This document shows, one piece after another, positions 1-64,000 of a DNA stretch of 64,000 nucleotides (its first letter is position 1; each line of letters opens with the position of its first letter). Source of the DNA: Corallococcus macrosporus DSM 14697. Its GTDB lineage: Bacteria; Myxococcota; Myxococcia; Myxococcales; Myxococcaceae. The notes beneath the pieces are model-generated. The model was not told the DNA's origin and did not search any database. It saw only the letters and a program-made list of their open reading frames with translations. The position numbers and the translations under genes are program-made. The stretch is taken from contig NZ_CP022203.1 in assembly GCF_002305895.1 (NCBI RefSeq), forward strand, positions 6,296,001 through 6,360,000, read 5' to 3'.

Positions 1-1013
1 TCTTGCGCATCCTCACCCACCACCCCGCGGTGGCCAGCATCCGCGCGGTGTCGCGGCACCACGCCGGCGAGCCCATCCACAAGGTGCACCCGCACCTGCG
101 CGGCCTGGTGGAGGGCCGCTTCGAGGCGGAGCCCGACTGGAAGTGGCTGGCGGACTGCCAGCAGCCCGTCGTCTTCAGCGCGCTGGGCCACGGCGAGCTG
201 GCCAAACAGTTCTCGGGCCTGGAGAAGCAGTGGGCGGAGGCCGGCATCGCCGAGCGCCTGCTGCTCATCGACCTGTCCTCCGACTTCCGGCTGGACCACC
301 CGGGCCGCTACGCGGGCGCCTACGGCCGGCCCCACCCCTCCCCGGAGCTGCTGGGCACCTTCACCTACGGCCTCACCGAGTGGAAGCGTGACGCGGTGAA
401 GACGGCGAAGCGCATCGCCAACCCGGGCTGCTTCGCCACGGCGGTGCAGCTCGCGCTGCTGCCCATCGCCTCCACGCCGGGCCTGGGGCTGCTGGCGGTG
501 TCCGGCGTCACGGGCTCGTCCGGCTCCGGCTCGCTGCCGGGCGAGGGCACGCACCACCCGACGCGCGCGCACGACTTCCGCGCCTACAAGCCGCTGGAGC
601 ACCAGCACGAGGCCGAGGTGGAGGTCATGCTGGTGGCCCACGGCGCGCAGCGGCACCGGCTGGCCTTCGTGCCGCACTCGGCGCCCATGGTGCGCGGCAT
701 CTTCGCCACCGTGCAGTTCGAGTGGCCGGAGCACGGCGGCGCGGTGGTGACGGCGTCGCTGATGGAGCGCTACCGCCGCTACTACGAGGGCTCCAGGTTC
801 GTGCGCATCGTGGAGGGCACGCCGCGCATCGCCGCGGTGGCCGGCAGCAACTTCTGCGACATCGCGGTGGCCACCAAGGGCCGCTCGGTGGCCGTCATGG
901 CCGCGCTGGACAACCTGGTGAAGGGCATGGCCGGCCAGGCGGTGCAGAACCTCAATGTCGCCCTGGGGCTGCCGGAAGACACGGCGCTGCGCCAGGCCGC
1001 GTGCTACCCGTAG
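1..1013 (+). CDS. argC: N-acetyl-gamma-glutamyl-phosphate reductase (5' end outside window)
   Basis: This enzyme makes N-acetylglutamate semialdehyde from N-acetylglutamyl phosphate with NADPH, the third step of arginine synthesis in the cytosol. The catalytic cysteine is visible in ANPGCFATA, and the downstream SGVTGSSGSGS and PHSAPMVRGI stretches are typical of the ArgC fold. The N-terminal NADP-binding glycine motif (GxxGYTG) is absent because the window starts inside the gene. A TTG at position 3 could be read as a start, but the first visible residues align with about position 20-25 of normal ArgC, so it is not the real one. The 3' end overlaps the convergent membrane-protein gene by 62 bp. 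Confidence 0.93.
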   Translation, partial: LRILTHHPAVASIRAVSRHHAGEPIHKVHPHLRGLVEGRFEAEPDWKWLADCQQPVVFSALGHGELAKQFSGLEKQWAEAGIAERLLLIDLSSDFRLDHPGRYAGAYGRPHPSPELLGTFTYGLTEWKRDAVKTAKRIANPGCFATAVQLALLPIASTPGLGLLAVSGVTGSSGSGSLPGEGTHHPTRAHDFRAYKPLEHQHEAEVEVMLVAHGAQRHRLAFVPHSAPMVRGIFATVQFEWPEHGGAVVTASLMERYRRYYEGSRFVRIVEGTPRIAAVAGSNFCDIAVATKGRSVAVMAALDNLVKGMAGQAVQNLNVALGLPEDTALRQAACYP

Positions 1014-1752
1014 GCCGCGCGCTCTCCGGGCCCGGGCGTGCGCGCCCGGGCCTGTCGCGCGAAGCGGGCGCCTCCTTCGCGAGCAGCTCCCGCATCAGCT
1101 TGCGCCCCAGCACCAGCCCGAGCAGCAGGCTCACCACCATGCCGGCGGCGGACACGGCCGTCATCCACGTCTTCCCCTGCCCCAGCGAGCTGCCGAAGAG
1201 CGCCGTCAAGAGCGTCCCGGGGAGGGTGCCCACCACGGCCCCCAGCGCCAGCGGACCATAGCGAGCGCCTGACGCGGACGCCGTCGCCAGCATCACGTCC
1301 GCGGGAATCACCGAGTTGACGCAGGCGAGGAAGCCGAGCTGGAACCCGTGCTCGCGCGCCGCGCGCTGGAACACCGGGTGCTTGTCCCCGGCCAGCCGCC
1401 GCATGGGCTTGCGGCCCAGCCTGCGCGCCAGGAAGTGGATGAGGCCGGTGGCCAGCAGCGTGCCGACGAGCGCATAGGCCGTGCCCATGGCCATGCCGAA
1501 GAGGATGCCGCCCACCGCCGTGAAGAGCTGGCCGGGCAGCAGCGTCACCGGCCGCACCGCGAGCAGCAGGATGAAGGCCACGGGCGCCAGCGCGCCCAGC
1601 GGCCGGAGCCACTCCGACAGTGTCTGTTGATCCAGGTACTGCGGCCCCAACAGGCGCAGGCCCACGAGCAGGCCCATGGAGATGCAGAGGGGCCCGATGC
1701 GCTTGAGACCCGCGCTCAGCCGTCCTCCCTTGGAGCGGGGGTGCCTGGACAT
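952..1752 (-). CDS. TVP38/TMEM64 (VTT domain) family membrane protein
   Basis: This is a 266-residue polytopic inner-membrane protein of the TVP38/TMEM64 (SNARE-associated, DedA-related) type. Hydrophobic helices fall at about 20-38, 52-68, 78-102, 135-160 and 168-215. The RPVTLLPGQLFTAVGG stretch followed by GxxxG-rich helices is the family signature; relatives are thought to act in lipid scrambling or envelope homeostasis. The start is an ATG at 1752. The last 40 or so residues are basic and proline-rich, do not look like the family, and are encoded partly antisense to the end of argC, so the tail was probably gained by loss of an earlier stop. Confidence 0.82.
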   Translation of the reverse strand: MSRHPRSKGGRLSAGLKRIGPLCISMGLLVGLRLLGPQYLDQQTLSEWLRPLGALAPVAFILLLAVRPVTLLPGQLFTAVGGILFGMAMGTAYALVGTLLATGLIHFLARRLGRKPMRRLAGDKHPVFQRAAREHGFQLGFLACVNSVIPADVMLATASASGARYGPLALGAVVGTLPGTLLTALFGSSLGQGKTWMTAVSAAGMVVSLLLGLVLGRKLMRELLAKEAPASRDRPGRARPGPESARPTGSTRPGAAPCLPAAPGRH

Positions 1753-1938
1753 GGCACAAAGCTGGGAAGCCTCACGCGCGGACGCAAGAGCGAGCGAGCG
1801 CGGCGCGGGAGGCTTGCATTACGCCTCACCCTGGCATTTTGCCTCACCCACCAGGCAGGCGGGGAGCGCGTCGGCCCCGTCGTCGTTCAGCTCGATTGCG
1901 CTATGGTCCGGCGCTCTGAACCAAACAGGTAAGGGACG

Positions 1939-3549
1939 ATGCACTTCGAGTTGGCCTTCGTACTGATATTCGCCATCGCGACCGCCGTGGCCATCGCCGC
2001 GCGGTACTTCAAGTTCCCCTATACGGTTGCCCTGGTCGTCGCGGGCGTGCTGTTGGGTGCCTTCAAGGCGTTCGAGCCGCCGCACCTCACGAAGGACCTG
2101 CTCTTCGCCATCATCCTCCCGGGCCTGCTCTTCGAAGCGGCGTTCCACGTCGAGTTCCGCAAGTTCTGGAAGAACAAGTTGGCCATCCACGCGCTGGCCA
2201 TTCCGGGCCTGGTGGCCTCGGCGGCGCTCACCGCGTACATCCTGACGCAGGTGGTGGAGGGGCTGGACTTCGTCCACGGCTTCGGGATGCTGTCCGCGCT
2301 GGTGTTCGCGTCGGTCATCGTGTCCACGGACCCCATCGCCGTGGTGGCGCTCTTCAAGTCGCTGGGCGCGCCCAAGCGGCTGCTGCTCCTCGTGGAGGGC
2401 GAGAGCCTGCTGAACGACGGCGCGGCGGTCGTGCTCTTCACGCTCATCGTCGCGGTGGCCATGGGTGGCGAGTTCACGGTGGGCGGCGCCATGTCGAACT
2501 TCGTCAAGGTCTTCGGCATGGGCGTGCTCGTGGGCAGCGCGGTGGGCTACGGCGTCGCGCAGGTCATCAAGCGCGTGGACGACGCGATGGTGGAAATCAC
2601 CCTCACGGTCATCGCGGCCTACGGCTCCTTCGTCATCGCCGAGCACTTCCACTATTCGGGCGTCATCGCGACGGTGGTGGCCGGCATGCTGTGCGGCAAC
2701 TGGGCCACGCACCAGGGCATGAGCCCCGCCACCCGCATCGCGGTGGCCAGCTTCTGGGAGTACCTGGCCTTCGCGCTCAACTCCGTGGTGTTCCTCCTCA
2801 TCGGGCTGGAGGTGAACCTCGGCTCGCTGATGGCGTCGTGGAAGCCCATCCTCGTGGCCTACGTGGTGGTGCTGGTCGCCCGCGCCGTCGTCGTCTACGG
2901 CGTGTCCGCGCTGCTGCGCTTCACCTCGGAGCGGATGCCGTGGGCCTGGAGCGCGGTGCTCACCTGGAGCGGGCTGCGCGGCGCCATCTCCATGGTGCTG
3001 GTGCTCGGTCTCCCGCCGGACTTCGCGCACCGCGAGCTGCTGGTGAACATGACGTTCGGCGTGGTGGTGCTCTCCATCGTCTTCCAGGGCCTCACCATGG
3101 CGCCGCTCCTGCGCAAGCTGCGCATCACCGGCCTCAAGGACGAGTTCCAGGAGCAGTACGAGCTGGCCCGGGGCCGCCTGGGCGCCATCCACGCCGCGCT
3201 CGCGGCCCTGGAAGCCATGCGCCGCAGCCGGGAGATTCCGGCCGACGTGGTGACGCAGCTCGAGAAGGACTACCAGGAGAAGGAGACCGTCGCCGAGAAG
3301 GAGCTGGCGGACCTCAAGCAGCAGTCGATGCGCTTCCACGAAGAAGAGCACCAGGAGGCCGTCCGGCGCGTCCTCATGGTGGAGAAGGCGTCCCTGCTCA
3401 AGGCCTACCAGTCCGCCACCATTGGCAAGGAGGCCTTCGCGGAGCTGTCGGCGGAGCTGGATGAGCGCATCGCCGCCGCGGACGCCGCGGAGAACCATGT
3501 CCCCTCGGAGGAGAACGCGGCGGTTGCGCCTGGCGCCGCGAGCGCCTGA
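1939..3549 (+). CDS. CPA1-type Na+/H+ antiporter
   Basis: This is a 536-residue cation/proton antiporter of the inner membrane. Residues 1-395 form about 12 hydrophobic helices. STDPIAVVALFKSLGAP near residue 130 carries the conserved Asp of the exchanger core, and VEGESLLNDGAAVVLF follows, both hallmarks of NhaP/NHE-type proteins. Residues 410-520 form a charged, Glu/Lys-rich cytosolic tail that looks coiled-coil and may be regulatory. The ATG at 1939 follows AAGGGA. The gene stands alone between a divergent membrane-protein gene and the convergent patatin gene. Confidence 0.92.
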   Translation: MHFELAFVLIFAIATAVAIAARYFKFPYTVALVVAGVLLGAFKAFEPPHLTKDLLFAIILPGLLFEAAFHVEFRKFWKNKLAIHALAIPGLVASAALTAYILTQVVEGLDFVHGFGMLSALVFASVIVSTDPIAVVALFKSLGAPKRLLLLVEGESLLNDGAAVVLFTLIVAVAMGGEFTVGGAMSNFVKVFGMGVLVGSAVGYGVAQVIKRVDDAMVEITLTVIAAYGSFVIAEHFHYSGVIATVVAGMLCGNWATHQGMSPATRIAVASFWEYLAFALNSVVFLLIGLEVNLGSLMASWKPILVAYVVVLVARAVVVYGVSALLRFTSERMPWAWSAVLTWSGLRGAISMVLVLGLPPDFAHRELLVNMTFGVVVLSIVFQGLTMAPLLRKLRITGLKDEFQEQYELARGRLGAIHAALAALEAMRRSREIPADVVTQLEKDYQEKETVAEKELADLKQQSMRFHEEEHQEAVRRVLMVEKASLLKAYQSATIGKEAFAELSAELDERIAAADAAENHVPSEENAAVAPGAASA

Positions 3550-3562
3550 GCCGCCTGGACCG

Positions 3563-3596
3563 GCGCATCCGCCCGATGACCTCCGGGCGGATGTGC
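3563..3596. terminator. Bidirectional hairpin between convergent genes
   Basis: An inverted repeat has arms CATCCGCCCG and CGGGCGGATG around an 8-nt loop. It can be lengthened to about 13 pairs with one G-U wobble. It lies between the antiporter stop and the patatin stop, which converge. There is no T-tract on either side, so its strength as an intrinsic terminator is uncertain. Confidence 0.5.
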
Positions 3597-3621
3597 CGCG
3601 CCGCGGGTGCGGCGGGGAACG

Positions 3622-5220
3622 TCAGGCAGCCGCGGGCTGCTGGACCTGAGGCTGGGCGCGCTCCTGGTTGAGCACCGCCCACTCCTGGCGCAGCCGTTCA
3701 TAGAGGGCGTTGAGCGGCTGGCCCGGCGCTTCGTACTCGCCGGCGCGGTGTTCGACGATGTGGCGCAGCAGCGCGTAGCACAGGGTCGCCGCGCCCGCGG
3801 ACTCCACGGTGGTGAACTGGCTGTCCTCCGTGAACCAGAGCGTGGTGGGCATCCCGCAGGCCTGCGTGCCCAGCGCCACCAGGTGCGGGCCAGGCTTGAG
3901 CCAGGGGTGCTTCTCGAACAGGTGGGGCCGGTCCACCGTGAGCGCGGTGATGAGGTTGGACACGCGCCGGTGCTCGAAGCGGCGGTCTTGATAGAGCTGG
4001 GCGAACACCAGGCCGCGCACGCGCTTCATGAACACCTTCGACGTCAACGCCACCAGCGACGTGGCGCGCAGGACGAGCATCTGCGCGAACTCCAGCACCG
4101 TGAGCTTCTTGAATGAAGGCCAGACATCCAGGTCCATCTGCCGCTTGAGCAGCGCCAGGACGTCATCGAGCCGCGCCCGCCCCCAGACCAGCGCCGTGGC
4201 CACCGCCGCGGTCAGCACGCCGGGGATGAGGTACAGGAAGGCGTCGGCGGGCTTCCACGCGCCCTGGCTCACAGTCTCGAAGCCGCGCCACCCGAGGATG
4301 GCCGCGGAGGCCAGCGTCAGCGCGAACAAGCCATACGCCATCCATGAGACGCCATTGAGCGTCACCCAGCCCCGCTTCGTCGGGTTCTCCGGGACGTCAT
4401 ACATCCGGGGGTCCTGCGTGCTCACGTCGGAGATGATGAGCGTGGGCGGAGCTTCGGAGGCGCCGTACGCCAGCATCAGGCTGTCGATGCCCTGGTTGTC
4501 GTAGATGCCGCCGTCCATCAGCGGCAGGCCGCCCTGGAACCTCGGCCCCAGCTCCTGCTCCGCCGCGTCGAGCGGGAAGGCCTGGGGCCAGTGGAACTGC
4601 TGGGGGAACACGAGCGGCTCGAAGCCGCCGGGGAAGCAGGACGACGCGGCCGCGATGTCCGCCAGCCGGACGTGCTGCCCCACCGCGCGAGGCACCCGGT
4701 AGCCGTTGTTCCCCAGCAGCGCGCCGGGCTTGTCGCTGCGGCGGAAGCGGAAGTCCAGGCCGGTGTGGAACTCGGTGGTGTTGAAGATGGCTTCCTGCAA
4801 CTGCACGCGGTCTGAATCCAGGACCTCGCCCAGCCGCCGGTCCCCCAGGAAGTCGGGCCGCGCGTAGATGTCCGATGCGGAGCGGATGAGGCTGGCCCAG
4901 GCCTGACTGCCGTGGTCGCGGTTCGACGTCAGGCCCGTCAGCGCCTCGGCGATGACGTTCGTCCGCTTGAGATAGCTGGCGTAGCTGGCGTGGAACTCGC
5001 TGAACGCCTTGCCCTCCAGTTGGCTCGTCACCCACGCCATCCCCGTGAGGGTGCCTCCAGACACGGTGGACAGGCCGACCACGTCGGGGAGCAGCCCCAC
5101 CGTGTCCAGCAGCCGCAGGGAGCCCAGATGGAAGGCCGCCGCGCGGTAGCCTCCACCCGAGAGGGACAAGGCAAGCGGTCCAAGCGGACCGGGGCCGGAA
5201 GACGTGGCTGCGTGGCTCAT
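3622..5220 (-). CDS. Patatin-like phospholipase, membrane-associated
   Basis: This is a 532-residue protein of the patatin-like lipid acyl-hydrolase family. LSLSGGGYRAAAFHLG near residue 20 is the oxyanion-hole motif. STVSGGTLTG near residue 50 contains the nucleophile serine, and DGGIYDNQGID near residue 260 supplies the dyad Asp. Two hydrophobic segments around residues 310-330 and 350-370 suggest membrane anchoring. The ATG at 5220 (MSHAATSSG) is chosen because the catalytic domain begins right after it; the frame stays open upstream to 5376 but encodes low-complexity Arg-rich sequence. The substrate is unknown. Confidence 0.85.
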   Translation of the reverse strand: MSHAATSSGPGPLGPLALSLSGGGYRAAAFHLGSLRLLDTVGLLPDVVGLSTVSGGTLTGMAWVTSQLEGKAFSEFHASYASYLKRTNVIAEALTGLTSNRDHGSQAWASLIRSASDIYARPDFLGDRRLGEVLDSDRVQLQEAIFNTTEFHTGLDFRFRRSDKPGALLGNNGYRVPRAVGQHVRLADIAAASSCFPGGFEPLVFPQQFHWPQAFPLDAAEQELGPRFQGGLPLMDGGIYDNQGIDSLMLAYGASEAPPTLIISDVSTQDPRMYDVPENPTKRGWVTLNGVSWMAYGLFALTLASAAILGWRGFETVSQGAWKPADAFLYLIPGVLTAAVATALVWGRARLDDVLALLKRQMDLDVWPSFKKLTVLEFAQMLVLRATSLVALTSKVFMKRVRGLVFAQLYQDRRFEHRRVSNLITALTVDRPHLFEKHPWLKPGPHLVALGTQACGMPTTLWFTEDSQFTTVESAGAATLCYALLRHIVEHRAGEYEAPGQPLNALYERLRQEWAVLNQERAQPQVQQPAAA

Positions 5221-5564
5221 GGAGTGTCCTGGGCGCCGCGAGGAAGACGGTCCGCAGCATAGGACAGCAGAGCAACGCACATGCCACGCGAGGCCACCTG
5301 CGCCGCGCCTTCGGAGGGCTGCCCTTGCCGCGTCCCACGAGAACGCGGCGCGTCCCGGCGGCACGGCGTGACGCAACGTGTCCGCGCGACGAATCAGGCA
5401 GCGTCACGCGGCGCCTCCAGTCAGCACCGTGAAGCGAGCCCCTGTGGGGTGGAGGACGCTTCAGAGGGCCACGGCAACCCCTCGCCGTTCAGCCCTGGTG
5501 TGAATGCATCGGTGGTCCCATCCCTCGCGAGGGAACCTTGGCGACAACTGCTAGATTCTCGCGG
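5221..5564. other. Intergenic region between divergent patatin and usp genes
   Basis: About 340 bases lie between two divergent genes and should hold both promoters. I see no convincing -35/-10 pair, sigma-54 motif, dyad or RNA gene here. Confidence 0.4.
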
Positions 5565-6473
5565 GTGAAACCACGAACGCAGACGTTTCCACAGCGCCTT
5601 CGCAGGGTGATTGTCCCAACGGACTTCTCGGAGGCGAGCGCGCACGCGGTGGGGCGGGCGGCGCACCTCCCCCTCGCGGAGGGGGCCAAGGTGCTGCTGA
5701 CCCATGCGCTCCCCAGCCGCATGCCCACGGAGCTGGGCGCCCGGGCGCTGGACGCCACCGCGCGCGAGCTCGAACGCATCGCCGAGCGGTTGCGCAAGGG
5801 GCTGCGCGCCGAGGGGACCTCGGCCACCGTCGAGACGCACATCGCTCGCGGCAAGCCGGTGGAGGCCATCCTGCGCCGGGCCAAGGCCTTTGGCGCGGAG
5901 CTCATCGTCCTGGGCCGGCATGGCGCCAAGCCGCTGCGCGACATGTTCCTGGGCTCCACGGCGGAGAACGTCATCCGGGGCGGAGTCCTGCCCGTGCTCA
6001 TCGCCAACCGGCGGGCCACCGGCCCGTACCTCCGGCCCGTGGTGGCGGTGGACGCGGACGAGCCATCCAAGCGCGCGGCGCGCTTCGTGCCCACGTTGAT
6101 GACGACCGGCGCCGAGCTGACGCTGGTGCACGCGTATGACGTGCCGCTGGAGTACGCCGTGTTCCCCGGGCTGAAGAGCAAGGAGCGCACGCACTACCAG
6201 AACACGTTCAAGGCCTCCGCGGAGCGGAAGCTCCGGGCCTTGCAGCGGGAACTGGACGCGCTGGGCGTGCCCTATCATCTGGTGATGGAGAACGGCGGCT
6301 CGCGCTCCATCGTCCTCGAGTTCGTGGACGACCAGGGCGCGGACCTGCTGGCCCTGGGGACCCGGGCGCGCTCCGGCGTGGCGTTCGCCCTGCTCGGGAG
6401 CGTCGCGACAGACCTCATCCGCGAGGCGAAGTGCGACGTGCTCGTCGTCCGCGAGGCCGGGCACGACGAGTAG
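5565..6473 (+). CDS. Tandem universal stress protein (UspA x2)
   Basis: This cytosolic protein of about 302 residues has two fused UspA domains. The first begins RRVIVPTDFSEASAHAV and ends with the ATP-binding pattern GRHGAKPLRDMFLGST. The second begins YLRPVVAVDADEPSK and ends GTRARSGVAFALLGSV. Both keep the G-2x-G-9x-G-S/T nucleotide motif, so both halves may bind ATP. The start is uncertain: GTG at 5565 gives VKPRTQTF directly before the domain, while a TTG at 5538 would add nine residues. Neither has a strong ribosome binding site. Confidence 0.88.
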   Translation: MKPRTQTFPQRLRRVIVPTDFSEASAHAVGRAAHLPLAEGAKVLLTHALPSRMPTELGARALDATARELERIAERLRKGLRAEGTSATVETHIARGKPVEAILRRAKAFGAELIVLGRHGAKPLRDMFLGSTAENVIRGGVLPVLIANRRATGPYLRPVVAVDADEPSKRAARFVPTLMTTGAELTLVHAYDVPLEYAVFPGLKSKERTHYQNTFKASAERKLRALQRELDALGVPYHLVMENGGSRSIVLEFVDDQGADLLALGTRARSGVAFALLGSVATDLIREAKCDVLVVREAGHDE

Positions 6474-6500
6474 AAGCACGGGGCCTGCCTGCCCGCGGAC

Positions 6501-7454
6501 TCAGGCCGCGGGGGCCTTGCTCGTATCAGAGCCGGTAGCAGCGGCGGTGGTCGGCTCTGGCGCCGCGGGTGACGGCGCCTGGGCCTCCGAGCCAGCCGGC
6601 TGCGCCTGCGCCGCCGATGAGAGGGCCTCGGCCGCGGACTCGGTCCCCGGCACGGCATCGCCCACGGGCGCCTGCGCCGCTTCGGAGGCAACCGGCGCGA
6701 CGCCGGCCGCAGTGGACGGCCCACCCTCGGAGGAGGAAACCGGCGCGACGCCGGCCGCAGTGGACGGCGCCTCCTCGGAGGAAACGGGAGCAACGCCCGC
6801 CGAGGTGGCCTGTGCCGCCTCGGAGGCAACCGGCGCGACGGCCGCCACAGTGGACTGCGCCTCCTCGGCGCCGGTCGGCGCGACACCCGCCGGGGTGGCC
6901 TGCGCCTCCCGCTGCTCCAGCCGCGCCGCGCCCTGCTCCGCCGCGCGGAGGAACTCGTCGTACTCGGACTTGCGCTCCTGCGCCTTGCTCTGGGCCTTCA
7001 CCGACTGCTGCGCCGCCGCCTCGCGCCCCATCCTCACCGCGCGCGCGCTGAGCACCACGCCTCCAGCGAAGGCCACCAGGCTGAACAGCGAGCCGATGTC
7101 TCCAGCCCAGAGCCCATGCACGCCGTTCTGGATGAAGGCCATGGCATTCACGAAAAGCGCGCCCGTGAGCGCCGCGCCACCCGCCGTGGTCCACGCACGC
7201 AGCTCCATCACCCGCGCGGCGCCGTAGCACAGCACCGGCAGCACCCCGAGCACCCACAGGTTCTCCAGCAGCACCCACAGCAACACCCGCAGCGTGGCCA
7301 CGGGCACCGCCTGGATGCGCACGCTCAGCCGAAACGTCAGCGCCACGCTCAGAATCGACCCCGCGATGAGCGCGATGAACCCCAGTCCCATGATGAACTG
7401 GAAGCGACGGACACGGACGCGCAGCGGCTCGAGGACACTCGTCTTGGGGCTCAC
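6501..7454 (-). CDS. Membrane protein with Ala/Ser-rich repeated C-terminal tail
   Basis: The function is not recognised. Of 317 residues, the first 145 contain four hydrophobic helices (about 20-43, 52-78, 88-112, 122-142). A Lys/Glu/Gln-rich, probably helical linker follows at 145-180. The remainder is a low-complexity tail rich in Ala, Pro, Ser, Glu and Thr, built on a repeated unit such as STAAGVAPVASEAAQ. The tail is probably unstructured and cytosolic. The gene is co-directional with truA and the kinase upstream (21 bp from truA), so the three may be cotranscribed. Confidence 0.75.
   Translation of the reverse strand: MSPKTSVLEPLRVRVRRFQFIMGLGFIALIAGSILSVALTFRLSVRIQAVPVATLRVLLWVLLENLWVLGVLPVLCYGAARVMELRAWTTAGGAALTGALFVNAMAFIQNGVHGLWAGDIGSLFSLVAFAGGVVLSARAVRMGREAAAQQSVKAQSKAQERKSEYDEFLRAAEQGAARLEQREAQATPAGVAPTGAEEAQSTVAAVAPVASEAAQATSAGVAPVSSEEAPSTAAGVAPVSSSEGGPSTAAGVAPVASEAAQAPVGDAVPGTESAAEALSSAAQAQPAGSEAQAPSPAAPEPTTAAATGSDTSKAPAA
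6672..6900 (-). repeat. Tandem repeat encoding 15-16-residue Ala-rich units
   Basis: Five imperfect units of 45-48 bp lie inside the membrane-protein gene. In protein they read xTxAGVAPvxSEEaq, with variations such as VAPTGAEEAQ, VAPVASEAAQ and VAPVSSEEAP. The in-frame length keeps the reading frame when units are gained or lost. Confidence 0.7.
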
Positions 7455-7475
7455 GGGCAGGCAGCCTACCCCACT

Positions 7476-8273
7476 TCAGCCCTCGTCCTCCTCCACGTCC
7501 GCTGTCCCCCCTGGCGTGCGGGCAGGCGGGCCCTCTCCGTAGAAGACCTCCTCCAGCACCAGCCCCTGGGGCGGCGCGGTGGGCCCGGCGCGCTTGCGGT
7601 CCCTGGAGGCCAGCACCTCCGCCACCCAGGCCTCGGGGCGCCGGCCCTTCCCCACCTCCACCAGCGTCCCCGCCAGGTTGCGCACCATGTGCTTCAGGAA
7701 CGCGGTGCCCTCCACCACGAAGGACACGGCGTCCCCCGAAGTGCCCTCCACGGACAGGCCGCGAAGCTCGCGCACCGCGTGCTTCGCCTGGCAGTCCGAC
7801 GCCCGGAAGGCGGAGTAGTCATGCCGGCCCACCAGGTGCGTGGCGGCCCGCCGCATGGCCTCCACGTCCAGGGGCGCGAAGACCTCCCAGTGCGTCATCC
7901 GGCGCAGCGGCGAGCGCGTGCGCCGGTTGCTCACGCGGTACCGGTAGCGCTTGCCTCGGGACCACCGGCGCGGGTCGAAGTCCTCGGCCACCTCCACCGC
8001 GTCCACCACCGCCACGTCGGGCGGCAGCAGGCCGTTGAGGCCCAGGACGTAGGCCTTCAGCGGCAACACGCGGGGAGCATCGAAACAGGCCACCTGCCCG
8101 GAGGCGTGGACGCCCGCGTCCGTGCGGCCCGCCGAGGCCACCGACACGCGCGTCCCGAGCAGCCGCTCCAGGCCCGACTCCAGCACGGACTGGATGGAGG
8201 GCCCGTTCGGCTGCACCTGCCAGCCCACGTAGCGCGTTCCTTCGTATTCGAGCGTCAGCTTCAGCCGGGGCAT
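7476..8273 (-). CDS. truA: tRNA pseudouridine(38-40) synthase TruA
   Basis: This 265-residue enzyme isomerises uridines 38-40 in the tRNA anticodon arm. The catalytic aspartate is in AGRTDAGVHASGQV near residue 52. LEYEGTRYVGWQ at the N terminus and ALPLKAY/FDPRRWSRGKRYRYR-like segments match the family, and the length is normal. The start codon lies 3 bp after the stop of the upstream kinase gene, so translation is probably coupled to it. The C-terminal 20 residues are acidic and variable. Confidence 0.95.
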   Translation of the reverse strand: MPRLKLTLEYEGTRYVGWQVQPNGPSIQSVLESGLERLLGTRVSVASAGRTDAGVHASGQVACFDAPRVLPLKAYVLGLNGLLPPDVAVVDAVEVAEDFDPRRWSRGKRYRYRVSNRRTRSPLRRMTHWEVFAPLDVEAMRRAATHLVGRHDYSAFRASDCQAKHAVRELRGLSVEGTSGDAVSFVVEGTAFLKHMVRNLAGTLVEVGKGRRPEAWVAEVLASRDRKRAGPTAPPQGLVLEEVFYGEGPPARTPGGTADVEEDEG

Positions 8274-8276
8274 GGG

Positions 8277-9497
8277 TCAGCGGTACTTGAGCCAGGACTC
8301 GAGCAGCTCCGCCACCATGCGGCCCGCGGGCACGTTGTTGCGGCGGGCCACGGCCTCCAGGGCCTCGGAGACGGCGGGGCTCAGCGGCACGGCCAGGGTG
8401 CGCGGCTCGGTGCGGTCCTCATGGGCGGGAGGCTCCGGCGCGGGCACGGACTTCGCCGTGTCGAGCGCGCTCACCACCTCCGCCAGCTCCAGCGCCTCCT
8501 CCGACGTGGGCGCGGCCGCGTCGCGCACGGACAGGCGGCGCTGCTCGGCGGCCAGCTCCTCCTCGAAGAGCTGCTTGATGAAGTTGGACAGGTGCAGCGC
8601 CGTGGGCGTGAAGTCGTACGCGTCCAGGAAGGCGTCCAGGTCCTTCTGCATCTGCGCGGCCGTCTGGTACCGCTTGTCCCGGTCGCGCTCCAGCGCCCGC
8701 ATCAGGATGACCTCCAGGCGCTCTGGCAGGTCCTCGCGGAAGTACGACGGCGCGTAGATCTTCCCCTCGGTGATGCTGCGCATGACCGCGGCCTCGGACT
8801 CGCCGGTGAACAGCTTGAAGCCGGTGAGCCACTCGTAGAGCACCACGCCCAGGGAGAAGATGTCGCTGCGGCAGTCCAGCGGCTTGCCCAGACACTGCTC
8901 CGGGCTCATGTAGCTGAGCTTGCCCTTGATTTCGCCGTTGCGCGTCTGCTCCATCTGGTTGGCGGCCTTGGCGATGCCGAAATCCAGAATCTTCACCGAG
9001 CCGTCGAAGGCGACGACGACGTTCTCCGGTGACACGTCCCGGTGGACGATGTTGAGCGGGTTGCCGTACAGGTCCGCCTTGGTGTGCGCGTGGTGCAGGC
9101 CCGCGCAGACGCACGAGGCGATCTTCACCGCGTACACCAGCGGGAAGGGAATCCCCAGCGCCTCCGCCTTGGGGACGACGCGGCGCATGTCGCGGCCGGA
9201 CACGTACTCCATGGCGATGAAGTAGCTGTCGGCGATCTTCCCCAGGTCGTGAATCTGCACGACGTTGGGGTGGTTGAGCTGCGCGGCCAGCCGGGCCTCG
9301 TTGAGGAACATCTTCACGAAGGCCGCGTGCTTGGACAGATGCGGGCGGATGCGCTTGATGACGACGGGGGACTCGCGGCCGTCATCCTGCTGCTGATGCG
9401 CGAGGAAGATCTCGGCCATGCCCCCCACGGCGATGCGGTCGATGAGGCGGTAATTTCCAAAGCGGCCGGTGTCGCGCGGAGGGGCAGCGGGAGGCAT
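8277..9497 (-). CDS. Hanks-type Ser/Thr protein kinase with ribbon-helix-helix-like C terminus
   Basis: This 406-residue cytosolic kinase has no membrane helix. The glycine loop is IAVGGMAEIFLA, and the ATP-anchoring Lys is in VVIKRIRPHL. The catalytic loop is IVHRDVSPENVV, with Ser where most kinases have Lys, a change that recurs in myxobacterial kinases. The metal-binding loop is LDFGIAK, and SYMSPEQ marks the P+1 region. After about residue 300 comes a linker, and the last 40 residues (VPLSPAVSEALEAVARRNN and on to MVAELLESWL) resemble a CopG/Arc ribbon-helix-helix unit: one strand followed by two helices. That assignment is my inference from pattern only. Confidence 0.92.
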   Translation of the reverse strand: MPPAAPPRDTGRFGNYRLIDRIAVGGMAEIFLAHQQQDDGRESPVVIKRIRPHLSKHAAFVKMFLNEARLAAQLNHPNVVQIHDLGKIADSYFIAMEYVSGRDMRRVVPKAEALGIPFPLVYAVKIASCVCAGLHHAHTKADLYGNPLNIVHRDVSPENVVVAFDGSVKILDFGIAKAANQMEQTRNGEIKGKLSYMSPEQCLGKPLDCRSDIFSLGVVLYEWLTGFKLFTGESEAAVMRSITEGKIYAPSYFREDLPERLEVILMRALERDRDKRYQTAAQMQKDLDAFLDAYDFTPTALHLSNFIKQLFEEELAAEQRRLSVRDAAAPTSEEALELAEVVSALDTAKSVPAPEPPAHEDRTEPRTLAVPLSPAVSEALEAVARRNNVPAGRMVAELLESWLKYR

Positions 9498-9998
9498 GAC
9501 CGGAGGAGCCTACCCGTGCGCGGCCACGAAGTGCCAAGAAAGTGTCCGGGCCGAACCTCGCTGTTGGGTCCTCCAGCGGTTCATTTGCGCCCCTGGCTTT
9601 CAGGACGTCGCGCCGAGTCCGGAACGGGACAGCTTCAGCACCTGGCTGCTCGCCTGGCGGCATCGAGATCGCGCTGACGGAAGAAGGGCCATGCAGAACG
9701 TTCCCCGCGCTCTCTGTCCGGACTGGAGGGCGGACTGATTCCCAGGAGCGACGAGAGCCACTGCGCCGCCAGAAGGCGCCTGGGACGAATTCGCGGACCA
9801 TCCCCCGACTTGGGCCGGTCCCGCCTGCGGCCAATCCAACCCTGACTTTCGTTAGGGGATGTAAAGCGAGGAGAGAGCCACAGAAGCGGGAATTCTCATC
9901 CACGCGCTCGACTGCGGCAGCATCGTCCTGCGCTGCCGCTCTGACATCGCCAGGAATGCCACCCCAGTCCCAACAGGCCACACACACAAGTGCAACCA
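9498..9998. other. Gene-free stretch upstream of the kinase
   Basis: About 500 bases have no gene I can support. The open frames here lack codon bias or family features. The base composition starts to fall toward the AT-richer lipoprotein gene on the right. This is the left edge of the accessory island. Confidence 0.4.
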
Positions 9999-10631
9999 TC
10001 ACACACGACAGACACCATCACTCTGAACTCCACGCCGGCCCCAATCCACAGACAGGGAGTCAAAGAACAAATCTGCCTCCTCAAACAAATCCGGATCATT
10101 GGACACAGCCTGAAGAAAAACAACACCACAACCCACGGCAATATATCGATTCCGGATCAGACTACCTTCTGCCAGCGTTGTCCAGGCCCACCCTACCCAC
10201 CTTCCATGCAGGGCGTGAAGCTTCACGTCGCGCCCTTCGTTCAACGAAAACTTTTGCGCCAGCATGCGCAACTGCTGTTTGGGCTCCAACCCATCTCGCA
10301 ACACTCCAGGAAACCAGCCAAAGGAAAGGGTCCTCGACACATGATCACCATACCATGAGCAAAGCACGCCCGCCTGCCCGCCGCGCTCAATTGGATCAGC
10401 GTCCGTGCACAAGGCTCTTCCCCAGGGCTTTAAAACCACGCCTTGCTCAACAGATGCGAACGGAGCCAAGACACTCACGCCTGGCACCATCTCAAACCGC
10501 ATCAACTCTGCAGGATCCGGCCAAGCATCACGGCGATCTGCAACACCAGAACGGCGGCACCCTCCCCCTACACACACGATCAACACGACCGACGCAAGGC
10601 GAAGCCAAGAACAACCCAGGACTCCAATCAT
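9999..10631 (-). CDS. Putative lipoprotein in AT-richer DNA
   Basis: This is a 210-residue protein with no family I recognise. The N terminus has a hydrophobic stretch (LASVVLIVCVGGGC) ending in a plausible lipobox, so it is probably a lipid-anchored envelope protein. The remainder is mixed alpha/beta in character, with a tryptophan-rich patch (GRWVGWAWTTL). The ATG at 10631 is preferred because it places the signal peptide at the right distance; a TTG at 10649 would add six residues. The DNA is clearly less GC-rich than the neighbours, suggesting acquisition. It lies beside an RHS toxin island, and an orphan immunity lipoprotein is possible but unproven. Confidence 0.6.
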   Translation of the reverse strand: MIGVLGCSWLRLASVVLIVCVGGGCRRSGVADRRDAWPDPAELMRFEMVPGVSVLAPFASVEQGVVLKPWGRALCTDADPIERGGQAGVLCSWYGDHVSRTLSFGWFPGVLRDGLEPKQQLRMLAQKFSLNEGRDVKLHALHGRWVGWAWTTLAEGSLIRNRYIAVGCGVVFLQAVSNDPDLFEEADLFFDSLSVDWGRRGVQSDGVCRV

Positions 10632-10703
10632 GGCTTCACCGTACTCCAATCAACTACGATTTGCATCACAAGACCACGATTCCCAGCAAGCATCTAAGGT
10701 CGT

Positions 10704-12041
10704 GTCCCTATAAGTGTGTAGATGGTGAGGAGGGACGAGCGGAAAAGAGGGAAGCTCCTCGGTGAAACCAACCGAGACGGTCTCCCCCTGGCAGGGGAGC
10801 CGAGGAGTTCCCTGACGTGGACGACACCGAGTTCGAATTCCCCGCGCACGAAGAGGTGCAGGCCGACCTGCGAGCGCTGTTTCGAGGCGCCATTCGGATG
10901 ACGCTGGAGGCCCTGCTGGAGGAAGAGGTACGGGAGCTGGTGGGGGCTGGCCGGTGGCAGCGGATGGTGGGCCGGGCGGACGTGCGCAACGGCAGCTACC
11001 GGCGAGGCCTCACGTAGTCGGTGGGAGCGCTGGAGTTGCAGGTGCCACGCACGCGACAGAGTGGCAGTGCTGGCGCCGTGCTGGGGCGCTACCGACGTCG
11101 CACCGAGCAGGTGGATGACGCCATCACCGCCGCGTACGTGCAGGGCGTCTCCACGCGCAAGGTGGGCAAGGTGACACAGGCGCTGCTGGGCGAGGGCGTG
11201 GGGCGCTCCACGGTGAGCCGGGTGACGAAGGTGCTGGAAGGGAAGGTGGAGGGTTTGAGGAAGGCCCACCTCGAGCAGCCCTTCCCCTACGTCTACCTGG
11301 ACGCCACCTTCCTCGACGCCCGGTGGGCCCGGGCGGTGGAGAATATTTCCGCCCTGGTGGCCTACGACGTCGGCGAGGACGGGCATCGGCACCTGCTCGC
11401 CGTCACCCTGGGGCCCAGCGAGTCCCAGGCCAGTTGGGGGGAGCTGCTGGAGCAACTGGTGGGGCGCGGCCTTGCCGGTGTGCGCCTCGTCATCGCCGAC
11501 GGCCATGCGGGCCTGGAGGCCGCGGTGCGCCGGCTGCTGCCCGAGGCCCGTCAGTAGCGCTGCACCGTGCACCTGACTCGCAACGTGGCCGCCAAGGTAC
11601 CCAGCGCGTCGCACGTGAGGTGTCCGCCCTCTTCAACGCCCCCAGCCGCAAGGAGGCCAGGGCCCGCCTGGAGGCCTTCAAGGCTGGCCTGGGCGCCCAA
11701 CTCCCCGAGGCCGTCGCCTGCCTGGAGAAGGGCTTCGCTCACGCCACCGTCTTCTACGACTTCCCCTCCGCGCACTGGCGCCGCCTTCGCTCCACCAACG
11801 GCTTGGAGCGCCTCCACGGCGAGGTGAAGCGCCGCACCCGCTCCGTCGGTGCCTTCCCCGACAGGGCCAGTGCCTTGCGCCTCATCACCACCGTCGCCCT
11901 GGAGGTCTCCAGCATCTGGAGAGACCGCCGCTACCTCGACATGTCCCTGCTCAATCCCATCCAAGAACAGTCCGTTCAGCAGTCTGCGTGAAGCACGCCG
12001 AGGCCCTCCCCCCGTTCCCCCTCCTACACACGATCCGGGAC
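10704..12041 (+). mobile_element. IS256-family-like insertion sequence (decayed)
   Basis: The element of about 1.34 kb is bounded by an imperfect terminal inverted repeat: GTCCC-N5-GTGTGTAG at the left end (10704-10721) and its complement at the right end (12024-12041). It contains one transposase gene broken by two in-frame stops and a frameshift. I could not find a clear target-site duplication. It lies just beyond the last RHS cassette. Confidence 0.7.
10817..11991 (+). pseudogene. IS256-family (mutator-type) transposase, inactivated
   Basis: The DDE transposase fold is evident in VYLDATFLDARW (first Asp), VIADGHAGLEAAVRRLLPEA (second Asp) and RSTNGLERLHGEVKRRTRSVG (Glu region). The gene reads through TAG at 11015-11017 after RRGLT and TAG at 11555-11557 after LLPEARQ. 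The frame then shifts near 11590-11615, between HLTRNVAAKV and SALFNAPSRKEA. All three lesions fall inside conserved sequence, so no intact transposase can be made without suppression. Confidence 0.85.
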
Positions 12042-12056
12042 TTGACCGGGGGCAGC

Positions 12057-12088
12057 AGGGTGTGGCGCAAGGTGAAGGTTGTGCCTGA
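12057..12088. repeat. Weak third copy of the cassette-end repeat
   Basis: This stretch shares a GGGTG...AAGGT...GGTTGTGC pattern with the right part of the 42-bp repeats and their flanks at 13709 and 15956. It lies at the same place relative to an RHS cassette, just beyond the downstream partner gene. The match is imperfect, and the IS256-type element has inserted next to it. Confidence 0.35.
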
Positions 12089-12104
12089 CACGGCGGACGG
12101 CGTG

Positions 12105-12662
12105 TCAGTCGAGGTACACGAAGTGCTTGGTGCCTCGGACGACTCGTTCACCGTCCAGGATCACCAGGAACGCCTCGTAGGAGTCCGTCGGCTGCCGAGG
12201 CTCGGAGTAACGCAGCGTCACCTTCATGCCTGCGGGGACGATGTACTTCGGCTTGCCCATCTCACGCGCTACCTCGTCGGCGGTCTTTCCCTGGAGCTGC
12301 GCCAGGCGACTGCCGCCGCTCGATCTCACGCTCACCACCACACCATCCTTGAGGTACAGGCACGCTGCCTCCGATGGCCAGCCCAGCACCCGACCGATCC
12401 AGTGCTGCCCCTGACTCGGTTCGGCCGTCCCGGTGCCGAAGCACCACTCCTCGACCGTCTCCTCGGAGTACGTGGTGAGCGGCTTGCCCAACCGCTGCAT
12501 CACATCCGCTTCGGTCTCTCCCGGCTGGATCGCGCTGAACCCGGCTTCCGAGAAGCCAGCGGCGTACTTCGTCTGCGGCCGAGTCTTCCACACCACGAAG
12601 AGCATCAACGCCACCGCGAGCGCGAGCACGCCCCCGAGGATCCGAACTCGCATCCGCTTCAT
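12105..12662 (-). CDS. Membrane-anchored protein with two BamE/SmpA-like segments; candidate immunity protein of RHS cassette A
   Basis: This 185-residue protein has an N-terminal signal anchor (about residues 5-25, VLALAVALMLFVVW). Two segments resemble the SmpA/OmlA (BamE-like) motif: IQPGETEADVMQRLGKP near residue 47 and LQGKTADEVAREMGKP near residue 115. The ATG at 12662 overlaps the TGA of the RHS tip gene in an ATGA arrangement, so the two are translationally coupled. In polymorphic toxin loci the gene directly after the tip normally encodes the immunity protein, which is the basis for the proposed role. There is no direct sequence proof of toxin binding. Confidence 0.6.
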   Translation of the reverse strand: MKRMRVRILGGVLALAVALMLFVVWKTRPQTKYAAGFSEAGFSAIQPGETEADVMQRLGKPLTTYSEETVEEWCFGTGTAEPSQGQHWIGRVLGWPSEAACLYLKDGVVVSVRSSGGSRLAQLQGKTADEVAREMGKPKYIVPAGMKVTLRYSEPRQPTDSYEAFLVILDGERVVRGTKHFVYLD

Positions 12663-13455
12663 GGCGTCGACGTGTTGGGCGGCCAGCCCGCTGGTGAGTT
12701 CGTACCCGGAGGGTAATGGGTCGGCGATCCGAGCCACCACGGCCAGCAGGTACACGAGAGTTCCTGCACGCCGTTCGAGTCGCACTCGACCGTGCACTTG
12801 CAGTTGTTCGGGATCTTGTAGACGCCGGTGTCCATGTACACGGCGTCGCTGTCCGTGCACGTCCCTGGCGCAGGGAGGTTCTTCAGCTCACCGGGGTCGC
12901 CCGTCTTCGGGGAGGTCTCCGGAAGATCCTTGCAGGAGTTGCCATCGTCCTTCTTGCAGGACGACGAGACGCAGAGCTTCCCAGGGGTCCACGGCGTCGG
13001 GTACAGGCCGTTCGGGTCGGTGAAGTACAGCGGGTTGTTCATCGCGTAGGCGTAGGCGCTCACGTTGTGCCCCTGGAGCGCCATCCGCCGGATGAACCTC
13101 GGGTCCGGCATCATCGGCTCGGGCTGATGGTATCTACCTATCGATGGATTATAGAAACGATTCCAATTTTCAGCGAATCCCGTTTCATCATCGTGGTACT
13201 GGCCAGGGAACCGCAATGGAATCCAGAAGGGCTGCGCTCCAGACTGGTACCGCTGGTACTCGTAGCCCTCCAGCACCACCCCTTGGTAGCCTGACGCCGC
13301 CGTTGCGCTCGCCACAAACCGCACCTCCACCCGACCGTTTGCCGGATGCACCCACGGCGTCACGACATTCCCATTCCTCACCTCCGAGGTGGAATCCAGG
13401 CTCGCCGCCGTATCCACGTCCACCAGGCTGACGCTGGCCGCACCACTCTGCGTAT
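12659..13455 (-). CDS. RHS tip cassette A: core fragment with Cys-rich C-terminal tip (no own start)
   Basis: The fragment begins in the RHS core at TQSGAASVSLVDVD and runs through GYEYQRYQSGAQPFWIPLRF, GQYHDDETGFAENWNRFY and NPSIGRY to the end-of-core mark FTDPNGL. A tip of about 107 residues follows with nine cysteines and no family I know. The core segment is nearly identical to cassette B. Homology stops abruptly at about 13455, so the frame has no signal sequence or credible start of its own; an ATG at 13468 lies within fused sequence. It may be a silent cassette used by recombination with a complete rhs gene. The ATGA overlap with the next gene is intact. Confidence 0.7.
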
Positions 13456-13475
13456 TGTTGGCGGTCATCGCGGAG

Positions 13476-13507
13476 CGCGGGTTATGCCGAGCTCGGCATA
13501 ATCCGCG
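13476..13507. repeat. 32-bp near-perfect palindrome at the cassette A junction
   Basis: The arms are CGCGGGTTATGCCGAG and CTCGGCATAATCCGCG, 16 bp each, complementary except at one position and with no spacer. The palindrome lies 20 bp beyond the point where RHS homology ends and just upstream of a serine-recombinase fragment. It looks like a recombinase core site, though it could also be an operator. Confidence 0.6.
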
Positions 13508-13519
13508 CTTCTTGGTGAC

Positions 13520-13717
13520 CATCAACACACCGGCAGGACCAGGAGCGGCAAGGCCGTGGGCAGGCCCAGGCGGGATGTGGATCTCCAGGCCGTGGCCGAG
13601 CTGAGGGCCATGGGTCGGAGCTGGAGGGAGATCGCCCAGGCCCTGCACGTGCCCCGGCGGACCCTGACCCGGGCCTGGGCGCTGGAGCACAACCCTGACC
13701 CCGTTCAGGCGGCCTGA
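13520..13717 (+). pseudogene. C-terminal helix-turn-helix fragment of a serine recombinase (resolvase/invertase)
   Basis: In the plus strand the frame ending at the TGA at 13715-13717 reads GRPRRDVDLQAVAELRAMG then SWREIAQALHVPRRTLTRAW. This is the DNA-binding tail pattern of resolvase/invertase-type serine recombinases (GRPx...LRxxGxSwreIAxxLxV). The catalytic N-terminal domain is missing and no start codon is credible, so it is a remnant of a mobile element. Confidence 0.6.
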
Positions 13718-13750
13718 GCCCCGAGGGAGAGGGTGGGTGGGGCGGAAGGT
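13709..13750. repeat. 42-bp direct repeat, copy 1 (end of cassette B)
   Basis: The segment starts GCGGCCTGA and ends GGGGCGGAAGGT. It recurs almost unchanged at 15956-15997. It lies 38 bp beyond the stop of the cassette B partner gene, and on its other side abuts the recombinase fragment. Confidence 0.75.
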
Positions 13751-13787
13751 CTGGGTTGCGCGCGGGAACTGGCGCGTGCCCCGCGCC

Positions 13788-14120
13788 CTACATCATTGCG
13801 AAACGTAGCACGGTGTTTCCGATGGATAAGCCAAGTGCCAGGAGTGCCCACTTCCGTCCGTAGCGTGGAATGCACGCCACTGCGGCGACGATGACGGCAG
13901 CGACCGCAATCGGAAACTCCCATGCGAGGAGTGCTCCAAGTGAGGCCACCCTCCGGGCAGAGAGTTCATCGACACCTGGCAATTCGGCGAGCCTCTCCAA
14001 TCCCCGGGTGAGCCTGAAGGCCCACCAGCCCCAGAGCGACGCGAGCATGGAGCAAACCGATGCCGTGATCGCGACGATAGTGGCGGTGCGCTTCGTCGTG
14101 TCTGCGTTACTTGCACCCAT
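13788..14120 (-). CDS. Three-helix membrane protein; candidate immunity protein of RHS cassette B
   Basis: This 110-residue protein has three hydrophobic helices (about 13-35, 55-78 and 86-106) and little else; I recognise no family. The ATG at 14120 lies inside the end of the cassette B tip gene (14-bp overlap in another frame), the arrangement expected for a coupled toxin-immunity pair. A membrane immunity protein would be plausible for a tip acting at the envelope. Earlier in-frame starts exist upstream but would encode sequence antisense to or overlapping the tip. Confidence 0.6.
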   Translation of the reverse strand: MGASNADTTKRTATIVAITASVCSMLASLWGWWAFRLTRGLERLAELPGVDELSARRVASLGALLAWEFPIAVAAVIVAAVACIPRYGRKWALLALGLSIGNTVLRFAMM

Positions 14121-15247
14121 CGATTGCCCCGCACCCTTGGTCATAAAGCTTGTATGCAAGCTTTTCAGCGGCGACGGCAGAGCACTCGCCGTCAGGGCTG
14201 GCCGCACCAAGCCGCGTGAGCGCGTCGTTCGTCCCAAGGGACAACTGATGAGAGAGCTCGTGAAGCATCGTGGCGGCCATTTCGCGCTCGCCGCGCCATG
14301 TGCCCGAGCCCGAGAAGATCCGGGACTGGAACATCGACGAGCAAATGTTCGTGGTGTTACTGAACCAGTTGGTCGTTGCCGCCGTCCCCGATTGCCAACA
14401 CCCCAACGGGCTCTCATCGTGGAAGTAGCGGACCAAGTGATCGCTGGAATTGGTGAACGGATTGGAACCGAAGCACTTCGCCATCCACTGACCAACGGCG
14501 GGACAATTTCTTAGGCGAGACATCGCCGATTGCATGAGGTCCCAGTACCGATCAGTTTCAAGGCGTACTTCGAGGCCGGTCGGGTCCGTGAAGTGCAAGG
14601 GGTCGTTGTTCGCGTAGGCGTAAGCAGGCGCGCTCATACCCTGCGACGCCATACCCTTCACGAAGTTCGGGCTCTGGAGCATGGGCTCGGGCTGCAGGTA
14701 TCTACCTATCGATGGATTATAGAAACGATTCCAATTTTCAGCGAATCCCGTTTCATCATCGTGGTACTGGCCAGGGAACCGCAATGGAATCCAGAAGGGC
14801 TGCGCTCCAGACTGGTACCGCTGGTACTCGTAGCCCTCCAGCACCACCCCCTGGTAGCCTGGCGCCGCCGTTGCGCTCGCCACAAACCGCACCTCCACCC
14901 GACCGTTTGCCGGCTGCACCCACGGCGTCACGACATTCCCATTCCTCACCTCCGAGGTGGAATCCAGGCTCGCCGCCGTATCCACGTCCACCAGGCTGAC
15001 GCTGGCCGCACCACTCTGCGTATCCACCAGGTGGTACAGCGCACGCATCCTCACCACCTCCACTCCCGCACTCACCGGCTGCGTCAGCGTCCCCAGACTC
15101 ACGCTGCTTCCACTCGTGTACGGGTGCGCCGTCTCCGCCACCTGCGACACCCGGTTGACGTGCCCAAACGGGTCATAGTCCGCGGCACCCGTCACTCGCC
15201 TCGAAGCGTCCAGCATCACCACCGGCTTGCCGATGTGGTCCACCACC
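14107..15247 (-). CDS. RHS tip cassette B: core fragment with aspzincin-like metallopeptidase tip (no own start)
   Basis: RHS homology begins at VVDHIGKPVVMLDASRR, beside an IS4-type fragment, and runs through DYDPFGHVNRVSQVAET, GYEYQRYQSGAQPFWIPLRF and NPSIGRYLQPEPML to FTDPTGL. The tip of about 150 residues contains MLHELSHQLSLGTND. HExxH gives two zinc His and the catalytic Glu, and GTxD matches the third-ligand Asp of aspzincin (M35-like) peptidases. AVAAEKLAYKLYDQG after it fits the same fold. The open frame continues upstream to 15678, but that part is antisense to the transposase. Without a start or secretion signal it is probably an orphan cassette. Confidence 0.75.
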
Positions 15248-15955
15248 TGAGCGATCCCCGCATTTGAGCGAGCGGATGGCCAGACGCCTACCTGACAGCC
15301 GCGTGCGAGGCAAAGTGGTGGGGTGCAGGAGGAGAGGCCATGCTGGTACGCAAGGTGGCCATCAACGAAGAGCAGGTGCGGGCGTTCCTGGAGAGCTTGT
15401 TCGAGCAGGACCTGCATGCCAAGAGGGTGCTGTCGCTGTCGCATGCGACGCTGGGCGTGGTGCATGCCGCGTCGCTGTCGGTGCACGCCATTGGTCAGGC
15501 GCTGGCGTGGGCCCGAGGCGGCATGGAGAAGCACGGCATCAAGCAGGTGGACCGGCTGCTGTCCAATGAGGCCGTGGACGTGTGGAAGCGGGCGGCCGCG
15601 TGGGTGCCGTACGTGCTGGCCGAGCGCTCCGAGGCGCTGGTGGCGCTGGACTGGACGGACTTCGAATCCGACGACCACACCACGCTGGTGGCCAGTCTCG
15701 TTACCTCATACGGGCGTACCACGCCCCTGCTGTGGATGACGCTGCAGAAGAGCGCGCTGGCGGGCAACCGTGCCCAGGCGGAGGATGAGTTGCTGCTGCG
15801 GCTCAAGGAGTGTGTGCCCGAAGGGGTGAAGGTGACCGTGCTGGCGGACCGGGGCTTCGCGGACCAACGGCTGTAACCCTGCTGGCGCAGCTGGGGTTCG
15901 AGTACGTGGTGCGTTTTCGCAGGGACGTGCGGCTGGAGGTGGAAGGCGTCCACCA
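15248..15955 (+). mobile_element. IS4-type insertion sequence fragment inside the RHS locus
   Basis: This segment interrupts the RHS homology exactly at 15247/15248 and ends at the 42-bp repeat. It contains the N-terminal two thirds of a transposase. I see no terminal inverted repeats, so the element has been truncated by later recombination. Confidence 0.6.
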
Positions 15956-15957
15956 GC
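15340..15957 (+). pseudogene. IS4-family transposase, frameshifted and 3'-truncated
   Basis: The gene starts at ATG 15340 after GGAGAGGCC. VALDWTDFES supplies the first catalytic Asp and VTVLADRGFADQRL the second. The frame then hits TAA at 15874, but the protein continues one frame over as TLLAQLGFEYVVRFRRDVRL, so one frameshift separates them. The conserved Glu region downstream is missing; the sequence breaks off at the 42-bp repeat. Confidence 0.8.
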
Positions 15958-15997
15958 GGCCTGACGCCCGAGGGAGAGGGTGGGTGGGGCGGAAGGT
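15956..15997. repeat. 42-bp direct repeat, copy 2 (end of cassette C)
   Basis: This is a near-exact copy of 13709-13750 in the same orientation. It lies 16 bp beyond the stop of the cassette C partner gene. Similarity decays but continues a few bases further (GGTTGTGC). Confidence 0.75.
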
Positions 15998-16012
15998 TCA
16001 GGTTGTGCGCCC

Positions 16013-16483
16013 CTACTTCTTCTCCTTGAGGACTTCCTCGAAGAGCGGAGCGAGCTTCTCGCACTGCTCGCGTAGAGTCGGATCGCGACCAGCTACCCCC
16101 TTCGCGGTGATCATCCAGCCTCCAAGGCAGCGCATCGCCGACAAGTCGCGGCCAGCAAGACGGCAGGCGAGGATGGTCCCGTCCCCGCTCGAACAGTGCT
16201 TGTCGAGGAGCGGTTTCAACTGCGGATACTCGCTCTGGGGCTCCGCGATGATCAGCGCTTGGAGTCGATCCTTCTGCCCGCTCACGCCTGCCAAGACCCG
16301 GTACGTACCAGCACTGAACCAGCCGCTCTTCCACCAGCGGCCGGCGTCTTCTTCTCTAACTCTCCACCCCGCTGCTTCGATCTCGGTTCGCGTAGTTCCC
16401 GGAAGTGGGAAGCAGAGCCCCAGGATCGCCAGACCCGTGCAGAGCGTCACGGGCCGCCTCCGAAGACGCTCTGCCAGTACCAT
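16013..16483 (-). CDS. Exported small protein; candidate immunity protein of RHS cassette C
   Basis: This 156-residue protein has an N-terminal hydrophobic segment (about 10-28, VTLCTGLAILGLCFPLPG) that looks like a signal peptide or anchor, followed by a soluble domain with Cys pairs and a charged C-terminal helix (EKLAPLFEEVLKEKK). I recognise no family. Its ATG at 16483 lies inside the end of the RHS gene (37-bp overlap, different frame), so the pair is coupled. Position and overlap suggest immunity against the metallopeptidase-like tip. Cellular location (periplasmic or inner-membrane) is inferred from the hydrophobic segment only. Confidence 0.65.
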   Translation of the reverse strand: MVLAERLRRRPVTLCTGLAILGLCFPLPGTTRTEIEAAGWRVREEDAGRWWKSGWFSAGTYRVLAGVSGQKDRLQALIIAEPQSEYPQLKPLLDKHCSSGDGTILACRLAGRDLSAMRCLGGWMITAKGVAGRDPTLREQCEKLAPLFEEVLKEKK

Positions 16484-17847
16484 TCCATCATCTTGTGCGG
16501 CGTCACCAGCGCGTTGGGGGAATCTGGGAGAGCGCCATCCACCGCATCACCTGCGAATCTAGGGATGGGCTCCGGCGCACCAGGACGGCCGAGGTACTCG
16601 TTGTCGAACAGGCTGGCATGAGTCAGTTCGTGGGCGAGGTTCGTGACGGGGTTGTAGAGGTCGCTGCGAACCCTGCCGTCGTACAGATCGATGTTCCCGC
16701 CAACGTTATACTGACCAGGAAACCGCAACGGAATCCAGAAGGGCTCCGCCCCTGACTGGTACCGCTGGTACTCATACCCCTCCAGCACTACCCCCTGGTA
16801 GCCTGACGCCGCCGTCGCACTCGCAGCAAACTTCACCTCCACTCGCCCACTCGAAGGCTGCACCCACGGCGTCACGACATTCCCCTTCCGCACCTCTGAG
16901 GTGGAATGCAAGTTCGCCGTCGTATCCGCGTCCACCAGACTGACGCTCGCCGCGCCACTCTCGGTGTCCACCAAGTGGTACAACGCACGCATCCGCACCA
17001 CCTCAACTCCCGCACTCACCGGTTGCATCAGCGTCGTCAGACTCACGCTGCTTCCACTCCCATACGGGTGCGCCGTCTCCGCCACCTGCGACACCCGGTT
17101 GACGTGCCCAAACGGGTCATGGTCCGCAGCACCCGCCACTCGCCGCGAAGCGTCCAGCATCACCACCGGCTTGCCGATGTGGTCCACCACCGGGAAATAC
17201 ACCCCACACGCGGCCGCCTCTTCATTGCGCGTGCAGCTGCCCACCCCATCCTCCTGACGCGCCCACGCGCTGCTGAATTTCGCGCGGATGACGGCCACCG
17301 CCCTGCCTCCCAACCACACATAGTCGTCCGTCGCGTGGTGCCCCACCGCCATCGAAAAGCCGTCATTCCCCCGGTCCGTCAGCAACTTGTGCCCTGCACT
17401 ATTGAAGTACTCGTCCTTCGTCCCTCCGGGATAGGCCTTCAGCCGCCGCCGCCCCTGTGCATCGTAGAAGTAATTATAAATGGCTCCATTGCGGTTGACT
17501 GCCCGGAAGACAGTGTCCGTCGCGACACCAATCTGCGCGCTCTCGTCGACTCCATACTCAAACCCCTGGACAAACACCGGCGTCCCACTCACCCCATGCG
17601 CCCATCGCTGCGACGTCACTCGCCCGTCCTCGTCATACGCCAGCGCATACCACAGCAGACTCCCCGACGCCGTCGCCCCCCATTCCGCCAACCTGTCCAC
17701 CGCCAGCGCCGGCGCCATTGCAAAGGCATAGGCAGTACCATCCGCGGACATGCTCGTGCGGTTTCCTCGATTGTCGTATTCGAAGCTCCGGCTCGTGTAC
17801 GTCCCTCCCGTCGCCGCCACATTCCCCGTCGGCCGCCCGGCTGACAC
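16447..17847 (-). CDS. RHS repeat protein, cassette C, with HExxH metallopeptidase-like tip
   Basis: This is the longest RHS piece (466 residues from GTG 17847). YD-type repeats appear as YTSRSFEYDNRGNRTSMSAD, ALAYDEDGRVTSQRWAHG and IYNYFYDAQGRRRLKAYPGG, then DHIGKPVVMLDASRR and PFGHVNRVSQVAET. Unlike A and B, the core is cut right after IPLRFPGQY and replaced by a tip of about 95 residues containing NPVTNLAHELTHASLFDNEY, a HExxH zinc-protease motif like those of M91-type effector peptidases. RHS homology continues upstream of 17847 but meets stops and a frameshift. The gene is therefore 5'-degraded, though this tip-partner pair is intact. Confidence 0.8.
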   Translation of the reverse strand: MSAGRPTGNVAATGGTYTSRSFEYDNRGNRTSMSADGTAYAFAMAPALAVDRLAEWGATASGSLLWYALAYDEDGRVTSQRWAHGVSGTPVFVQGFEYGVDESAQIGVATDTVFRAVNRNGAIYNYFYDAQGRRRLKAYPGGTKDEYFNSAGHKLLTDRGNDGFSMAVGHHATDDYVWLGGRAVAVIRAKFSSAWARQEDGVGSCTRNEEAAACGVYFPVVDHIGKPVVMLDASRRVAGAADHDPFGHVNRVSQVAETAHPYGSGSSVSLTTLMQPVSAGVEVVRMRALYHLVDTESGAASVSLVDADTTANLHSTSEVRKGNVVTPWVQPSSGRVEVKFAASATAASGYQGVVLEGYEYQRYQSGAEPFWIPLRFPGQYNVGGNIDLYDGRVRSDLYNPVTNLAHELTHASLFDNEYLGRPGAPEPIPRFAGDAVDGALPDSPNALVTPHKMMEWYWQSVFGGGP

Positions 17848-18109
17848 CAGCTTCAGGCTCCTGTCGTACCCGTAGGTTTCGATTCGCGGCGTCGTCGCCC
17901 CCAGCTGTGACCGCGCTTGAATGCCGCCGGACTCCCGTCCTTCTGCGCTGCGTCGCTACGCCTGGCGAGGCGGTCAGCCCTGAGAATGCGCGCTCCACCG
18001 CCGCCTTCACCAGGAGTTGCTGCGCCAGCAGGTGCGCGCGAACCCGTCTTTCAATCTTCGCGTCAAGCGTCGCTGGGGTTCTCGTGTTCATCCACCACGG
18101 GTTGCACAC
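17848..18109 (-). pseudogene. Degraded upstream part of the RHS gene
   Basis: RHS-like coding continues in frame upstream of 17847 (ATTPRIETYGYDRSLKLVS), then runs into a TAG near 17955. A second frame carries SGLTASPGVATQRRR and, further up, CNPWWMNTRTPATLDAKIERR. The two may be one gene split by a frameshift near 17935, or a fusion made by recombination. No signal peptide or full RHS N terminus is present between here and the next gene at 18170. Confidence 0.45.
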
Positions 18110-18169
18110 CCCGACGACGGCCTCAACACCACCCCTGAACGGTTACGTGAGCCCCGTCTGCCGCCGATG

Positions 18170-19156
18170 CTACCGGACCTGAACGCGGTGCACCTTCAGC
18201 GCCGGTTCCTGTCCAGGCGGCGGAGGGAAATCCAACGCGGAAGGCCCGAGCGAGCCCAGCGACTTCCCCTGGCGGCCCGCCTGGGACACCCCTTCAAGCA
18301 CCATGGCCTCGAAGCGGCGGGAAGGCAGCCCGGCGTGGTTGCAGCACGCCACCAACTGCCCTCCCGGACTCACCACGCGCGCGGCGGCCTCGGCCAGCCG
18401 CGCATAGTCGCGCGCGGCGGAGAAGCGCCCACTACGCGTCGTAGAGAACGACGGCGGATCCGAGATGACGATGTCGAAGGACTCGCCCTTCTTGGCCAGC
18501 CGCTTGAGCCAGTCGAACACGTCACCGGCCACATAGTCGTACCGGTCCACCGTCTGGCCATTGAGGCGCGCGTTCTCCTCGCCCCACTCCAGCACGCGCC
18601 GGCTCGCGTCCAGGTTGAGCGCCCGCTTCGCGCCACCCGCCGTGGCCACCACGCCGAAGGCACAGGTGTAGGAGAAGAGGTTGAGCACGGTGAGGCCTCG
18701 CGCCTGTGACAGCAGCCACGCCCGCGTGTCCCGCATGTCCAGGTACAGCCCCACCGACAGCCCCTGGGCCGGACGGATGAGGAACGACAGGCCGTTCTCG
18801 AGCGCGGTGAAGGACTCCACCGCTTCGCCCCGGGCGGGTGCCTCGGGCGCAAGCGACTCCTTCGCCACGTTGGCCAGGACCCGCGCCTCCCGGGGGCGGC
18901 GCTTGAGGTAGAGGCTGCGAGGCGCCCAGGCGGCCACGGCCGCGTCGAGCAAGGCCTCCTCCTCGGCCGGCGTGAAGTCCCGGTAGAGGCTGATGACGTA
19001 CACGTCGCCAAACACGTCCGCCGTCACGTCCGGCACGCCGTCCGCTTCGGCGTTCAGCACGCGCCAGGCCGTGGTCCGCGCGTCCCCGAGCAACGGCCCG
19101 CGCCGGCCGCGCGCCGCGCGCAGCGTATCCACCAGGGAAGAAGGCGATGCACCCAT
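18170..19156 (-). CDS. Class I SAM-dependent 23S rRNA methyltransferase (RlmI-like)
   Basis: This is a 328-residue protein of the RlmI/RlmK C5-methylcytidine rRNA methyltransferase group. The SAM-binding motif appears as VLNLFSYTCAFGVVA near residue 155, and the catalytic-site motif as SDPPSFS near residue 240. ADVFGDVYVISLYRDFTP at about 45-62 is the RlmI-type pre-domain. The ATG at 19156 (MGASPSSLVDTL) is used because upstream sequence overlaps the previous gene. It starts 8 bp after the amidohydrolase stop, so the two form an operon. The N-terminal PUA domain of E. coli RlmI is not obvious. Confidence 0.85.
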   Translation of the reverse strand: MGASPSSLVDTLRAARGRRGPLLGDARTTAWRVLNAEADGVPDVTADVFGDVYVISLYRDFTPAEEEALLDAAVAAWAPRSLYLKRRPREARVLANVAKESLAPEAPARGEAVESFTALENGLSFLIRPAQGLSVGLYLDMRDTRAWLLSQARGLTVLNLFSYTCAFGVVATAGGAKRALNLDASRRVLEWGEENARLNGQTVDRYDYVAGDVFDWLKRLAKKGESFDIVISDPPSFSTTRSGRFSAARDYARLAEAAARVVSPGGQLVACCNHAGLPSRRFEAMVLEGVSQAGRQGKSLGSLGPSALDFPPPPGQEPALKVHRVQVR

Positions 19157-19164
19157 GCCGCCGC

Positions 19165-20490
19165 TCAACTGCCCAGCCGCGCGCGCGTCCAGACACGCTC
19201 CAGCGCCTGGGTCGCCGCGTGGGAGAGCTCCACGTAGTCGAGCCCCAGCACCTGGCCCTCGCGCACGCAGACGCGGCCATTGACGATGGTCCACCCCACC
19301 GGCGAATGCGCGAGCTGCCCGAGCAGATAGGGCGAGTAGCCCGTCTCCGGGTCCGCGGTGGGGACGACGTCATAGACGACGAGGTCCGCGATGCTCCCCT
19401 CCTCCACGTTGCCGGAGGGCAGGCCGAACAGCCGCGTGCACAGCTCCGCCGGGCCGTTGACCAGCAGGTGCGCCAGCGCGCCATCCACGTCCGGCAGCCG
19501 CCCGGAGCGGGAGATGCGCAGCACCCCCACCAGCGCGGCGAGCAGCTCGTCCTGGAGGCTGCCGTGGCCGCCCGTGCCGAGCCCCAGCAGGTGGACCCGC
19601 GACAGCACCGCGTCCATGGGGTCCGCGCCGCGCTCCAGCGTGCGCGCGCCCCGGGCCGCCAGCGCCACGAAGGCCCCACTCTGCTCCAGCAGCTCCGCCT
19701 CCGCGCTGTCCAGCACGCGCGCATAGCCCGCGATGGCGCGGGGCCCGAGCAGCCCCAGCGCGTCCAGCCGCGGCACCACCCGCTTGCCGTGCTGGGCGTA
19801 GGTGGTGGAGAGGTCGTCCTCGCTCTCCGCGAGGTGGAAGACGGTGGGCGCGTCCAGCACCCGGCTCAGCTCCGCGATGCGGCGCAGCAGCGCGTCATCA
19901 CAGGTGAACGACGCGTGGAAGCCGAGCGCGCCCCGCACCAGCGGGTGCTCCCGGTGCGCGCGGGTGAAGTCCGCGTTGGCGTCCAGCCACGTCTGCGCCT
20001 GCGCGGCGCCATCCAGCCCATGGGTGGAGTGGCTCGTCACCAGCCGCAGGCCCACGGCCTCGGCGGCGCGCGCCTGCGCGGCGAGCCCTCCCGCCACGTC
20101 CTGGCAGGACAGGTGCTCCACCGCCAGCGTGACGCCATTGCGCAGGGCCCGGGCCGCCGCGTAACGGGTGAGGGCCTCCACGTCCTCGTTGGTGAGCAGC
20201 CGCGCCACGTGCCGGAGCCGGTCCAGGCGCTCGCGCGGCGGGAGCATCAGGAAGTGCCCCGTGGGCGGCAGGAGCTGACCGTTGACGAGGTGCGTGTGGC
20301 AGTCCACCAGGCCCGGCGCCACCAGCCGGCCGCGACAGGCGACCTCCCAGTCCCCCGGCAGCACGGGCACCTGGGCGTCCGGCGCGACGCGACGGATGGT
20401 GCTGCCTTCCACCACCACGGCCATGCCATGACGGACGCGCCCGTCCGCCCTGAACACGGCACAGTTTTTCAGAAGCAGGCGGCCTTCCAT
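19165..20490 (-). CDS. Amidohydrolase-superfamily protein (SsnA/deaminase-like), ligand-poor
   Basis: This 441-residue TIM-barrel amidohydrolase is nearest in layout to SsnA and related aminohydrolases. LVDCHTHLVNGQ keeps the HxH pair, and FHLAESEDD keeps the next His and Glu. Where family members have VHG and a GTDG-type Asp motif, this protein has AGYARVLDSAE and GLGTGGHG, so one His and the metal/catalytic Asp appear to be missing. It may be non-catalytic or use another geometry. The RlmI-like gene follows in the same operon. Confidence 0.8.
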   Translation of the reverse strand: MEGRLLLKNCAVFRADGRVRHGMAVVVEGSTIRRVAPDAQVPVLPGDWEVACRGRLVAPGLVDCHTHLVNGQLLPPTGHFLMLPPRERLDRLRHVARLLTNEDVEALTRYAAARALRNGVTLAVEHLSCQDVAGGLAAQARAAEAVGLRLVTSHSTHGLDGAAQAQTWLDANADFTRAHREHPLVRGALGFHASFTCDDALLRRIAELSRVLDAPTVFHLAESEDDLSTTYAQHGKRVVPRLDALGLLGPRAIAGYARVLDSAEAELLEQSGAFVALAARGARTLERGADPMDAVLSRVHLLGLGTGGHGSLQDELLAALVGVLRISRSGRLPDVDGALAHLLVNGPAELCTRLFGLPSGNVEEGSIADLVVYDVVPTADPETGYSPYLLGQLAHSPVGWTIVNGRVCVREGQVLGLDYVELSHAATQALERVWTRARLGS

Positions 20491-20568
20491 GAAAGGCTTG
20501 TTCTACCACGGGCCCGGCGGGGCGCGAGGGGGCGCGGCTGCCAGCGTGCATGTTAGGGTCCGTACGGT

Positions 20569-21738
20569 ATGACGCCGCTGAGCCCCGCCGTGAACTCCCC
20601 GTCCCCCGTGACGGCCCCCACCCCGCCAGGGGCCCTGGCCTTCCGGGGCTTGTGGCTCTTCTCGCCGCGGGCAGATGCCCTCATCGTCGCCCTGCCCCTG
20701 GCCCTGGCCCTGTGCACCGCGGCCGCCAACGTCTGGCTGGCCCCGGGCGCCGCGGAGAGCGCGCACCGCCTTTCGGCCTGGACGGCGCAGAACCTGCTCG
20801 GCAACGCCACCCATGTCATCCTGACGTTCCTGCTCTTCGCGGTGCACCGGGACGTGCTCACGTCGGCTCCGGGCCAGCCCAGGCAGGTGCTGGCGGGCTC
20901 GCTGGCCATGCTGGCGGTGGGCACGGTGCTCTTCTTCACGTTCTACGCGGAGCGCACCGCGCACATGTACGGCGTGGCGGTCCTCTTCAACGTCTTCGGC
21001 ACGCACCACACGTTGTCCCAGCACCGGGGCATCTGGTCGCTCCACGGGCTGCGCGCGAGCAAGGCCGGGCTGCCCGGGGCGTCCGTGCTGGAGCGCAAGC
21101 TGCAACAGATGTACGTCCCGCTGCTGCTCACGCTGCTGCTGGTGCGCATCTTCTTCGTCGCCGAGTCCGCGGGGCCCGACGCGCCCGCGTACCTGGATGT
21201 GGGCCAGGGCCATGTGCTGCCCCACGGGATGCTGGCGGTGCTGCTCCTGGTGTGGCTGGGCTACTTCCTGTTGCTGTTCCGCTCCGTGATGCGCACGGAG
21301 GCCGTCAGCGGGCCGAAGGTGCTGTACCTCCTGGCCATGGCGACGGCGACCGGGCTGGTGCTGGTGGCGCCGACGTGGGGCTACGTCATGCTGCCCGGTA
21401 TGCACGGGCTGGAGTACTACATGCTCACCGCGCGCATGCTGGAGCCGCGTGAGGGGGATACGCCCCGGCTGCCCCGGAAGCTCATCGTCCCGGCGATGAT
21501 TGCGTCCATGCTGCCCCTGCTGGCGCTGGGCGCGGTGCATGGCCTGCTCCAGCAGGGCGTGGTGCGGGGCGCGCTGGGCAGCAACATGGGCGTGGCGGAG
21601 ACGCATCCCCTGCTGCGCGCCATGACGTCGCTGGGCTTCGCGTGCGTGCTGGCCCACTACTTCGCGGACGCCCTCATCTACCGCTTCCGGATTCCGTCCA
21701 TCCGCGCGGTGATGCTGAAGCGGCTGGGCTTCAACTAG
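20569..21738 (+). CDS. Polytopic membrane protein with histidine-rich loops, function unknown
   Basis: This 389-residue protein has about nine to ten hydrophobic helices. I do not recognise the family. Histidines cluster in or near the membrane: NATHVILT near residue 82, GTHHTLSQHRGIWSLHGL near residues 145-165, LPGMHGLEYYML near residue 280 and LAHYFADALIYRFR near residue 362. Such spacing could bind metal, as in membrane desaturases or Brp/Blh-type oxygenases, but this is speculation. It stands alone, divergent from the amidohydrolase operon and 18 bp from the convergent MerR gene. Confidence 0.75.
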   Translation: MTPLSPAVNSPSPVTAPTPPGALAFRGLWLFSPRADALIVALPLALALCTAAANVWLAPGAAESAHRLSAWTAQNLLGNATHVILTFLLFAVHRDVLTSAPGQPRQVLAGSLAMLAVGTVLFFTFYAERTAHMYGVAVLFNVFGTHHTLSQHRGIWSLHGLRASKAGLPGASVLERKLQQMYVPLLLTLLLVRIFFVAESAGPDAPAYLDVGQGHVLPHGMLAVLLLVWLGYFLLLFRSVMRTEAVSGPKVLYLLAMATATGLVLVAPTWGYVMLPGMHGLEYYMLTARMLEPREGDTPRLPRKLIVPAMIASMLPLLALGAVHGLLQQGVVRGALGSNMGVAETHPLLRAMTSLGFACVLAHYFADALIYRFRIPSIRAVMLKRLGFN

Positions 21739-21756
21739 CCGGAGCGTCACCGCGCG

Positions 21757-22533
21757 TCAGACGCAGGTGCCTCCGCCCCCCTGCCGCTCCGCGTTGGCCG
21801 CGAAGGCGTCCCGCAGGAACAACGACAGGCCCGGACGCACCTTGTCGATGTTCTCCGTGAAGCGCGGATCCGCCACATACAGCTCTCCCAGGCCCCGGTG
21901 CATCGCGGGCGGGCAGGTGTAGAACCATCTGCCCAGGTATTGCCGGTGCGCCTCGGCCAGGTCCATGGCCGCGTCCGACGCGGCAGGGGTCCCCGCGGCG
22001 AGCAGGTCCGCCAGCGCCTGGAAGAGGGCGTCCCCCTCCTCCTTGATGCGCTTCCAATCCTCCTTCTTGTAGCGCGCGGCCCTCCGGGAGGACTCCTTGT
22101 AGGCCTCCGTCTCCCCCCAACGCTGCTTCGCCTCCTCCTCGTACTTCGACGGGTCGAAGTCGCCAAAGGCCTCGAACATGTCTTCCTTGTCCACGTGCGT
22201 CCCCTTCTCCAGCGCGTCCAGCGCTGCGTCCACGGCGTGCACCAGCGCGTCCAGCCGGGCGGCGCGCTCCGTCAGGAGCTGCCGCTGCATCCGCAGGGCG
22301 GCGCGCAGGTCGAAGGTGGGGTCGGCCAGGATGCGGCGGATCTCCTCCAGCGGGAAACCCAGCTCCTTGAAGAAGAGCACCTGCTGCAGCCGCTGCAGGT
22401 CCGCCTGCGAGTAGAGCCGGTAGCCCGACGCACTGCGGTCCGACGGACGCAACAAGCCCAGCTCGTCATAGTGGTGCAACGCCCGGATGCTGACTTTCGC
22501 CAGCCGGGCCACCTGGCTCACCGTCAGGGCCAT
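21757..22533 (-). CDS. MerR-family regulator with TipAS-like effector domain
   Basis: This 258-residue DNA-binding regulator starts MALTVSQVARLAKVSIRAL followed by HHYDELGLLRPSDRSASGYR, the MerR winged helix-turn-helix. A coiled-coil dimerisation helix follows at about 75-110. Residues 130-250 match the helical TipAS fold, which in TipA and relatives (SkgA, Mta) binds drugs or other hydrophobic ligands. The ATG at 22533 follows GAGGTGGAG and is preferred over a GTG at 22539. A MerR-type promoter lies just upstream, so autoregulation is likely. Confidence 0.92.
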   Translation of the reverse strand: MALTVSQVARLAKVSIRALHHYDELGLLRPSDRSASGYRLYSQADLQRLQQVLFFKELGFPLEEIRRILADPTFDLRAALRMQRQLLTERAARLDALVHAVDAALDALEKGTHVDKEDMFEAFGDFDPSKYEEEAKQRWGETEAYKESSRRAARYKKEDWKRIKEEGDALFQALADLLAAGTPAASDAAMDLAEAHRQYLGRWFYTCPPAMHRGLGELYVADPRFTENIDKVRPGLSLFLRDAFAANAERQGGGGTCV

Positions 22534-22552
22534 CTCCACCTCGTTGAGAAGA

Positions 22553-22583
22553 GGTGTAGGGTCTCACGTCGCGTGAGGGTCAA
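22553..22583 (-). promoter_or_regulatory. MerR-type autoregulated promoter with 19-bp spacer
   Basis: On the minus strand, TTGACC (22578-22583) and TACACC (22553-22558) are separated by 19 bp, the overlong spacer typical of MerR-activated promoters. The spacer holds a perfect dyad CTCACG-CGA-CGTGAG. The promoter ends 19 bp before the regulator's ATG. Confidence 0.65.
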
Positions 22584-22667
22584 GCCCGGGAGAAGTCGCG
22601 CGGCCTCCGCTGGCCAGCTCGCGCCGCTGCCTTCGCGTGCCTGCCGTAACACGGTAGCCTGCCCGCC

Positions 22668-24146
22668 ATGCGTCAGCAGTCACTCCTCCTCCCAGGCCCG
22701 GCGGCGCTCATCGCCGTGGTGCTCGCGGCCTGGCTCGGGATGTCACCGCTCAACAACTTCGACCTCTTCTTCCACCTCGCGGGGGGGCGGTTTCTCCTGG
22801 AGCACGGCTTCACGCGCGTGGACCCCTTCAGCATCACGGGGACCGCGGGCTGGGTGCCTCACGAGTGGGGCTTTGGGGTGGCCTGCATGGCGCTCATCCG
22901 CGGGTTGGGGGCGGGCGGGCCGGGACTGCTCATCGCCATGCTGGTCGTCGCCAACGTGCTGCTGCTCTGGTCCGCCGTGGGCCGGGCGGCTTCCGGCGGG
23001 CGAGGGCTGCTGGCGCTGGCCGTCTTCACCGCCGTCCTGCTGGTCCATGCCCCCACGTGGGGCCAGGAGCGGCCCTACCACCTGGGCCATCTCCTGTTCA
23101 CCGTCGCGGTGGTGAGTGTCCAGGCCTGGCGCGCGGGCAATACGCGCATCCTCTGGCTCTTCCCCGTCCTCGGTGTCCTGTGGGCCAACCTCCACGGAAG
23201 CTGGCCCTTGGGGCCCGCGCTCCTGGGAGGGACAGCCCTGGGCATGGCGCTGGACTCCGCCGGAGACAGACGCAAGGCACTCCGGGGGCTGGCCTTCGCG
23301 GCCGCCGCGTTCCTCGCCGCGGGCCTGGGGCCCGATGGCATGAACATCTACCTCTATCCCTTCCACCACTCCCTGCTGCCCTCCACGCAGAACATCGTGG
23401 AGTGGCGCCCCCTGGACCTCGACCTCGGCTCGAGCTGGGCCTACCTTGCGCTCTTCGGGGCCGCCCTCTTCGTCGTGGGCGGCGCGCCCGACCGCCGGTT
23501 TGCCATCCTCCTGCCCACCCTCGTGCTGGGCGTCGCGGCCATCAAGGTCCAGCGACACGCCCCCTTCGCGGCCGTCCTGATGGCCCTCGCCATCCTGGAG
23601 CACAGCCGACGGCCCACCGCGAGCGAGGCCGTGAAGTGGCCCTGGCAGCGGCTCGATGGCGCCTTGGCTCGCTGGAGCGCACGCGCGGAGGGCCCGCTCT
23701 GGCCCGCGCTCGTGCTGCTGGTCCTCGCCACCATCCACGCGCTCAATCCCCTGCCGGTGGAACAAGGCGTGCGCCGGCGCCTCATCCCCATTGACGCGCT
23801 GGAGGAGCTCCGGAAGCTGCCTCCCGGGAAGGTGCTCAACCCCTTCGTCATCGGCGGCGCCATCTCGTTCTTCGCGGGAGCGGAGTACAAGGTCTTCATC
23901 GACAGCCGGAATGACCCCTTCCCCCTGTCCATCCACGAGGACTACACCCGGCTGCTCTGGGGCGAGCCCGGCTGGGAAGAGGCGCTGGCGCGCTATGCCC
24001 CGGACTACCTGCTCTGGAACACGACGAATCCGGGCAACATCCTGCTCGACCACCTGCGCGCCCGGGGCGGCTGGCGCGAGGTGACGCGGGATGGGAACTA
24101 CGTGCTCTGGGTCCAGGAGCGCGGCACCGTGATGGAACCGCCATGA
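22668..24146 (+). CDS. GT-C-like polytopic membrane protein
   Basis: This 492-residue inner-membrane protein has about ten to eleven helices and a soluble C-terminal domain of roughly 120 residues. The first loop carries NNFDLFFHLAGGRFLLEHGF followed by DPFSITG. This is the DxxxH...DPFS pattern of GT-C-fold glycosyltransferase-like proteins, where the loop Asp is thought to be catalytic. The acceptor and donor are unknown. Its stop overlaps the next gene's start (ATGA), so it probably works with the YfhO-type protein. Confidence 0.75.
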   Translation: MRQQSLLLPGPAALIAVVLAAWLGMSPLNNFDLFFHLAGGRFLLEHGFTRVDPFSITGTAGWVPHEWGFGVACMALIRGLGAGGPGLLIAMLVVANVLLLWSAVGRAASGGRGLLALAVFTAVLLVHAPTWGQERPYHLGHLLFTVAVVSVQAWRAGNTRILWLFPVLGVLWANLHGSWPLGPALLGGTALGMALDSAGDRRKALRGLAFAAAAFLAAGLGPDGMNIYLYPFHHSLLPSTQNIVEWRPLDLDLGSSWAYLALFGAALFVVGGAPDRRFAILLPTLVLGVAAIKVQRHAPFAAVLMALAILEHSRRPTASEAVKWPWQRLDGALARWSARAEGPLWPALVLLVLATIHALNPLPVEQGVRRRLIPIDALEELRKLPPGKVLNPFVIGGAISFFAGAEYKVFIDSRNDPFPLSIHEDYTRLLWGEPGWEEALARYAPDYLLWNTTNPGNILLDHLRARGGWREVTRDGNYVLWVQERGTVMEPP

Positions 24147-26416
24147 GGCGCAAGGATTCACGCCTGCGGACAGCGCTGTCCGTGCTGGGCCTGCTGGCGC
24201 TGCTCACGTTGACGTACCGGTCCGTGCTGTCGGGACACCTGCTGGCGGGCCGCGACGTCTTCCGCATCTTCTTCCCGGACTCGGCGTTCCTGCTGGAGTC
24301 GCTGCGCGCGGGCGAGGTGCCCCTGTGGAACCCCTACCTCCGACTGGGACAGCCCTTCGCCGCCACGTTGTACTCGCAGGCCTTCTACCCGCCGCGCTGG
24401 CTCGCGCTGCTGGCCGCGGGGCCCGTCGCGTCCATGACGGTGCTGCACCTCGCGCACACGGTGCTCGCGGCCACGGGCGTCTTCCTGCTGACGCGCAGGT
24501 TGAACGCCTCCTGGCCCGCGGCGCTCGTCGCGGGGGCCACCTTTGGCCTGTCGCCCTTGATGGTCGGGCTCGGCATCCAGCAGAACGTCGTCGACGCTGC
24601 GGCCTGGAGCGGCTTGCTGCTGTGCGCCGCATACGACGTGCGCCACCAGCCGGGACGCCGCCCCTGGCTCCGCCTGGCCCTGTACGGCGCGATGTCCCTG
24701 CTCGCGGGCTCACCGGAGACGACGCTGTGGCAAGGCCTGATTGCCATGGCGGTGGCGGGCATGGGGGCGCCCAGGCTCCCCCGGAGCGCGACGACGCCCC
24801 GCCCCCCGCGATGGCAGGCGCTCAGGCCCAGAGGCCTCGCGATGGTTCGCGTGGCGGCGGCCTTCGGAGGCGCGGTGGTCCTCACCGCGGTGGCGCTGCT
24901 GCCCGCGGCGGAGTTCGCCCGACACTCCATGCGCCTGCAGTCGGACTGGGCCGAGCAGTTGACCTGGTCCATGTCCTGGCCCCAGGTCCTCTCCGTCTTC
25001 TGGCCGCTCGCGGATTCGCCCCGTGACACCTATTGGGGCCAGGACCAGTGGTTCATCATCACCCTCTTCATGGGCACCCTGCCGTGCGTGCTCGCGGGGC
25101 TCGGCGCGCTCTGGGGGCCGCGGCGAATTGAGCCCTTCGCGCTGGGGGCCCTGTTCCTGGTGCTCTTGAGCCTGGGGCGCCATTTCCCTCCGGCGGCCTG
25201 GCTCCTCCAATCCATTCCCCCGTTCACCTTCTTCCGCTACCCGGCCAAGTACTTCGTGGGCGCGGCCTTCTGCCTCGCCGTCCTGGCCGCGTTCGGGGTG
25301 GACGTGCTCGGCAGGCTCGCCAGGAAGCGCCGTCCGTCGGGCCTCCTGGCGGCCGTGACGCTCACGGGCACGGTGCTGGCCGCCGCCACCATCGGCTGGG
25401 GGGTTCGCCAGCTCCCCATGAGGGCCTCGGCCGAGGCCGGCGCGCCGTGGGTTCCCTTCTGGCTGGGCCTCGCGCTCGTCCTGCTCGCCCTGCTCCCCGG
25501 CACGCGCGGGACGCGTCCCGGGCGGGTCAGGGCCGGGCTGGCCTCGCTGGTCATCCTGGAGCTGGTCGCGGCGCAGGTCCTCCTGGGGCAGCCCCGCTAC
25601 ACCCCGTCCGAGTCCCTGGCGCGGCCCTCCGCGCTGCGCCCCTTGCTTCCCGAGGTGTTCGAGGGACGCATCAGCGTGGACATCGAAGGGCCGGAGGACC
25701 CGACGCGCACGCAGTCGAAGGACGGCATCGAGCGCAGCCTCGACAGGCTCACCCCCAACCGCTTCGTGGAAGCCCGCCTGCCCGCCCTGGAGGGATACGG
25801 GGCCCCCGAGCCCCGGTACACGGCGCGCTTCCACCACGCGGGCGAACGGAGCGTCTACGACCTCGCGGGTGTCACCCACTACGTCCGGAGGGGACCGCCC
25901 CCCTTCGACGACCTGGAGCTGCTGCACCAGGCCGAGGATGGCACCACGCTGTCGCGCTCACGGACCGCGTTGCCCCGGGCCTTCCTGGTGCAACAGGCGC
26001 GGCTCGCGAGCGACGAAGAGGCCCTGGAGGCCGTCATCGACGCGGACCAACCCTTCCGGAACATCGCCTATCTGGCGACCGGCGAGCCGCTGGACAGACC
26101 CCGCTGCATGGGCCGCGTGGAGACCCGGAGCCGGGGCGCGCAGCACCTGGAGCTGGCCGTCGAGGCCTGCGACGACAGCTACCTGATTGTCTCCGACAGC
26201 CACTACCCGGGCTGGCACGCGGCGGTGGACGGTCAGGAGGTGCCGCTGCACCGCGCGAACGTCTCACTGCGGGCCGTGCGTGTCTCCCAGGGCCTCCACA
26301 CCGTTCGCTTCGAGTACCGTCCGCTGAGCTTTCGCGTCGGCCTCGCGCTGTCACTGGCGGGGTGGCTGGGGCTCGCGGCGGTGGCGCTCCGTCGCGACAG
26401 GCGCGGCGCCCGGTAG
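24143..26416 (+). CDS. YfhO-family membrane protein
   Basis: This 757-residue protein has about twelve helices in the first 470 residues, then a large extracytoplasmic domain and one or two C-terminal helices. DVFRIFFPDSAFLLESLRAG followed by VPLWNPYLRLGQPF is the YfhO signature loop. LYSQAFYPPRWL follows, as in other members, some of which glycosylate cell-wall polymers. SDSHYPGWHAAVDGQEVPLH near residue 690 is a common C-terminal YfhO motif. It is coupled to the upstream GT-C-like gene by a 4-bp ATGA overlap. Confidence 0.88.
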   Translation: MRRKDSRLRTALSVLGLLALLTLTYRSVLSGHLLAGRDVFRIFFPDSAFLLESLRAGEVPLWNPYLRLGQPFAATLYSQAFYPPRWLALLAAGPVASMTVLHLAHTVLAATGVFLLTRRLNASWPAALVAGATFGLSPLMVGLGIQQNVVDAAAWSGLLLCAAYDVRHQPGRRPWLRLALYGAMSLLAGSPETTLWQGLIAMAVAGMGAPRLPRSATTPRPPRWQALRPRGLAMVRVAAAFGGAVVLTAVALLPAAEFARHSMRLQSDWAEQLTWSMSWPQVLSVFWPLADSPRDTYWGQDQWFIITLFMGTLPCVLAGLGALWGPRRIEPFALGALFLVLLSLGRHFPPAAWLLQSIPPFTFFRYPAKYFVGAAFCLAVLAAFGVDVLGRLARKRRPSGLLAAVTLTGTVLAAATIGWGVRQLPMRASAEAGAPWVPFWLGLALVLLALLPGTRGTRPGRVRAGLASLVILELVAAQVLLGQPRYTPSESLARPSALRPLLPEVFEGRISVDIEGPEDPTRTQSKDGIERSLDRLTPNRFVEARLPALEGYGAPEPRYTARFHHAGERSVYDLAGVTHYVRRGPPPFDDLELLHQAEDGTTLSRSRTALPRAFLVQQARLASDEEALEAVIDADQPFRNIAYLATGEPLDRPRCMGRVETRSRGAQHLELAVEACDDSYLIVSDSHYPGWHAAVDGQEVPLHRANVSLRAVRVSQGLHTVRFEYRPLSFRVGLALSLAGWLGLAAVALRRDRRGAR

Positions 26417-26452
26417 CGGTGCTGACGGCCACGCCCGGTCTGGACGCGCGGC

Positions 26453-27316
26453 TCAGGCCCCTGGCCGGAAGACATAGAAGGAGAGCGGGTGGCCCTGCCG
26501 GGCGCGCACGGTCGCCTTGCGCCGGAGGACCCAGAGCTGGCCGGGCGTCATCGGCCGCTCCTCCGCCGCGGACAGGCCGCCCTCGCCGTGCGTGACGTAG
26601 ACGAGCACCGGCGCCGCCCGCGTGCCCTCCACCACGTAGTCCCCTTCGCCCAGTTGCACGGCCGTCATCCGGTCCGACAGGACGGGGAGCGGGACTTCGT
26701 GAACCGCCTCTCCCGACGCGCGGAACACGTCGAGCGCCGGCAGCGGCGCGTAGACGAAGGGCGCCGCGCCTTCCCGCATCCGCGCGTCATCCACCTCCAC
26801 GTAGAGGTTGCCGTCGAAGCGGGGCGAGGCGAACACCAGGTTGCCCAGCATCCGGTCCGTCGCGCGGTTGAACCAGGCGTGGCCGGTGAATGGACCGGAG
26901 GCGATCAGCGCTCCGGGGCCATGCGTGCCACGGCGCTCCGCCAGCCCCTCCTCCTGGCCCCAGACCTGCTGCACCTCCGCCTGCCCCGCGACGATGATGG
27001 TCGCCTCGTGCGTCTTTCGATGGATGTGCAGCGGGCACGTCTGACCGCGTCCCATGACGTGCATGTGGACCGTCGCGCCCTCGGCGTAGAAGTAGGTCTC
27101 GGACACGTCGGCCGCGTCGGGGTTCTTCCGCGCCAAGGCCTCGAACCGGGCGGGCACGTCGAAGACCTCGACGTCCGGGTCCTCCGGTACCGCCATGGCG
27201 CTCCGCAAGGCCAGCAGCACGCAGAGGACGAACACCGTGAGGAACAGGGACAGCGCCCTGTACAGCCAGAGGCGGCGCCGGAGCGAGGCCAGGTCCACGG
27301 AGACGGGCGCGTTCAT
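26453..27316 (-). CDS. Membrane-anchored cupin-domain protein
   Basis: This 287-residue protein has one N-terminal helix (about 13-38) and a soluble domain outside the cytosol. VHMHVMGRGQTCPLHIHRK followed by THEATIIVAGQAEV is a cupin metal-site strand set (His, His, Glu). A second beta-rich half (about 190-285) could be a second cupin barrel without the metal ligands. The ATG at 27316 is chosen because the anchor follows; the frame is open to 27427 with unusual Cys/His sequence. The function is unknown. It lies 140 bp downstream of the Flp pilin gene on the same strand. Confidence 0.7.
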   Translation of the reverse strand: MNAPVSVDLASLRRRLWLYRALSLFLTVFVLCVLLALRSAMAVPEDPDVEVFDVPARFEALARKNPDAADVSETYFYAEGATVHMHVMGRGQTCPLHIHRKTHEATIIVAGQAEVQQVWGQEEGLAERRGTHGPGALIASGPFTGHAWFNRATDRMLGNLVFASPRFDGNLYVEVDDARMREGAAPFVYAPLPALDVFRASGEAVHEVPLPVLSDRMTAVQLGEGDYVVEGTRAAPVLVYVTHGEGGLSAAEERPMTPGQLWVLRRKATVRARQGHPLSFYVFRPGA

Positions 27317-27456
27317 GCGGAGCCACCAGAGACGGCTGGACCCAGGCTGCCCGAGCCTGAACGGCCGCCCGAAATGATGATGGCAGCAGCCCCACCCGAA
27401 GATGGAGGCCGCTGCCATGAGAACCAAGGCGCCCAGGGGCGCCCCGTCAGCAACGC

Positions 27457-27711
27457 TCAGTAGGCGTTGTTCTGACCGAAGTTCTTCATCGTCTTCTTGT
27501 TCAGCGTGTCGTTGGAGCTCTGTCCATCGTTCTCCACGCTGTCGTCACCGGCCAGGGCCGCGGCGGACGCGCCGAACAGCTTGCGGATGTTGTCACCGAA
27601 CAGGGTCACCACGCCGATGGCCGCGATGGCGATCAGGGCGACGATGATGATGTACTCGGTCATGCCTTGGCCACGGGCCTTGCGGAGCTGCTTCTTCGAG
27701 GTCGCCTTCAT
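27457..27711 (-). CDS. Flp/Fap-type type IVb pilin
   Basis: This 84-residue pilin precursor has a short basic leader (MKATSKKQLRKARG), a prepilin-peptidase site and the motif QGMTEYIIIVALIAIAAIG. Cutting after RG puts the conserved Glu at position +5, as in Flp pilins. The hydrophobic helix is followed by a variable tail of about 45 residues, with Ser/Asn/Asp-rich sequence at the end. The ATG follows GGAGAG at good spacing. No other tad genes are in the window, so assembly would depend on genes elsewhere. Confidence 0.88.
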   Translation of the reverse strand: MKATSKKQLRKARGQGMTEYIIIVALIAIAAIGVVTLFGDNIRKLFGASAAALAGDDSVENDGQSSNDTLNKKTMKNFGQNNAY

Positions 27712-27875
27712 GGAACTCTCCGGGGATTGCAGTGGTGGAAAAGACACCCTGCTGCTTGGGTGATTCACACCCTAGGGCAGATCCCACTTTCACCTCCATC
27801 GGTCATCGGGAGGATGGATGGAATTCCCTGCAATTCCAACAGGTTGACCCCGTTTTGTGATCCACGAGCCCCATT

Positions 27876-30749
27876 TCAGGGGCCGGCGGGGGCGGCGACA
27901 GGGGCAGTGGCGCCGTTACACGCCGAACCCGGCAGTGCCTCGCAGAGCGAGCGCAGGGCCCGGGCCAGGTGCTCGTCGTCGGGATGCCGGGCCGCGACCT
28001 CTCGCCCCATCGCCACCAGCTCCCCCGGGACACCGACTGGCGTCCAGAGCGTCCGCGACGCCCAGATTTGCGCCGTCACCAGCTTCAGGTACGCCGTCAC
28101 CAGCTCCGGCCCGCGCCCGCCCCGCGCCACCTCGGGCTCCAGCAGCGAGGCCGCCAGCGTCAAGTCCTGCTGGGCCAGCGCCGCCTTCCCCAGGGCCAGG
28201 GCGGACTCGGGGCTGTCGGGCGCCAGCCGCCGCCATTGGGCGGCCGCGCCGCGCACCATCGGGTCGTTGGGCGCGTGGTAGCGCTCGATGTTCCGGTACA
28301 GCCCGGCGGCCTGCTCGGCCGTGGGCGGGTGCTGCTGGACGTAGTCGTGCAGGAACAGGCGGTCCGCCCCCTCCGGCGAGCGCCGCTCGTCCTTCACGCG
28401 CACGTCCAGGTTGGACACGAAGAAGGCGATGGGTGACGCGTACTCCAGCAGGTTGTGGTCGTCCGTGTTGATGGGCCCCTGCCCCGCGAACTCGAGCTGC
28501 CCCGCCTCGCTGTGAACCTGCTTGGACAGCAGCGCGAACACGTCGTTGATGCCCACGCGGGCCAGGTCCTTCCGCACCTCCGGGTGGGCCATGCGCTCGG
28601 TCAGGCGCGCGGCGTCGAAGGCCAGGGGCTTGCGGCTGGCCACCAGCACCAGGTCCTGCGGCCCCAGCCACGTGGTGGCGTGGGGGAAGGTGTCGCGCAG
28701 GGTGCGGACCACCAGCTTGAGGAGGTCCTCGTTGCTCTCATAGGTGTGGATCCACTGCACCAGCACGCCGTCGTCCGCCAGGTGCCGGTCCACCGTCTGG
28801 AAGAAGTCCCGCGTGAAGAGGCCGGACACGCCCGCCACCCACGGGTTGGAGGGCACGCTCACCACCAGGTCGTACTTGCGCGGCGACAGCGCCATGAACG
28901 TCTTGGCGTCATCCACGTGCACATGGGTGCGCGGGTCGTCCACCGCGTTGCGGTTGTCCGCCTTGAACAGGCGCGCCGCGTCGATGACGGCGGGCGCGAT
29001 CTCCACCATGTCCAGGTGCTCCACGGGGTGCGCCAGCACGCTGCCCGCGGTAATCGCCGCGCCGGCGCCCACCAGCAGCACCGTCTTGGGCTCGCGCGGA
29101 TGCAGGAGCGCGCCCAGGTGTCCGGCCACGACCTGCGTCTCCGCGTCCCCGCCGTTGGACGCGTCAATCTTCCCGTTGAGCTTCATGAAGCGCAGGTGCT
29201 CCGACGGCGCGTCCGCCACCATCACCGTGGCGAAGGTGTCGTCCTGGTAGAAGATGGGGCGGATGAGGGCCTCCGTCTCCTCCACCAGCTTCGCGTAGCT
29301 CTCCGGCGGCTTCTGGTGGGAGCGGATGGAGGCGATGCTCGACAGGCGCACCGCCCAGCCGCTCATCCCCCCCAGCACCACCAGCGCCAGCCCCGCGGTG
29401 GCGGCCACCGGCCACAGCGCGCGCGCCGGCCGCGCGGGACGGCCCGGCGCCGCGTGGAAGGCCAGCCCCGCGCCAACCAGGTTGGCCACCACGCCCGCGA
29501 TGAAGTTGCCCTCCATGCCCCACCACGGCATCAACACCAGCACGCCCAGCGCCGACCCCGTAATCGTCCCCACCGTGTTCCACAGGTAGACGCCGCCAAG
29601 CTGGCGCCCCACCTCGGACACCTTGGCCGTGGCCACGCGCGCCGCCGCCGGGAAGGCCGCGCCCATGAAGAAGGTGGGCACCAGCAGCACCAGGCAGCAG
29701 AAGCCGAAGGTCAGCATCTGGAACAGCGGCCAGGTGTCCACCGAGCGCGTCATCATCCACTGCGCCTTGCGGAACAGGTGCGGCAGCCGGACGTACAGCG
29801 GCAGCGCCACGCAGATGCTGGCCACCAGCGCGACCTGGAGCCGGCCGAACAGGCGCAGCGAGTCCACCTGCCCCTTGCGCGTCATCAGCCAGAAGCTGCC
29901 CAGGCCAATGCCCATGATGAACGCGGTGAGGATGAGCGTGAAGGCGTAGGTGGACGCGCCCAGGACGATGGACAGCAGGCGGATCCACGTCACCTGGTAC
30001 AGCATGGACGTGAAGCCCGACAGCAGCACGCCGATGAGCGCCGCCCGCACGGCCACGCGCGGATAGGACACCTCCGCGTCCTCGGCTTCGGCGGGAGGCG
30101 TCTGTCCCGGCGTCAGCGCGGGCGGGAAGCGCCGGGCCAGCCCCAGGGCCGCCAGCGCCAGCAGGATGTTGAGCCCCGCGGCCAGCCCGGCGGACGACGA
30201 CAGGCCGATGGCGGGCACCAGCTTCGTGCCGGCGATGAACACGCCCACCGCCGCGCCCAGGCTGTTGACGGCGTAGAGGCGCGCCAGCTCGTAGCGCACC
30301 CCGGACAGGCTGGAGGCGAAGTGCCGCACCAGCGCCGGCAACGTGCCGCCCATCAGCAGCGTGGGAATCAGCAGCGACGTGGCGGACACCAGCAGCCGGG
30401 GCCCCAGCCGCCAGCCGTCCGGCACCGACGGGGCCACGCCCAGCCACAGCGCCCCCAGCACGTCGAGCACATAGGGGAAGGCCAGCGCGTACAGGCCCAC
30501 GCCCAGCTCCATCAAACCGTAAAGGGCCAGGGGGTTCTTTGCCCGGTCGGCTGTCCGGCCGAAGACAAAAGCCCCCAACGCCTGACCGCCCATGAACGTC
30601 GCGAGCACCACGGCGTGGGCCTGCCCGCTGTTCCCCAGGACATTCCCGAGGTACTTGGACCAGACGAGTTCGTAGACGAGCGCAGTGCCCCCGGACAGGA
30701 AGAGGAGGCAGGCCACAAGGTTCTTAGGAAAACGCGCCGGAGATGACAT
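27876..30749 (-). CDS. Multi-pass membrane spermidine-synthase-like protein with TPR tail
   Basis: This is a 957-residue protein. Residues 1-510 hold about 12-14 membrane helices. A spermidine-synthase/methyltransferase-like Rossmann domain follows, with VLLVGAGAAITAGSVL as nucleotide loop, DMVEIAPAVIDAARLF as the acidic strand end, and VVSVPSNPWVAGVSGLFTRD in place of the usual catalytic region. The last 200 residues are helical, TPR-like. Such fused proteins are common in myxobacteria; the true substrate is unknown and polyamine synthesis is not proven. The ATG at 30749 is divergent from mrpA, with only a short gap. Confidence 0.85.
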   Translation of the reverse strand: MSSPARFPKNLVACLLFLSGGTALVYELVWSKYLGNVLGNSGQAHAVVLATFMGGQALGAFVFGRTADRAKNPLALYGLMELGVGLYALAFPYVLDVLGALWLGVAPSVPDGWRLGPRLLVSATSLLIPTLLMGGTLPALVRHFASSLSGVRYELARLYAVNSLGAAVGVFIAGTKLVPAIGLSSSAGLAAGLNILLALAALGLARRFPPALTPGQTPPAEAEDAEVSYPRVAVRAALIGVLLSGFTSMLYQVTWIRLLSIVLGASTYAFTLILTAFIMGIGLGSFWLMTRKGQVDSLRLFGRLQVALVASICVALPLYVRLPHLFRKAQWMMTRSVDTWPLFQMLTFGFCCLVLLVPTFFMGAAFPAAARVATAKVSEVGRQLGGVYLWNTVGTITGSALGVLVLMPWWGMEGNFIAGVVANLVGAGLAFHAAPGRPARPARALWPVAATAGLALVVLGGMSGWAVRLSSIASIRSHQKPPESYAKLVEETEALIRPIFYQDDTFATVMVADAPSEHLRFMKLNGKIDASNGGDAETQVVAGHLGALLHPREPKTVLLVGAGAAITAGSVLAHPVEHLDMVEIAPAVIDAARLFKADNRNAVDDPRTHVHVDDAKTFMALSPRKYDLVVSVPSNPWVAGVSGLFTRDFFQTVDRHLADDGVLVQWIHTYESNEDLLKLVVRTLRDTFPHATTWLGPQDLVLVASRKPLAFDAARLTERMAHPEVRKDLARVGINDVFALLSKQVHSEAGQLEFAGQGPINTDDHNLLEYASPIAFFVSNLDVRVKDERRSPEGADRLFLHDYVQQHPPTAEQAAGLYRNIERYHAPNDPMVRGAAAQWRRLAPDSPESALALGKAALAQQDLTLAASLLEPEVARGGRGPELVTAYLKLVTAQIWASRTLWTPVGVPGELVAMGREVAARHPDDEHLARALRSLCEALPGSACNGATAPVAAPAGP

Positions 30750-30775
30750 GGGGACAGCGCGGAACCTTAGTCGGT

Positions 30776-31768
30776 ATGTTTCAGGCCCATCAAATGAACA
30801 CCCATCTCCTGCAAGCCGCGATGCTCGCCTGGACTCCGAGCCTGCGGGTGACACGCGCCGAAGGCGACCTCGCCAGCGTCCTGCGCCGCCCCGCCGGCGC
30901 CCTGCTGGAACAGCCGCTCCACCAGGTCCTCGGCGTCTCACCCCAGCGCGCCCGTGAGCTGGACGCCCGCGCCCGCGAGGACCGCCGCGCGGTGGAGTTC
31001 ATCTCCGCCAACCTCGGCGGCGAGGACGCCCAACCCCTGCGCCTGTCCCTGGGCCTGGACGCCGGCGAGGCCAGCGCCACCGTGCTGGACCTCAACGCCA
31101 TGCTGGACGGCGCCCCGCCGGTGCAGATCTCCCGGCTGTCCTCCTCGCTCAGCCACGAGATCCGCAACCCCCTCTCCTCGGTGAAGATGGCGGTGCAGAC
31201 GCTGGCCCGGAACACCGGCCTCAATGACCGGGACAAGCGGCGGCTCACCATCGCCAACCGGGAGATTCGCACCATGGAGCGCATGCTCTGGCTCCTGTCC
31301 GAGTACGGCCGCGACACCACCCCGAAGATGGACGCCCACCCGCTGCGAGGCGTGGTGCAGGAGGCCACGGAGATGGTGGCCCCCGAGCTGGCCGAGCGGC
31401 GCGTGGAGGTCCGCGTGGACGAGGAGCCCGAGCTGCCCCGCGTCCGGGTGGACCCCACCCGGCTGCGGCCCGTGCTGGCCCAGGTGCTGCTCAACGTCGC
31501 CATGGGCCAGGCGGAGGGCAGCCCCGTGGAGGTGGCCCTGCGGCGGGCCGGCCCCGGCCAGGTGATGATGGTGCTCCACGACCCCGCCGCCGCCCTGCCC
31601 CCGGAGGAGAACGGCTCGCTCTTCGAGCCCTTCGGCTCACGGCTGGCGCGCGGCGCCGGCCTGTCCCTGGCCGCCCTGCGCCGGGTGATGATGGGCGTGG
31701 GGGGAGACGTGGCCGCCCGGGGCGGCACCGAGCCGGGCGTGGTGCTGACGTTGACGTTCGCCACCTGA
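30776..31768 (+). CDS. mrpA: MrpA sensor histidine kinase (cytosolic)
   Basis: MrpA is the two-component kinase of the mrp locus, upstream of the fruiting-body regulator MrpC. Residues 1-110 form a variable sensory part without membrane helices. SSSLSHEIRNPLSSVKMAVQ carries the phospho-accepting His. The ATPase domain keeps an N-box-like QVLLNVAMGQ and LFEPFGSRLARGAGLSLAAL, but the G1 loop is DPAAALPPEENG instead of DxGxG, so ATP binding may be altered. The start is uncertain: ATG at 30743, 30776 or 30794. mrpB begins 7 bp after the stop. Identity rests on the adjacent near-certain mrpC. Confidence 0.85.
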   Translation: MFQAHQMNTHLLQAAMLAWTPSLRVTRAEGDLASVLRRPAGALLEQPLHQVLGVSPQRARELDARAREDRRAVEFISANLGGEDAQPLRLSLGLDAGEASATVLDLNAMLDGAPPVQISRLSSSLSHEIRNPLSSVKMAVQTLARNTGLNDRDKRRLTIANREIRTMERMLWLLSEYGRDTTPKMDAHPLRGVVQEATEMVAPELAERRVEVRVDEEPELPRVRVDPTRLRPVLAQVLLNVAMGQAEGSPVEVALRRAGPGQVMMVLHDPAAALPPEENGSLFEPFGSRLARGAGLSLAALRRVMMGVGGDVAARGGTEPGVVLTLTFAT

Positions 31769-31775
31769 GAGCGCC

Positions 31776-33239
<1,464 letters not shown>

Positions 33240-33253
33240 GCACTCCTGGACAG

Positions 33254-33268
33254 TGTCACTGCTCCGAC
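33254..33268 (+). promoter_or_regulatory. MrpC consensus binding site
   Basis: TGTCACTGCTCCGAC fits the published MrpC consensus TGTY-N8-RAC exactly. It is part of a GTGTC/GACAC dyad. It lies about 185 bp upstream of the predicted mrpC transcription start, which fits MrpC autoregulation. Confidence 0.65.
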
Positions 33269-33282
33269 ACTCAAGGCCCTGA

Positions 33283-33331
33283 TTTGAACGTTTCGTTCAA
33301 ATTGATCAGACTGTTTGAACGTTCTGTTTCA
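33283..33331 (+). promoter_or_regulatory. Repeated dyad, candidate MrpB enhancer sites
   Basis: TTTGAACGTTTCGTTCAAA at 33283-33301 is a perfect inverted repeat (8-bp arms, 3-bp centre). A second copy starting TTTGAACG at 33314 has one perfect half and a degenerate other half (TGTTTCA). The centres are about 31 bp apart, three helical turns, and lie 130-160 bp upstream of the sigma-54 promoter start, as expected for an enhancer-binding protein. Assignment to MrpB is inference. Confidence 0.55.
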
Positions 33332-33425
33332 GGTTTTGGACACAGAACGGGGGCTGGTGCGGGCCTGTAGCGCTAAGTACCCGGCATTTCAGGAGGTGTT
33401 GTCCGAGCGGCATTTCAATTCCCGC

Positions 33426-33441
33426 TGGCACGAACCTTGGA
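33426..33441 (+). promoter_or_regulatory. Sigma-54 promoter of mrpC
   Basis: TGGCAC-GAACC-TTGGA matches the -24/-12 consensus TGGCAC-N5-TTGCW, with TTGG instead of TTGC at -12. It predicts transcription from about 33451-33452, giving a leader of about 60 nt before the mrpC ATG. Confidence 0.7.
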
Positions 33442-33512
33442 GAAGGGAAGTCCCGTTCGCCGCTGAAGCAGACGGCCCGACTTCCCCACGCTTTCTTCCC
33501 AGGAGTAATGCC

Positions 33513-34259
33513 ATGCACGGATTCAACCGCCCCCTCGGCCCCATCGGTTCCAACGTCGTGGCGCCGCTGCAGACGACCAGCTCCGGGATGATGGTCACCG
33601 CCAACAAGCTGGTGCCCGGCCAGGAGGCCATCGACTTCAAGGGCTACTTCAAGGTCGAGTCCTTCCCGCACAACTCGACCATCTACCGCCCCGGTGACAA
33701 CACCGACCGCGTCTACCTGCTGAAGTCCGGCCGCGTGCGCCTGATGCGCATTGGCAAGAACAGCACCCGCTCCGTGGTCTCCATCCTCCGCCCGGGCGAC
33801 CTCTTCGGCGAGCTGTTCCGCCCCGAGGGCACGCCGATTGAGGAGATGGCCATCGCCGCCGGTGAGGCCGAGGTCTGGAGCATCGAGGGCCGCGACTTCC
33901 GCGCCCAGTTGGAGGCCCGCCCGGCCCTGGCGGTGGACGTGGTCCGCGCTTACGCCGAGCGCGTGCGTGCCCTGCGCAAGCGCGTGCTGGGCCTGACGTT
34001 CAAGGAGGTTCCGGCCCGCCTGGCGGACACCCTGCTCACCCTGGTGGAGGCGCACGGCGAGCGCTGCCCGCACGGCGGCGAGACGGACCTGCGCGGCATC
34101 ACCCAGCAGGACCTCGCGGACCTGGTGGGCGCCTCCCGCTCCTTCGTGTCCACGCTCATCAACGAGATGAAGCGCGAGGGCGTGCTCGGCAACGTCGGCC
34201 GCATCCTCTGCGTGAGGGACCAGAAGGCCCTGCGGAAGATCGCCGGCAAGGAGAAGTAA
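33513..34259 (+). CDS. mrpC: MrpC, CRP/FNR-family developmental transcription factor
   Basis: MrpC is the master regulator of starvation-induced aggregation and sporulation; it activates fruA and other developmental genes. The protein is 248 residues from ATG 33513 (MHGFNRPLGPIGSN), the length of M. xanthus MrpC. The cyclic-nucleotide-binding-like beta roll spans about 45-150 (TIYRPGDNTDRVYLLKSGRV, RPGDLFGELF). The Crp-type helix-turn-helix is ITQQDLADLVGASRSFVSTL followed by INEMKREGV. The frame is open further upstream, but that sequence covers the promoter. It is separated from mrpB by 273 bp of regulatory DNA and has its own promoter. Confidence 0.95.
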   Translation: MHGFNRPLGPIGSNVVAPLQTTSSGMMVTANKLVPGQEAIDFKGYFKVESFPHNSTIYRPGDNTDRVYLLKSGRVRLMRIGKNSTRSVVSILRPGDLFGELFRPEGTPIEEMAIAAGEAEVWSIEGRDFRAQLEARPALAVDVVRAYAERVRALRKRVLGLTFKEVPARLADTLLTLVEAHGERCPHGGETDLRGITQQDLADLVGASRSFVSTLINEMKREGVLGNVGRILCVRDQKALRKIAGKEK

Positions 34260-34533
34260 TCCACGCGCCCGCCTCGCGCGGGACGTGATGCTCAACGGGC
34301 CTGACCATGCGCTTGCCGCGTGGCCGGGCCCGTGGCGTTTGTGGAGGACGGCGCGAACGGCAGCGCCCGCTTCGAGGCGCATCGCCCGCGCCGCGCCTGC
34401 CGAGCCACGCCAACGGAGAAGCGCTCGCCGCAGCGGAGCCCGCTCCAGGCCGTGTCGCTCACGCTGTGTCGCTCCACGCGCTGGAGCGCTCGCCGGGGGC
34501 GCTCGCGGCATCCTGCGAGCTGCTTCAAGGCCG

Positions 34534-36108
34534 TCAGACGCGGCGCCGCAGCTCCTCGACCTCGGCGCGCAGCAGCCAGTCGTCCGGGAAGTCCGAGGCC
34601 GCCGCGGCAATCTGGCTCAGCCGCTCCGGCTTCACGGTGTGCGTCTCGCGCATCTTCCGGACCTCGCGGTAGAGCGCGGCCAGCGCCGGGTGCAGCGCCA
34701 GGGCCTTGCGCGAGCGGGCCTTCTCCTCGCCGTCCCCCTCCGCGAAGGCGCTCAGCTCACCGTACCAGCGGTCCCAGGTCTCCGGATCCGCCGGCCCCCC
34801 CGCCACCGAGGGCAGGTGCGTGCTGACGAAGAGCTTCGCCACCGCCGGCAGCGCCAGCTCGCGCCCCGCCAGCCGGCCGCGCAGCGCCAGCACCTGGCCG
34901 CCGTCCGTGGCGAAGCCCTCCAGCTCCAGCCCACTCTCCAGCGACAGCTTGAAGGGACCCCGCTCCGGCAGCTTCCCCGCGCCGAACGCCACCAGCGCCG
35001 GGCCGTTCCACGGCTTGGCGTCCAGGGAGCGGCCGCCGCGCGAGGCCATGATGGGCCCCTCCATGCGCACCAGCGCGGTGCCCAGCCCCGGCGCCACCTC
35101 GCGCGGCGCGGCCAGCATCTCCAGCACCTGGCCCGTCACCTCGCGGCCGTCCGCCAGCACCAGGTGGTTGACGGTCCGCGCGCGCAGCGCCTCCGTCAGG
35201 CCGAAGTCGCCGCCGCGCTTCCACGACAGCGTGGCCTCGAACTCAGCCAGCACCTCGAACAGGTGCTCGAAGTCCCGCGCCACGAAGAGCTGCGGCTGCA
35301 TGCGGGTGATGTCGTAGTCCATGTCCGCGCAGGCCACGCCCAGCGGCAGCTTCTTCACCGCGGGCGTCAGGCAGTGCTGCGCCTCGCCGATGCTGGACAG
35401 CAGCCCCGCGCCGTAGATGCGCGGCGCCTCCAGGCTCCCGATGAGGCCGTACTCCGCCGTCCACCAGTAGAGGCGGCTGGCCCGGGTGCTCTCGCTGACG
35501 TAGCGGCGGCTCGCGCTGGCGGCCTCCAGCCGCGCCTGCGCGTGCGCCACCTCCGCCTCGCTGGCGTCCGGGTCCTCCTTCACCACCGACAGGTTGCGGA
35601 TGGCCTCGAAGACGGCCTGGTCCTCCACGCTGGCAATGGCCTTGAACCCCACCAGCCCGCACGCCTTCAGGTACTCCGCATACCGGCGGTTCGCGATGAT
35701 GGGCGCGTGCCCGGCGCTCTCATGGACGATGTCCGGCGCCGGCGTGTACTCGATGTGCTCGTGGGTCCGGATGTCCGCGGCAATCGCCAGGACGCCCATC
35801 GCCTGGAGCTCCGTGAAGACGGCGGGTGGGATGAAGCCACGCACCCCGACACAGGCCCACCCCAGGCGGGCGAGCTTCTCGTTCATCTCGTCCAGGCTGG
35901 GGATGCACTCCGAGCCGATGCCCGTCGCCTCCAGGCCCTCCAGGTAGACGGGGTGCGCCTTGTCCGTCAGGTGGCCCCGGAGCGAGCCCAGGATGTTCCG
36001 CCAGACGGCCTGGTCCCGCGACGTATACGCCGCGTAGTCCTGGCTCACCACGTAGCGACGCAGATGGGCAGGCAGGCGAGCAATCGTCCGTTCCGTGGGA
36101 GTCGTCAT
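34534..36108 (-). CDS. Pterin-dependent aromatic amino acid hydroxylase (long form)
   Basis: This 524-residue non-haem iron enzyme most likely hydroxylates phenylalanine to tyrosine with tetrahydrobiopterin. DIVHESAGHAPIIANRRYAE near residue 130 supplies two iron His ligands (HESAGH). WWTAEYGLIGS near residue 215 supplies the third ligand, Glu. The catalytic domain covers about 90-330. The C-terminal 180 residues go beyond standard bacterial PhhA (about 260-300 residues), as in other long-form hydroxylases. It lies 100 bp downstream of a co-directional LysR regulator and converges on mrpC. Confidence 0.85.
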   Translation of the reverse strand: MTTPTERTIARLPAHLRRYVVSQDYAAYTSRDQAVWRNILGSLRGHLTDKAHPVYLEGLEATGIGSECIPSLDEMNEKLARLGWACVGVRGFIPPAVFTELQAMGVLAIAADIRTHEHIEYTPAPDIVHESAGHAPIIANRRYAEYLKACGLVGFKAIASVEDQAVFEAIRNLSVVKEDPDASEAEVAHAQARLEAASASRRYVSESTRASRLYWWTAEYGLIGSLEAPRIYGAGLLSSIGEAQHCLTPAVKKLPLGVACADMDYDITRMQPQLFVARDFEHLFEVLAEFEATLSWKRGGDFGLTEALRARTVNHLVLADGREVTGQVLEMLAAPREVAPGLGTALVRMEGPIMASRGGRSLDAKPWNGPALVAFGAGKLPERGPFKLSLESGLELEGFATDGGQVLALRGRLAGRELALPAVAKLFVSTHLPSVAGGPADPETWDRWYGELSAFAEGDGEEKARSRKALALHPALAALYREVRKMRETHTVKPERLSQIAAAASDFPDDWLLRAEVEELRRRV

Positions 36109-36181
36109 CGTTCACCTCAGGCGGAATCTTCTACTCTTTGAAGATATCCCTTCTTTGGTCGAACGGAAATCCGGCATAAAT

Positions 36182-36200
36182 CGACGGCTTCGTCGTTTTT
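36182..36200 (-). terminator. Hairpin after the LysR gene
   Basis: The short stem CGACG-GCTT-CGTCG lies 9-27 bp beyond the LysR stop, flanked by an A-tract on one side and a T-tract on the other. On the minus strand it is followed by ATTTAT, a weak U-rich tail. It separates the LysR and hydroxylase genes. Confidence 0.4.
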
Positions 36201-36208
36201 GCGTCGAA

Positions 36209-37129
36209 CTAGCCTGACTGGCGGCGAAGGCCGTCCAAGACGAGGCGGGCGCCGGGGCTCAGGGCGCCGGAGGGCCACAAGGCCACCACCTCCACGGCCT
36301 GGGGCTCCTCTTCCATGAGCGGCCATGCGTGGAGGTCGGGTGGAAACGGGTGCATGGGGCGCAGGTCCGGGGTGATGGAGCAGGCGCGGAACGCGCGCAG
36401 CAGCTCGTAGAGGAGCAGGAAGCTCTCCGCGCGCCCCACCTCGTCCACCGTGACGCCGTGAGCGGCGAAGCGCGCGCTGTTGGCGCCGCCGTAGGGGTCA
36501 TCCCGCAGCCAGTCCACGAAGCGCTGCCCTTCCAGGTCCTTCACGCGCAGCGACTTGCGGGACGCGGCCTGCCGCGCGAGCGCGTTGTCCGGCCCGGCGA
36601 GCACCACGAAGGGCATGCGCAGCAGGGACTCCGACTCCACGCCGTCATGCGTGGGCAAGGGCGTGAAGTCCAGCGCCAGGTCGAGCTGCCGCGTCTGCAC
36701 CTGGCGCGTCAGCTCGTGCGGCCCTCCGAAGCTGAGCACCAGCTTGAGGTCCGCGGCGGCGGCGTCCCGCGCCACCGCGCCCACCAGGGACAACGACAGC
36801 GTGGGGTTGAGCCCCAGCCGCACCACCGGCTCCGCGCTGGCCAGGTCACGCAGCCGCTTCATGTCGAGCTGGTGCAACGGCGTCTGCGTGCCGGCGAAGA
36901 GCCGCTCGCCCCGGGCGGTGAGCTGCAGCCGGCGGCCGGGGCCTCGCTCCAGCAGCGGCGCGCCGTCCGCCAGCGCCAGTTCCAGGGCACGGACGTGCTC
37001 GCTCACCACCGAGCGCGCCACGCCCAGGTGCTCGGCGGCGGCCTCGATGCTCCCCGCCTCCACGGCGGCGGCGAAGGACTCCAACCAGACGAGGTGCCGG
37101 ACGAGCTTGCGCGGAGGCATGAGGAGCAT
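36209..37129 (-). CDS. LysR-family transcriptional regulator
   Basis: This 306-residue regulator has the helix-turn-helix FAAAVEAGSIEAAAEHLGVA followed by RSVVSEHVRALE near the N terminus. A type-2 periplasmic-binding-like effector domain starts at VVRLGLNPTLSLSL near residue 98, with RQLDLALDFTPLP and FVVLAGPDN segments. An alternative ATG lies at 37120. It precedes the aromatic amino acid hydroxylase on the same strand and might control it, or the divergent sulfatase gene, but no LysR box (T-N11-A dyad) was obvious. Confidence 0.88.
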   Translation of the reverse strand: MLLMPPRKLVRHLVWLESFAAAVEAGSIEAAAEHLGVARSVVSEHVRALELALADGAPLLERGPGRRLQLTARGERLFAGTQTPLHQLDMKRLRDLASAEPVVRLGLNPTLSLSLVGAVARDAAAADLKLVLSFGGPHELTRQVQTRQLDLALDFTPLPTHDGVESESLLRMPFVVLAGPDNALARQAASRKSLRVKDLEGQRFVDWLRDDPYGGANSARFAAHGVTVDEVGRAESFLLLYELLRAFRACSITPDLRPMHPFPPDLHAWPLMEEEPQAVEVVALWPSGALSPGARLVLDGLRRQSG

Positions 37130-37215
37130 CCTTGCACGCAGCCATCAGCGGGAGGCGCCGTCCCACTTCATTGATGCTTGCGAACTTCCGCTCTCCGGAA
37201 TATCTGCGGCCTCCA

Positions 37216-39120
37216 ATGTCTCGAATGTCCGAGGTCGCGTCCACCATGGCCGCCATGGCATCGCGGCGCTTCGAAGCCGCCCGGCCCTACCTGAGCACGG
37301 CGCTGACGTGGTGCGTGCTCCACGGGCTGGTGGCGCTGATGTACTTCGGAGGCGCGCTGCGCGTGGCCGTGGAGCGGCTGGCGCCTGGCCTGCGGCCGCT
37401 GCTGCTGGCGGGGAGCTTCGCCCAGGCCCTGTTCCTGGGGTTGGTGGCCTTCGTCGGCACCCTGCCCCTGGCGTTCCTGCTCGGTCACCGCTACCGCTTC
37501 GCGCTCCCCATCCTGACGGCGGTGGGGGGCGTGCTGCTCGGGTTGGACGCGCTGGTGCTCGATTCGCTGGGCTTCCACATCAACGGCCTCGTGCTGGCGG
37601 TGGCGCTCCAGCCGCACGCGCTGGCGGAGACGGGCCTGTCCTCCTCGGAGATGGCGCTGCTGGCCGCGGCCATGGTGACCACGCTCACCCTGGACGCGGC
37701 GGCGGGCATCTGGTTCCTGCGCCGGGGCTTCGGGCCTCGCCGGGTGGCGCGCACGGTGGTGATGCTCACGGCCCTCTGCACCGCCGAGCGGCTGGTCAGC
37801 GCGTCCCTCGTGTTCGCCCATGGCGGCGCCGTGCAGCACGCGACGACCACACTGCCCCTCCAGGCGCCGGTGCGGATGAACACCTTCCTCTCGCGCGTCA
37901 CCGGCAAGGCGCCCGCGTCCGGCCTGCGACTGGGCGTGAGCCCCGAGGCCGGCGTGCCCGCCGCGAGCATCGACCCTGGCTCGGTGCGCTTCACCCGCCG
38001 GCCCGACATCGTCGTCGTCCTGGTGGAGAGCCTGCGGGATGACTTCTTCACCCCGGACGTGATGCCCCACATGTGGCGCCGGGCACAGCGCGGCACGCGC
38101 TTCCTACGCCACCACAGCGCGGCCAGCTCCACGGACTACTCGCTGTTCAGCATGTTCTTCGGGCTGGAGGCCCAGCGCCGCGACGCCGTGGTGGGCGCGG
38201 GCCGCGCGCCGCTCCTCTTCCCCGCGCTGGCCCACAACGGCTACCAGCAGTCCTTCCTCGCCGCGTCCTCCGTCGACTGGATGGGGCTCAAGGACACCGT
38301 CTTCCGTGACGTGAAGGGAGGCCTGCGCACGGACTACACGGGCCGCAGCCACCTGCGGGACGCCGCCATGGTCCGCGACGCGCTGGCCGTCGTGGAGGCG
38401 ACGCCCCCGGAAACGCCCCTGTTCCTGTTCGTGTTCTTCGCCGGCACGCACTTCGACTACGACTACCCGCCGCGCTCCGAGGTCTTCGCGCCCGCGTGGA
38501 ATGGCAAGGGTGGCCTCTCCACGGCGCGCGTGCCCCCGGAGCACATCAAGGCCCGGGCGTGGAACGCCGCCTACGAGGTGGACACCAAGGTGGACGCGCT
38601 GCTGACGCGCATCGAGGCCCTGCGCGGCAAGCGCCCGCTGATTCTCTTCACCGGCGACCATGGCGAGGAGTTCCGCGAGCACGGCCGCGTGGGCCACGCC
38701 AGCGACGTCACGGCCTCCCAGCTCCACGTGCCCATGGTGATGTTCGACGAGCAGCTCCCCGTGGGACAGGTCGACGCCGTCACCGGGCACATCGACGTGG
38801 TGTCCACCCTCTTCGACCTGCTGGGAGACACCCACAGCCCCGCGGTGCTGGGCGACGGGCTCCCGATGACGCGGCCGGACCCGCGGCGCTACCTCCTCAC
38901 CACCGTGGGCTGGGAGGCGCGCTACGCGCTCATCGGCCAGGAGCTGAAGGTCCACTTCGGCGCGGGACGGCCCGGCACCCTCGTCACCGACCTGCACGAC
39001 CGTCCCCTGCCGGATGGAAAGGAGCGCCTCGCCGCCGAAGCACCGCGCATCCTGCGCCGGCTGCGCGGCAGCTCGGACACGGCGCTGCCTGAGACAGCCA
39101 CCGCCACGGACCTGCCCTGA
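37216..39120 (+). CDS. Membrane-anchored sulfatase/phosphatidyl-transferase-like protein
   Basis: This 634-residue protein of the alkaline-phosphatase/sulfatase superfamily is laid out like LtaS, YejM or EptA. Five helices (about 15-170) anchor a periplasmic domain from about residue 270. DIVVVLVESLRDDFFTPDV gives the first metal-site acid, SAASSTDYSLFSMFFG holds the nucleophile Ser/Thr region, and FTGDHGEEFREHGRVGH supplies the DHGE metal ligands. The enzyme may transfer or remove a head group at the envelope; the substrate is unknown. The start is ambiguous among ATGs at 37216, 37225 and 37246. Confidence 0.85.
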   Translation: MSRMSEVASTMAAMASRRFEAARPYLSTALTWCVLHGLVALMYFGGALRVAVERLAPGLRPLLLAGSFAQALFLGLVAFVGTLPLAFLLGHRYRFALPILTAVGGVLLGLDALVLDSLGFHINGLVLAVALQPHALAETGLSSSEMALLAAAMVTTLTLDAAAGIWFLRRGFGPRRVARTVVMLTALCTAERLVSASLVFAHGGAVQHATTTLPLQAPVRMNTFLSRVTGKAPASGLRLGVSPEAGVPAASIDPGSVRFTRRPDIVVVLVESLRDDFFTPDVMPHMWRRAQRGTRFLRHHSAASSTDYSLFSMFFGLEAQRRDAVVGAGRAPLLFPALAHNGYQQSFLAASSVDWMGLKDTVFRDVKGGLRTDYTGRSHLRDAAMVRDALAVVEATPPETPLFLFVFFAGTHFDYDYPPRSEVFAPAWNGKGGLSTARVPPEHIKARAWNAAYEVDTKVDALLTRIEALRGKRPLILFTGDHGEEFREHGRVGHASDVTASQLHVPMVMFDEQLPVGQVDAVTGHIDVVSTLFDLLGDTHSPAVLGDGLPMTRPDPRRYLLTTVGWEARYALIGQELKVHFGAGRPGTLVTDLHDRPLPDGKERLAAEAPRILRRLRGSSDTALPETATATDLP

Positions 39121-39169
39121 CGGCCCTCCGCCGCGGGGCCCGGGGGCGGCGCTCGCACGCGCCGCTCCG

Positions 39170-39766
39170 TCAGAACCGGAGCTTCACCCCGAGGGCCAGC
39201 GTGAAGAGCTCCACGTTCACCGTGGCGGGGTTCCGGACGAACTGCACCAGGCGGTAGTCGGTGGCGACCAGCTCGAAGTACCCCTCCACGAGCCGCAGGT
39301 TCAGCGCCTCCACCGGCCGCCCGGCGCTGGCGCCCAGGAGGAGCGCGGGCCGCAGGGCGGTGCGGAACCAGTAGTAGCCCCGGTCGTAGCGACTGGGCAG
39401 CCCCGCGAAGTAGTCGTCGCCCACGGTGTAGCTGAGCATCGCGCCCACGGTGAGCGGGCGGACGGTCCACCCCGCCGCGTCCAGGCGGAATGGCCGCCAC
39501 TGCCCCTTCATGGTGAAGGTGAGGAAGTCCTCTCCCGCCAGCGCGGGAGGCGCCCAGCCCAGCAGGAACGCGGCCTCCACGGTGTCGTCGCGAAAGCTCC
39601 ACCCCGGCCCCGCGGAGAGGAAGCCGATGGCGCCCGCGAGCTGCATCGCCGCATGGTCCGGCACGTACCAGGGCGAGCCCTCACGCGCGGCTTCCGCCCG
39701 CGACTGCCTCGCGGCCAGGAGCAGCGCCGCCAGCAGCGAGGCCTTGAGACGCCCGTGCCCGGCCAT
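39170..39766 (-). CDS. Exported beta-barrel-like protein of unknown function
   Basis: This 198-residue protein has a signal peptide (LKASLLAALLLAARQSRAEA). Alternating hydrophobic beta-type segments rich in Tyr/Trp/Phe follow (YVPDHAAMQLAGAIGFL, YYWFRTALRPALLLGAS), and it ends in ...ALGVKLRF with a C-terminal Phe. These features fit a small outer-membrane barrel. No named family is recognised. Its ATG shares one base with the stop of the upstream metallophosphoesterase gene, so the two are translationally coupled. Confidence 0.7.
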   Translation of the reverse strand: MAGHGRLKASLLAALLLAARQSRAEAAREGSPWYVPDHAAMQLAGAIGFLSAGPGWSFRDDTVEAAFLLGWAPPALAGEDFLTFTMKGQWRPFRLDAAGWTVRPLTVGAMLSYTVGDDYFAGLPSRYDRGYYWFRTALRPALLLGASAGRPVEALNLRLVEGYFELVATDYRLVQFVRNPATVNVELFTLALGVKLRF

Positions 39767-40536
39767 CAGAAGGAGGCCCTCTGCACCCGGACCGAGGTGC
39801 CGTCGACGTCCACGACGACGTAGCTGCGGCCCTTCATCGAATCCGTGGTGACGTACCGGACGCCGTGCGCGAAGACGTCGTGGAACCGGTGAACGTGGCC
39901 GTGGAAGGAGATGCTGACGCCCTTCTGCTCCTGGAGCTTCACCAGGGGCTCGACGAGCGAGTCATCGAAGTCTCCATTCCCAGGCGGCACGTGGGAGAAG
40001 GTGAAGGTGTTCTGCACCAGGGGCTCTGGTGTGAGCGCCGTCTTCAGCCACGTCAGGTCCGGGATGTCGCCCGGGAAGCCGTACTCGCGGGAGTTGGAGT
40101 CGAAGAAGACGAAGCGGGTGCCCGAATAGGTGAAGGAGAAGGACTCCGGTCCGAAGGTGCGCCGGTAGAGCTTCTGTCCCTTGCCCAGCGCGTCATGGTT
40201 GCCCATGACGACGAAGAACGGGACCTTCAGGCGGGACAGCAGCTCGACGCCCCAGTCGTACTCCTGGGTGCTGCCGAACTCCGTCAGGTCGCCCATCTGA
40301 ATCAAGAAGTCGACGCCGCGCTCCTCCAGGTCCCGCATCGCCGCCGCGGAGTCATCCAGGAAGAGCTGCATGTCGCCCACCACCGCGAAGCGGAAGGCGG
40401 GCTTCGGCTCCGCCGCGGACAGCCGCTCGAGTGAGCGTGCATGCAAGTCCCGGTGGGGACCGCGAAGCTCATAGGGGTGGAACTCGAAGGCGCCACAGCC
40501 CGCGCACACCAGTAGCAATGTGACCCAGACGCGCAC
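39766..40536 (-). CDS. Calcineurin-type metallophosphoesterase, exported
   Basis: This is a 256-residue phosphoesterase with an N-terminal signal and lipobox-like LLVCAGC, so it is probably a lipoprotein. Metal-site motifs appear in order: FAVVGDMQLF (in place of GDxH), IQMGDLTEFG, FVVMGNHDALG, and SHVPPGN with SFHGHVHRFHD (GHxH). All the ligands but the first His are easy to place, so it is probably active. It may hydrolyse a nucleotide or lipid phosphate ester in the envelope. It is coupled to the barrel-like gene after it. Confidence 0.85.
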   Translation of the reverse strand: MRVWVTLLLVCAGCGAFEFHPYELRGPHRDLHARSLERLSAAEPKPAFRFAVVGDMQLFLDDSAAAMRDLEERGVDFLIQMGDLTEFGSTQEYDWGVELLSRLKVPFFVVMGNHDALGKGQKLYRRTFGPESFSFTYSGTRFVFFDSNSREYGFPGDIPDLTWLKTALTPEPLVQNTFTFSHVPPGNGDFDDSLVEPLVKLQEQKGVSISFHGHVHRFHDVFAHGVRYVTTDSMKGRSYVVVDVDGTSVRVQRASF

Positions 40537-40692
40537 GGCGGCAAGCTAACGTCGACCTCACGATGCCGCCACGGGATGCGGCACCTGATTCCGGAGCACG
40601 CGACGAGGGAGAACAGCCATTCTCACACGACATATGAACGGGGCCCGGGATGTCACTGGAACCCTCCATGCACCTGGCATGACGGGGATGGA

Positions 40693-42408
40693 ATGAGCGC
40701 ACCCTTGTCGACATCGGAGCTGCTGCGATGGGTGGCCACGAAGGCGACCCGGAGCACTCGGGACGACTTCGACGCGCTGCTCGCGCGCACGGACTTCACG
40801 CAGGTCGCCGGGCAGCTCCTTCAGTCGGGCACCCCTCCGGAGAAGCGCACCGCGCTGCGAGGACTCCGGGAGCTGGAGACGCCGGAAGCCCGTGCGCTGG
40901 CCCGGCTCGCGCTTCGTGATGACGCGGCGGAGGTGCGAGCCATGGCTGCGGGGGCACTGACGCACTCGCGGGACGAGGCGGACTGGCAGGCCCTCCTGGT
41001 AGCCCTGGACGACGCCGACGCCTCCGTGCAGCACGCGGTCATGGACGCGCTCGCGCGGATGGACCCGGCGACCACGAGCGCGTTGCTCCTCGAGCGCTTC
41101 GGCCATGCGTCAACATCCGAGCAATTGCTCGCGCTCATCACCGCGCAACGGCTGCGGCTCCCCGATGCCGTGGCCCTGGCCCGTCAGGGCCTTGCCTCCC
41201 CTACCGCCACCACGCGAAGCGCGGCCATCTCGCTGCTCGCGCGGCAAACCGAAGAGGAGACGGACGGGCTCCTCCTCCAGGCGCTCACGGATGGCGCGGA
41301 GGACGTGCGCGTCGAAGCCCTCCGCGCGCTGAGCCGGCGCGTTCGGGTGCCCACCAGCGTCTTCGTTCCGCTGCTCTCCTCGGCCACGGCGCAGGTCCAG
41401 GAGCTGGCGCTCCAGGCGCTCGTCCTGAGACGAGACACCAGCGCGTGCGCCGACATCGCGCGCCTCCTGGAAGCACCGTCGCCGTCGCTCCGCAGGAGCG
41501 CCATCTTCGCCACCGGATACATCCGCTGCGCCGGTAGCACCCCCACCCTGCTGGAGCTGCTGGCCCGGACGCGAGCCGAGGACGAACGGGTAGACCTCAT
41601 CACGGCGCTGAGCCACCTCGGGAGCCCCGAGGCCTGGGCGGCCCTCCGTGGGCAACTGCTGGACCCGGCCCCCCGCATCCGGCGTGCCGCCGTCTCCGCC
41701 TGGACCCTCGCCACCGCGCCGCGAGACGCGACGCGCCTGCTGCTGGAGCGCCTGCGTGAAGACCCGGACGCGGAGGTCCGGATGGCCATTGCCCTGGCCC
41801 TGGCCGAGAGCGGCCGGCGGGAAGGTGCCCGGGCCTTGCACCTGGCGCTCCAGGACGCGGCGCCCGAGGTCAGACGGATGGCGGTGCGCACGCTGGGCCG
41901 CGACACCAGAGCGGAGGCCCATCAAGCCCTGCGCGAGCATCAAGCCACCGAGCGCGACCCGGAGGTCTTGCGCGAGCTCGCCACGGCGCTCGACCCACGG
42001 CAGGCCTCGGGCAATCCCGGCGCGCCAGCCGAGCGGCCCCTCTTCGACCCGGCGGGCACGGGACAGTGCGTGGCCGAGTGGCTCGCGTCCCCCGCCCAAC
42101 ACCCCGCCACCGACCGCGTGTACTTCTACGAAGGCGGCCACCTGGAGCACCTGGACGCCCACGGCCAGCTCCACGCCCTCCACTACACCGTCACCGGAGA
42201 CCAGCTCCACCTCCAGGCCGAGGACGCGCCCGAACGACGCACGGCCTTCACCGTGGCCCCCATGCCGCCCACCGCTGGAGACGGAGACGCCCCCCACCGC
42301 TTCCGCCTGGAGCTGGCCCGGGACGTGCTCACCGGCACGGACACACCCCGGGCGCTGTTCTGCGTCCAGGCCGAGCGCCCCGACACGGCCCCAGGGAACG
42401 GGGACTGA
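40693..42408 (+). CDS. HEAT-repeat protein
   Basis: This 571-residue protein has about 440 residues of repeated helical pairs of the HEAT/PBS-lyase type, for example RGLRELETPEARALARLALR, DDAAEVRAMAAGALTHSRDE and DPDAEVRMAIALALAESGRR. The solenoid probably serves as a scaffold for another protein. Residues 450-571 form a different beta-rich domain (RVYFYEGGHLEHLDAHGQLH). No signal peptide is seen, so it is cytosolic. The start ATG at 40693 follows GGGGATGGA; the open frame upstream lacks coding character. Confidence 0.8.
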   Translation: MSAPLSTSELLRWVATKATRSTRDDFDALLARTDFTQVAGQLLQSGTPPEKRTALRGLRELETPEARALARLALRDDAAEVRAMAAGALTHSRDEADWQALLVALDDADASVQHAVMDALARMDPATTSALLLERFGHASTSEQLLALITAQRLRLPDAVALARQGLASPTATTRSAAISLLARQTEEETDGLLLQALTDGAEDVRVEALRALSRRVRVPTSVFVPLLSSATAQVQELALQALVLRRDTSACADIARLLEAPSPSLRRSAIFATGYIRCAGSTPTLLELLARTRAEDERVDLITALSHLGSPEAWAALRGQLLDPAPRIRRAAVSAWTLATAPRDATRLLLERLREDPDAEVRMAIALALAESGRREGARALHLALQDAAPEVRRMAVRTLGRDTRAEAHQALREHQATERDPEVLRELATALDPRQASGNPGAPAERPLFDPAGTGQCVAEWLASPAQHPATDRVYFYEGGHLEHLDAHGQLHALHYTVTGDQLHLQAEDAPERRTAFTVAPMPPTAGDGDAPHRFRLELARDVLTGTDTPRALFCVQAERPDTAPGNGD

Positions 42409-42423
42409 CGCGCCGGGCGCACG

Positions 42424-43164
42424 CTACGCCGCGGCGGGCCGGGCGCCCTCCCAGTCCTCGACCTCGTAGAGGAACTTCGAGCCGCCCATCAGCTTCCGGT
42501 TGGCCGACGTGCTCTGCACGAAGACGGCGTACTTCTCCAGGCTGGCGGGCCGGATGCGCACCGTCTCCCCGGGCGGCAGCCCGAGCAGCTCCCGGGCCCG
42601 CTCCCCGCTGTAGAGGTCGCCCGTCTTGCGGTCCATGAGCACCACCTCCTTCCCGCCCTGGATGGTCTCCGTCTTGGTGAACGCGTAGAAGCCCCGGCCC
42701 GTCTTGAAGCGCAGGCCGTGCTCCTGCACGAAGTCCTTGATGGGCTGCGCCTTGTCCACGTCCAGCACCTGGAAGCGGCCCGGCGGCACCGCGCGCAGGT
42801 CCGCCTCGCCGTAGAGCGGCGGCGCCGTGCGCTGGAGCATGGTGCTGAACATCACGTTGAGGCCGCGGCTCATGCGGCCCTCGCGCGCCACTTCCTGCTC
42901 AAACGATTGGAGCTGCGCGTCCGAGGACTGCTTGTAGCAGACGGCCAGCAGCAGGTCCGTGACGTGGGCGAACTGGTCCAGGCTCAGGTGGAAGCCGCCC
43001 GACTTCTCCGCCAGCTCCTTGTAGAAGGCCGTCGCGTGGCGGCGCGCCAGGGCTTGCACGCCATACACCGGCACCCCCATCCGCCCCAGCGCGGCCACCT
43101 CCTCGCGCCAATCCAGCTTGTGGGGGTTCTGCGAGGGCCCGTGGGGCACGTCGTCGCCAATCAA
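42424..43164 (-). CDS. C-terminal part of a vWA-like protein (5'-truncated)
   Basis: The 246-residue frame starts at a TTG with no ribosome binding site, directly inside a von Willebrand A-like fold (IGDDVPHGPSQNPHKLDWRE, then VYGVQALARRHATAFYKELA). The MIDAS half that normally precedes it (DxSxS) is missing, with a stop codon just upstream. A domain of about 150 residues follows, with ADLRAVPPGRFQVLDVDKAQ and GRGFYAFTK. I suspect a remnant cut by rearrangement against the adjacent MutS-related gene. It could still be expressed if the TTG works. Confidence 0.55.
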   Translation of the reverse strand: MIGDDVPHGPSQNPHKLDWREEVAALGRMGVPVYGVQALARRHATAFYKELAEKSGGFHLSLDQFAHVTDLLLAVCYKQSSDAQLQSFEQEVAREGRMSRGLNVMFSTMLQRTAPPLYGEADLRAVPPGRFQVLDVDKAQPIKDFVQEHGLRFKTGRGFYAFTKTETIQGGKEVVLMDRKTGDLYSGERARELLGLPPGETVRIRPASLEKYAVFVQSTSANRKLMGGSKFLYEVEDWEGARPAAA

Positions 43165-43325
43165 TGACTGACGTGCTCATTCCGGTGCCCCCCTCGTGAA
43201 CGCCGACGAGGACAAATCTACGCGCCGGGGCTGACATGAATCGGGGCTGGAAGTCGACCCGGCGTCACGCCATTGCAGCTGCCGCTTGCCCTGGACGCCG
43301 CGCGACCGCAGCATGCGTGCCCATC

Positions 43326-45170
43326 GTGTCCGCCACCGCCGAGCCCCCATCCCCGCATCGTACGTACACCGAGCGCCGCGCCGCCGCGCAGGCGGACCTG
43401 ACCGCGCTGGACCGCGTGAGCGCCCGCTACGCCAATTTACGAACACTCGCCTTCCTGGCCGCGGCCGGCGTCGCGGGCTTCGTGCTGGCGGGGCGTCTGC
43501 CCAAGGTGTGGTGGTGGGCCAGCGCCGCCGCGGTGGTGCTCTACGGCGTGCTCGCGGTGCTCCACCACCAGGTCTTCCGCCGCGAGGCCCGGGCGAAGCT
43601 GTACGTCACGCTCAACGAGCGCGGCCTGGCGCGGCTGGGCCCTGGCTGGCACGACTTCACCGAGCGCGGTGAGCGCTTCCTGTCCCCCAGTCACCTGTAC
43701 ACCCCGGACCTGGATGTCTTCGGCCAGGGCAGCCTCTTCCAGCTCCTCAACGAGACGGCCACCCGCGCCGGTGAAGAACGGCTGGCGGCGTGGCTCTCCG
43801 CCCCCGCGTCCGCCCAGGAGGTCGAAGCCAGACAAGGCGCCGCGCGCGAGCTGGCGCAGAACATCGGCTTCCGTCAGGACCTCTGCGTGGACGCGCGGGA
43901 CGCCTCGCGCGAGAAGGCGGACCCGGCGCAGTTCATCCAGTGGGCGGAGCTGGGCCCGCAGCTCGACGCCATCCGCTGGGCCCGGCCGGTGGCGGTGGTG
44001 CTGCCGCTGGTGACGCTGACGCTCTACGTCCTGGGCAAGCTCGAGCTCGTCCCGGCGTCCACCTTCTGGCTGGGCCTGGCCGCGCAGCTCGCCGTGGCCG
44101 TCCTCACCCGGCGCCCGCTGAAGGCGATGGATGAAGGCGTGGAGGCGGGTGAGCGCGGCTTCGTGCGCTACGCCCCCCTCTTCGAGCGCGTGGAGGCCCA
44201 GCGCTTCGAGCACCCGCGCCTCAAGTCGCTCCAGTCCGGCCTCCAGCAGCCCGGCCAGCCGCCGGTGTCCGCGCACTTCAAGCGCTTCAGCCGGCTGTTC
44301 TCCTTCATCGAGTTCAAGCGCCACCAGTTCCACCCGCTGGTTCACTGGCTCACGCTCTGGGACATCCACGCGCACTTCGCGCTGGAGCGCTGGCGCGCGG
44401 CCCACGGCAAGCAGCTTCGCCAGTGGTTCGAGGCCCTGGCCGAGCTGGAGGCCCTGTCCTGCGTCGCCGGGCTCGCGCATGACCGGCCGGACTTCGCGTG
44501 GCCCGCCATGGCCACCACCGGCCCGTGTGTGGAGGCCACGGCGCTGGGCCACCCGCTGCTGGACGCGCCGGTGCCCAACGACGTGTCCCTGCCCGGCCCC
44601 CGGCACGCGCTGCTCATCACCGGCTCCAACATGAGCGGCAAGACGACGCTGATGCGCGCGGTGGGCGCCAACGTGGTGCTGGCGCTGGCCGGCGCGCCGG
44701 TGAACGCGAGGTCCTTCCGCCTGTCCCCGCTCCAGACGCTCACCAGCATGCGGGTGAAGGACTCGCTGGAGCGCGGCGTCTCCTACTTCTACGCGGAGGT
44801 GCAGCGCATCAAGGCGGTGCTGGACGCGGCGCAGGCGGCGCGCGGCCAGGCGCTCTTCCTCCTGGACGAAATCCTCCTGGGGACGAACACCCGCGAGCGG
44901 CAGATTGCCTCGCGTGAAGTCCTCCGGCTGCTGCTGGGCACCGGCGCCATCGGCGCGGTGACGACGCACGACTTGTCCCTGGCGGTGCTCGCGGACGAGC
45001 CCGGGGCGCACGTGGTCAACGTCCACTTCCGGGACCACCTGGAGGCCGGGAAGATGGTGTTCGACTACCGGCTGCGCCAGGGCGTGGTGGACACCACCAA
45101 CGCGCTGCGCGTGCTGCGCCTGGCCGGCGTGCCGGTGGACGACCCGGACGCGTCCGACGCCGCGCGCTGA
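43326..45170 (+). CDS. Membrane-anchored MutS-related ATPase
   Basis: This protein of about 614 residues has the MutS-type ATPase at its C terminus: Walker A ITGSNMSGKTTLMRAVGANV, Walker B ALFLLDEILLGTNTRERQ and the VTTHDLSLA switch. Two N-terminal helices (about 35-75) and another pair near 215-250 suggest it is held in the membrane. There is no mismatch-recognition domain, so it is not a classical MutS. The function of this group is unknown. The start is uncertain: the frame is open from 43236, and GTGs at 43317 and 43326 are alternatives. Confidence 0.78.
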   Translation: MSATAEPPSPHRTYTERRAAAQADLTALDRVSARYANLRTLAFLAAAGVAGFVLAGRLPKVWWWASAAAVVLYGVLAVLHHQVFRREARAKLYVTLNERGLARLGPGWHDFTERGERFLSPSHLYTPDLDVFGQGSLFQLLNETATRAGEERLAAWLSAPASAQEVEARQGAARELAQNIGFRQDLCVDARDASREKADPAQFIQWAELGPQLDAIRWARPVAVVLPLVTLTLYVLGKLELVPASTFWLGLAAQLAVAVLTRRPLKAMDEGVEAGERGFVRYAPLFERVEAQRFEHPRLKSLQSGLQQPGQPPVSAHFKRFSRLFSFIEFKRHQFHPLVHWLTLWDIHAHFALERWRAAHGKQLRQWFEALAELEALSCVAGLAHDRPDFAWPAMATTGPCVEATALGHPLLDAPVPNDVSLPGPRHALLITGSNMSGKTTLMRAVGANVVLALAGAPVNARSFRLSPLQTLTSMRVKDSLERGVSYFYAEVQRIKAVLDAAQAARGQALFLLDEILLGTNTRERQIASREVLRLLLGTGAIGAVTTHDLSLAVLADEPGAHVVNVHFRDHLEAGKMVFDYRLRQGVVDTTNALRVLRLAGVPVDDPDASDAAR

Positions 45171-45198
45171 GCCCCAGGCCGTGGGCGCACCAACGACA

Positions 45199-45226
45199 CG
45201 GGCCCCGGGGTTTCCCCCAGGGCCCG
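45199..45226. terminator. Hairpin between convergent mutS-like and thiolase genes
   Basis: Outer arms CGGGCCC and GGGCCCG enclose an inner GGGG-TTT-CCCC pair, giving a strong two-part stem, followed on the plus strand by CGTTTG. It sits 29 bp past the mutS-like stop and 33 bp past the thiolase stop, so it may serve both. Confidence 0.55.
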
Positions 45227-45259
45227 CGTTTGAATCAGGAACGCACGCCGGGGCGGTGA

Positions 45260-46432
45260 CTACTTCGCCGCCTCGATGAGGGCCGCGAAGCCCATGCCGC
45301 CGCCGATGCACATGGAGACGACACCGTAGCGGCCGTTGCGGCGCTTCAGCTCGCGCAGGATGGTGGCCACCATGCGCGCGCCGGAGACGCCCAGCGGGTG
45401 CCCCAGGGCGATGGCGCCGCCGTTGGGGTTCACCTTGTCCAGCGGGATGCCCAGCTCGCGCACGCAGTGCAGGGCCTGCGCCGCGAAGGCCTCGTTCAGC
45501 TCGAAGACGTCGATGTCCTCGACCTTGAGCTTGTTCTTCTCCAGCAGCTTGCGGACCGCGGGGACCGGGCCAATGCCCATGACCTCCGGCGGCACGCCCG
45601 CCACCGCGGCGTCGATGAAGTAGCCCAGCGGCTTGACGCCCAGCTCCTTCGCCTTGGCCTCGCTCATCACCACCGCGGCGGCGGCGCCGTCCGTCAGCGG
45701 GGACGCGTTGCCGGCCGTCACCACGCCCTTGGGGTTGAAGGCCGGGCGCAGCTTGGCCAGGCCCTCCACCGTCGTCTCCGGACGGAGGATGGTGTCCACG
45801 GACACGGTGACGTTCTGCGCCACGCCGTCATCGTCGTAGTACGTCGTGGTGACGGGGACGATCTCCTCCTTGAACTTGCCCTGCTCGCGCGCGGTGGCGG
45901 CGCGGCGCTGGCTCTCCGCGGCGAACTTGTCCGCGTCCTCGCGCGACACGCTGTAGCGCGTGGCGATGTTCTCCGCGGTGGCGCCCATGGAGGTGTAGAC
46001 CTCCGGCAGGCGCTCCATCACCTCGGGGTTGGCGCTCGCCTTGTTGCCGCCCATGGGGACCATCGTCATGGACTCGGTGCCACCACCGATGCCCACGTCG
46101 TACATCCCCGCCTGGATGGCCTGGGCCACCTGGGCGATGGACTGCGAACCGGAGGAACAGAACCGGTTGATGGTCATCGCGGGCACCGTGACGGGCAGGC
46201 CCGCCAGCAGCGTGGCCACGCGGGCCACGTTCATGCCCTGCTCGGCCTCCGGCATGGCACAGCCCAGGACGACGTCACCGATGTCCTCCGGCTTCAGGCC
46301 GGGGACCTGGGCGACGGCCTCCTTGATGGCGACGGCGGCCAGGGTATCCGGCCGGGTGTCCTTGAACTCTCCCTTGTGGGCGCGGGTGAAGGGCGTGCGG
46401 ACCGCGCTGGCAATCACGACTCGACCAGCCAT
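45260..46432 (-). CDS. Acetyl-CoA C-acyltransferase (thiolase)
   Basis: This 390-residue thiolase cleaves 3-ketoacyl-CoA in the last step of beta-oxidation. The nucleophile Cys is in INRFCSSGSQS, the active-site His in GGAIALGHPLGVSGARM, and the second Cys in SMCIGGGMGFA. The length is typical of FadA-type enzymes. The ATG at 46432 follows GGAGAC. It lies 79 bp downstream of the multifunctional FadN-like gene, and the two form a beta-oxidation operon. Confidence 0.95.
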   Translation of the reverse strand: MAGRVVIASAVRTPFTRAHKGEFKDTRPDTLAAVAIKEAVAQVPGLKPEDIGDVVLGCAMPEAEQGMNVARVATLLAGLPVTVPAMTINRFCSSGSQSIAQVAQAIQAGMYDVGIGGGTESMTMVPMGGNKASANPEVMERLPEVYTSMGATAENIATRYSVSREDADKFAAESQRRAATAREQGKFKEEIVPVTTTYYDDDGVAQNVTVSVDTILRPETTVEGLAKLRPAFNPKGVVTAGNASPLTDGAAAAVVMSEAKAKELGVKPLGYFIDAAVAGVPPEVMGIGPVPAVRKLLEKNKLKVEDIDVFELNEAFAAQALHCVRELGIPLDKVNPNGGAIALGHPLGVSGARMVATILRELKRRNGRYGVVSMCIGGGMGFAALIEAAK

Positions 46433-46511
46433 TGTGATGTCTCCTCGCCCGGGGAGCACCCGGGCATTCAGCGAATCTCAGTTTCAGTAGCCTATGGATA
46501 CTGGCCGGCCG

Positions 46512-48890
46512 TCAGTTCCGCAGCGGCTTGCCCTTCTCAATCATGTGCTGCAGGCGGTCCTGGGTCTTCTCCTCGCCGCACAGGCTCAGGAAGGCCTCCG
46601 CCTCCAGCTCCAGCAGCCGCTCTTCCGTCACGAGCACCGACGGGCTGGTGTTGCCACCCGTGAGCACGGTCGCCAGCTTCTGGGCGATCTTCCGGTCGTG
46701 CGCGCTCACCTGGCCGTTGAGCTCCATGTCGTAGAGCATCATGTCGATGGTGGCCGCGCCGTTGACACCCGGCAGGCGGAAGCGCGAGGGCCGGGGCGCC
46801 TTGAAGCCGGCGTCCGCCATGCCCAGCACGCGGGCCTTCGCGTCGGAGAGCAGGAAGTCCCGGTTGGCGCTGATGCCGTCCGCCTGCGACAGGAAGCCAA
46901 TCTCCCGGGCCTCCTCGGCGCTGGTGGCGACCTTCGCCATGCCGATGGCGAGGAAGATCTTCTTCAGGAACGGGAAGAAGTCGAAGTCCTTGTCCGTGCC
47001 GAAGGGGCCGTACACGTTGCGGAGGAGCTGCATGTTGCCGCCGCCGCCCGGGATGAGGCCCACGCCCACCTCCACCAGGCCCATGTACAGCTCGGCGCTG
47101 GCCTGGATGGCGTTGCCGCCCATCGTCACCTCGGCGCCGCCGCCGAGCGTGAGGTTGAAGGGCGCCGTCACCACCGGCACCGGGCTGTAGCGCATGCGCT
47201 GATTCACCGCCTGGAAGCCCGTCACCAGCTTGCGGATGGAGTCGAACTCGCCGCTCTTGGCCGCCCACAGCAGCGCCACGATGTTCGCGCCCGCGGAGAA
47301 GTTGGAGCCGTCGTTCCCGATGACGAGGCCCTTGTGGTTCTTCTCCGTCTCGTCCAGCGCGGTGTTCATCATCTCGATGATCTGGTCATCGATGGAGTTC
47401 ATCTTGGTGTGGAACTCCAGCAGCGTCGCGCCGTCGCCCATGTCCCACAGCGTGGCGCCGTCGTTGCCGGCGATCTTCTTGTTGCCGCGCTTGAGGTACT
47501 CCACGCGCTGCGTGCGGGCGTTCTCCGGCACCACCTTCACGGACCTGGACGGGATGTCCCAGTACGTGTCCTTGCCGTCCGCCACGCCGTAGAAGGACTC
47601 GCGGCCGGCGGCCAGCATCTCCTCCACCCACGCGGCCGGCTTCAGGCCCAGGGCCTTCATCCGCTCCACGCCCTTCTTCACGCCGTAGGCGTCCCAGACC
47701 TCGAAGGGACCCAGGTCCCACCCGAAGCCCCAGCGCACGCCGCGGTCCACGTTGACCACGTCGTCGGCGATCTCCGGGATGCGGCGGCTGGTGTAGGCCA
47801 GCACGTCCAGCGTGACGCCCTCGGCGAACTTGCCCGCCTTGTCCTCGGCGTTCATCACCGAGGCCACGCGCTCACGCACGTTCTCGATGTCCCGCGCCGC
47901 GCCCAGCGACTCGTAGCGGACCTTGGCCTGCGGCCGGTACTCCAGCGACTTCAGGTCGAGCGCGAGGATCTCCTTGCCCTGCTTCTTGTAGAAGCCGCCG
48001 CCGCTCTTGTCGCCCAGCATGTTCTTCTCCACCATCTTCTGGAGGAACGCCGGGCTGGCGAACACGTCACGCTCTTCGTCGTGCGTCAGCGTGTCGTAGC
48101 AGTTCTTCGCCACGTGGGTGAACGTGTCCAGGCCCACGATGTCCGCGGTGCGGAAGACGGCGGACTTGGGACGGCCCATGGCCGGGCCGAAGATCTTGTC
48201 CACCTCTTCGATGGACAGCTCCGCCTTGTCCATGGACGCGATGGTCCGCATCATCCCGTACACGCCGATGCGGTTCGCGATGAAGTTGGTGGTGTCCTTG
48301 CCGTAGACGATGCCCTTGCCCAGCACCTCTTCGCCGAAGCGGTGCAGCGTCTTGAGCACCTCCGGGGACGTCTCCTTGCCGGCCACCAGCTCCAGGAGCT
48401 TCATGTAGCGGACCGGGTTGAAGAAGTGCGTGACGAGGAAGTTCTTCTTGAACTCCGCGCCGCGGCCCTCCGTCATCCCGACAATCGACATGCCGGAGGT
48501 GTTGGACGACACGATGGTGCCCGGGCGGACCAGCTTCTCCACCTTGGCGAAGAGGTCCTGCTTGATCTTCAGGTCCTCCTTCACCACCTCCACCACCCAG
48601 TCGCACTCGGCGACGCGCGCCAGGTCATCCTCGAAGTTGCCCACCTCGATGTTGGTGAGGACCTCACCAGAGACGATGGGGCTGGGCTTCTGCTTGCGCA
48701 GGTTGGCCAGCGCGCCCTGGGCGAACTTGTTGCGAAACGCCTTCGAGGAGGTGTCCTCGCCCGGCGCGGCCTTGGGCGGAACGATGTCCAGGAGGAGCGC
48801 GCGCACGCCCGAGTTGGCCAGGTGCGCGGCGATGCCGCTGCCCATTACTCCGGCGCCCAGCACAGCCACTTTGCGGATCCGCGTCGTCAT
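46512..48890 (-). CDS. 3-hydroxyacyl-CoA dehydrogenase / enoyl-CoA hydratase (FadN-like)
   Basis: This 792-residue bifunctional beta-oxidation enzyme has the NAD-dependent dehydrogenase first: AVLGAGVMGSGIAAHLANSG at the N terminus and FLVTHFFNPVRYMKLLELV near residue 150. The crotonase-type hydratase follows from about 440, with GSNFSAGANIVALL and GLIPGGGGNMQLLRNVYGPF. This order is that of B. subtilis FadN, the reverse of E. coli FadB. The ATG at 48890 is chosen because the nucleotide-binding strand starts a few residues later. A palindromic operator lies about 48 bp upstream. Confidence 0.93.
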   Translation of the reverse strand: MTTRIRKVAVLGAGVMGSGIAAHLANSGVRALLLDIVPPKAAPGEDTSSKAFRNKFAQGALANLRKQKPSPIVSGEVLTNIEVGNFEDDLARVAECDWVVEVVKEDLKIKQDLFAKVEKLVRPGTIVSSNTSGMSIVGMTEGRGAEFKKNFLVTHFFNPVRYMKLLELVAGKETSPEVLKTLHRFGEEVLGKGIVYGKDTTNFIANRIGVYGMMRTIASMDKAELSIEEVDKIFGPAMGRPKSAVFRTADIVGLDTFTHVAKNCYDTLTHDEERDVFASPAFLQKMVEKNMLGDKSGGGFYKKQGKEILALDLKSLEYRPQAKVRYESLGAARDIENVRERVASVMNAEDKAGKFAEGVTLDVLAYTSRRIPEIADDVVNVDRGVRWGFGWDLGPFEVWDAYGVKKGVERMKALGLKPAAWVEEMLAAGRESFYGVADGKDTYWDIPSRSVKVVPENARTQRVEYLKRGNKKIAGNDGATLWDMGDGATLLEFHTKMNSIDDQIIEMMNTALDETEKNHKGLVIGNDGSNFSAGANIVALLWAAKSGEFDSIRKLVTGFQAVNQRMRYSPVPVVTAPFNLTLGGGAEVTMGGNAIQASAELYMGLVEVGVGLIPGGGGNMQLLRNVYGPFGTDKDFDFFPFLKKIFLAIGMAKVATSAEEAREIGFLSQADGISANRDFLLSDAKARVLGMADAGFKAPRPSRFRLPGVNGAATIDMMLYDMELNGQVSAHDRKIAQKLATVLTGGNTSPSVLVTEERLLELEAEAFLSLCGEEKTQDRLQHMIEKGKPLRN

Positions 48891-48937
48891 GTGGAAAAGG
48901 CTCCCTGTTGGGAAGGAGGGGATTGCACAAATGTAGG

Positions 48938-48959
48938 CGATTGACCCGAAAGTCAATCG
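48938..48959. promoter_or_regulatory. 22-bp palindromic operator upstream of the beta-oxidation operon
   Basis: Arms CGATTGAC and GTCAATCG are perfect complements separated by 6 bp. The site lies between the divergent FadN-like and aminopeptidase genes. On the minus strand its TTGACT could be a -35 element with TACATT downstream, so a repressor bound here would block transcription. A TetR-type fatty-acid regulator is likely, but its gene is not in the window. Confidence 0.6.
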
Positions 48960-49017
48960 GATCGGACGGCCAGGGCGCTCGCCACCAGAGGACAGCCGGA
49001 CTAGAAACCGGCCCTCC

Positions 49018-50772
49018 ATGGCTCGCCTCGACCCGCACTCGTACAACGACAGCACGCAGCCTGAGACGGAAACCCTGGACTGGAGGGCCCGCGTCGATTT
49101 CAAGACGCAGCGGCTCCACGCGGAGGTGACCCACACCCTCAAGGAGGCCTCCGCGGGCCCCTTGGACCTGGATACCCGGGATTTGGAAATCCGTGACGTC
49201 GTGGACGCCGCGGGTCGTCCCTTGCCCTACATCCTCTCCCCTTCCGAGCCGATTCTGGGCAGCCGGCTGCGCATCGAGCTGCCGCCGGGCTTGAGGCAGT
49301 TCACGGTGCGCTACCGCACGGCGCCACACGCCAGCGCGCTCCAGTGGCTGACGCCCGCCCAGACGGCCGGGGGGCAGCACCCCTTCCTCTATAGCCAGTG
49401 CCAGGCCATCCACGCGCGGAGCGTGGTGCCGCTGCAGGACACGCCGCGCATCCGCATCCGCTACACGGCGGCGCTGCGGATTCCCAAGGCGCTCAAGGCG
49501 GTGATGGCGGCCAGCTTCCTGCGGCGCGAGGAGCTGGGCGTGGAGGCGGAGGAGCACTACGAGATGCCCCAGCCGGTGCCGCCCTACCTGCTCGCCTTCG
49601 CGGTGGGCAGCCTGGCGCCCAAGGAGCTGGGGCCGCGCTCGCGGGTGTGGGCGGAGCCGGAGCTGCTGGAGGACGCGGCGGCGGAGTTCTCCGGCGTGGA
49701 CGACATGCTGCGCGCCGCCGAGTCGCTCTTCGGGCCCTATGACTGGGAGCGCTTCGATCTGCTCACCATGCCGCCCTCCTTCCCCTACGGCGGCATGGAG
49801 AACCCGCGGCTGACGTTCCTCACGCCCACGCTCATCACCGGGGACAAGAGCCTGGTGAATGTGGTGGCGCACGAGCTGGCGCACTCGTGGACGGGCAACC
49901 TGGTGACGAACGCCTCGGCGGAGCACTTCTGGCTCAACGAGGGCTTCACCGTCTTCGCCGAGCGCCGCATCCTGGAGGCGCTGGAGGGCCCGGAGGTCTC
50001 CGCCCTGCACGGCGCGCTGGGCCGCCGCGCGCTGGACTCCGCGCTGCAGCACTTCCGCGCGCACCCGCAGCTCACGTCGCTGCGCACGCACCTGGCCGGC
50101 GTGGACCCGGACGAGGCCTTCTCCCAGATTCCCTACGAGAAGGGCTACCTGCTGCTGCGCGCCATGGAGGACGCGGCCGGGCGGCCCGCCTTCGACGAGT
50201 TCCTCCGCCGCTACCTGGCCACCTACCGCTTCCGCGCGCTCACCACCGAGGAGTTCGTCGCGTTCGCGGAGAAGGAGCTGCCCGGCGTGCTGACGAAGGT
50301 GGACGCGGAGGCGTACCTGCACCGGCCCGGCGTGCCTCCCGGGGCGCCGTCACCGCGCTCCCTGCGGCTGGAGGCCATGGACGCGCTGCGGGGCAAGGTG
50401 CCCACGCTGGAGCAGGCGAAGGATTGGACGCCGGCCGAGTGGCAGCTCTACCTGGAGTCACTGCCCAGGGAAGTCCCACGGGACGTCATCCAGCAGCTCG
50501 ACGCGCGCTTCAGCCTCACCCAGAGCCGCAACTCGGAGGTGCTGGTGGCGTGGCTGGTGGCGGCGCTGCGCGCGGACTGGGAGCCGGCCGTGTCCCGCAC
50601 CGAGGTGTTCCTGGGCGAGGTGGGCCGGATGAAGTACCTCAAGCCGCTGTACTCGGTGCTCTCCGCGTCGCACGCGCACCGGAGCCTGGCGCGCACGCTC
50701 TTCAAGAAGCACGGGGAGCGCTACCACCCCATCGCCCGGCAGGGCGTGGAGCTCATCCTCTCGCGCGCCTGA
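49018..50772 (+). CDS. M1-family zinc aminopeptidase
   Basis: This 584-residue metallopeptidase removes N-terminal residues from peptides. The exopeptidase motif is YGGMENPR near residue 258. The zinc site is VAHELAHSWTGNLV with LNEGFTVFAERR after 18 residues, giving HExxH-x18-E. The N-terminal beta domain (1-200) and a C-terminal helical domain (about 450-584) resemble leukotriene A4 hydrolase-type enzymes more than PepN, which is longer. There is no signal peptide, so it is cytosolic. Confidence 0.93.
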   Translation: MARLDPHSYNDSTQPETETLDWRARVDFKTQRLHAEVTHTLKEASAGPLDLDTRDLEIRDVVDAAGRPLPYILSPSEPILGSRLRIELPPGLRQFTVRYRTAPHASALQWLTPAQTAGGQHPFLYSQCQAIHARSVVPLQDTPRIRIRYTAALRIPKALKAVMAASFLRREELGVEAEEHYEMPQPVPPYLLAFAVGSLAPKELGPRSRVWAEPELLEDAAAEFSGVDDMLRAAESLFGPYDWERFDLLTMPPSFPYGGMENPRLTFLTPTLITGDKSLVNVVAHELAHSWTGNLVTNASAEHFWLNEGFTVFAERRILEALEGPEVSALHGALGRRALDSALQHFRAHPQLTSLRTHLAGVDPDEAFSQIPYEKGYLLLRAMEDAAGRPAFDEFLRRYLATYRFRALTTEEFVAFAEKELPGVLTKVDAEAYLHRPGVPPGAPSPRSLRLEAMDALRGKVPTLEQAKDWTPAEWQLYLESLPREVPRDVIQQLDARFSLTQSRNSEVLVAWLVAALRADWEPAVSRTEVFLGEVGRMKYLKPLYSVLSASHAHRSLARTLFKKHGERYHPIARQGVELILSRA

Positions 50773-50791
50773 GGCACGGGCGCGCGGGGGA

Positions 50792-51676
50792 CTACCTCGA
50801 CGCCGCCGCGCTCAGGCGCTTCTCCGCCAGGGCGAGGTACTGCTCGTCCAGGTCGATGCCCACGTAGCGGTGGCCCAGCTTGAGGGCCGCCACGCCCGTG
50901 GTGCCGCTGCCGTTGAAGGGGTCCAGCACCAGCGCGTCCGGAGGGCAGCTCGCCTCCAGGATGCGCTCCAGCAGCGCCACCGGCTTCTGCGTGGGGTGGC
51001 TGCCGAAGGCCTTCTCCTCGCCGCCGCGCGGGACGGTGAGCGTCCACATCCGGCCCTCGCCGTCCGCCGTCAGCTCCGCGTCACCGGAGGGCGGCAGCGC
51101 CCAGGCGTCGCGCATCTGCTTGCCGCCGTTCTCCGCCTTCATCCGCGCGTAGTTGAACGTGTGCTGCAGCTTGCCGCCGGACTTCGGCGAGGCCCAGATG
51201 AGCAGCTCCGTAGAGTGCGTGAAGTAGCGGCACGCCAGGTTGGGGCTCGCGTTGGGCTTGAACCAGGTGACGGTGTTGAGCAGCTTGTAGCCGAGCTTCT
51301 GCATCGCGAAGCCGGCGTTGAAGATGACGTGCTGCGTGCCGCTCACCCACAGCGTGCCGGTGGGCTTGAGCAGGCGCTGGCAGGCCGCGAGCCACTCGGT
51401 GGTGAACTTGTGGTCCTCCTCCACACCGCGCGACACGTCCCAGCCGCCCTTGGCCACCGAGACGCGCTTGCCGCCCTTGCAGGTGGTGCCGCCGTTGGAG
51501 AGGAAGTACGGCGGGTCGGCGAAGATCATGTCGAACGTCTGGGGCTCGAACTGCGACATCAGCTCCAGGCTGTCGCCGTGCAGCAGCGTATAGGCCTCCC
51601 CTTTCTTGTAGACGCTCTCGCTCAGCGAGCGGCGGACGACTTTCAGGGAAGGGGCTGCAGCAGCGTGCGCGGACAT
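50792..51676 (-). CDS. DNA adenine-N6 methyltransferase (DpnA-like, orphan)
   Basis: This 294-residue amino-methyltransferase has the catalytic motif IV (MIFADPPYFLSNGG) before the SAM motif I (DPFNGSGTTGVAALKLGHRY), the order of the beta class. GIDLDEQYLALAEKRL closes the SAM pocket. The residues after DPPY (FLSN...GGK) resemble DpnA/M2.DpnII-type enzymes, which modify GATC. No restriction enzyme gene is near, so it is an orphan that may serve regulation. The ATG follows GAGGCGAG. The target sequence is inferred weakly. Confidence 0.85.
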   Translation of the reverse strand: MSAHAAAAPSLKVVRRSLSESVYKKGEAYTLLHGDSLELMSQFEPQTFDMIFADPPYFLSNGGTTCKGGKRVSVAKGGWDVSRGVEEDHKFTTEWLAACQRLLKPTGTLWVSGTQHVIFNAGFAMQKLGYKLLNTVTWFKPNASPNLACRYFTHSTELLIWASPKSGGKLQHTFNYARMKAENGGKQMRDAWALPPSGDAELTADGEGRMWTLTVPRGGEEKAFGSHPTQKPVALLERILEASCPPDALVLDPFNGSGTTGVAALKLGHRYVGIDLDEQYLALAEKRLSAAASR

Positions 51677-51893
51677 CTCGCCTCCGTCGGACTCTTCGTC
51701 GTGGACGCGGCGGACTGTGCGGTCGCTTCGGTGCTACGTCTAATTTCTGGCCTGTAGCACCCTGAAACTTGACGGGTGATTCAGGCCGTAGAAGCACCGC
51801 GAGCAGGGCGGGAGGACCTCTGGAGGTCTCCGGCACCCTGCTCGTCGGGAACTGCCTGGACTGTACCGGGGCCCGTGAAGCGCCCCCGCGGCG

Positions 51894-52115
51894 CTACTCC
51901 TTCTTGGCGGACGTCGGCGACGCGCCGTACTTCTTGCGGAAGCGGTCGATGCGGCCGGCCGTGTCCACGAGCTTGTACTTGCCCGTGAAGAAGGGGTGGC
52001 ACTGCGAGCAGATTTCCACCGAGAACGAGCCGCGGGTGGACTTCGTCTCCACGACGTTGCCGCACATGCACGTCACGCGGGACGGCGGATAGACGGGATG
52101 GATTTCAGACTTCAT
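51894..52115 (-). CDS. rpmE: 50S ribosomal protein L31 (zinc-binding form)
   Basis: This 73-residue protein of the large ribosomal subunit has TCMCGN and [13 protein letters not shown], the four zinc cysteines of the C+ type. [11 protein letters not shown] near the C terminus is the usual rRNA-binding segment. A zinc-free paralogue may exist elsewhere in the genome. It stands alone, 218 bp from the methyltransferase gene. Confidence 0.97.
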
Positions 52116-52224
52116 GGCACGCTCCAGTATGCCTTGCCCCCACCCCCTGGGGTGGGAGGTCCGGCGCTGAGGGATGGTCGGCGCTTATAATGGCGCTTGG
52201 ACCGCTTCACAAGGCCAGCACGGC

Positions 52225-53370
52225 TCAATGGGCCGCCGAGCCGGGGGGCTCGACGCGTTCCACCTGCTTCTGGACGGCCGGATCCGCCGGGACGTCACCG
52301 CCGAGCTGGATGTACGACAATAGATGCGTGCGCCCGCCCGAGGTTGCGCCGCCGCCCAGCGTCTTCTCATAGGCCGCGCGGTTGGCCTCCAGGCTGGCGA
52401 CCGTCGTCTCCAGGGCCTGCCGCTCCCTGGCGTCCTGGGTGCCCGCCAGCCGCGTCTTGGCCCGGGCGAGGTTGCCTTCGAGCAGGCGGAGCTGCTGCCG
52501 CGTCCGCTCCTGGACGCCGGCGTCGGCGAAGCGGCCCTTGCCGTCCAGTTGGAGCACCAGCTTCGCCAGCTCGCGGCCCCGGGCCCCCGGGGGAATCACG
52601 GTGGCCAGGGCCTGCTGCTGGGCCATGCCCGGCCCCCGGCCCTCGTGGGACTGCACCACGAAGTCCACGCCCTCCGCCTGGTCGGCCAGCTTGAGCGCCT
52701 CGTCGCGGGGCAGCGCCGCGAGCACCACCACCAGGTCCACCTTGGACGTCTCCCGCAGGCGCTTCGCCTCGGCGGCCACGGCGGGTTGCACGGGGAGCCC
52801 CTGCACCACCTCCTGGGCCTGCCCCGGAGCGGCCCGCCCCACGGGCACCGGCTTCGCCGTGACGGGCGAGACGCCCACCACGCCCACCTTCACGCCGCCC
52901 ACCGTCGTCACCAGGGAGGCCGGGAAGAGCCGCTTGCCCTTCGCGTCCGCGAGGTTCGCCGACAGGAGCTTCAGCTTCGCCTTCCGCGTCTGCCGCTTGA
53001 GAAAGCCCACGCCCAGCCCGAGGTCGCGCGTGCCCACCGCCATGGCCGCGGTGCCCTGCGCGTCCATCTGCGACAGGATGAGCTCCGCGCGCGCGCGGGC
53101 ATCCGGCGCCTGCGCGCTGTCCCGGCTCTTGAAGAGCGCATTGCCGGCGTCCAGCACGAGCACGGGTGCGCCCTGCTCGCGCTCCTTCTCAATCGCGACT
53201 TTTCGCCTGGCCAGACCGCCAGCGGGGTTGTGCCTTCAACCACAGGGGGCGACTTCGCCCCCATTGTCTCCCGTGAAGAGCAGGACGAGCTGCCTGGGGG
53301 CCGCCCCCGCCACCAGGGGCAGCAGGAGCAGCAGCGCCAGCGCGGCCAGCTTCAGCGGACGCGGGCTCAC
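52225..53370 (-). CDS. Metallophosphoesterase/5'-nucleotidase-like protein with in-frame TGA (candidate selenoprotein)
   Basis: Read through one TGA (53236-53238, codon 45) this encodes 381 residues. A signal peptide (LALLLLLPLVAGAA) is followed by LLFTGDNGGEVAPCG, then the TGA, then RHNPAGGLARRKVAIEK and VLVLDAGNALF without any frame change. Relatives have PCGC...GGLARR, so the TGA falls on the second Cys. A hairpin with loop GGUCUG starts soon after. Metal-binding motifs of true phosphatases are degenerate (GTRDLG for GNHD/E, QSHEGRG for GHxH). The GTG start at 53370 overlaps the upstream lipoprotein stop by 4 bp. The alternative reading is a pseudogene with a Cys-to-stop mutation. Confidence 0.7.
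53204..53238 (-). promoter_or_regulatory. UGA codon with SECIS-like hairpin
   Basis: Eighteen nucleotides after the UGA comes the loop GGUCUG on a stem CUGGC/GCCAG, extendable by two pairs past one bulged G. In E. coli fdhF the same GGUCUG also starts 18 nt after its UGA and contributes to the SelB-binding loop. Part of the match is forced by the Gly-Gly-Leu coding of the family, so it supports but does not prove selenocysteine insertion. Confidence 0.5.
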
Positions 53371-54200
53371 TTCTTGGCCTTCTTCGCCTTCTTGTCCATC
53401 TCGGCGATGCGCGCCTTGGCCGTCTTCGCCTCGGCGGACTTCGGGTAGCTCTTGATGAGCTCCTCCAGCGCCAGCCGCGACTCCTCCTTCATCTTCAACC
53501 GGGCGAAGCAGTCCGACGAGCGCAGGTACGACTCCGGCGCGGAGGCCGCCTTGGGGAAGTCCTGCAGCACCTTGCCGTACTCGAAGAGGGCCTCGCGGCA
53601 CTTCGACTCGGAGAAGTACGTCTCACCCAGGCCGAAGTGGGCGTCCCCCACCAGCCCGTCCTTGGGCCACTTCTTCATGAACTCATTGAAGAGCTGGCGC
53701 GCCAGGAGCAGGTCGCCGGCCTTGGCCTTCTGGTTGGCGAGCGCGAGGAACTCCTTCTTGTCCGTGGGGCGCTTGAGCTCCTCGGCCTTCTTCTTGGCCT
53801 CGGCCTCCTTCAGCGCGGCCTCGCCCTGCATGGCCACCAGCTTCTGGTCCTGCGCGGCCAGCGCCGCCTCCAGCTCGGTGATTTTGTGGAGGTACGTCTC
53901 CACCTGGCCGCGGAGCTGGGCGAGGTCCTCCACCGTCTTCTGGAACTGGATGCCGATGTCCGCGTCCTTGCGGCGCGACGCGGTGTCCAGCCCCTTGAGG
54001 GCCTTGGTGACCTCGGCGACCTTCTCGTCGATTTTCGGGAGCGTGGCGGCGAGCTGCTCGCGCGTCTCCTTCAGCTCCGACTGAATCCGCGTCGTGTCGG
54101 TGCCGAGCCGGTCGACCTTCGCCTCGAGGGCGCGGCCGCGGTCAGCGGGATAGAAGCAACCAGGGAGGACCAGCAGGGATATCAGCGCCAGGCGTCGCAT
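53367..54200 (-). CDS. Coiled-coil TPR lipoprotein (CpoB/YbgF-like)
   Basis: This 277-residue lipoprotein has a signal peptide and lipobox LVLPGC. Residues 25-150 are charged heptad-type coiled coil, then TPR repeats follow (LLLARQLFNEFMKKWPKDGL, GDAHFGLGETYFSESKCREA, SRLALEELIKSYPKSAEAKT). This order matches CpoB/YbgF, which in other bacteria links Tol-Pal to peptidoglycan synthesis; no tol-pal genes are here. The ATG at 54200 is clear. The Lys-rich end (KKAKKAKK) overlaps the GTG of the next gene. Confidence 0.82.
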   Translation of the reverse strand: MRRLALISLLVLPGCFYPADRGRALEAKVDRLGTDTTRIQSELKETREQLAATLPKIDEKVAEVTKALKGLDTASRRKDADIGIQFQKTVEDLAQLRGQVETYLHKITELEAALAAQDQKLVAMQGEAALKEAEAKKKAEELKRPTDKKEFLALANQKAKAGDLLLARQLFNEFMKKWPKDGLVGDAHFGLGETYFSESKCREALFEYGKVLQDFPKAASAPESYLRSSDCFARLKMKEESRLALEELIKSYPKSAEAKTAKARIAEMDKKAKKAKK

Positions 54201-54286
54201 CGGGGGGCATCTTAGGACCAAACGCCCTGCCCGTCCGGACTTCTCTCGCTCGCCAGGGCTCCCGCCGGGGCCGCCCGGCTGGTCCC

Positions 54287-55771
54287 TCACCGCCTCCGGC
54301 CGGAAAACTCCAGCCGCTCGGCAGCGTGCGCGCAGGCGACGCGCAGCCGCTCGGCGTTGAGGAAGAAGGCCACCGGCCGTGCCCGGCCCGACTCCAGGGA
54401 CTGGAAGGCCCGGCGGTACTCGGCAGCCGCGTCGGCGGGGCGCTGGCACTGCTCCAAGAGCAGCCCGAGCAGGTACCGGGCGGCCGCGTGGTCCGGGTCC
54501 AACGCCAGGCAGTGGCGCAGGTCGCGCTCGGCCACGGCGTCGGAGACACCGGAGGCGGCGCCGTCCAGGACGCAGGCGAAGAGGAGGTCGGCCTCGGCGT
54601 GGGACTCCGGGCCCGGCGAGGAGGCCGCTGGCGCGCCGAGGGCGTCTGCGTCCAGGCCGTCTGGGGATGGACTCACTGCCGCTGAGAGCGGGCTGGCCTC
54701 CATTCCATGGGAACCCGGCACGTTCGCGCCGCCACGCGCGGCCCCCCGCGTCGGAAGCCCGCTGGCCTCGGCCCCGCTGGCCCCCGCTCGGACAGGCGCT
54801 GGCCGGGCGGCCTCGCCCGAGCGGCCCTCTCGAATCATGGCGGCCTCGCCACCCACTGCCGGGGCCCGCTGAGGACGCGCCGGAGACGACGCCGCGACGC
54901 GCCCCTCGGTACGCCGCCCGTTCGTGACAGCCGCCTCGCCGTTCGGCGAAGGAGGCACCGCCCCCGCTTCCTCCGACCGGACGTAGAAGAAGGCCTGCTC
55001 GCCGCGGTGCACCCGCAGCGACGGCGGCACGCGCAGCAGCGGCTCGGACGCGGACAAGACGAGCACCCCGCCGGGCGCCAGGCTCCCGGCGAGCGCCTCC
55101 ACCGTGCGGTGGAACGCCTCCGCGGTGAAGTAGATGAGGACGTTGCGGCAGAAGATGACGTCGAAGCCGCCGCCCCCGGGCGCCACCGGATAGGGCGTCT
55201 CCATCAGGTTGTGGCACTGGAAGCTCGCGCGCTCCCGCAGCGCGGGCGCCAGGGCCTCCCGCGAGCCGGACCGGACGAAGTACCGGGAGCGCAGCTCGTC
55301 CGGGACGCGGCGCAACTGCTCCCGGCTGAAGGCCAGCCACTGCGCGCGGCGCAGCGCGTCCCCGGCGATGTCCGTCCCCAACACCGTGCTCTCTGGATCC
55401 GCCCCCGCGTCCGCGAGCAGGACGAGCAGCGTCGCCACCTCCTCGCCCGTGGAGCACCCCGCGCTCCAGACGCGCAAGGGCCGCCGCGTCCTGGCCACCA
55501 GCGGCGAGAGGACCTGCGCGCGGAACGCGGTGAGCTGGACCTCGTCGCGGAAGAGGTCCGTCTTGTTCACCACCACCGCGGCGATGAGGTCCTCCAGGTC
55601 CGTCACGCCCGACGGGGACTGGAGGAACATCAGGTACTGGTGCGGCGTGAGGCCCTGGCTGCGCGCGGCCAGCCGCTCATCCAGCCGGCGGACCTGGGGG
55701 CCGCTGAGGGCCATCCCCGTCCGCGCCGACAGGAAGGCGCGCACTCCGGACCATGGCGCGCCGTCCGCCAC
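54287..55771 (-). CDS. cheR: CheR methyltransferase with TPR-like C-terminal extension
   Basis: This 494-residue enzyme methylates glutamates of chemoreceptors using SAM. The N-terminal helical domain covers 1-80. LRVWSAGCSTGEEVATLLVL is SAM motif I, VLGTDIAGDALRRA the acidic strand, and FDVIFCRNVLIYF the catalytic-domain signature. Residues 280-390 are low-complexity Ala/Gly/Pro linker, and 390-480 contain TPR-like helices (AERDLRHCLALDPDHAAARY). The GTG start at 55771 lies 6 bp after the cheB stop, so both are translated from one operon. Confidence 0.92.
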   Translation of the reverse strand: MADGAPWSGVRAFLSARTGMALSGPQVRRLDERLAARSQGLTPHQYLMFLQSPSGVTDLEDLIAAVVVNKTDLFRDEVQLTAFRAQVLSPLVARTRRPLRVWSAGCSTGEEVATLLVLLADAGADPESTVLGTDIAGDALRRAQWLAFSREQLRRVPDELRSRYFVRSGSREALAPALRERASFQCHNLMETPYPVAPGGGGFDVIFCRNVLIYFTAEAFHRTVEALAGSLAPGGVLVLSASEPLLRVPPSLRVHRGEQAFFYVRSEEAGAVPPSPNGEAAVTNGRRTEGRVAASSPARPQRAPAVGGEAAMIREGRSGEAARPAPVRAGASGAEASGLPTRGAARGGANVPGSHGMEASPLSAAVSPSPDGLDADALGAPAASSPGPESHAEADLLFACVLDGAASGVSDAVAERDLRHCLALDPDHAAARYLLGLLLEQCQRPADAAAEYRRAFQSLESGRARPVAFFLNAERLRVACAHAAERLEFSGRRR

Positions 55772-55777
55772 CCGGGC

Positions 55778-56836
55778 TCAGCGCCCCACGGCGAGGGACT
55801 CTCCCCGGGCCAGCCGCACCAACGTCGCCGCGACCTCGTCACCGTGGATGAGGTGGTCCACCGCCTTGCGCTCCACCGCCGCGCCCGGCATGCCGAACAC
55901 CACGCAGGACTCCTCGTTCTGCGCCACCGCCAGCCCGCCCGCCTGCTTGATGGCCAGCAGGCCGTCCGCCCCGTCCGCGCCCATGCCCGTCAGCACCAGG
56001 CCCACCGCGCGCCGGCCATAGGTCCGCGCCGCGCTCTCCAGCAGCATGGTGCCGGACGGCATGTGCCCGTCCCGCTCCACGCCCGGCTTGAGCCCCACGC
56101 GTCCCCGGAAGGGGATGACGGTGTGCTGCCCCGGCGGAGCGATGAGCACGTGCCCCGGCATCAGCGGCTCTCCGTCCTGGGCCAGCCGCACCTTCAGCTT
56201 GCTGGCCCCGGCCAGCCACCCCGCCAGGGACTCCGCGAAGGCGGCGTTGATGTGCTGGACGATGACGATGGGCGCCGGGAAGTCCGCGGGCAGCTCCGAC
56301 AGCATCTTGAAGAGGACCTGGGGCCCGCCCGTGCTCGCCGCCACCACCACCACGCCCATGGACACCGCTGGAAGCACCGACGTGGCCACCCGGGGCGGCA
56401 GCAGCGGGCCGCGCTGGGGCCGGCGCAGGTGGCGGATGACGCGCACCGAGGACAGCAGCCGGATTTCGCGCACGAGGTTCCACGCGTCCGGCCCGGCGTC
56501 GATGGCGGGCTTGATTTGAAGGGCCAGCGCCCCCAGCTCCAGCGCGCGGTAGGTCAGCTCCGGCGCCTGCGAGCGCGGGTCCGCCGTGAGCACCAGGATG
56601 GGCGTGGGGCACTCCGCCATGATGTGCTCGGTGGCGGTGAGCCCGTCCATGACGGGCATGTCCACGTCCATGGTGATGACGTGGGGACGCAGCTCCCGGG
56701 TCATCTCCACGGCCTGCTTGCCGTCCGCGCAGGTGCCCACGACTTCGATATCGGGGTCCTTGCTCAGCGCCTCGCAGATGAGCTGTCGGCAGATGAGGGA
56801 GTCATCGACCACCAGCACCGACACTTTCTTGCCCAT
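55778..56836 (-). CDS. cheB: CheB receiver-methylesterase
   Basis: This 352-residue response regulator removes methyl groups from, and deamidates, chemoreceptors. The receiver domain ([28 protein letters not shown] with the phospho-Asp) covers 1-125. The esterase domain has the catalytic Ser in [13 protein letters not shown], His in [14 protein letters not shown] and Asp in [12 protein letters not shown]. The ATG at 56836 is preferred. The frame stays open upstream to 58306 because it passes through a remnant of the cheA 3' end, not because the protein is longer. Confidence 0.93.
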
Positions 56837-56882
56837 GCCCTGTCCATACCCCGTGCGCGAGCCCGGGAGTATAGCCAATGCA

Positions 56883-56980
56883 GGGGCCTGTGAGCCCAGC
56901 CGTCGCCGCGCCACATCCACCAGGTCCTGGCGCACGGGGCCGCCCTGGGTGATGGAGCGGCCCACACCCGCGATAGGGCC
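56883..56980 (-). pseudogene. Remnant of the cheA 3' end upstream of cheB
   Basis: About 98 bp match the end of the present cheA (59704-59800). Translated, the remnant reads [17 protein letters not shown] followed by [10 protein letters not shown], against AGVDGYITKGDLVRQD and LVDVVRRLLG in CheA. The stop codon is lost. It lies 47 bp upstream of the cheB start and ends at a small perfect palindrome (GATAGGG-C-CCCTATC, 56972-56986). Confidence 0.75.
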
Positions 56981-57079
56981 CCTATCCCGACTACACGCAC
57001 AAGCGGGGAAATCATTGACCTGATGCGCGGGGGCGGGATAGCGGCGTCCCGACTTTCTTCCGCTCGAAAGGAGCGCATC

Positions 57080-57838
57080 TTGGTCCGGCGATTTCTCCCC
57101 TCCCTCCTGCCGCTGGTGCTGGCGGCCTCCACGGCCGCGGCGCAGACCACCCCCGTCGCCATCACCTTCGATGGCTCTTGGAACGAGACGCCGTCGGTGG
57201 AGCTGATTCCCGCGGGCGGACAGGTGGTGGTCAACTACGACACCAGCCGCCTGCCGCAGTGCCGGGGCACCACGTCCTCGGGCGACCCGACCTGGACCAT
57301 CACCGGCCACGTCCAGGTGAACCGCGGCCCGGTGGTGAGCTTCTGGGTGGCCGGCCACGAGCCGAACAACAACCCCACCCAGCGCACCCTGCATCTCCCC
57401 GCGGGGTTGAGCGGCGCCCTGGTGATGTGGTTCGACATCTCGAGCCAGGGCTGTCAGGCCTGGGACTCCAACCACGGGAACAACTACCACTTCCCCATCG
57501 GCGCGCCGACGCTCTCCTTCAACGCGAACTGGGATGAGGCCGTGGCGGGCACGCTGCGCGCCGGCGAGCCCTTCATCATCAACTACGACGTGAACCGCCT
57601 GCCCGAGTGCCGCGCGACCTACAACGGCCCGGCCTGGGCCATTGTCGCGCAGTACCGCTTCGACAACGGCCCCATCCAGGAGACGGCTGTCACCGGCTCC
57701 GGCACGTCCGTGCCGACGGCCATCACCGCGCCGGCCGGCGCCCGCCACCTGGAGCTGTGGTTCCGCAACACGGACCGCAGCTCCTGCGTGCGCTACGACA
57801 GCGACTACGGCGCCAACTACCACTTCGCCGTGGAGTGA
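57080..57838 (+). CDS. Exported two-repeat beta-rich protein (DUF6209-like)
   Basis: This 252-residue secreted or periplasmic protein has a signal peptide ([20 protein letters not shown]). Two homologous halves follow. Each has an aromatic strand ([24 protein letters not shown]), then [14 protein letters not shown] or [14 protein letters not shown], and ends [14 protein letters not shown] or [15 protein letters not shown] believe this is the DUF6209 family, without database proof. Function is unknown; the beta layout and paired Cys suggest an extracytoplasmic binding fold. The TTG start at 57080 follows AAGGAG at six-base spacing. Confidence 0.78.
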
Positions 57839-57939
57839 GCCGGGCCTGCCGGGGCGCATGTGAGCGCCACCTGCGTGGGGCGGGCTGACGACGCCGCCTG
57901 CCTCCGCAACGCGGCCGTTCGCGTGTACTCGGCGAAAGC

Positions 57940-57967
57940 GCCGAGCAATCCGTTGTGATTGCTCGGC
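57940..57967 (+). terminator. Perfect 11-bp hairpin downstream of the two-repeat protein gene
   Basis: Arms GCCGAGCAATC and GATTGCTCGGC are perfectly complementary around a 6-nt loop, 102 bp after the stop codon. Only a short pyrimidine tail (TTGCTCTCGTT) follows. The rest of the 365-bp gap (57839-58203) holds nothing I recognise beyond a probable promoter for the next gene. Confidence 0.5.
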
Positions 57968-58203
57968 TTGCTCTCGTTGAACGCTATCGCCCTGACTCTC
58001 CTCGGGTCCGCGTCTCCCGTTCCGCGTGTATCGCCGCGAGCCACCCCGCAGGCGCATGCGGCCCGGTCTTCCGCATACGGTCCCTCGCGGCGTGCGCTGA
58101 CGGATTCCCGCGCCTGACGCTGGCGCCTCGGATGACCGGCCCCTACCGAGGGGGCGTGGGAAGGTTGCTACGCTCAAGCCCACCTTGGTAGGTTGGCTGG
58201 ACG

Positions 58204-59151
58204 ATGCGGACGCTCCCACTTTTCCGGTACGGACTGATTGCTGTCCTTGCGGCCTCGTCAGTCGCGCAGGCCCGTCATGAGCGCGACCAGCCCACCGTGC
58301 GCCCAATCATGCTCTCCGAGCACCCGAGCAATGGCACCCACTCCATCTATGTGAAGGGGCGGATCGTCACGACACTGCGGTTCGAGCAGATGATCGACGC
58401 GAGCAAGACGAAGATGATCGGTTGGGAGGGCCGACTCGAGCCGCTGGCGGTGGTTCGGAACAAGGTGATTCTTGAACCTATCCACGACCTCGACAGGGAC
58501 GAAGGAATTCCACTGGTCGTGACGCTGGCGGATGGGACCGAAATCCCGTTCCTCGTAAAACCACCGTGGAGCAAGAGGGACGGAGGGTGGCCGCCGATAC
58601 TCGACCAACAGGTCGACGTGTTCAAAGACCGGGGAAGTCATGCGTCCATGCACGCGGCGCTGATGGACGCGCTCAAGAAGAACGACACGCTTGCTGAAGA
58701 GAATGAGCGATACCGCAAGGAAGAGAATTCCGTCGACCACGCCTACGCGACGCTTCTCGTGAACGGACAGCGGAAGAAGACACCCTTTCGCCGCAGGTTC
58801 GTTTACCGGCCGAAGAATGAGGACATGGACATGGTCGTCGAAGTCTTCGCGGGCCCCGGCAAAGCGGCAGCGCTCGTCACCTTGAAGAACACCTACTACG
58901 GTGGGCCATGGGAATTTGACGGTGCGTACCTGACCCGTGACTTCACCCACGCCACGGCCCGCCCCTTCGCGCTTCGCGTGGACCGAGCCACGATTGTCCC
59001 GGGGGAGACAGGACGAATCGCGGTCGTCGCGGACAAGAGCGCCTTCCTGACGGACGACGGGCAACTCGCCGATCTCGCACTCCAGATCTTCCGCGGAGAC
59101 GGCCTCCTCCAAGTGTTCGTGAAGTTGGAACGTACCCTCGTCCAGAAGTAG
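58204..59151 (+). CDS. DUF2381 family protein (myxobacterial paralogous family)
   Basis: This is a 315-residue secreted or periplasmic protein (signal peptide [16 protein letters not shown]). It matches the myxobacterial DUF2381 family in length and in landmarks such as [27 protein letters not shown], a central coiled segment ([20 protein letters not shown]) and a C-terminal beta domain ([15 protein letters not shown]). Family members often lie next to Ser/Thr kinases; here the partner is a small lipoprotein gene 2 bp downstream. DNA composition is less GC-rich than the che genes on either side, which suits an insertion. Confidence 0.85.
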
Positions 59152-59153
59152 AA

Positions 59154-59651
59154 GTGCCGTTCATGCCGCCGCCCAAAGCCCTCCTGTTCAGTTCCATCGT
59201 CCTGCTCGCTACGTCGACCGGCTGCACAGGAAGCAGCGTCACGCTACGCCCCGACGGCAGTCCAGGTCCGCAGGAGTGCCCGGAAGAATCAAAGAAGGCG
59301 CTTCGCTACATGGGGCTGCGCGTTGGCGACAGCGTGCTGGTGGATCTCGACGCGAACCAAACCGAGAGCCGACGCCTCACGCTCTACGACGGACCGATTG
59401 AGAGTGTCACGAGGGAGGAGTTCGGTCCGCTCGGCGCGACGAGCCGCTTGTACGGGCAGGTCTGGACGAGCGGGCCACAGGTCGTCATCAGGTACTTCGA
59501 GGCGCAGTCTCCGAACGGAGAAAAAGTTCCCATCTGCGCGGTGGCGCGGCTCGGCTATGACCAGATGAGGAAGCTGCCCGAGTCCAGGCCTGGAACCGCG
59601 ATCCTCGCCGGCTCTGTCGCAGCCGCATTCATCGTCGATGCGTACCGGTGA
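59154..59651 (+). CDS. Small lipoprotein paired with the DUF2381 gene
   Basis: This 165-residue protein has a signal peptide ending in LLATSTGC, a good lipobox. The mature part is beta-type with two cysteines (PQECPEES, PICAVARLG) and ends in a hydrophobic, possibly membrane-interacting helix (GTAILAGSVAAAFIVDAY). I recognise no family. The GTG at 59154 is 2 bp after the previous stop; an ATG at 59163 is equally possible. The two genes form an operon that interrupts the che cluster. Confidence 0.75.
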   Translation: MPFMPPPKALLFSSIVLLATSTGCTGSSVTLRPDGSPGPQECPEESKKALRYMGLRVGDSVLVDLDANQTESRRLTLYDGPIESVTREEFGPLGATSRLYGQVWTSGPQVVIRYFEAQSPNGEKVPICAVARLGYDQMRKLPESRPGTAILAGSVAAAFIVDAYR

Positions 59652-59714
59652 CTTGCTCGCGCGGCGCACCACGTGCCGCGGTGCCGCTGCTCCACGCGAT
59701 TCGAGGCCTGAGCT

Positions 59715-62150
59715 TCAGCCCAGCAGCCGCCGCACCACGTCCACCAGGTCCTGGCGCACCAGGTCGCCCTTGGTGATGTAGCCGTCCACCCCCGCGGCCA
59801 GCCCCCGCCGCCGGTCGTCCTCCCCTCCTCGCGTGGTGAGGATGACCACCGGGAGCCTTGAATGGACGGGGTGCCCCTTCAGGCGCCGGGCCAGCTCCAG
59901 CCCGTCCACGCCCGGCATCTCCAGGTCCGTGACGACCAGGTCCAAGGGGCGCGCGTCCAGGACCTCCAGGGCCTCCGCGCCGTCCGAGGCGATGACGGTG
60001 TCATACCCCACCGCCTCCAGCAGATTGGCGATGAGCTCCCGGGTGAGGGGCGAGTCGTCCACCACCAGGATGCGCCGGCGCCGGACCTCGGGGGCGGGCG
60101 CCTCCGACGGGGCCGGACGCGGCAGGGTGTTGCCATGGTGGGCGCTGGCGGTGAGGAAGGCCGCCGACAGCACCATGGCCAGCCGCCCGTCCGCCAGGGA
60201 CGTGGCCCCCGTGAGGTGGCCGAAGCGGCCCAGGATGCCCTTCAGGGGGAGGATGGCCTGGACCCGCTCCTCCAGGACGCGGTCCACCACCAGCGCCGCC
60301 GCGCCGCTCTGGCTCTTCACCACCAGGGCCAGCTCGCCCTCCCGAGCCGTCCGAGGCGCCTCCAGGCCCAACAGCGACGCCATCGGGGCCAGCGGCAACA
60401 CCCGGCCCTCCACCAGGAGCGAAGGCCGGCCGGCCACCTCGCACTGGTCCGCGGGGTCCACCTTCAGGGCCCGCGAGACGTGCGTGGCGCTCAGGGCCAG
60501 CGTCTCCGGGCCCACCTGGATGAAGAGCAGCGGGGCCACGGTGAGGGAGACGGGGACGCGCAGCTCGAAGATGGTGCCCCACCCCGGCGCCGACTCCACG
60601 CCCACGTCGCCGCCCAGCCCCTGGATGGAGGCGCGCACCGCGTCCAGCCCCACGCCCCGACCCGACAGGTCCGTGACGACCTCCCGGGACGTGAAGCCCG
60701 GCAGGAAGATGAGCTCGCGAGCCGCCGCGTCCGACAGGGCATTGGCCGCGCTCTCGTCGAGCACGCCCCGGCGCACGGCCACCTTGCGGAGCTGGACGGG
60801 GTCCACGCCCATGCCGTCATCCTCCACGCGGAGGATGATGCGGTTGCCCTCGCGGGACGCGCGCAGCGTGAGGCAGCCGCGCGGGTTCTTGTCCGCCGTC
60901 ACCCGGTCCACCCGCGTCTCCAGGCCGTGGTCCAGGGCGTTGCGGACCAGGTGCATCAAGGGCTCGCGCAGCGCCTCCACCACCGCCCGGTCGGCGCGGG
61001 TGTCCTCGCCGTCGACGACGAGCTCCACTTCCTTGCCCAGCGCGCGGGACAGGTCGCGCACCATGCGGGGATAGGGCTCGAAGAGGACGGACAGCGGCAG
61101 CATGCGCAGCGTCTGCACCTCCTCCACCAGCATGCCCAGGTCGCGCAGCTCCGCGTTGGAGAGCAGCTTCGATTCCCGGTGGAGGACGGCGGCCATCTCC
61201 TTCGCCGAGCCCAGCCGCGCCGCCAGCGCCGCGCCCGCGGGCCCCAGGTCCTCCGCCTCGCGGGCGAGCTGACTCAGCTCGCGAGCCAGGGCCAGCCGGC
61301 GGGCATTGGCCAGCTCCCGGCGCCGCGCCACCTGCGTGAGGTTGGTGACGGCGCTGGTGAGCAGGTCCAGGCTCTCCACGCCGATGCGCACCGTGGTGTC
61401 CGGGCGGGGCTCGGGTTGACGGGAGACGGTGGCGCCCTGCGCCGTTGGGGCAGCGGAGGTGGCACGAAGGCCCGCTCCGGAGGTCAGTCCACCCCCCGCC
61501 TTGGACGAAGCGACCGCGCCCGCCACGAAGCCACTGTCCCGCCCCGGAGAAGCCACGGAGGGCCGGCTCCCCTCCACGACGGGGACCGTCAACAGCCGCC
61601 CCGGAGACGCGGCCGGGCTCCCATGCGCGGAGGGCTTCGTGGGTGTCGAAGAGGAAGCGCCGGCCTGGGGCCTCGCACCGCTCGCAGCGCCGCCCCCAGC
61701 AGGCGGAGCCACCTCCGGACTCGCCGTGCTCCCAGCGGCGGGCACGGCGCTCCCGGCCGGCAGGCGCACCGACTCGGAGCGGATGCACTCCTGCAGCCAC
61801 GCCACGAGCCGCTCCACCGCGGGCGGCGGCTCCTCGGCGGTCTGCGTCCCGGAGAACACGAGCACGGCGTCCGCGGTGGTGAGCAACGCGTCCGTGGACG
61901 CGGGGGAGAGCGCGTAGCGCAGGGGCTCGGTGCAGCGGACCAGCTCCTCCATCTCGTGCACGAGCACGTTGATGTCATCGAAGCCCATCATCCGGGCCTC
62001 GCCCTTCAAGCCGTGCAGCTCCCGCAGCACGCCCCGCCCCGCCTCCGCGCTGGCGCCGGCCTCCAGCTCCATCAAGGACCGGGTGATGCGCTCCAGGCGC
62101 ACCGTCACCAGGTCCCGGAACTGCCTGAGCAGGCGCTCGCTCGGGTTCAC
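59715..62150 (-). CDS. cheA: CheA-CheY hybrid chemotaxis kinase
   Basis: This 811-residue kinase has a fused receiver, like FrzE. The Hpt domain has the phospho-His in VLRELHGLKGEARMMG (His46). An Ala/Pro/Gly-rich linker (about 130-245) follows, then the dimerisation helices (LTNLTQVARRRELANARRLA). The ATPase follows with HLVRNALDHGLETR as N-box and VEDDGMGVD as G1. The CheW-like domain is at about 530-670. The receiver at about 690-811 (ILVVDDSPLTRELI, LVVTDLEMPGVDG) ends the protein. The GTG start overlaps the MCP stop (GTGA), so the kinase is made together with its receptor. Confidence 0.93.
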   Translation of the reverse strand: MNPSERLLRQFRDLVTVRLERITRSLMELEAGASAEAGRGVLRELHGLKGEARMMGFDDINVLVHEMEELVRCTEPLRYALSPASTDALLTTADAVLVFSGTQTAEEPPPAVERLVAWLQECIRSESVRLPAGSAVPAAGSTASPEVAPPAGGGAASGARPQAGASSSTPTKPSAHGSPAASPGRLLTVPVVEGSRPSVASPGRDSGFVAGAVASSKAGGGLTSGAGLRATSAAPTAQGATVSRQPEPRPDTTVRIGVESLDLLTSAVTNLTQVARRRELANARRLALARELSQLAREAEDLGPAGAALAARLGSAKEMAAVLHRESKLLSNAELRDLGMLVEEVQTLRMLPLSVLFEPYPRMVRDLSRALGKEVELVVDGEDTRADRAVVEALREPLMHLVRNALDHGLETRVDRVTADKNPRGCLTLRASREGNRIILRVEDDGMGVDPVQLRKVAVRRGVLDESAANALSDAAARELIFLPGFTSREVVTDLSGRGVGLDAVRASIQGLGGDVGVESAPGWGTIFELRVPVSLTVAPLLFIQVGPETLALSATHVSRALKVDPADQCEVAGRPSLLVEGRVLPLAPMASLLGLEAPRTAREGELALVVKSQSGAAALVVDRVLEERVQAILPLKGILGRFGHLTGATSLADGRLAMVLSAAFLTASAHHGNTLPRPAPSEAPAPEVRRRRILVVDDSPLTRELIANLLEAVGYDTVIASDGAEALEVLDARPLDLVVTDLEMPGVDGLELARRLKGHPVHSRLPVVILTTRGGEDDRRRGLAAGVDGYITKGDLVRQDLVDVVRRLLG

Positions 62151-63964
62151 CCGCCCTCCTCCCCCAGCGGCTCCTGGCCAATCTGGAAGCGCTCCACCAC
62201 GCCCTGCAAATCCCTGGCGAGCACGAGCAGGTCCGTGTTCGCGGTGCTCACCTGCTTGGTGGCGTTGAGGCTCTGCTGGGTGATGCGGAGGATGTCCGCC
62301 ATGGCGTCGGCGAGCTGGTCCGTCCCCTGCTGCTGCTGCTGCGTGGCCAGGGAGATGCTGCGCACCGCGTAGGACGTCTGCCCCGCCAGGTCGACAATCT
62401 GCCGCAGCGACTCGGACACCTGCTGCGCCAGCGTGGTGCCCGTCTCCACCGCGCGCACGCCGCCCTCGGTGGCGGACACGGCCGCGGCGGAGGCCTCGCG
62501 CACCTCCTCGATGAGGCCTTCAATCTCCTTCGTGGACTCCAGCACGTTCTCCGCCAGGCGCCGCATCTCCGCGGCCACCAGCGAGAAGCCCCGGCCCACC
62601 TCGCTGGCCTTGGTGCCCTCCAGCTCCGCGTTGAGCGCCAGCAGCTCCGACTTGTCGGCCACGCCGTTGATGAACTCGACGATTTTTCCAATCTGCTGCA
62701 CGCGCTTGTTGAGCCGCACCACGGCCGAGGAGATGGCGCCGTTGTCCTGGCGCATGCGCGCCATGGAGCCCAGGAAGTCCTCCGCGCTCCCCTGCCCCTG
62801 CTGCGCCGCGCCCAGCGTGCGCTGGGCAATCTCCGCCACCGAGCCCGCGTTCTCCGCGATCTGCCGCGCCGAACGCGCCAGCTCCTCGGTGGTCGCGCTC
62901 GTCTCGTCCAGCGAGCTGGCCTGCTCCGTCGCGCCCGCCTCGTAGCGGCCCGACGTGGTGAGGATCTCCTCCGTGGTCGCCGAAATCTGCGCGCCCGCGC
63001 GCTGCAACTGCGACATCACGTCCGCCAGGTGCGCGCGCATGGTGGTGAACGCCGCGGACACGTCCCAGACCTCGTCCTCCGCGGGCACCACGCGCGGGCT
63101 GGCCAGGTCGCCCTCGGCGATGCGCCTGGCCTCGCGCGACAGCTCCCGGAGGGGCCGCCCCAGCATGGTGCCGCCCAGGTACGCGGCCGTCAGCGCCAGC
63201 GCGAAGACGAGCAGCACCAGCCCGGCGCCCTCGGTCAGCGCCTCCATCCGGAGCTCCTGCGCCAGCATCAACTGACGGCTGACGTCCCGCTCCGCCATGA
63301 GCCGGTTGAAGATGCGCTGGCTCAACGCGTACGAGAGCTGGGCGGACAGCACCGCGGGCGTCATCACCGCCACGAAGGCGAAGGCCGCCAGCCGCGCGCG
63401 GAGCTCCGCGCGCCGGGGCATGGCGTCGATGAGCTGCGCGTGCGTCATGCCCAGCTCCGCCAGCCACAGCACCACCCGGCGCGAGCGCAGGACGATGAGG
63501 CAGTGCACCAGCAGCGCCGTCAGGGGGCCGAAGAGCAGCCCCAGCGAGGCGATGCGCGCGGCCACCGCCAGCTCCACGCCCACGCCCAGCCACATGCACA
63601 GGCCCAGCGCCAGCGTGGTGACCAGCCACAACCCCAGCGAGCCGAGGAAGGCCTCGTCGGGCGCGCGCGTCACCTCCGCCACCGCGGACGCCAGCGTCCG
63701 CGGCGTGGTGGGCACGTCCCCCCGCTCCAGCCCGCGCAGGGTGCGCTGCCGGCCCAGGGACACCGCGGCCCCTGACACCAGGGCCGTCACGCAGAGCACA
63801 CCGCCCAGCACCCCGAGCAGCCCCAACCGGCCCTCCAGCCGCTCGGCGAGGGTGAGCGAGGCGAAGCGCAGGCTGAGCGCCGCCCCCACCAGGTTGGCCA
63901 GGGGCACGGGCGCCATGAGGTGCCGGCTGAAGGAGGCCCGCCGGGGCCCCTTCCGGGCGCTCAC
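62147..63964 (-). CDS. Methyl-accepting chemotaxis protein with membrane-embedded sensor
   Basis: This is a 605-residue receptor. The first 280 residues hold about six hydrophobic helices with short loops, so there is no obvious periplasmic ligand domain and sensing may occur in the membrane. A HAMP segment follows (GRPLRELSREARRIAEGDLA). The long coiled coil ends in the kinase-contact hairpin EFINGVADKSELLALNAELE followed by GTKASEVGRGFSLVAAEMRR, the MCP signature. The GTG start at 63964 overlaps the stop of the upstream gene, and its own stop overlaps the cheA start. Confidence 0.92.
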   Translation of the reverse strand: MSARKGPRRASFSRHLMAPVPLANLVGAALSLRFASLTLAERLEGRLGLLGVLGGVLCVTALVSGAAVSLGRQRTLRGLERGDVPTTPRTLASAVAEVTRAPDEAFLGSLGLWLVTTLALGLCMWLGVGVELAVAARIASLGLLFGPLTALLVHCLIVLRSRRVVLWLAELGMTHAQLIDAMPRRAELRARLAAFAFVAVMTPAVLSAQLSYALSQRIFNRLMAERDVSRQLMLAQELRMEALTEGAGLVLLVFALALTAAYLGGTMLGRPLRELSREARRIAEGDLASPRVVPAEDEVWDVSAAFTTMRAHLADVMSQLQRAGAQISATTEEILTTSGRYEAGATEQASSLDETSATTEELARSARQIAENAGSVAEIAQRTLGAAQQGQGSAEDFLGSMARMRQDNGAISSAVVRLNKRVQQIGKIVEFINGVADKSELLALNAELEGTKASEVGRGFSLVAAEMRRLAENVLESTKEIEGLIEEVREASAAAVSATEGGVRAVETGTTLAQQVSESLRQIVDLAGQTSYAVRSISLATQQQQQGTDQLADAMADILRITQQSLNATKQVSTANTDLLVLARDLQGVVERFQIGQEPLGEEGG

Positions 63965-64000
63965 GCGTCACCTCCCGGCCCGACGACGTGGAACCGCTCC
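63961..64000 (-). CDS. End of the upstream che-operon gene (cut by window)
   Basis: Only the last 12 residues (ERFHVVGPGGDA) and the TGA are inside the window. The TGA overlaps the GTG start of the MCP gene in a GTGA arrangement, which makes a real coupled gene likely. Identity cannot be decided; a CheW-type coupling protein would fit the context. Confidence 0.4.
   Translation of the reverse strand, partial: ERFHVVGPGGDA

What the first reader, a model, noticed from the sequence alone, without database searches (positions are those of the whole stretch)
52225..53370. Candidate selenoprotein: TGA at a conserved Cys with a SECIS-like hairpin
A single TGA interrupts an otherwise continuous frame in a metallophosphoesterase-like gene. 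Coding resumes in the same frame (GGLARR...VLVLDAGN), and the TGA replaces the second Cys of the PCGC motif seen in relatives. A stem with loop GGUCUG begins at the right distance, with the loop exactly 18 nt after UGA, as in E. coli fdhF. The start codon and downstream frame look maintained, unlike in a decayed gene.
Basis: partly seen in the sequence, partly recalled or inferred. Interest (0 to 1): 0.85.

Follow-up and report, generated by a model that had tools for sequence, protein, structure and literature searches.

The report
Myxobacterial UshA-like selenoprotein gene
The gene almost certainly uses a "stop" codon (UGA) to insert the rare amino acid selenocysteine, because dozens of related bacteria keep the same UGA and the same RNA hairpin after it; it is a short, heme-less version of an already known but functionally uncharacterised selenoprotein family.

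Summary
On the minus strand (53370-52225) a 381-residue frame has a single in-frame UGA at codon 45 in a PCG-U motif, with a hairpin whose GGUCUG loop begins exactly 18 nt later. The genome carries tRNA-Sec, SelA, SelB, SelD and a Sec-type formate dehydrogenase whose hairpin has the same loop at the same distance. All 27 genomes of the genus keep exactly one TGA; across the order TGA alternates with Cys codons only. In one complete relative the orthologue at the same locus reads Cys, and that genome lacks SelA and any good tRNA-Sec match. The hairpin is under RNA-level constraint: the loop Gly codon is GGT in 81 of 82 TGA loci, against 4% elsewhere in these genes. So this is a genuine selenoprotein gene, not decay or error.

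The family is known: "UshA-like, CxU" (2008 ocean survey; NCBIfam NF041198). The window protein is a shorter variant. It lacks the cytochrome c554-type C-terminus, scores below the family cut-off, and has lost nearly all metal ligands of the phosphoesterase fold, so it is probably not a phosphatase. Most likely it is a periplasmic selenol/thiol redox protein on a dead phosphoesterase scaffold; that function is inferred. No paper found here describes it in myxobacteria.

The parts
52225..53370 (-). UshA-like selenoprotein gene, 381 aa read with UGA = Sec; GTG start 53370, TGA stop 52227-52225
   Evidence: single TGA, orthologues of about the same length in 27/27 genomes of the genus.
53236..53238 (-). 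UGA codon 45 = selenocysteine of the PCGU motif (C43-G44-U45)
   Evidence: TGA or a Cys codon at this position in every locus where it could be assigned.
53204..53225 (-). SECIS-like hairpin, loop GGUCUG at 53217-53212, 18 nt after the UGA
   Evidence: loop and stem conserved in TGA genes, lost in Cys genes.
53299..53370 (-). N-terminal signal-peptide-like segment (residues 1-24, ...LLLLLPLVAGA-AP), predicted export to the periplasm
   Evidence: Read from the sequence; inference, no signal-peptide predictor was run.
53367..54200 (-). YbgF/CpoB-like TPR lipoprotein gene, its TGA stop overlapping the GTG start of the selenoprotein gene by 4 nt (GTGA)
   Evidence: TIGR02795 87.4 bits (cut-off 90.1); same neighbour in nearly all orthologous loci with enough flank.
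51894..52115 (-). rpmE (ribosomal protein L31), downstream neighbour, conserved in most loci

Best explanation
The gene encodes a genuine selenoprotein. The UGA at codon 45 is decoded as selenocysteine by the SelA/SelB/SelD/tRNA-Sec system, directed by the hairpin with a GGUCUG loop just downstream (sequence evidence strong; incorporation not shown biochemically). The product is the UshA-like domain of the known CxU (PCGU) selenoprotein family without the C-terminal cytochrome c554-type domain of the family model. Inferred: it is exported to the periplasm and, having lost the His ligands of the metallophosphoesterase site, works as a selenol/thiol (C43/U45) redox centre on an inactive phosphoesterase scaffold, exchanging electrons with a separate partner. 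The stated confidence is for the selenoprotein identity; for the redox function alone it is about 0.5.
For: One TGA only, frame maintained. tRNA-Sec with TCA anticodon, 69.8 bits; SelA 545 bits; SelB (16); SelD 386 bits. FdhA in the same genome has TGA at codon 239 and a GGTCTG loop 18 nt after it. TGA/Cys alternation. G077, a 100% complete genome, has the positional orthologue with TGC, no SelA and only a sub-cut-off tRNA-Sec match, and its loop has become GGCTTG. GGT at loop codon 52 in 81/82 TGA loci against 4.0% elsewhere in these genes; AGA/AGG at stem codon 55 in 75/82 against 4.2%. Stem covariation 0.159 against 0.074 in shuffles, 0/500 as high. NF041198 match E 1.2e-51. Fold: UshA/CD73 5'-nucleotidases, Foldseek E 7e-19. 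Ligand losses in the alignment: DxH His lost in 44/46, GNH His to Arg in 42/46, third His lost, GD Asp to Asn in 41/46 (62). Cytochrome c554 on the full-length Cys paralogue of the same genome.
Against: The window's own hairpin is not more stable than shuffles. Score is below the NF041198 cut-off (175.9 against 275). G039 has TGA but an unusual loop (GGCTTC); G124, an 87% complete MAG, has TGA but no SelA or good tRNA-Sec match. G129 and G090 keep SelA although G129's copy is Cys. The redox function, the periplasmic location and any electron partner are untested.
Confidence: 0.95

Rival explanations
1. Decayed gene: the TGA is a genuine nonsense mutation and the downstream frame is residual.
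For: The window's hairpin alone is not exceptional in stability.
Against: The same single TGA is kept in 27/27 genomes of the genus and across families, with the downstream residues conserved; differences to close relatives downstream favour third codon positions.
Confidence: 0.01
2. Sequencing or assembly error at the TGA.
For: None found.
Against: Independent assemblies of dozens of species have the same codon.
Confidence: 0.005
3. UGA is read through by another route (near-cognate tRNA or recoding as Trp/Arg) rather than as Sec.
For: Incorporation of selenium was not measured.
Against: The alternative residue in relatives is always Cys, SelA/B/D and tRNA-Sec are present, the SECIS-like loop is conserved, and a relative without SelA and tRNA-Sec has Cys.
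Confidence: 0.02
4. Selenoprotein as stated, but with a metal-dependent hydrolase function (nucleotidase or SoxB-like thiosulfohydrolase) in which Sec is a metal ligand or nucleophile.
For: Fold of UshA/CD73 and a SoxB profile match (43.1 bits, far below its cut-off of 550). D35 invariant, D74 and D116 nearly so, and H242 present in 30/46.
Against: All but a remnant of the His/Asn/Asp metal set is lost.
Confidence: 0.15

Closest known systems
UshA-like (seleno)protein, NCBIfam NF041198 (UshA_like_PCGU); 'COG0737, UshA-like, CxU' of the GOS survey (PMC2398784) and reviews PMC9312934, PMC13188914
   Same: PCGU/PCGC motif, UshA-like domain over profile positions 16-374, Sec/Cys alternation.
   Different: No C-terminal 145 positions (cytochrome c554-type in the Cys paralogue of the same genome); 175.9 bits against a cut-off of 275; no paper found here mentions it in myxobacteria.
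UshA-like (seleno)protein family 2, NF049981 (CxxU)
   Same: Selenoprotein on a UshA-like fold.
   Different: CxxU, not CxU; 36.2 bits against a cut-off of 140.
E. coli UshA, human CD73 (5'-nucleotidases); SoxB
   Same: Metallophosphoesterase fold (Foldseek E 7e-19 to 2ush).
   Different: Metal-binding His residues lost; no C-terminal substrate-binding domain; PCGU motif instead.
FdhA SECIS (E. coli fdhF, from memory; FdhA of this genome)
   Same: GGUCUG-type loop 18 nt after the UGA.
   Different: Stem sequence is different; the window stem has two departures from the stem of its own family.

Membership tests
Bacterial selenoprotein genes | Single in-frame UGA at a position that is Cys in homologues | tested here: met
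Bacterial selenoprotein genes | SECIS hairpin immediately downstream, conserved with the UGA | tested here: met
   weak on the window sequence alone (31).
Bacterial selenoprotein genes | SelA, SelB, SelD and tRNA-Sec in the genome | tested here: met
Bacterial selenoprotein genes | Selenium shown in the protein | not testable with these tools
   Needs 75Se labelling or mass spectrometry.
NF041198 UshA_like_PCGU | Curated score cut-off 275 bits | tested here: not met
   175.9 bits; its Cys orthologue in G077 178 bits.
NF041198 UshA_like_PCGU | PCG(U/C) motif in a UshA-like domain | tested here: met
NF041198 UshA_like_PCGU | C-terminal region (profile 375-519) with heme-binding CxxCH motifs | tested here: not met
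   Match ends at 374/519; the region carries CxxCH in the 520-aa paralogue.
UshA/5'-nucleotidase metallophosphoesterases | DxH, GD, GNH, H and GHxH metal ligands | tested here: not met
   only the first Asp is invariant; His residues mostly replaced.

The most novel reading that the evidence does not exclude
A heme-less subfamily of UshA-like selenoproteins, conserved at one chromosomal site in myxobacteria, uses a CGU selenol-thiol pair on a dead phosphoesterase scaffold for a new periplasmic redox reaction, with a separate protein replacing the fused cytochrome of its relatives.
Probability: 0.35. Interest if true: 0.55.

Novelty: new variant of a known kind. Interest (0 to 1): 0.42.

Why it matters
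It firmly adds a second selenoprotein beside formate dehydrogenase to this myxobacterial genome, in a position where standard gene calling would cut the gene at the UGA or start it downstream (the longest table-11 ORF in this frame begins at residue 70). It defines a cytochrome-less form of a selenoprotein family of unknown function. And it offers natural Sec/Cys swaps, some in genomes without SelA, for testing what selenium contributes.

Tried and rejected
Rfam scan of the window gave nothing above the gathering scores. Synonymous-site conservation of the SECIS within 13 close relatives was uninformative (55% single-codon sites inside, 62% outside), so the wider family was used. A genome-wide search with a covariance model of this hairpin found the window gene (57.1 bits, E 1e-9) and nothing else convincing (next 20.6 bits); it does not list FdhA, whose stem differs, so it does not rule out other selenoproteins. 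The plasmid collection had no homologue. Nonsense mutation and sequencing error were rejected by conservation.

Full report
What is there. On the minus strand, 53370 to 52225, a frame of 381 codons starts with GTG, has one internal TGA (codon 45, 53238-53236) and ends at a TGA stop. The residues around it read ...LLFTGDNGGEVAPCG-U-RHNPAGGLARRK... The gene starts inside the stop of a YbgF/CpoB-like TPR lipoprotein gene (GTGA overlap) and is followed by rpmE.

Machinery. The window's genome (8.97 Mb, one contig) has tRNA-Sec with a TCA anticodon, SelB, SelA and SelD. It also has a formate dehydrogenase alpha subunit with an in-frame TGA at codon 239, GGTCTG again 18 nt after the UGA (NF041513 at 1872 bits). 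This is an independent Sec gene in the same genome with the same loop and spacing.

Relatives. In 145 genomes of the order, 125 have a match; all 27 of the genus, the window's own included, have an orthologue with exactly one TGA. Reading the codon in 104 loci, some of them the same genome reached by two searches, gave 83 TGA, 18 TGC, 1 TGT and 2 not covered. Named records include Myxococcus, Pyxidicoccus, Corallococcus, Archangium, Hyalangium and Citreicoccus. Some genomes carry an additional Cys paralogue.

A natural experiment. G077 is 100% complete on two contigs. Its orthologue lies between the same TPR gene and rpmE, reads PCGC (TGC), and has GGCTTG where the loop would be. The genome has only a 23-bit fragment against SelA and no tRNA-Sec match above the family cut-off, while three genomes of its genus (G078-G080) have TGA, SelA and tRNA-Sec. 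G092, G054 and G144 also combine Cys with no SelA, though they are less complete. G129 has SelA and Cys, so the swap does not require loss of the system. G124 (87% complete) has TGA without a detected SelA; it may be missing sequence.

RNA-level constraint. Among 40 distinct TGA sequences the loop is GGTCTN in 39; among 18 distinct Cys sequences only one has GGTCTG, one codon out of register. The Gly codon of the loop is GGT in 81 of 82 TGA loci, against 4.0% of Gly codons elsewhere in the same genes; the stem Arg codon is AGA or AGG in 75 of 82 against 4.2%. These counts include related sequences, so they are not independent events. On 27 diverse sequences the 8-bp stem is formed in 83% of cells and its covariation score is 0.159, against 0.074 in shuffles (0 of 500 as high) and at most 0.105 for slid versions. 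The window's own stem is weaker: its fold is no better than shuffles.

Protein. The family match is NF041198, UshA_like_PCGU, E 1.2e-51 but 175.9 bits against a cut-off of 275, covering profile positions 16-374 of 519. The missing part is a cytochrome c554-type region in the 520-aa Cys paralogue of the same genome. The predicted structure (pLDDT 88, pTM 0.85) matches 5'-nucleotidases. On the alignment of 46 relatives C43 is invariant and position 45 is Sec or Cys in all; the first Asp of the metal site is kept, but the DxH His, the GNH His and the later His are lost and the GD Asp is Asn in 41 of 46. A two-metal phosphohydrolase site is therefore unlikely. A selenol/thiol redox role in the periplasm is the best-supported guess; export rests only on the look of the N-terminus.

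What is known. UshA-like CxU selenoproteins were listed in the 2008 ocean survey (PMC2398784) and in later reviews (PMC9312934, PMC13188914). The passages read there give no function. Searches of the held papers for myxobacterial selenoproteins found nothing relevant, but most subscription papers are not held. Shown here: conserved UGA, conserved hairpin, machinery, Sec/Cys alternation. Inferred: actual selenium incorporation, location and redox function.

Noticed in passing
L141:481-3900 (genome 4685480-4688899): Second selenoprotein gene of the genome: formate dehydrogenase alpha with TGA at codon 239 and a GGTCTG loop 18 nt downstream.
   Followed up: yes
L134:760-2322 (genome about 6.873 Mb): Full-length PCGC (Cys) paralogue with a C-terminal cytochrome c554-type domain, the architecture of the NF041198 model.
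   Followed up: partly
L054 (BNCN01000006.1): Record titled 'Comamonas sp. KCTC 72670' carries the whole myxobacterial locus with conserved neighbours (80% identical protein); the record is probably mislabelled.
   Followed up: no
19791-19885: ARAGORN's only tRNA call in the window, a 95-nt tRNA-Glu, looks like a false positive (G+C-rich, coding-like sequence).
   Followed up: partly
L124 (G039): A distant homologue with TGA but loop GGCTTC, the one departure from GGTCTN among the TGA sequences.
   Followed up: no
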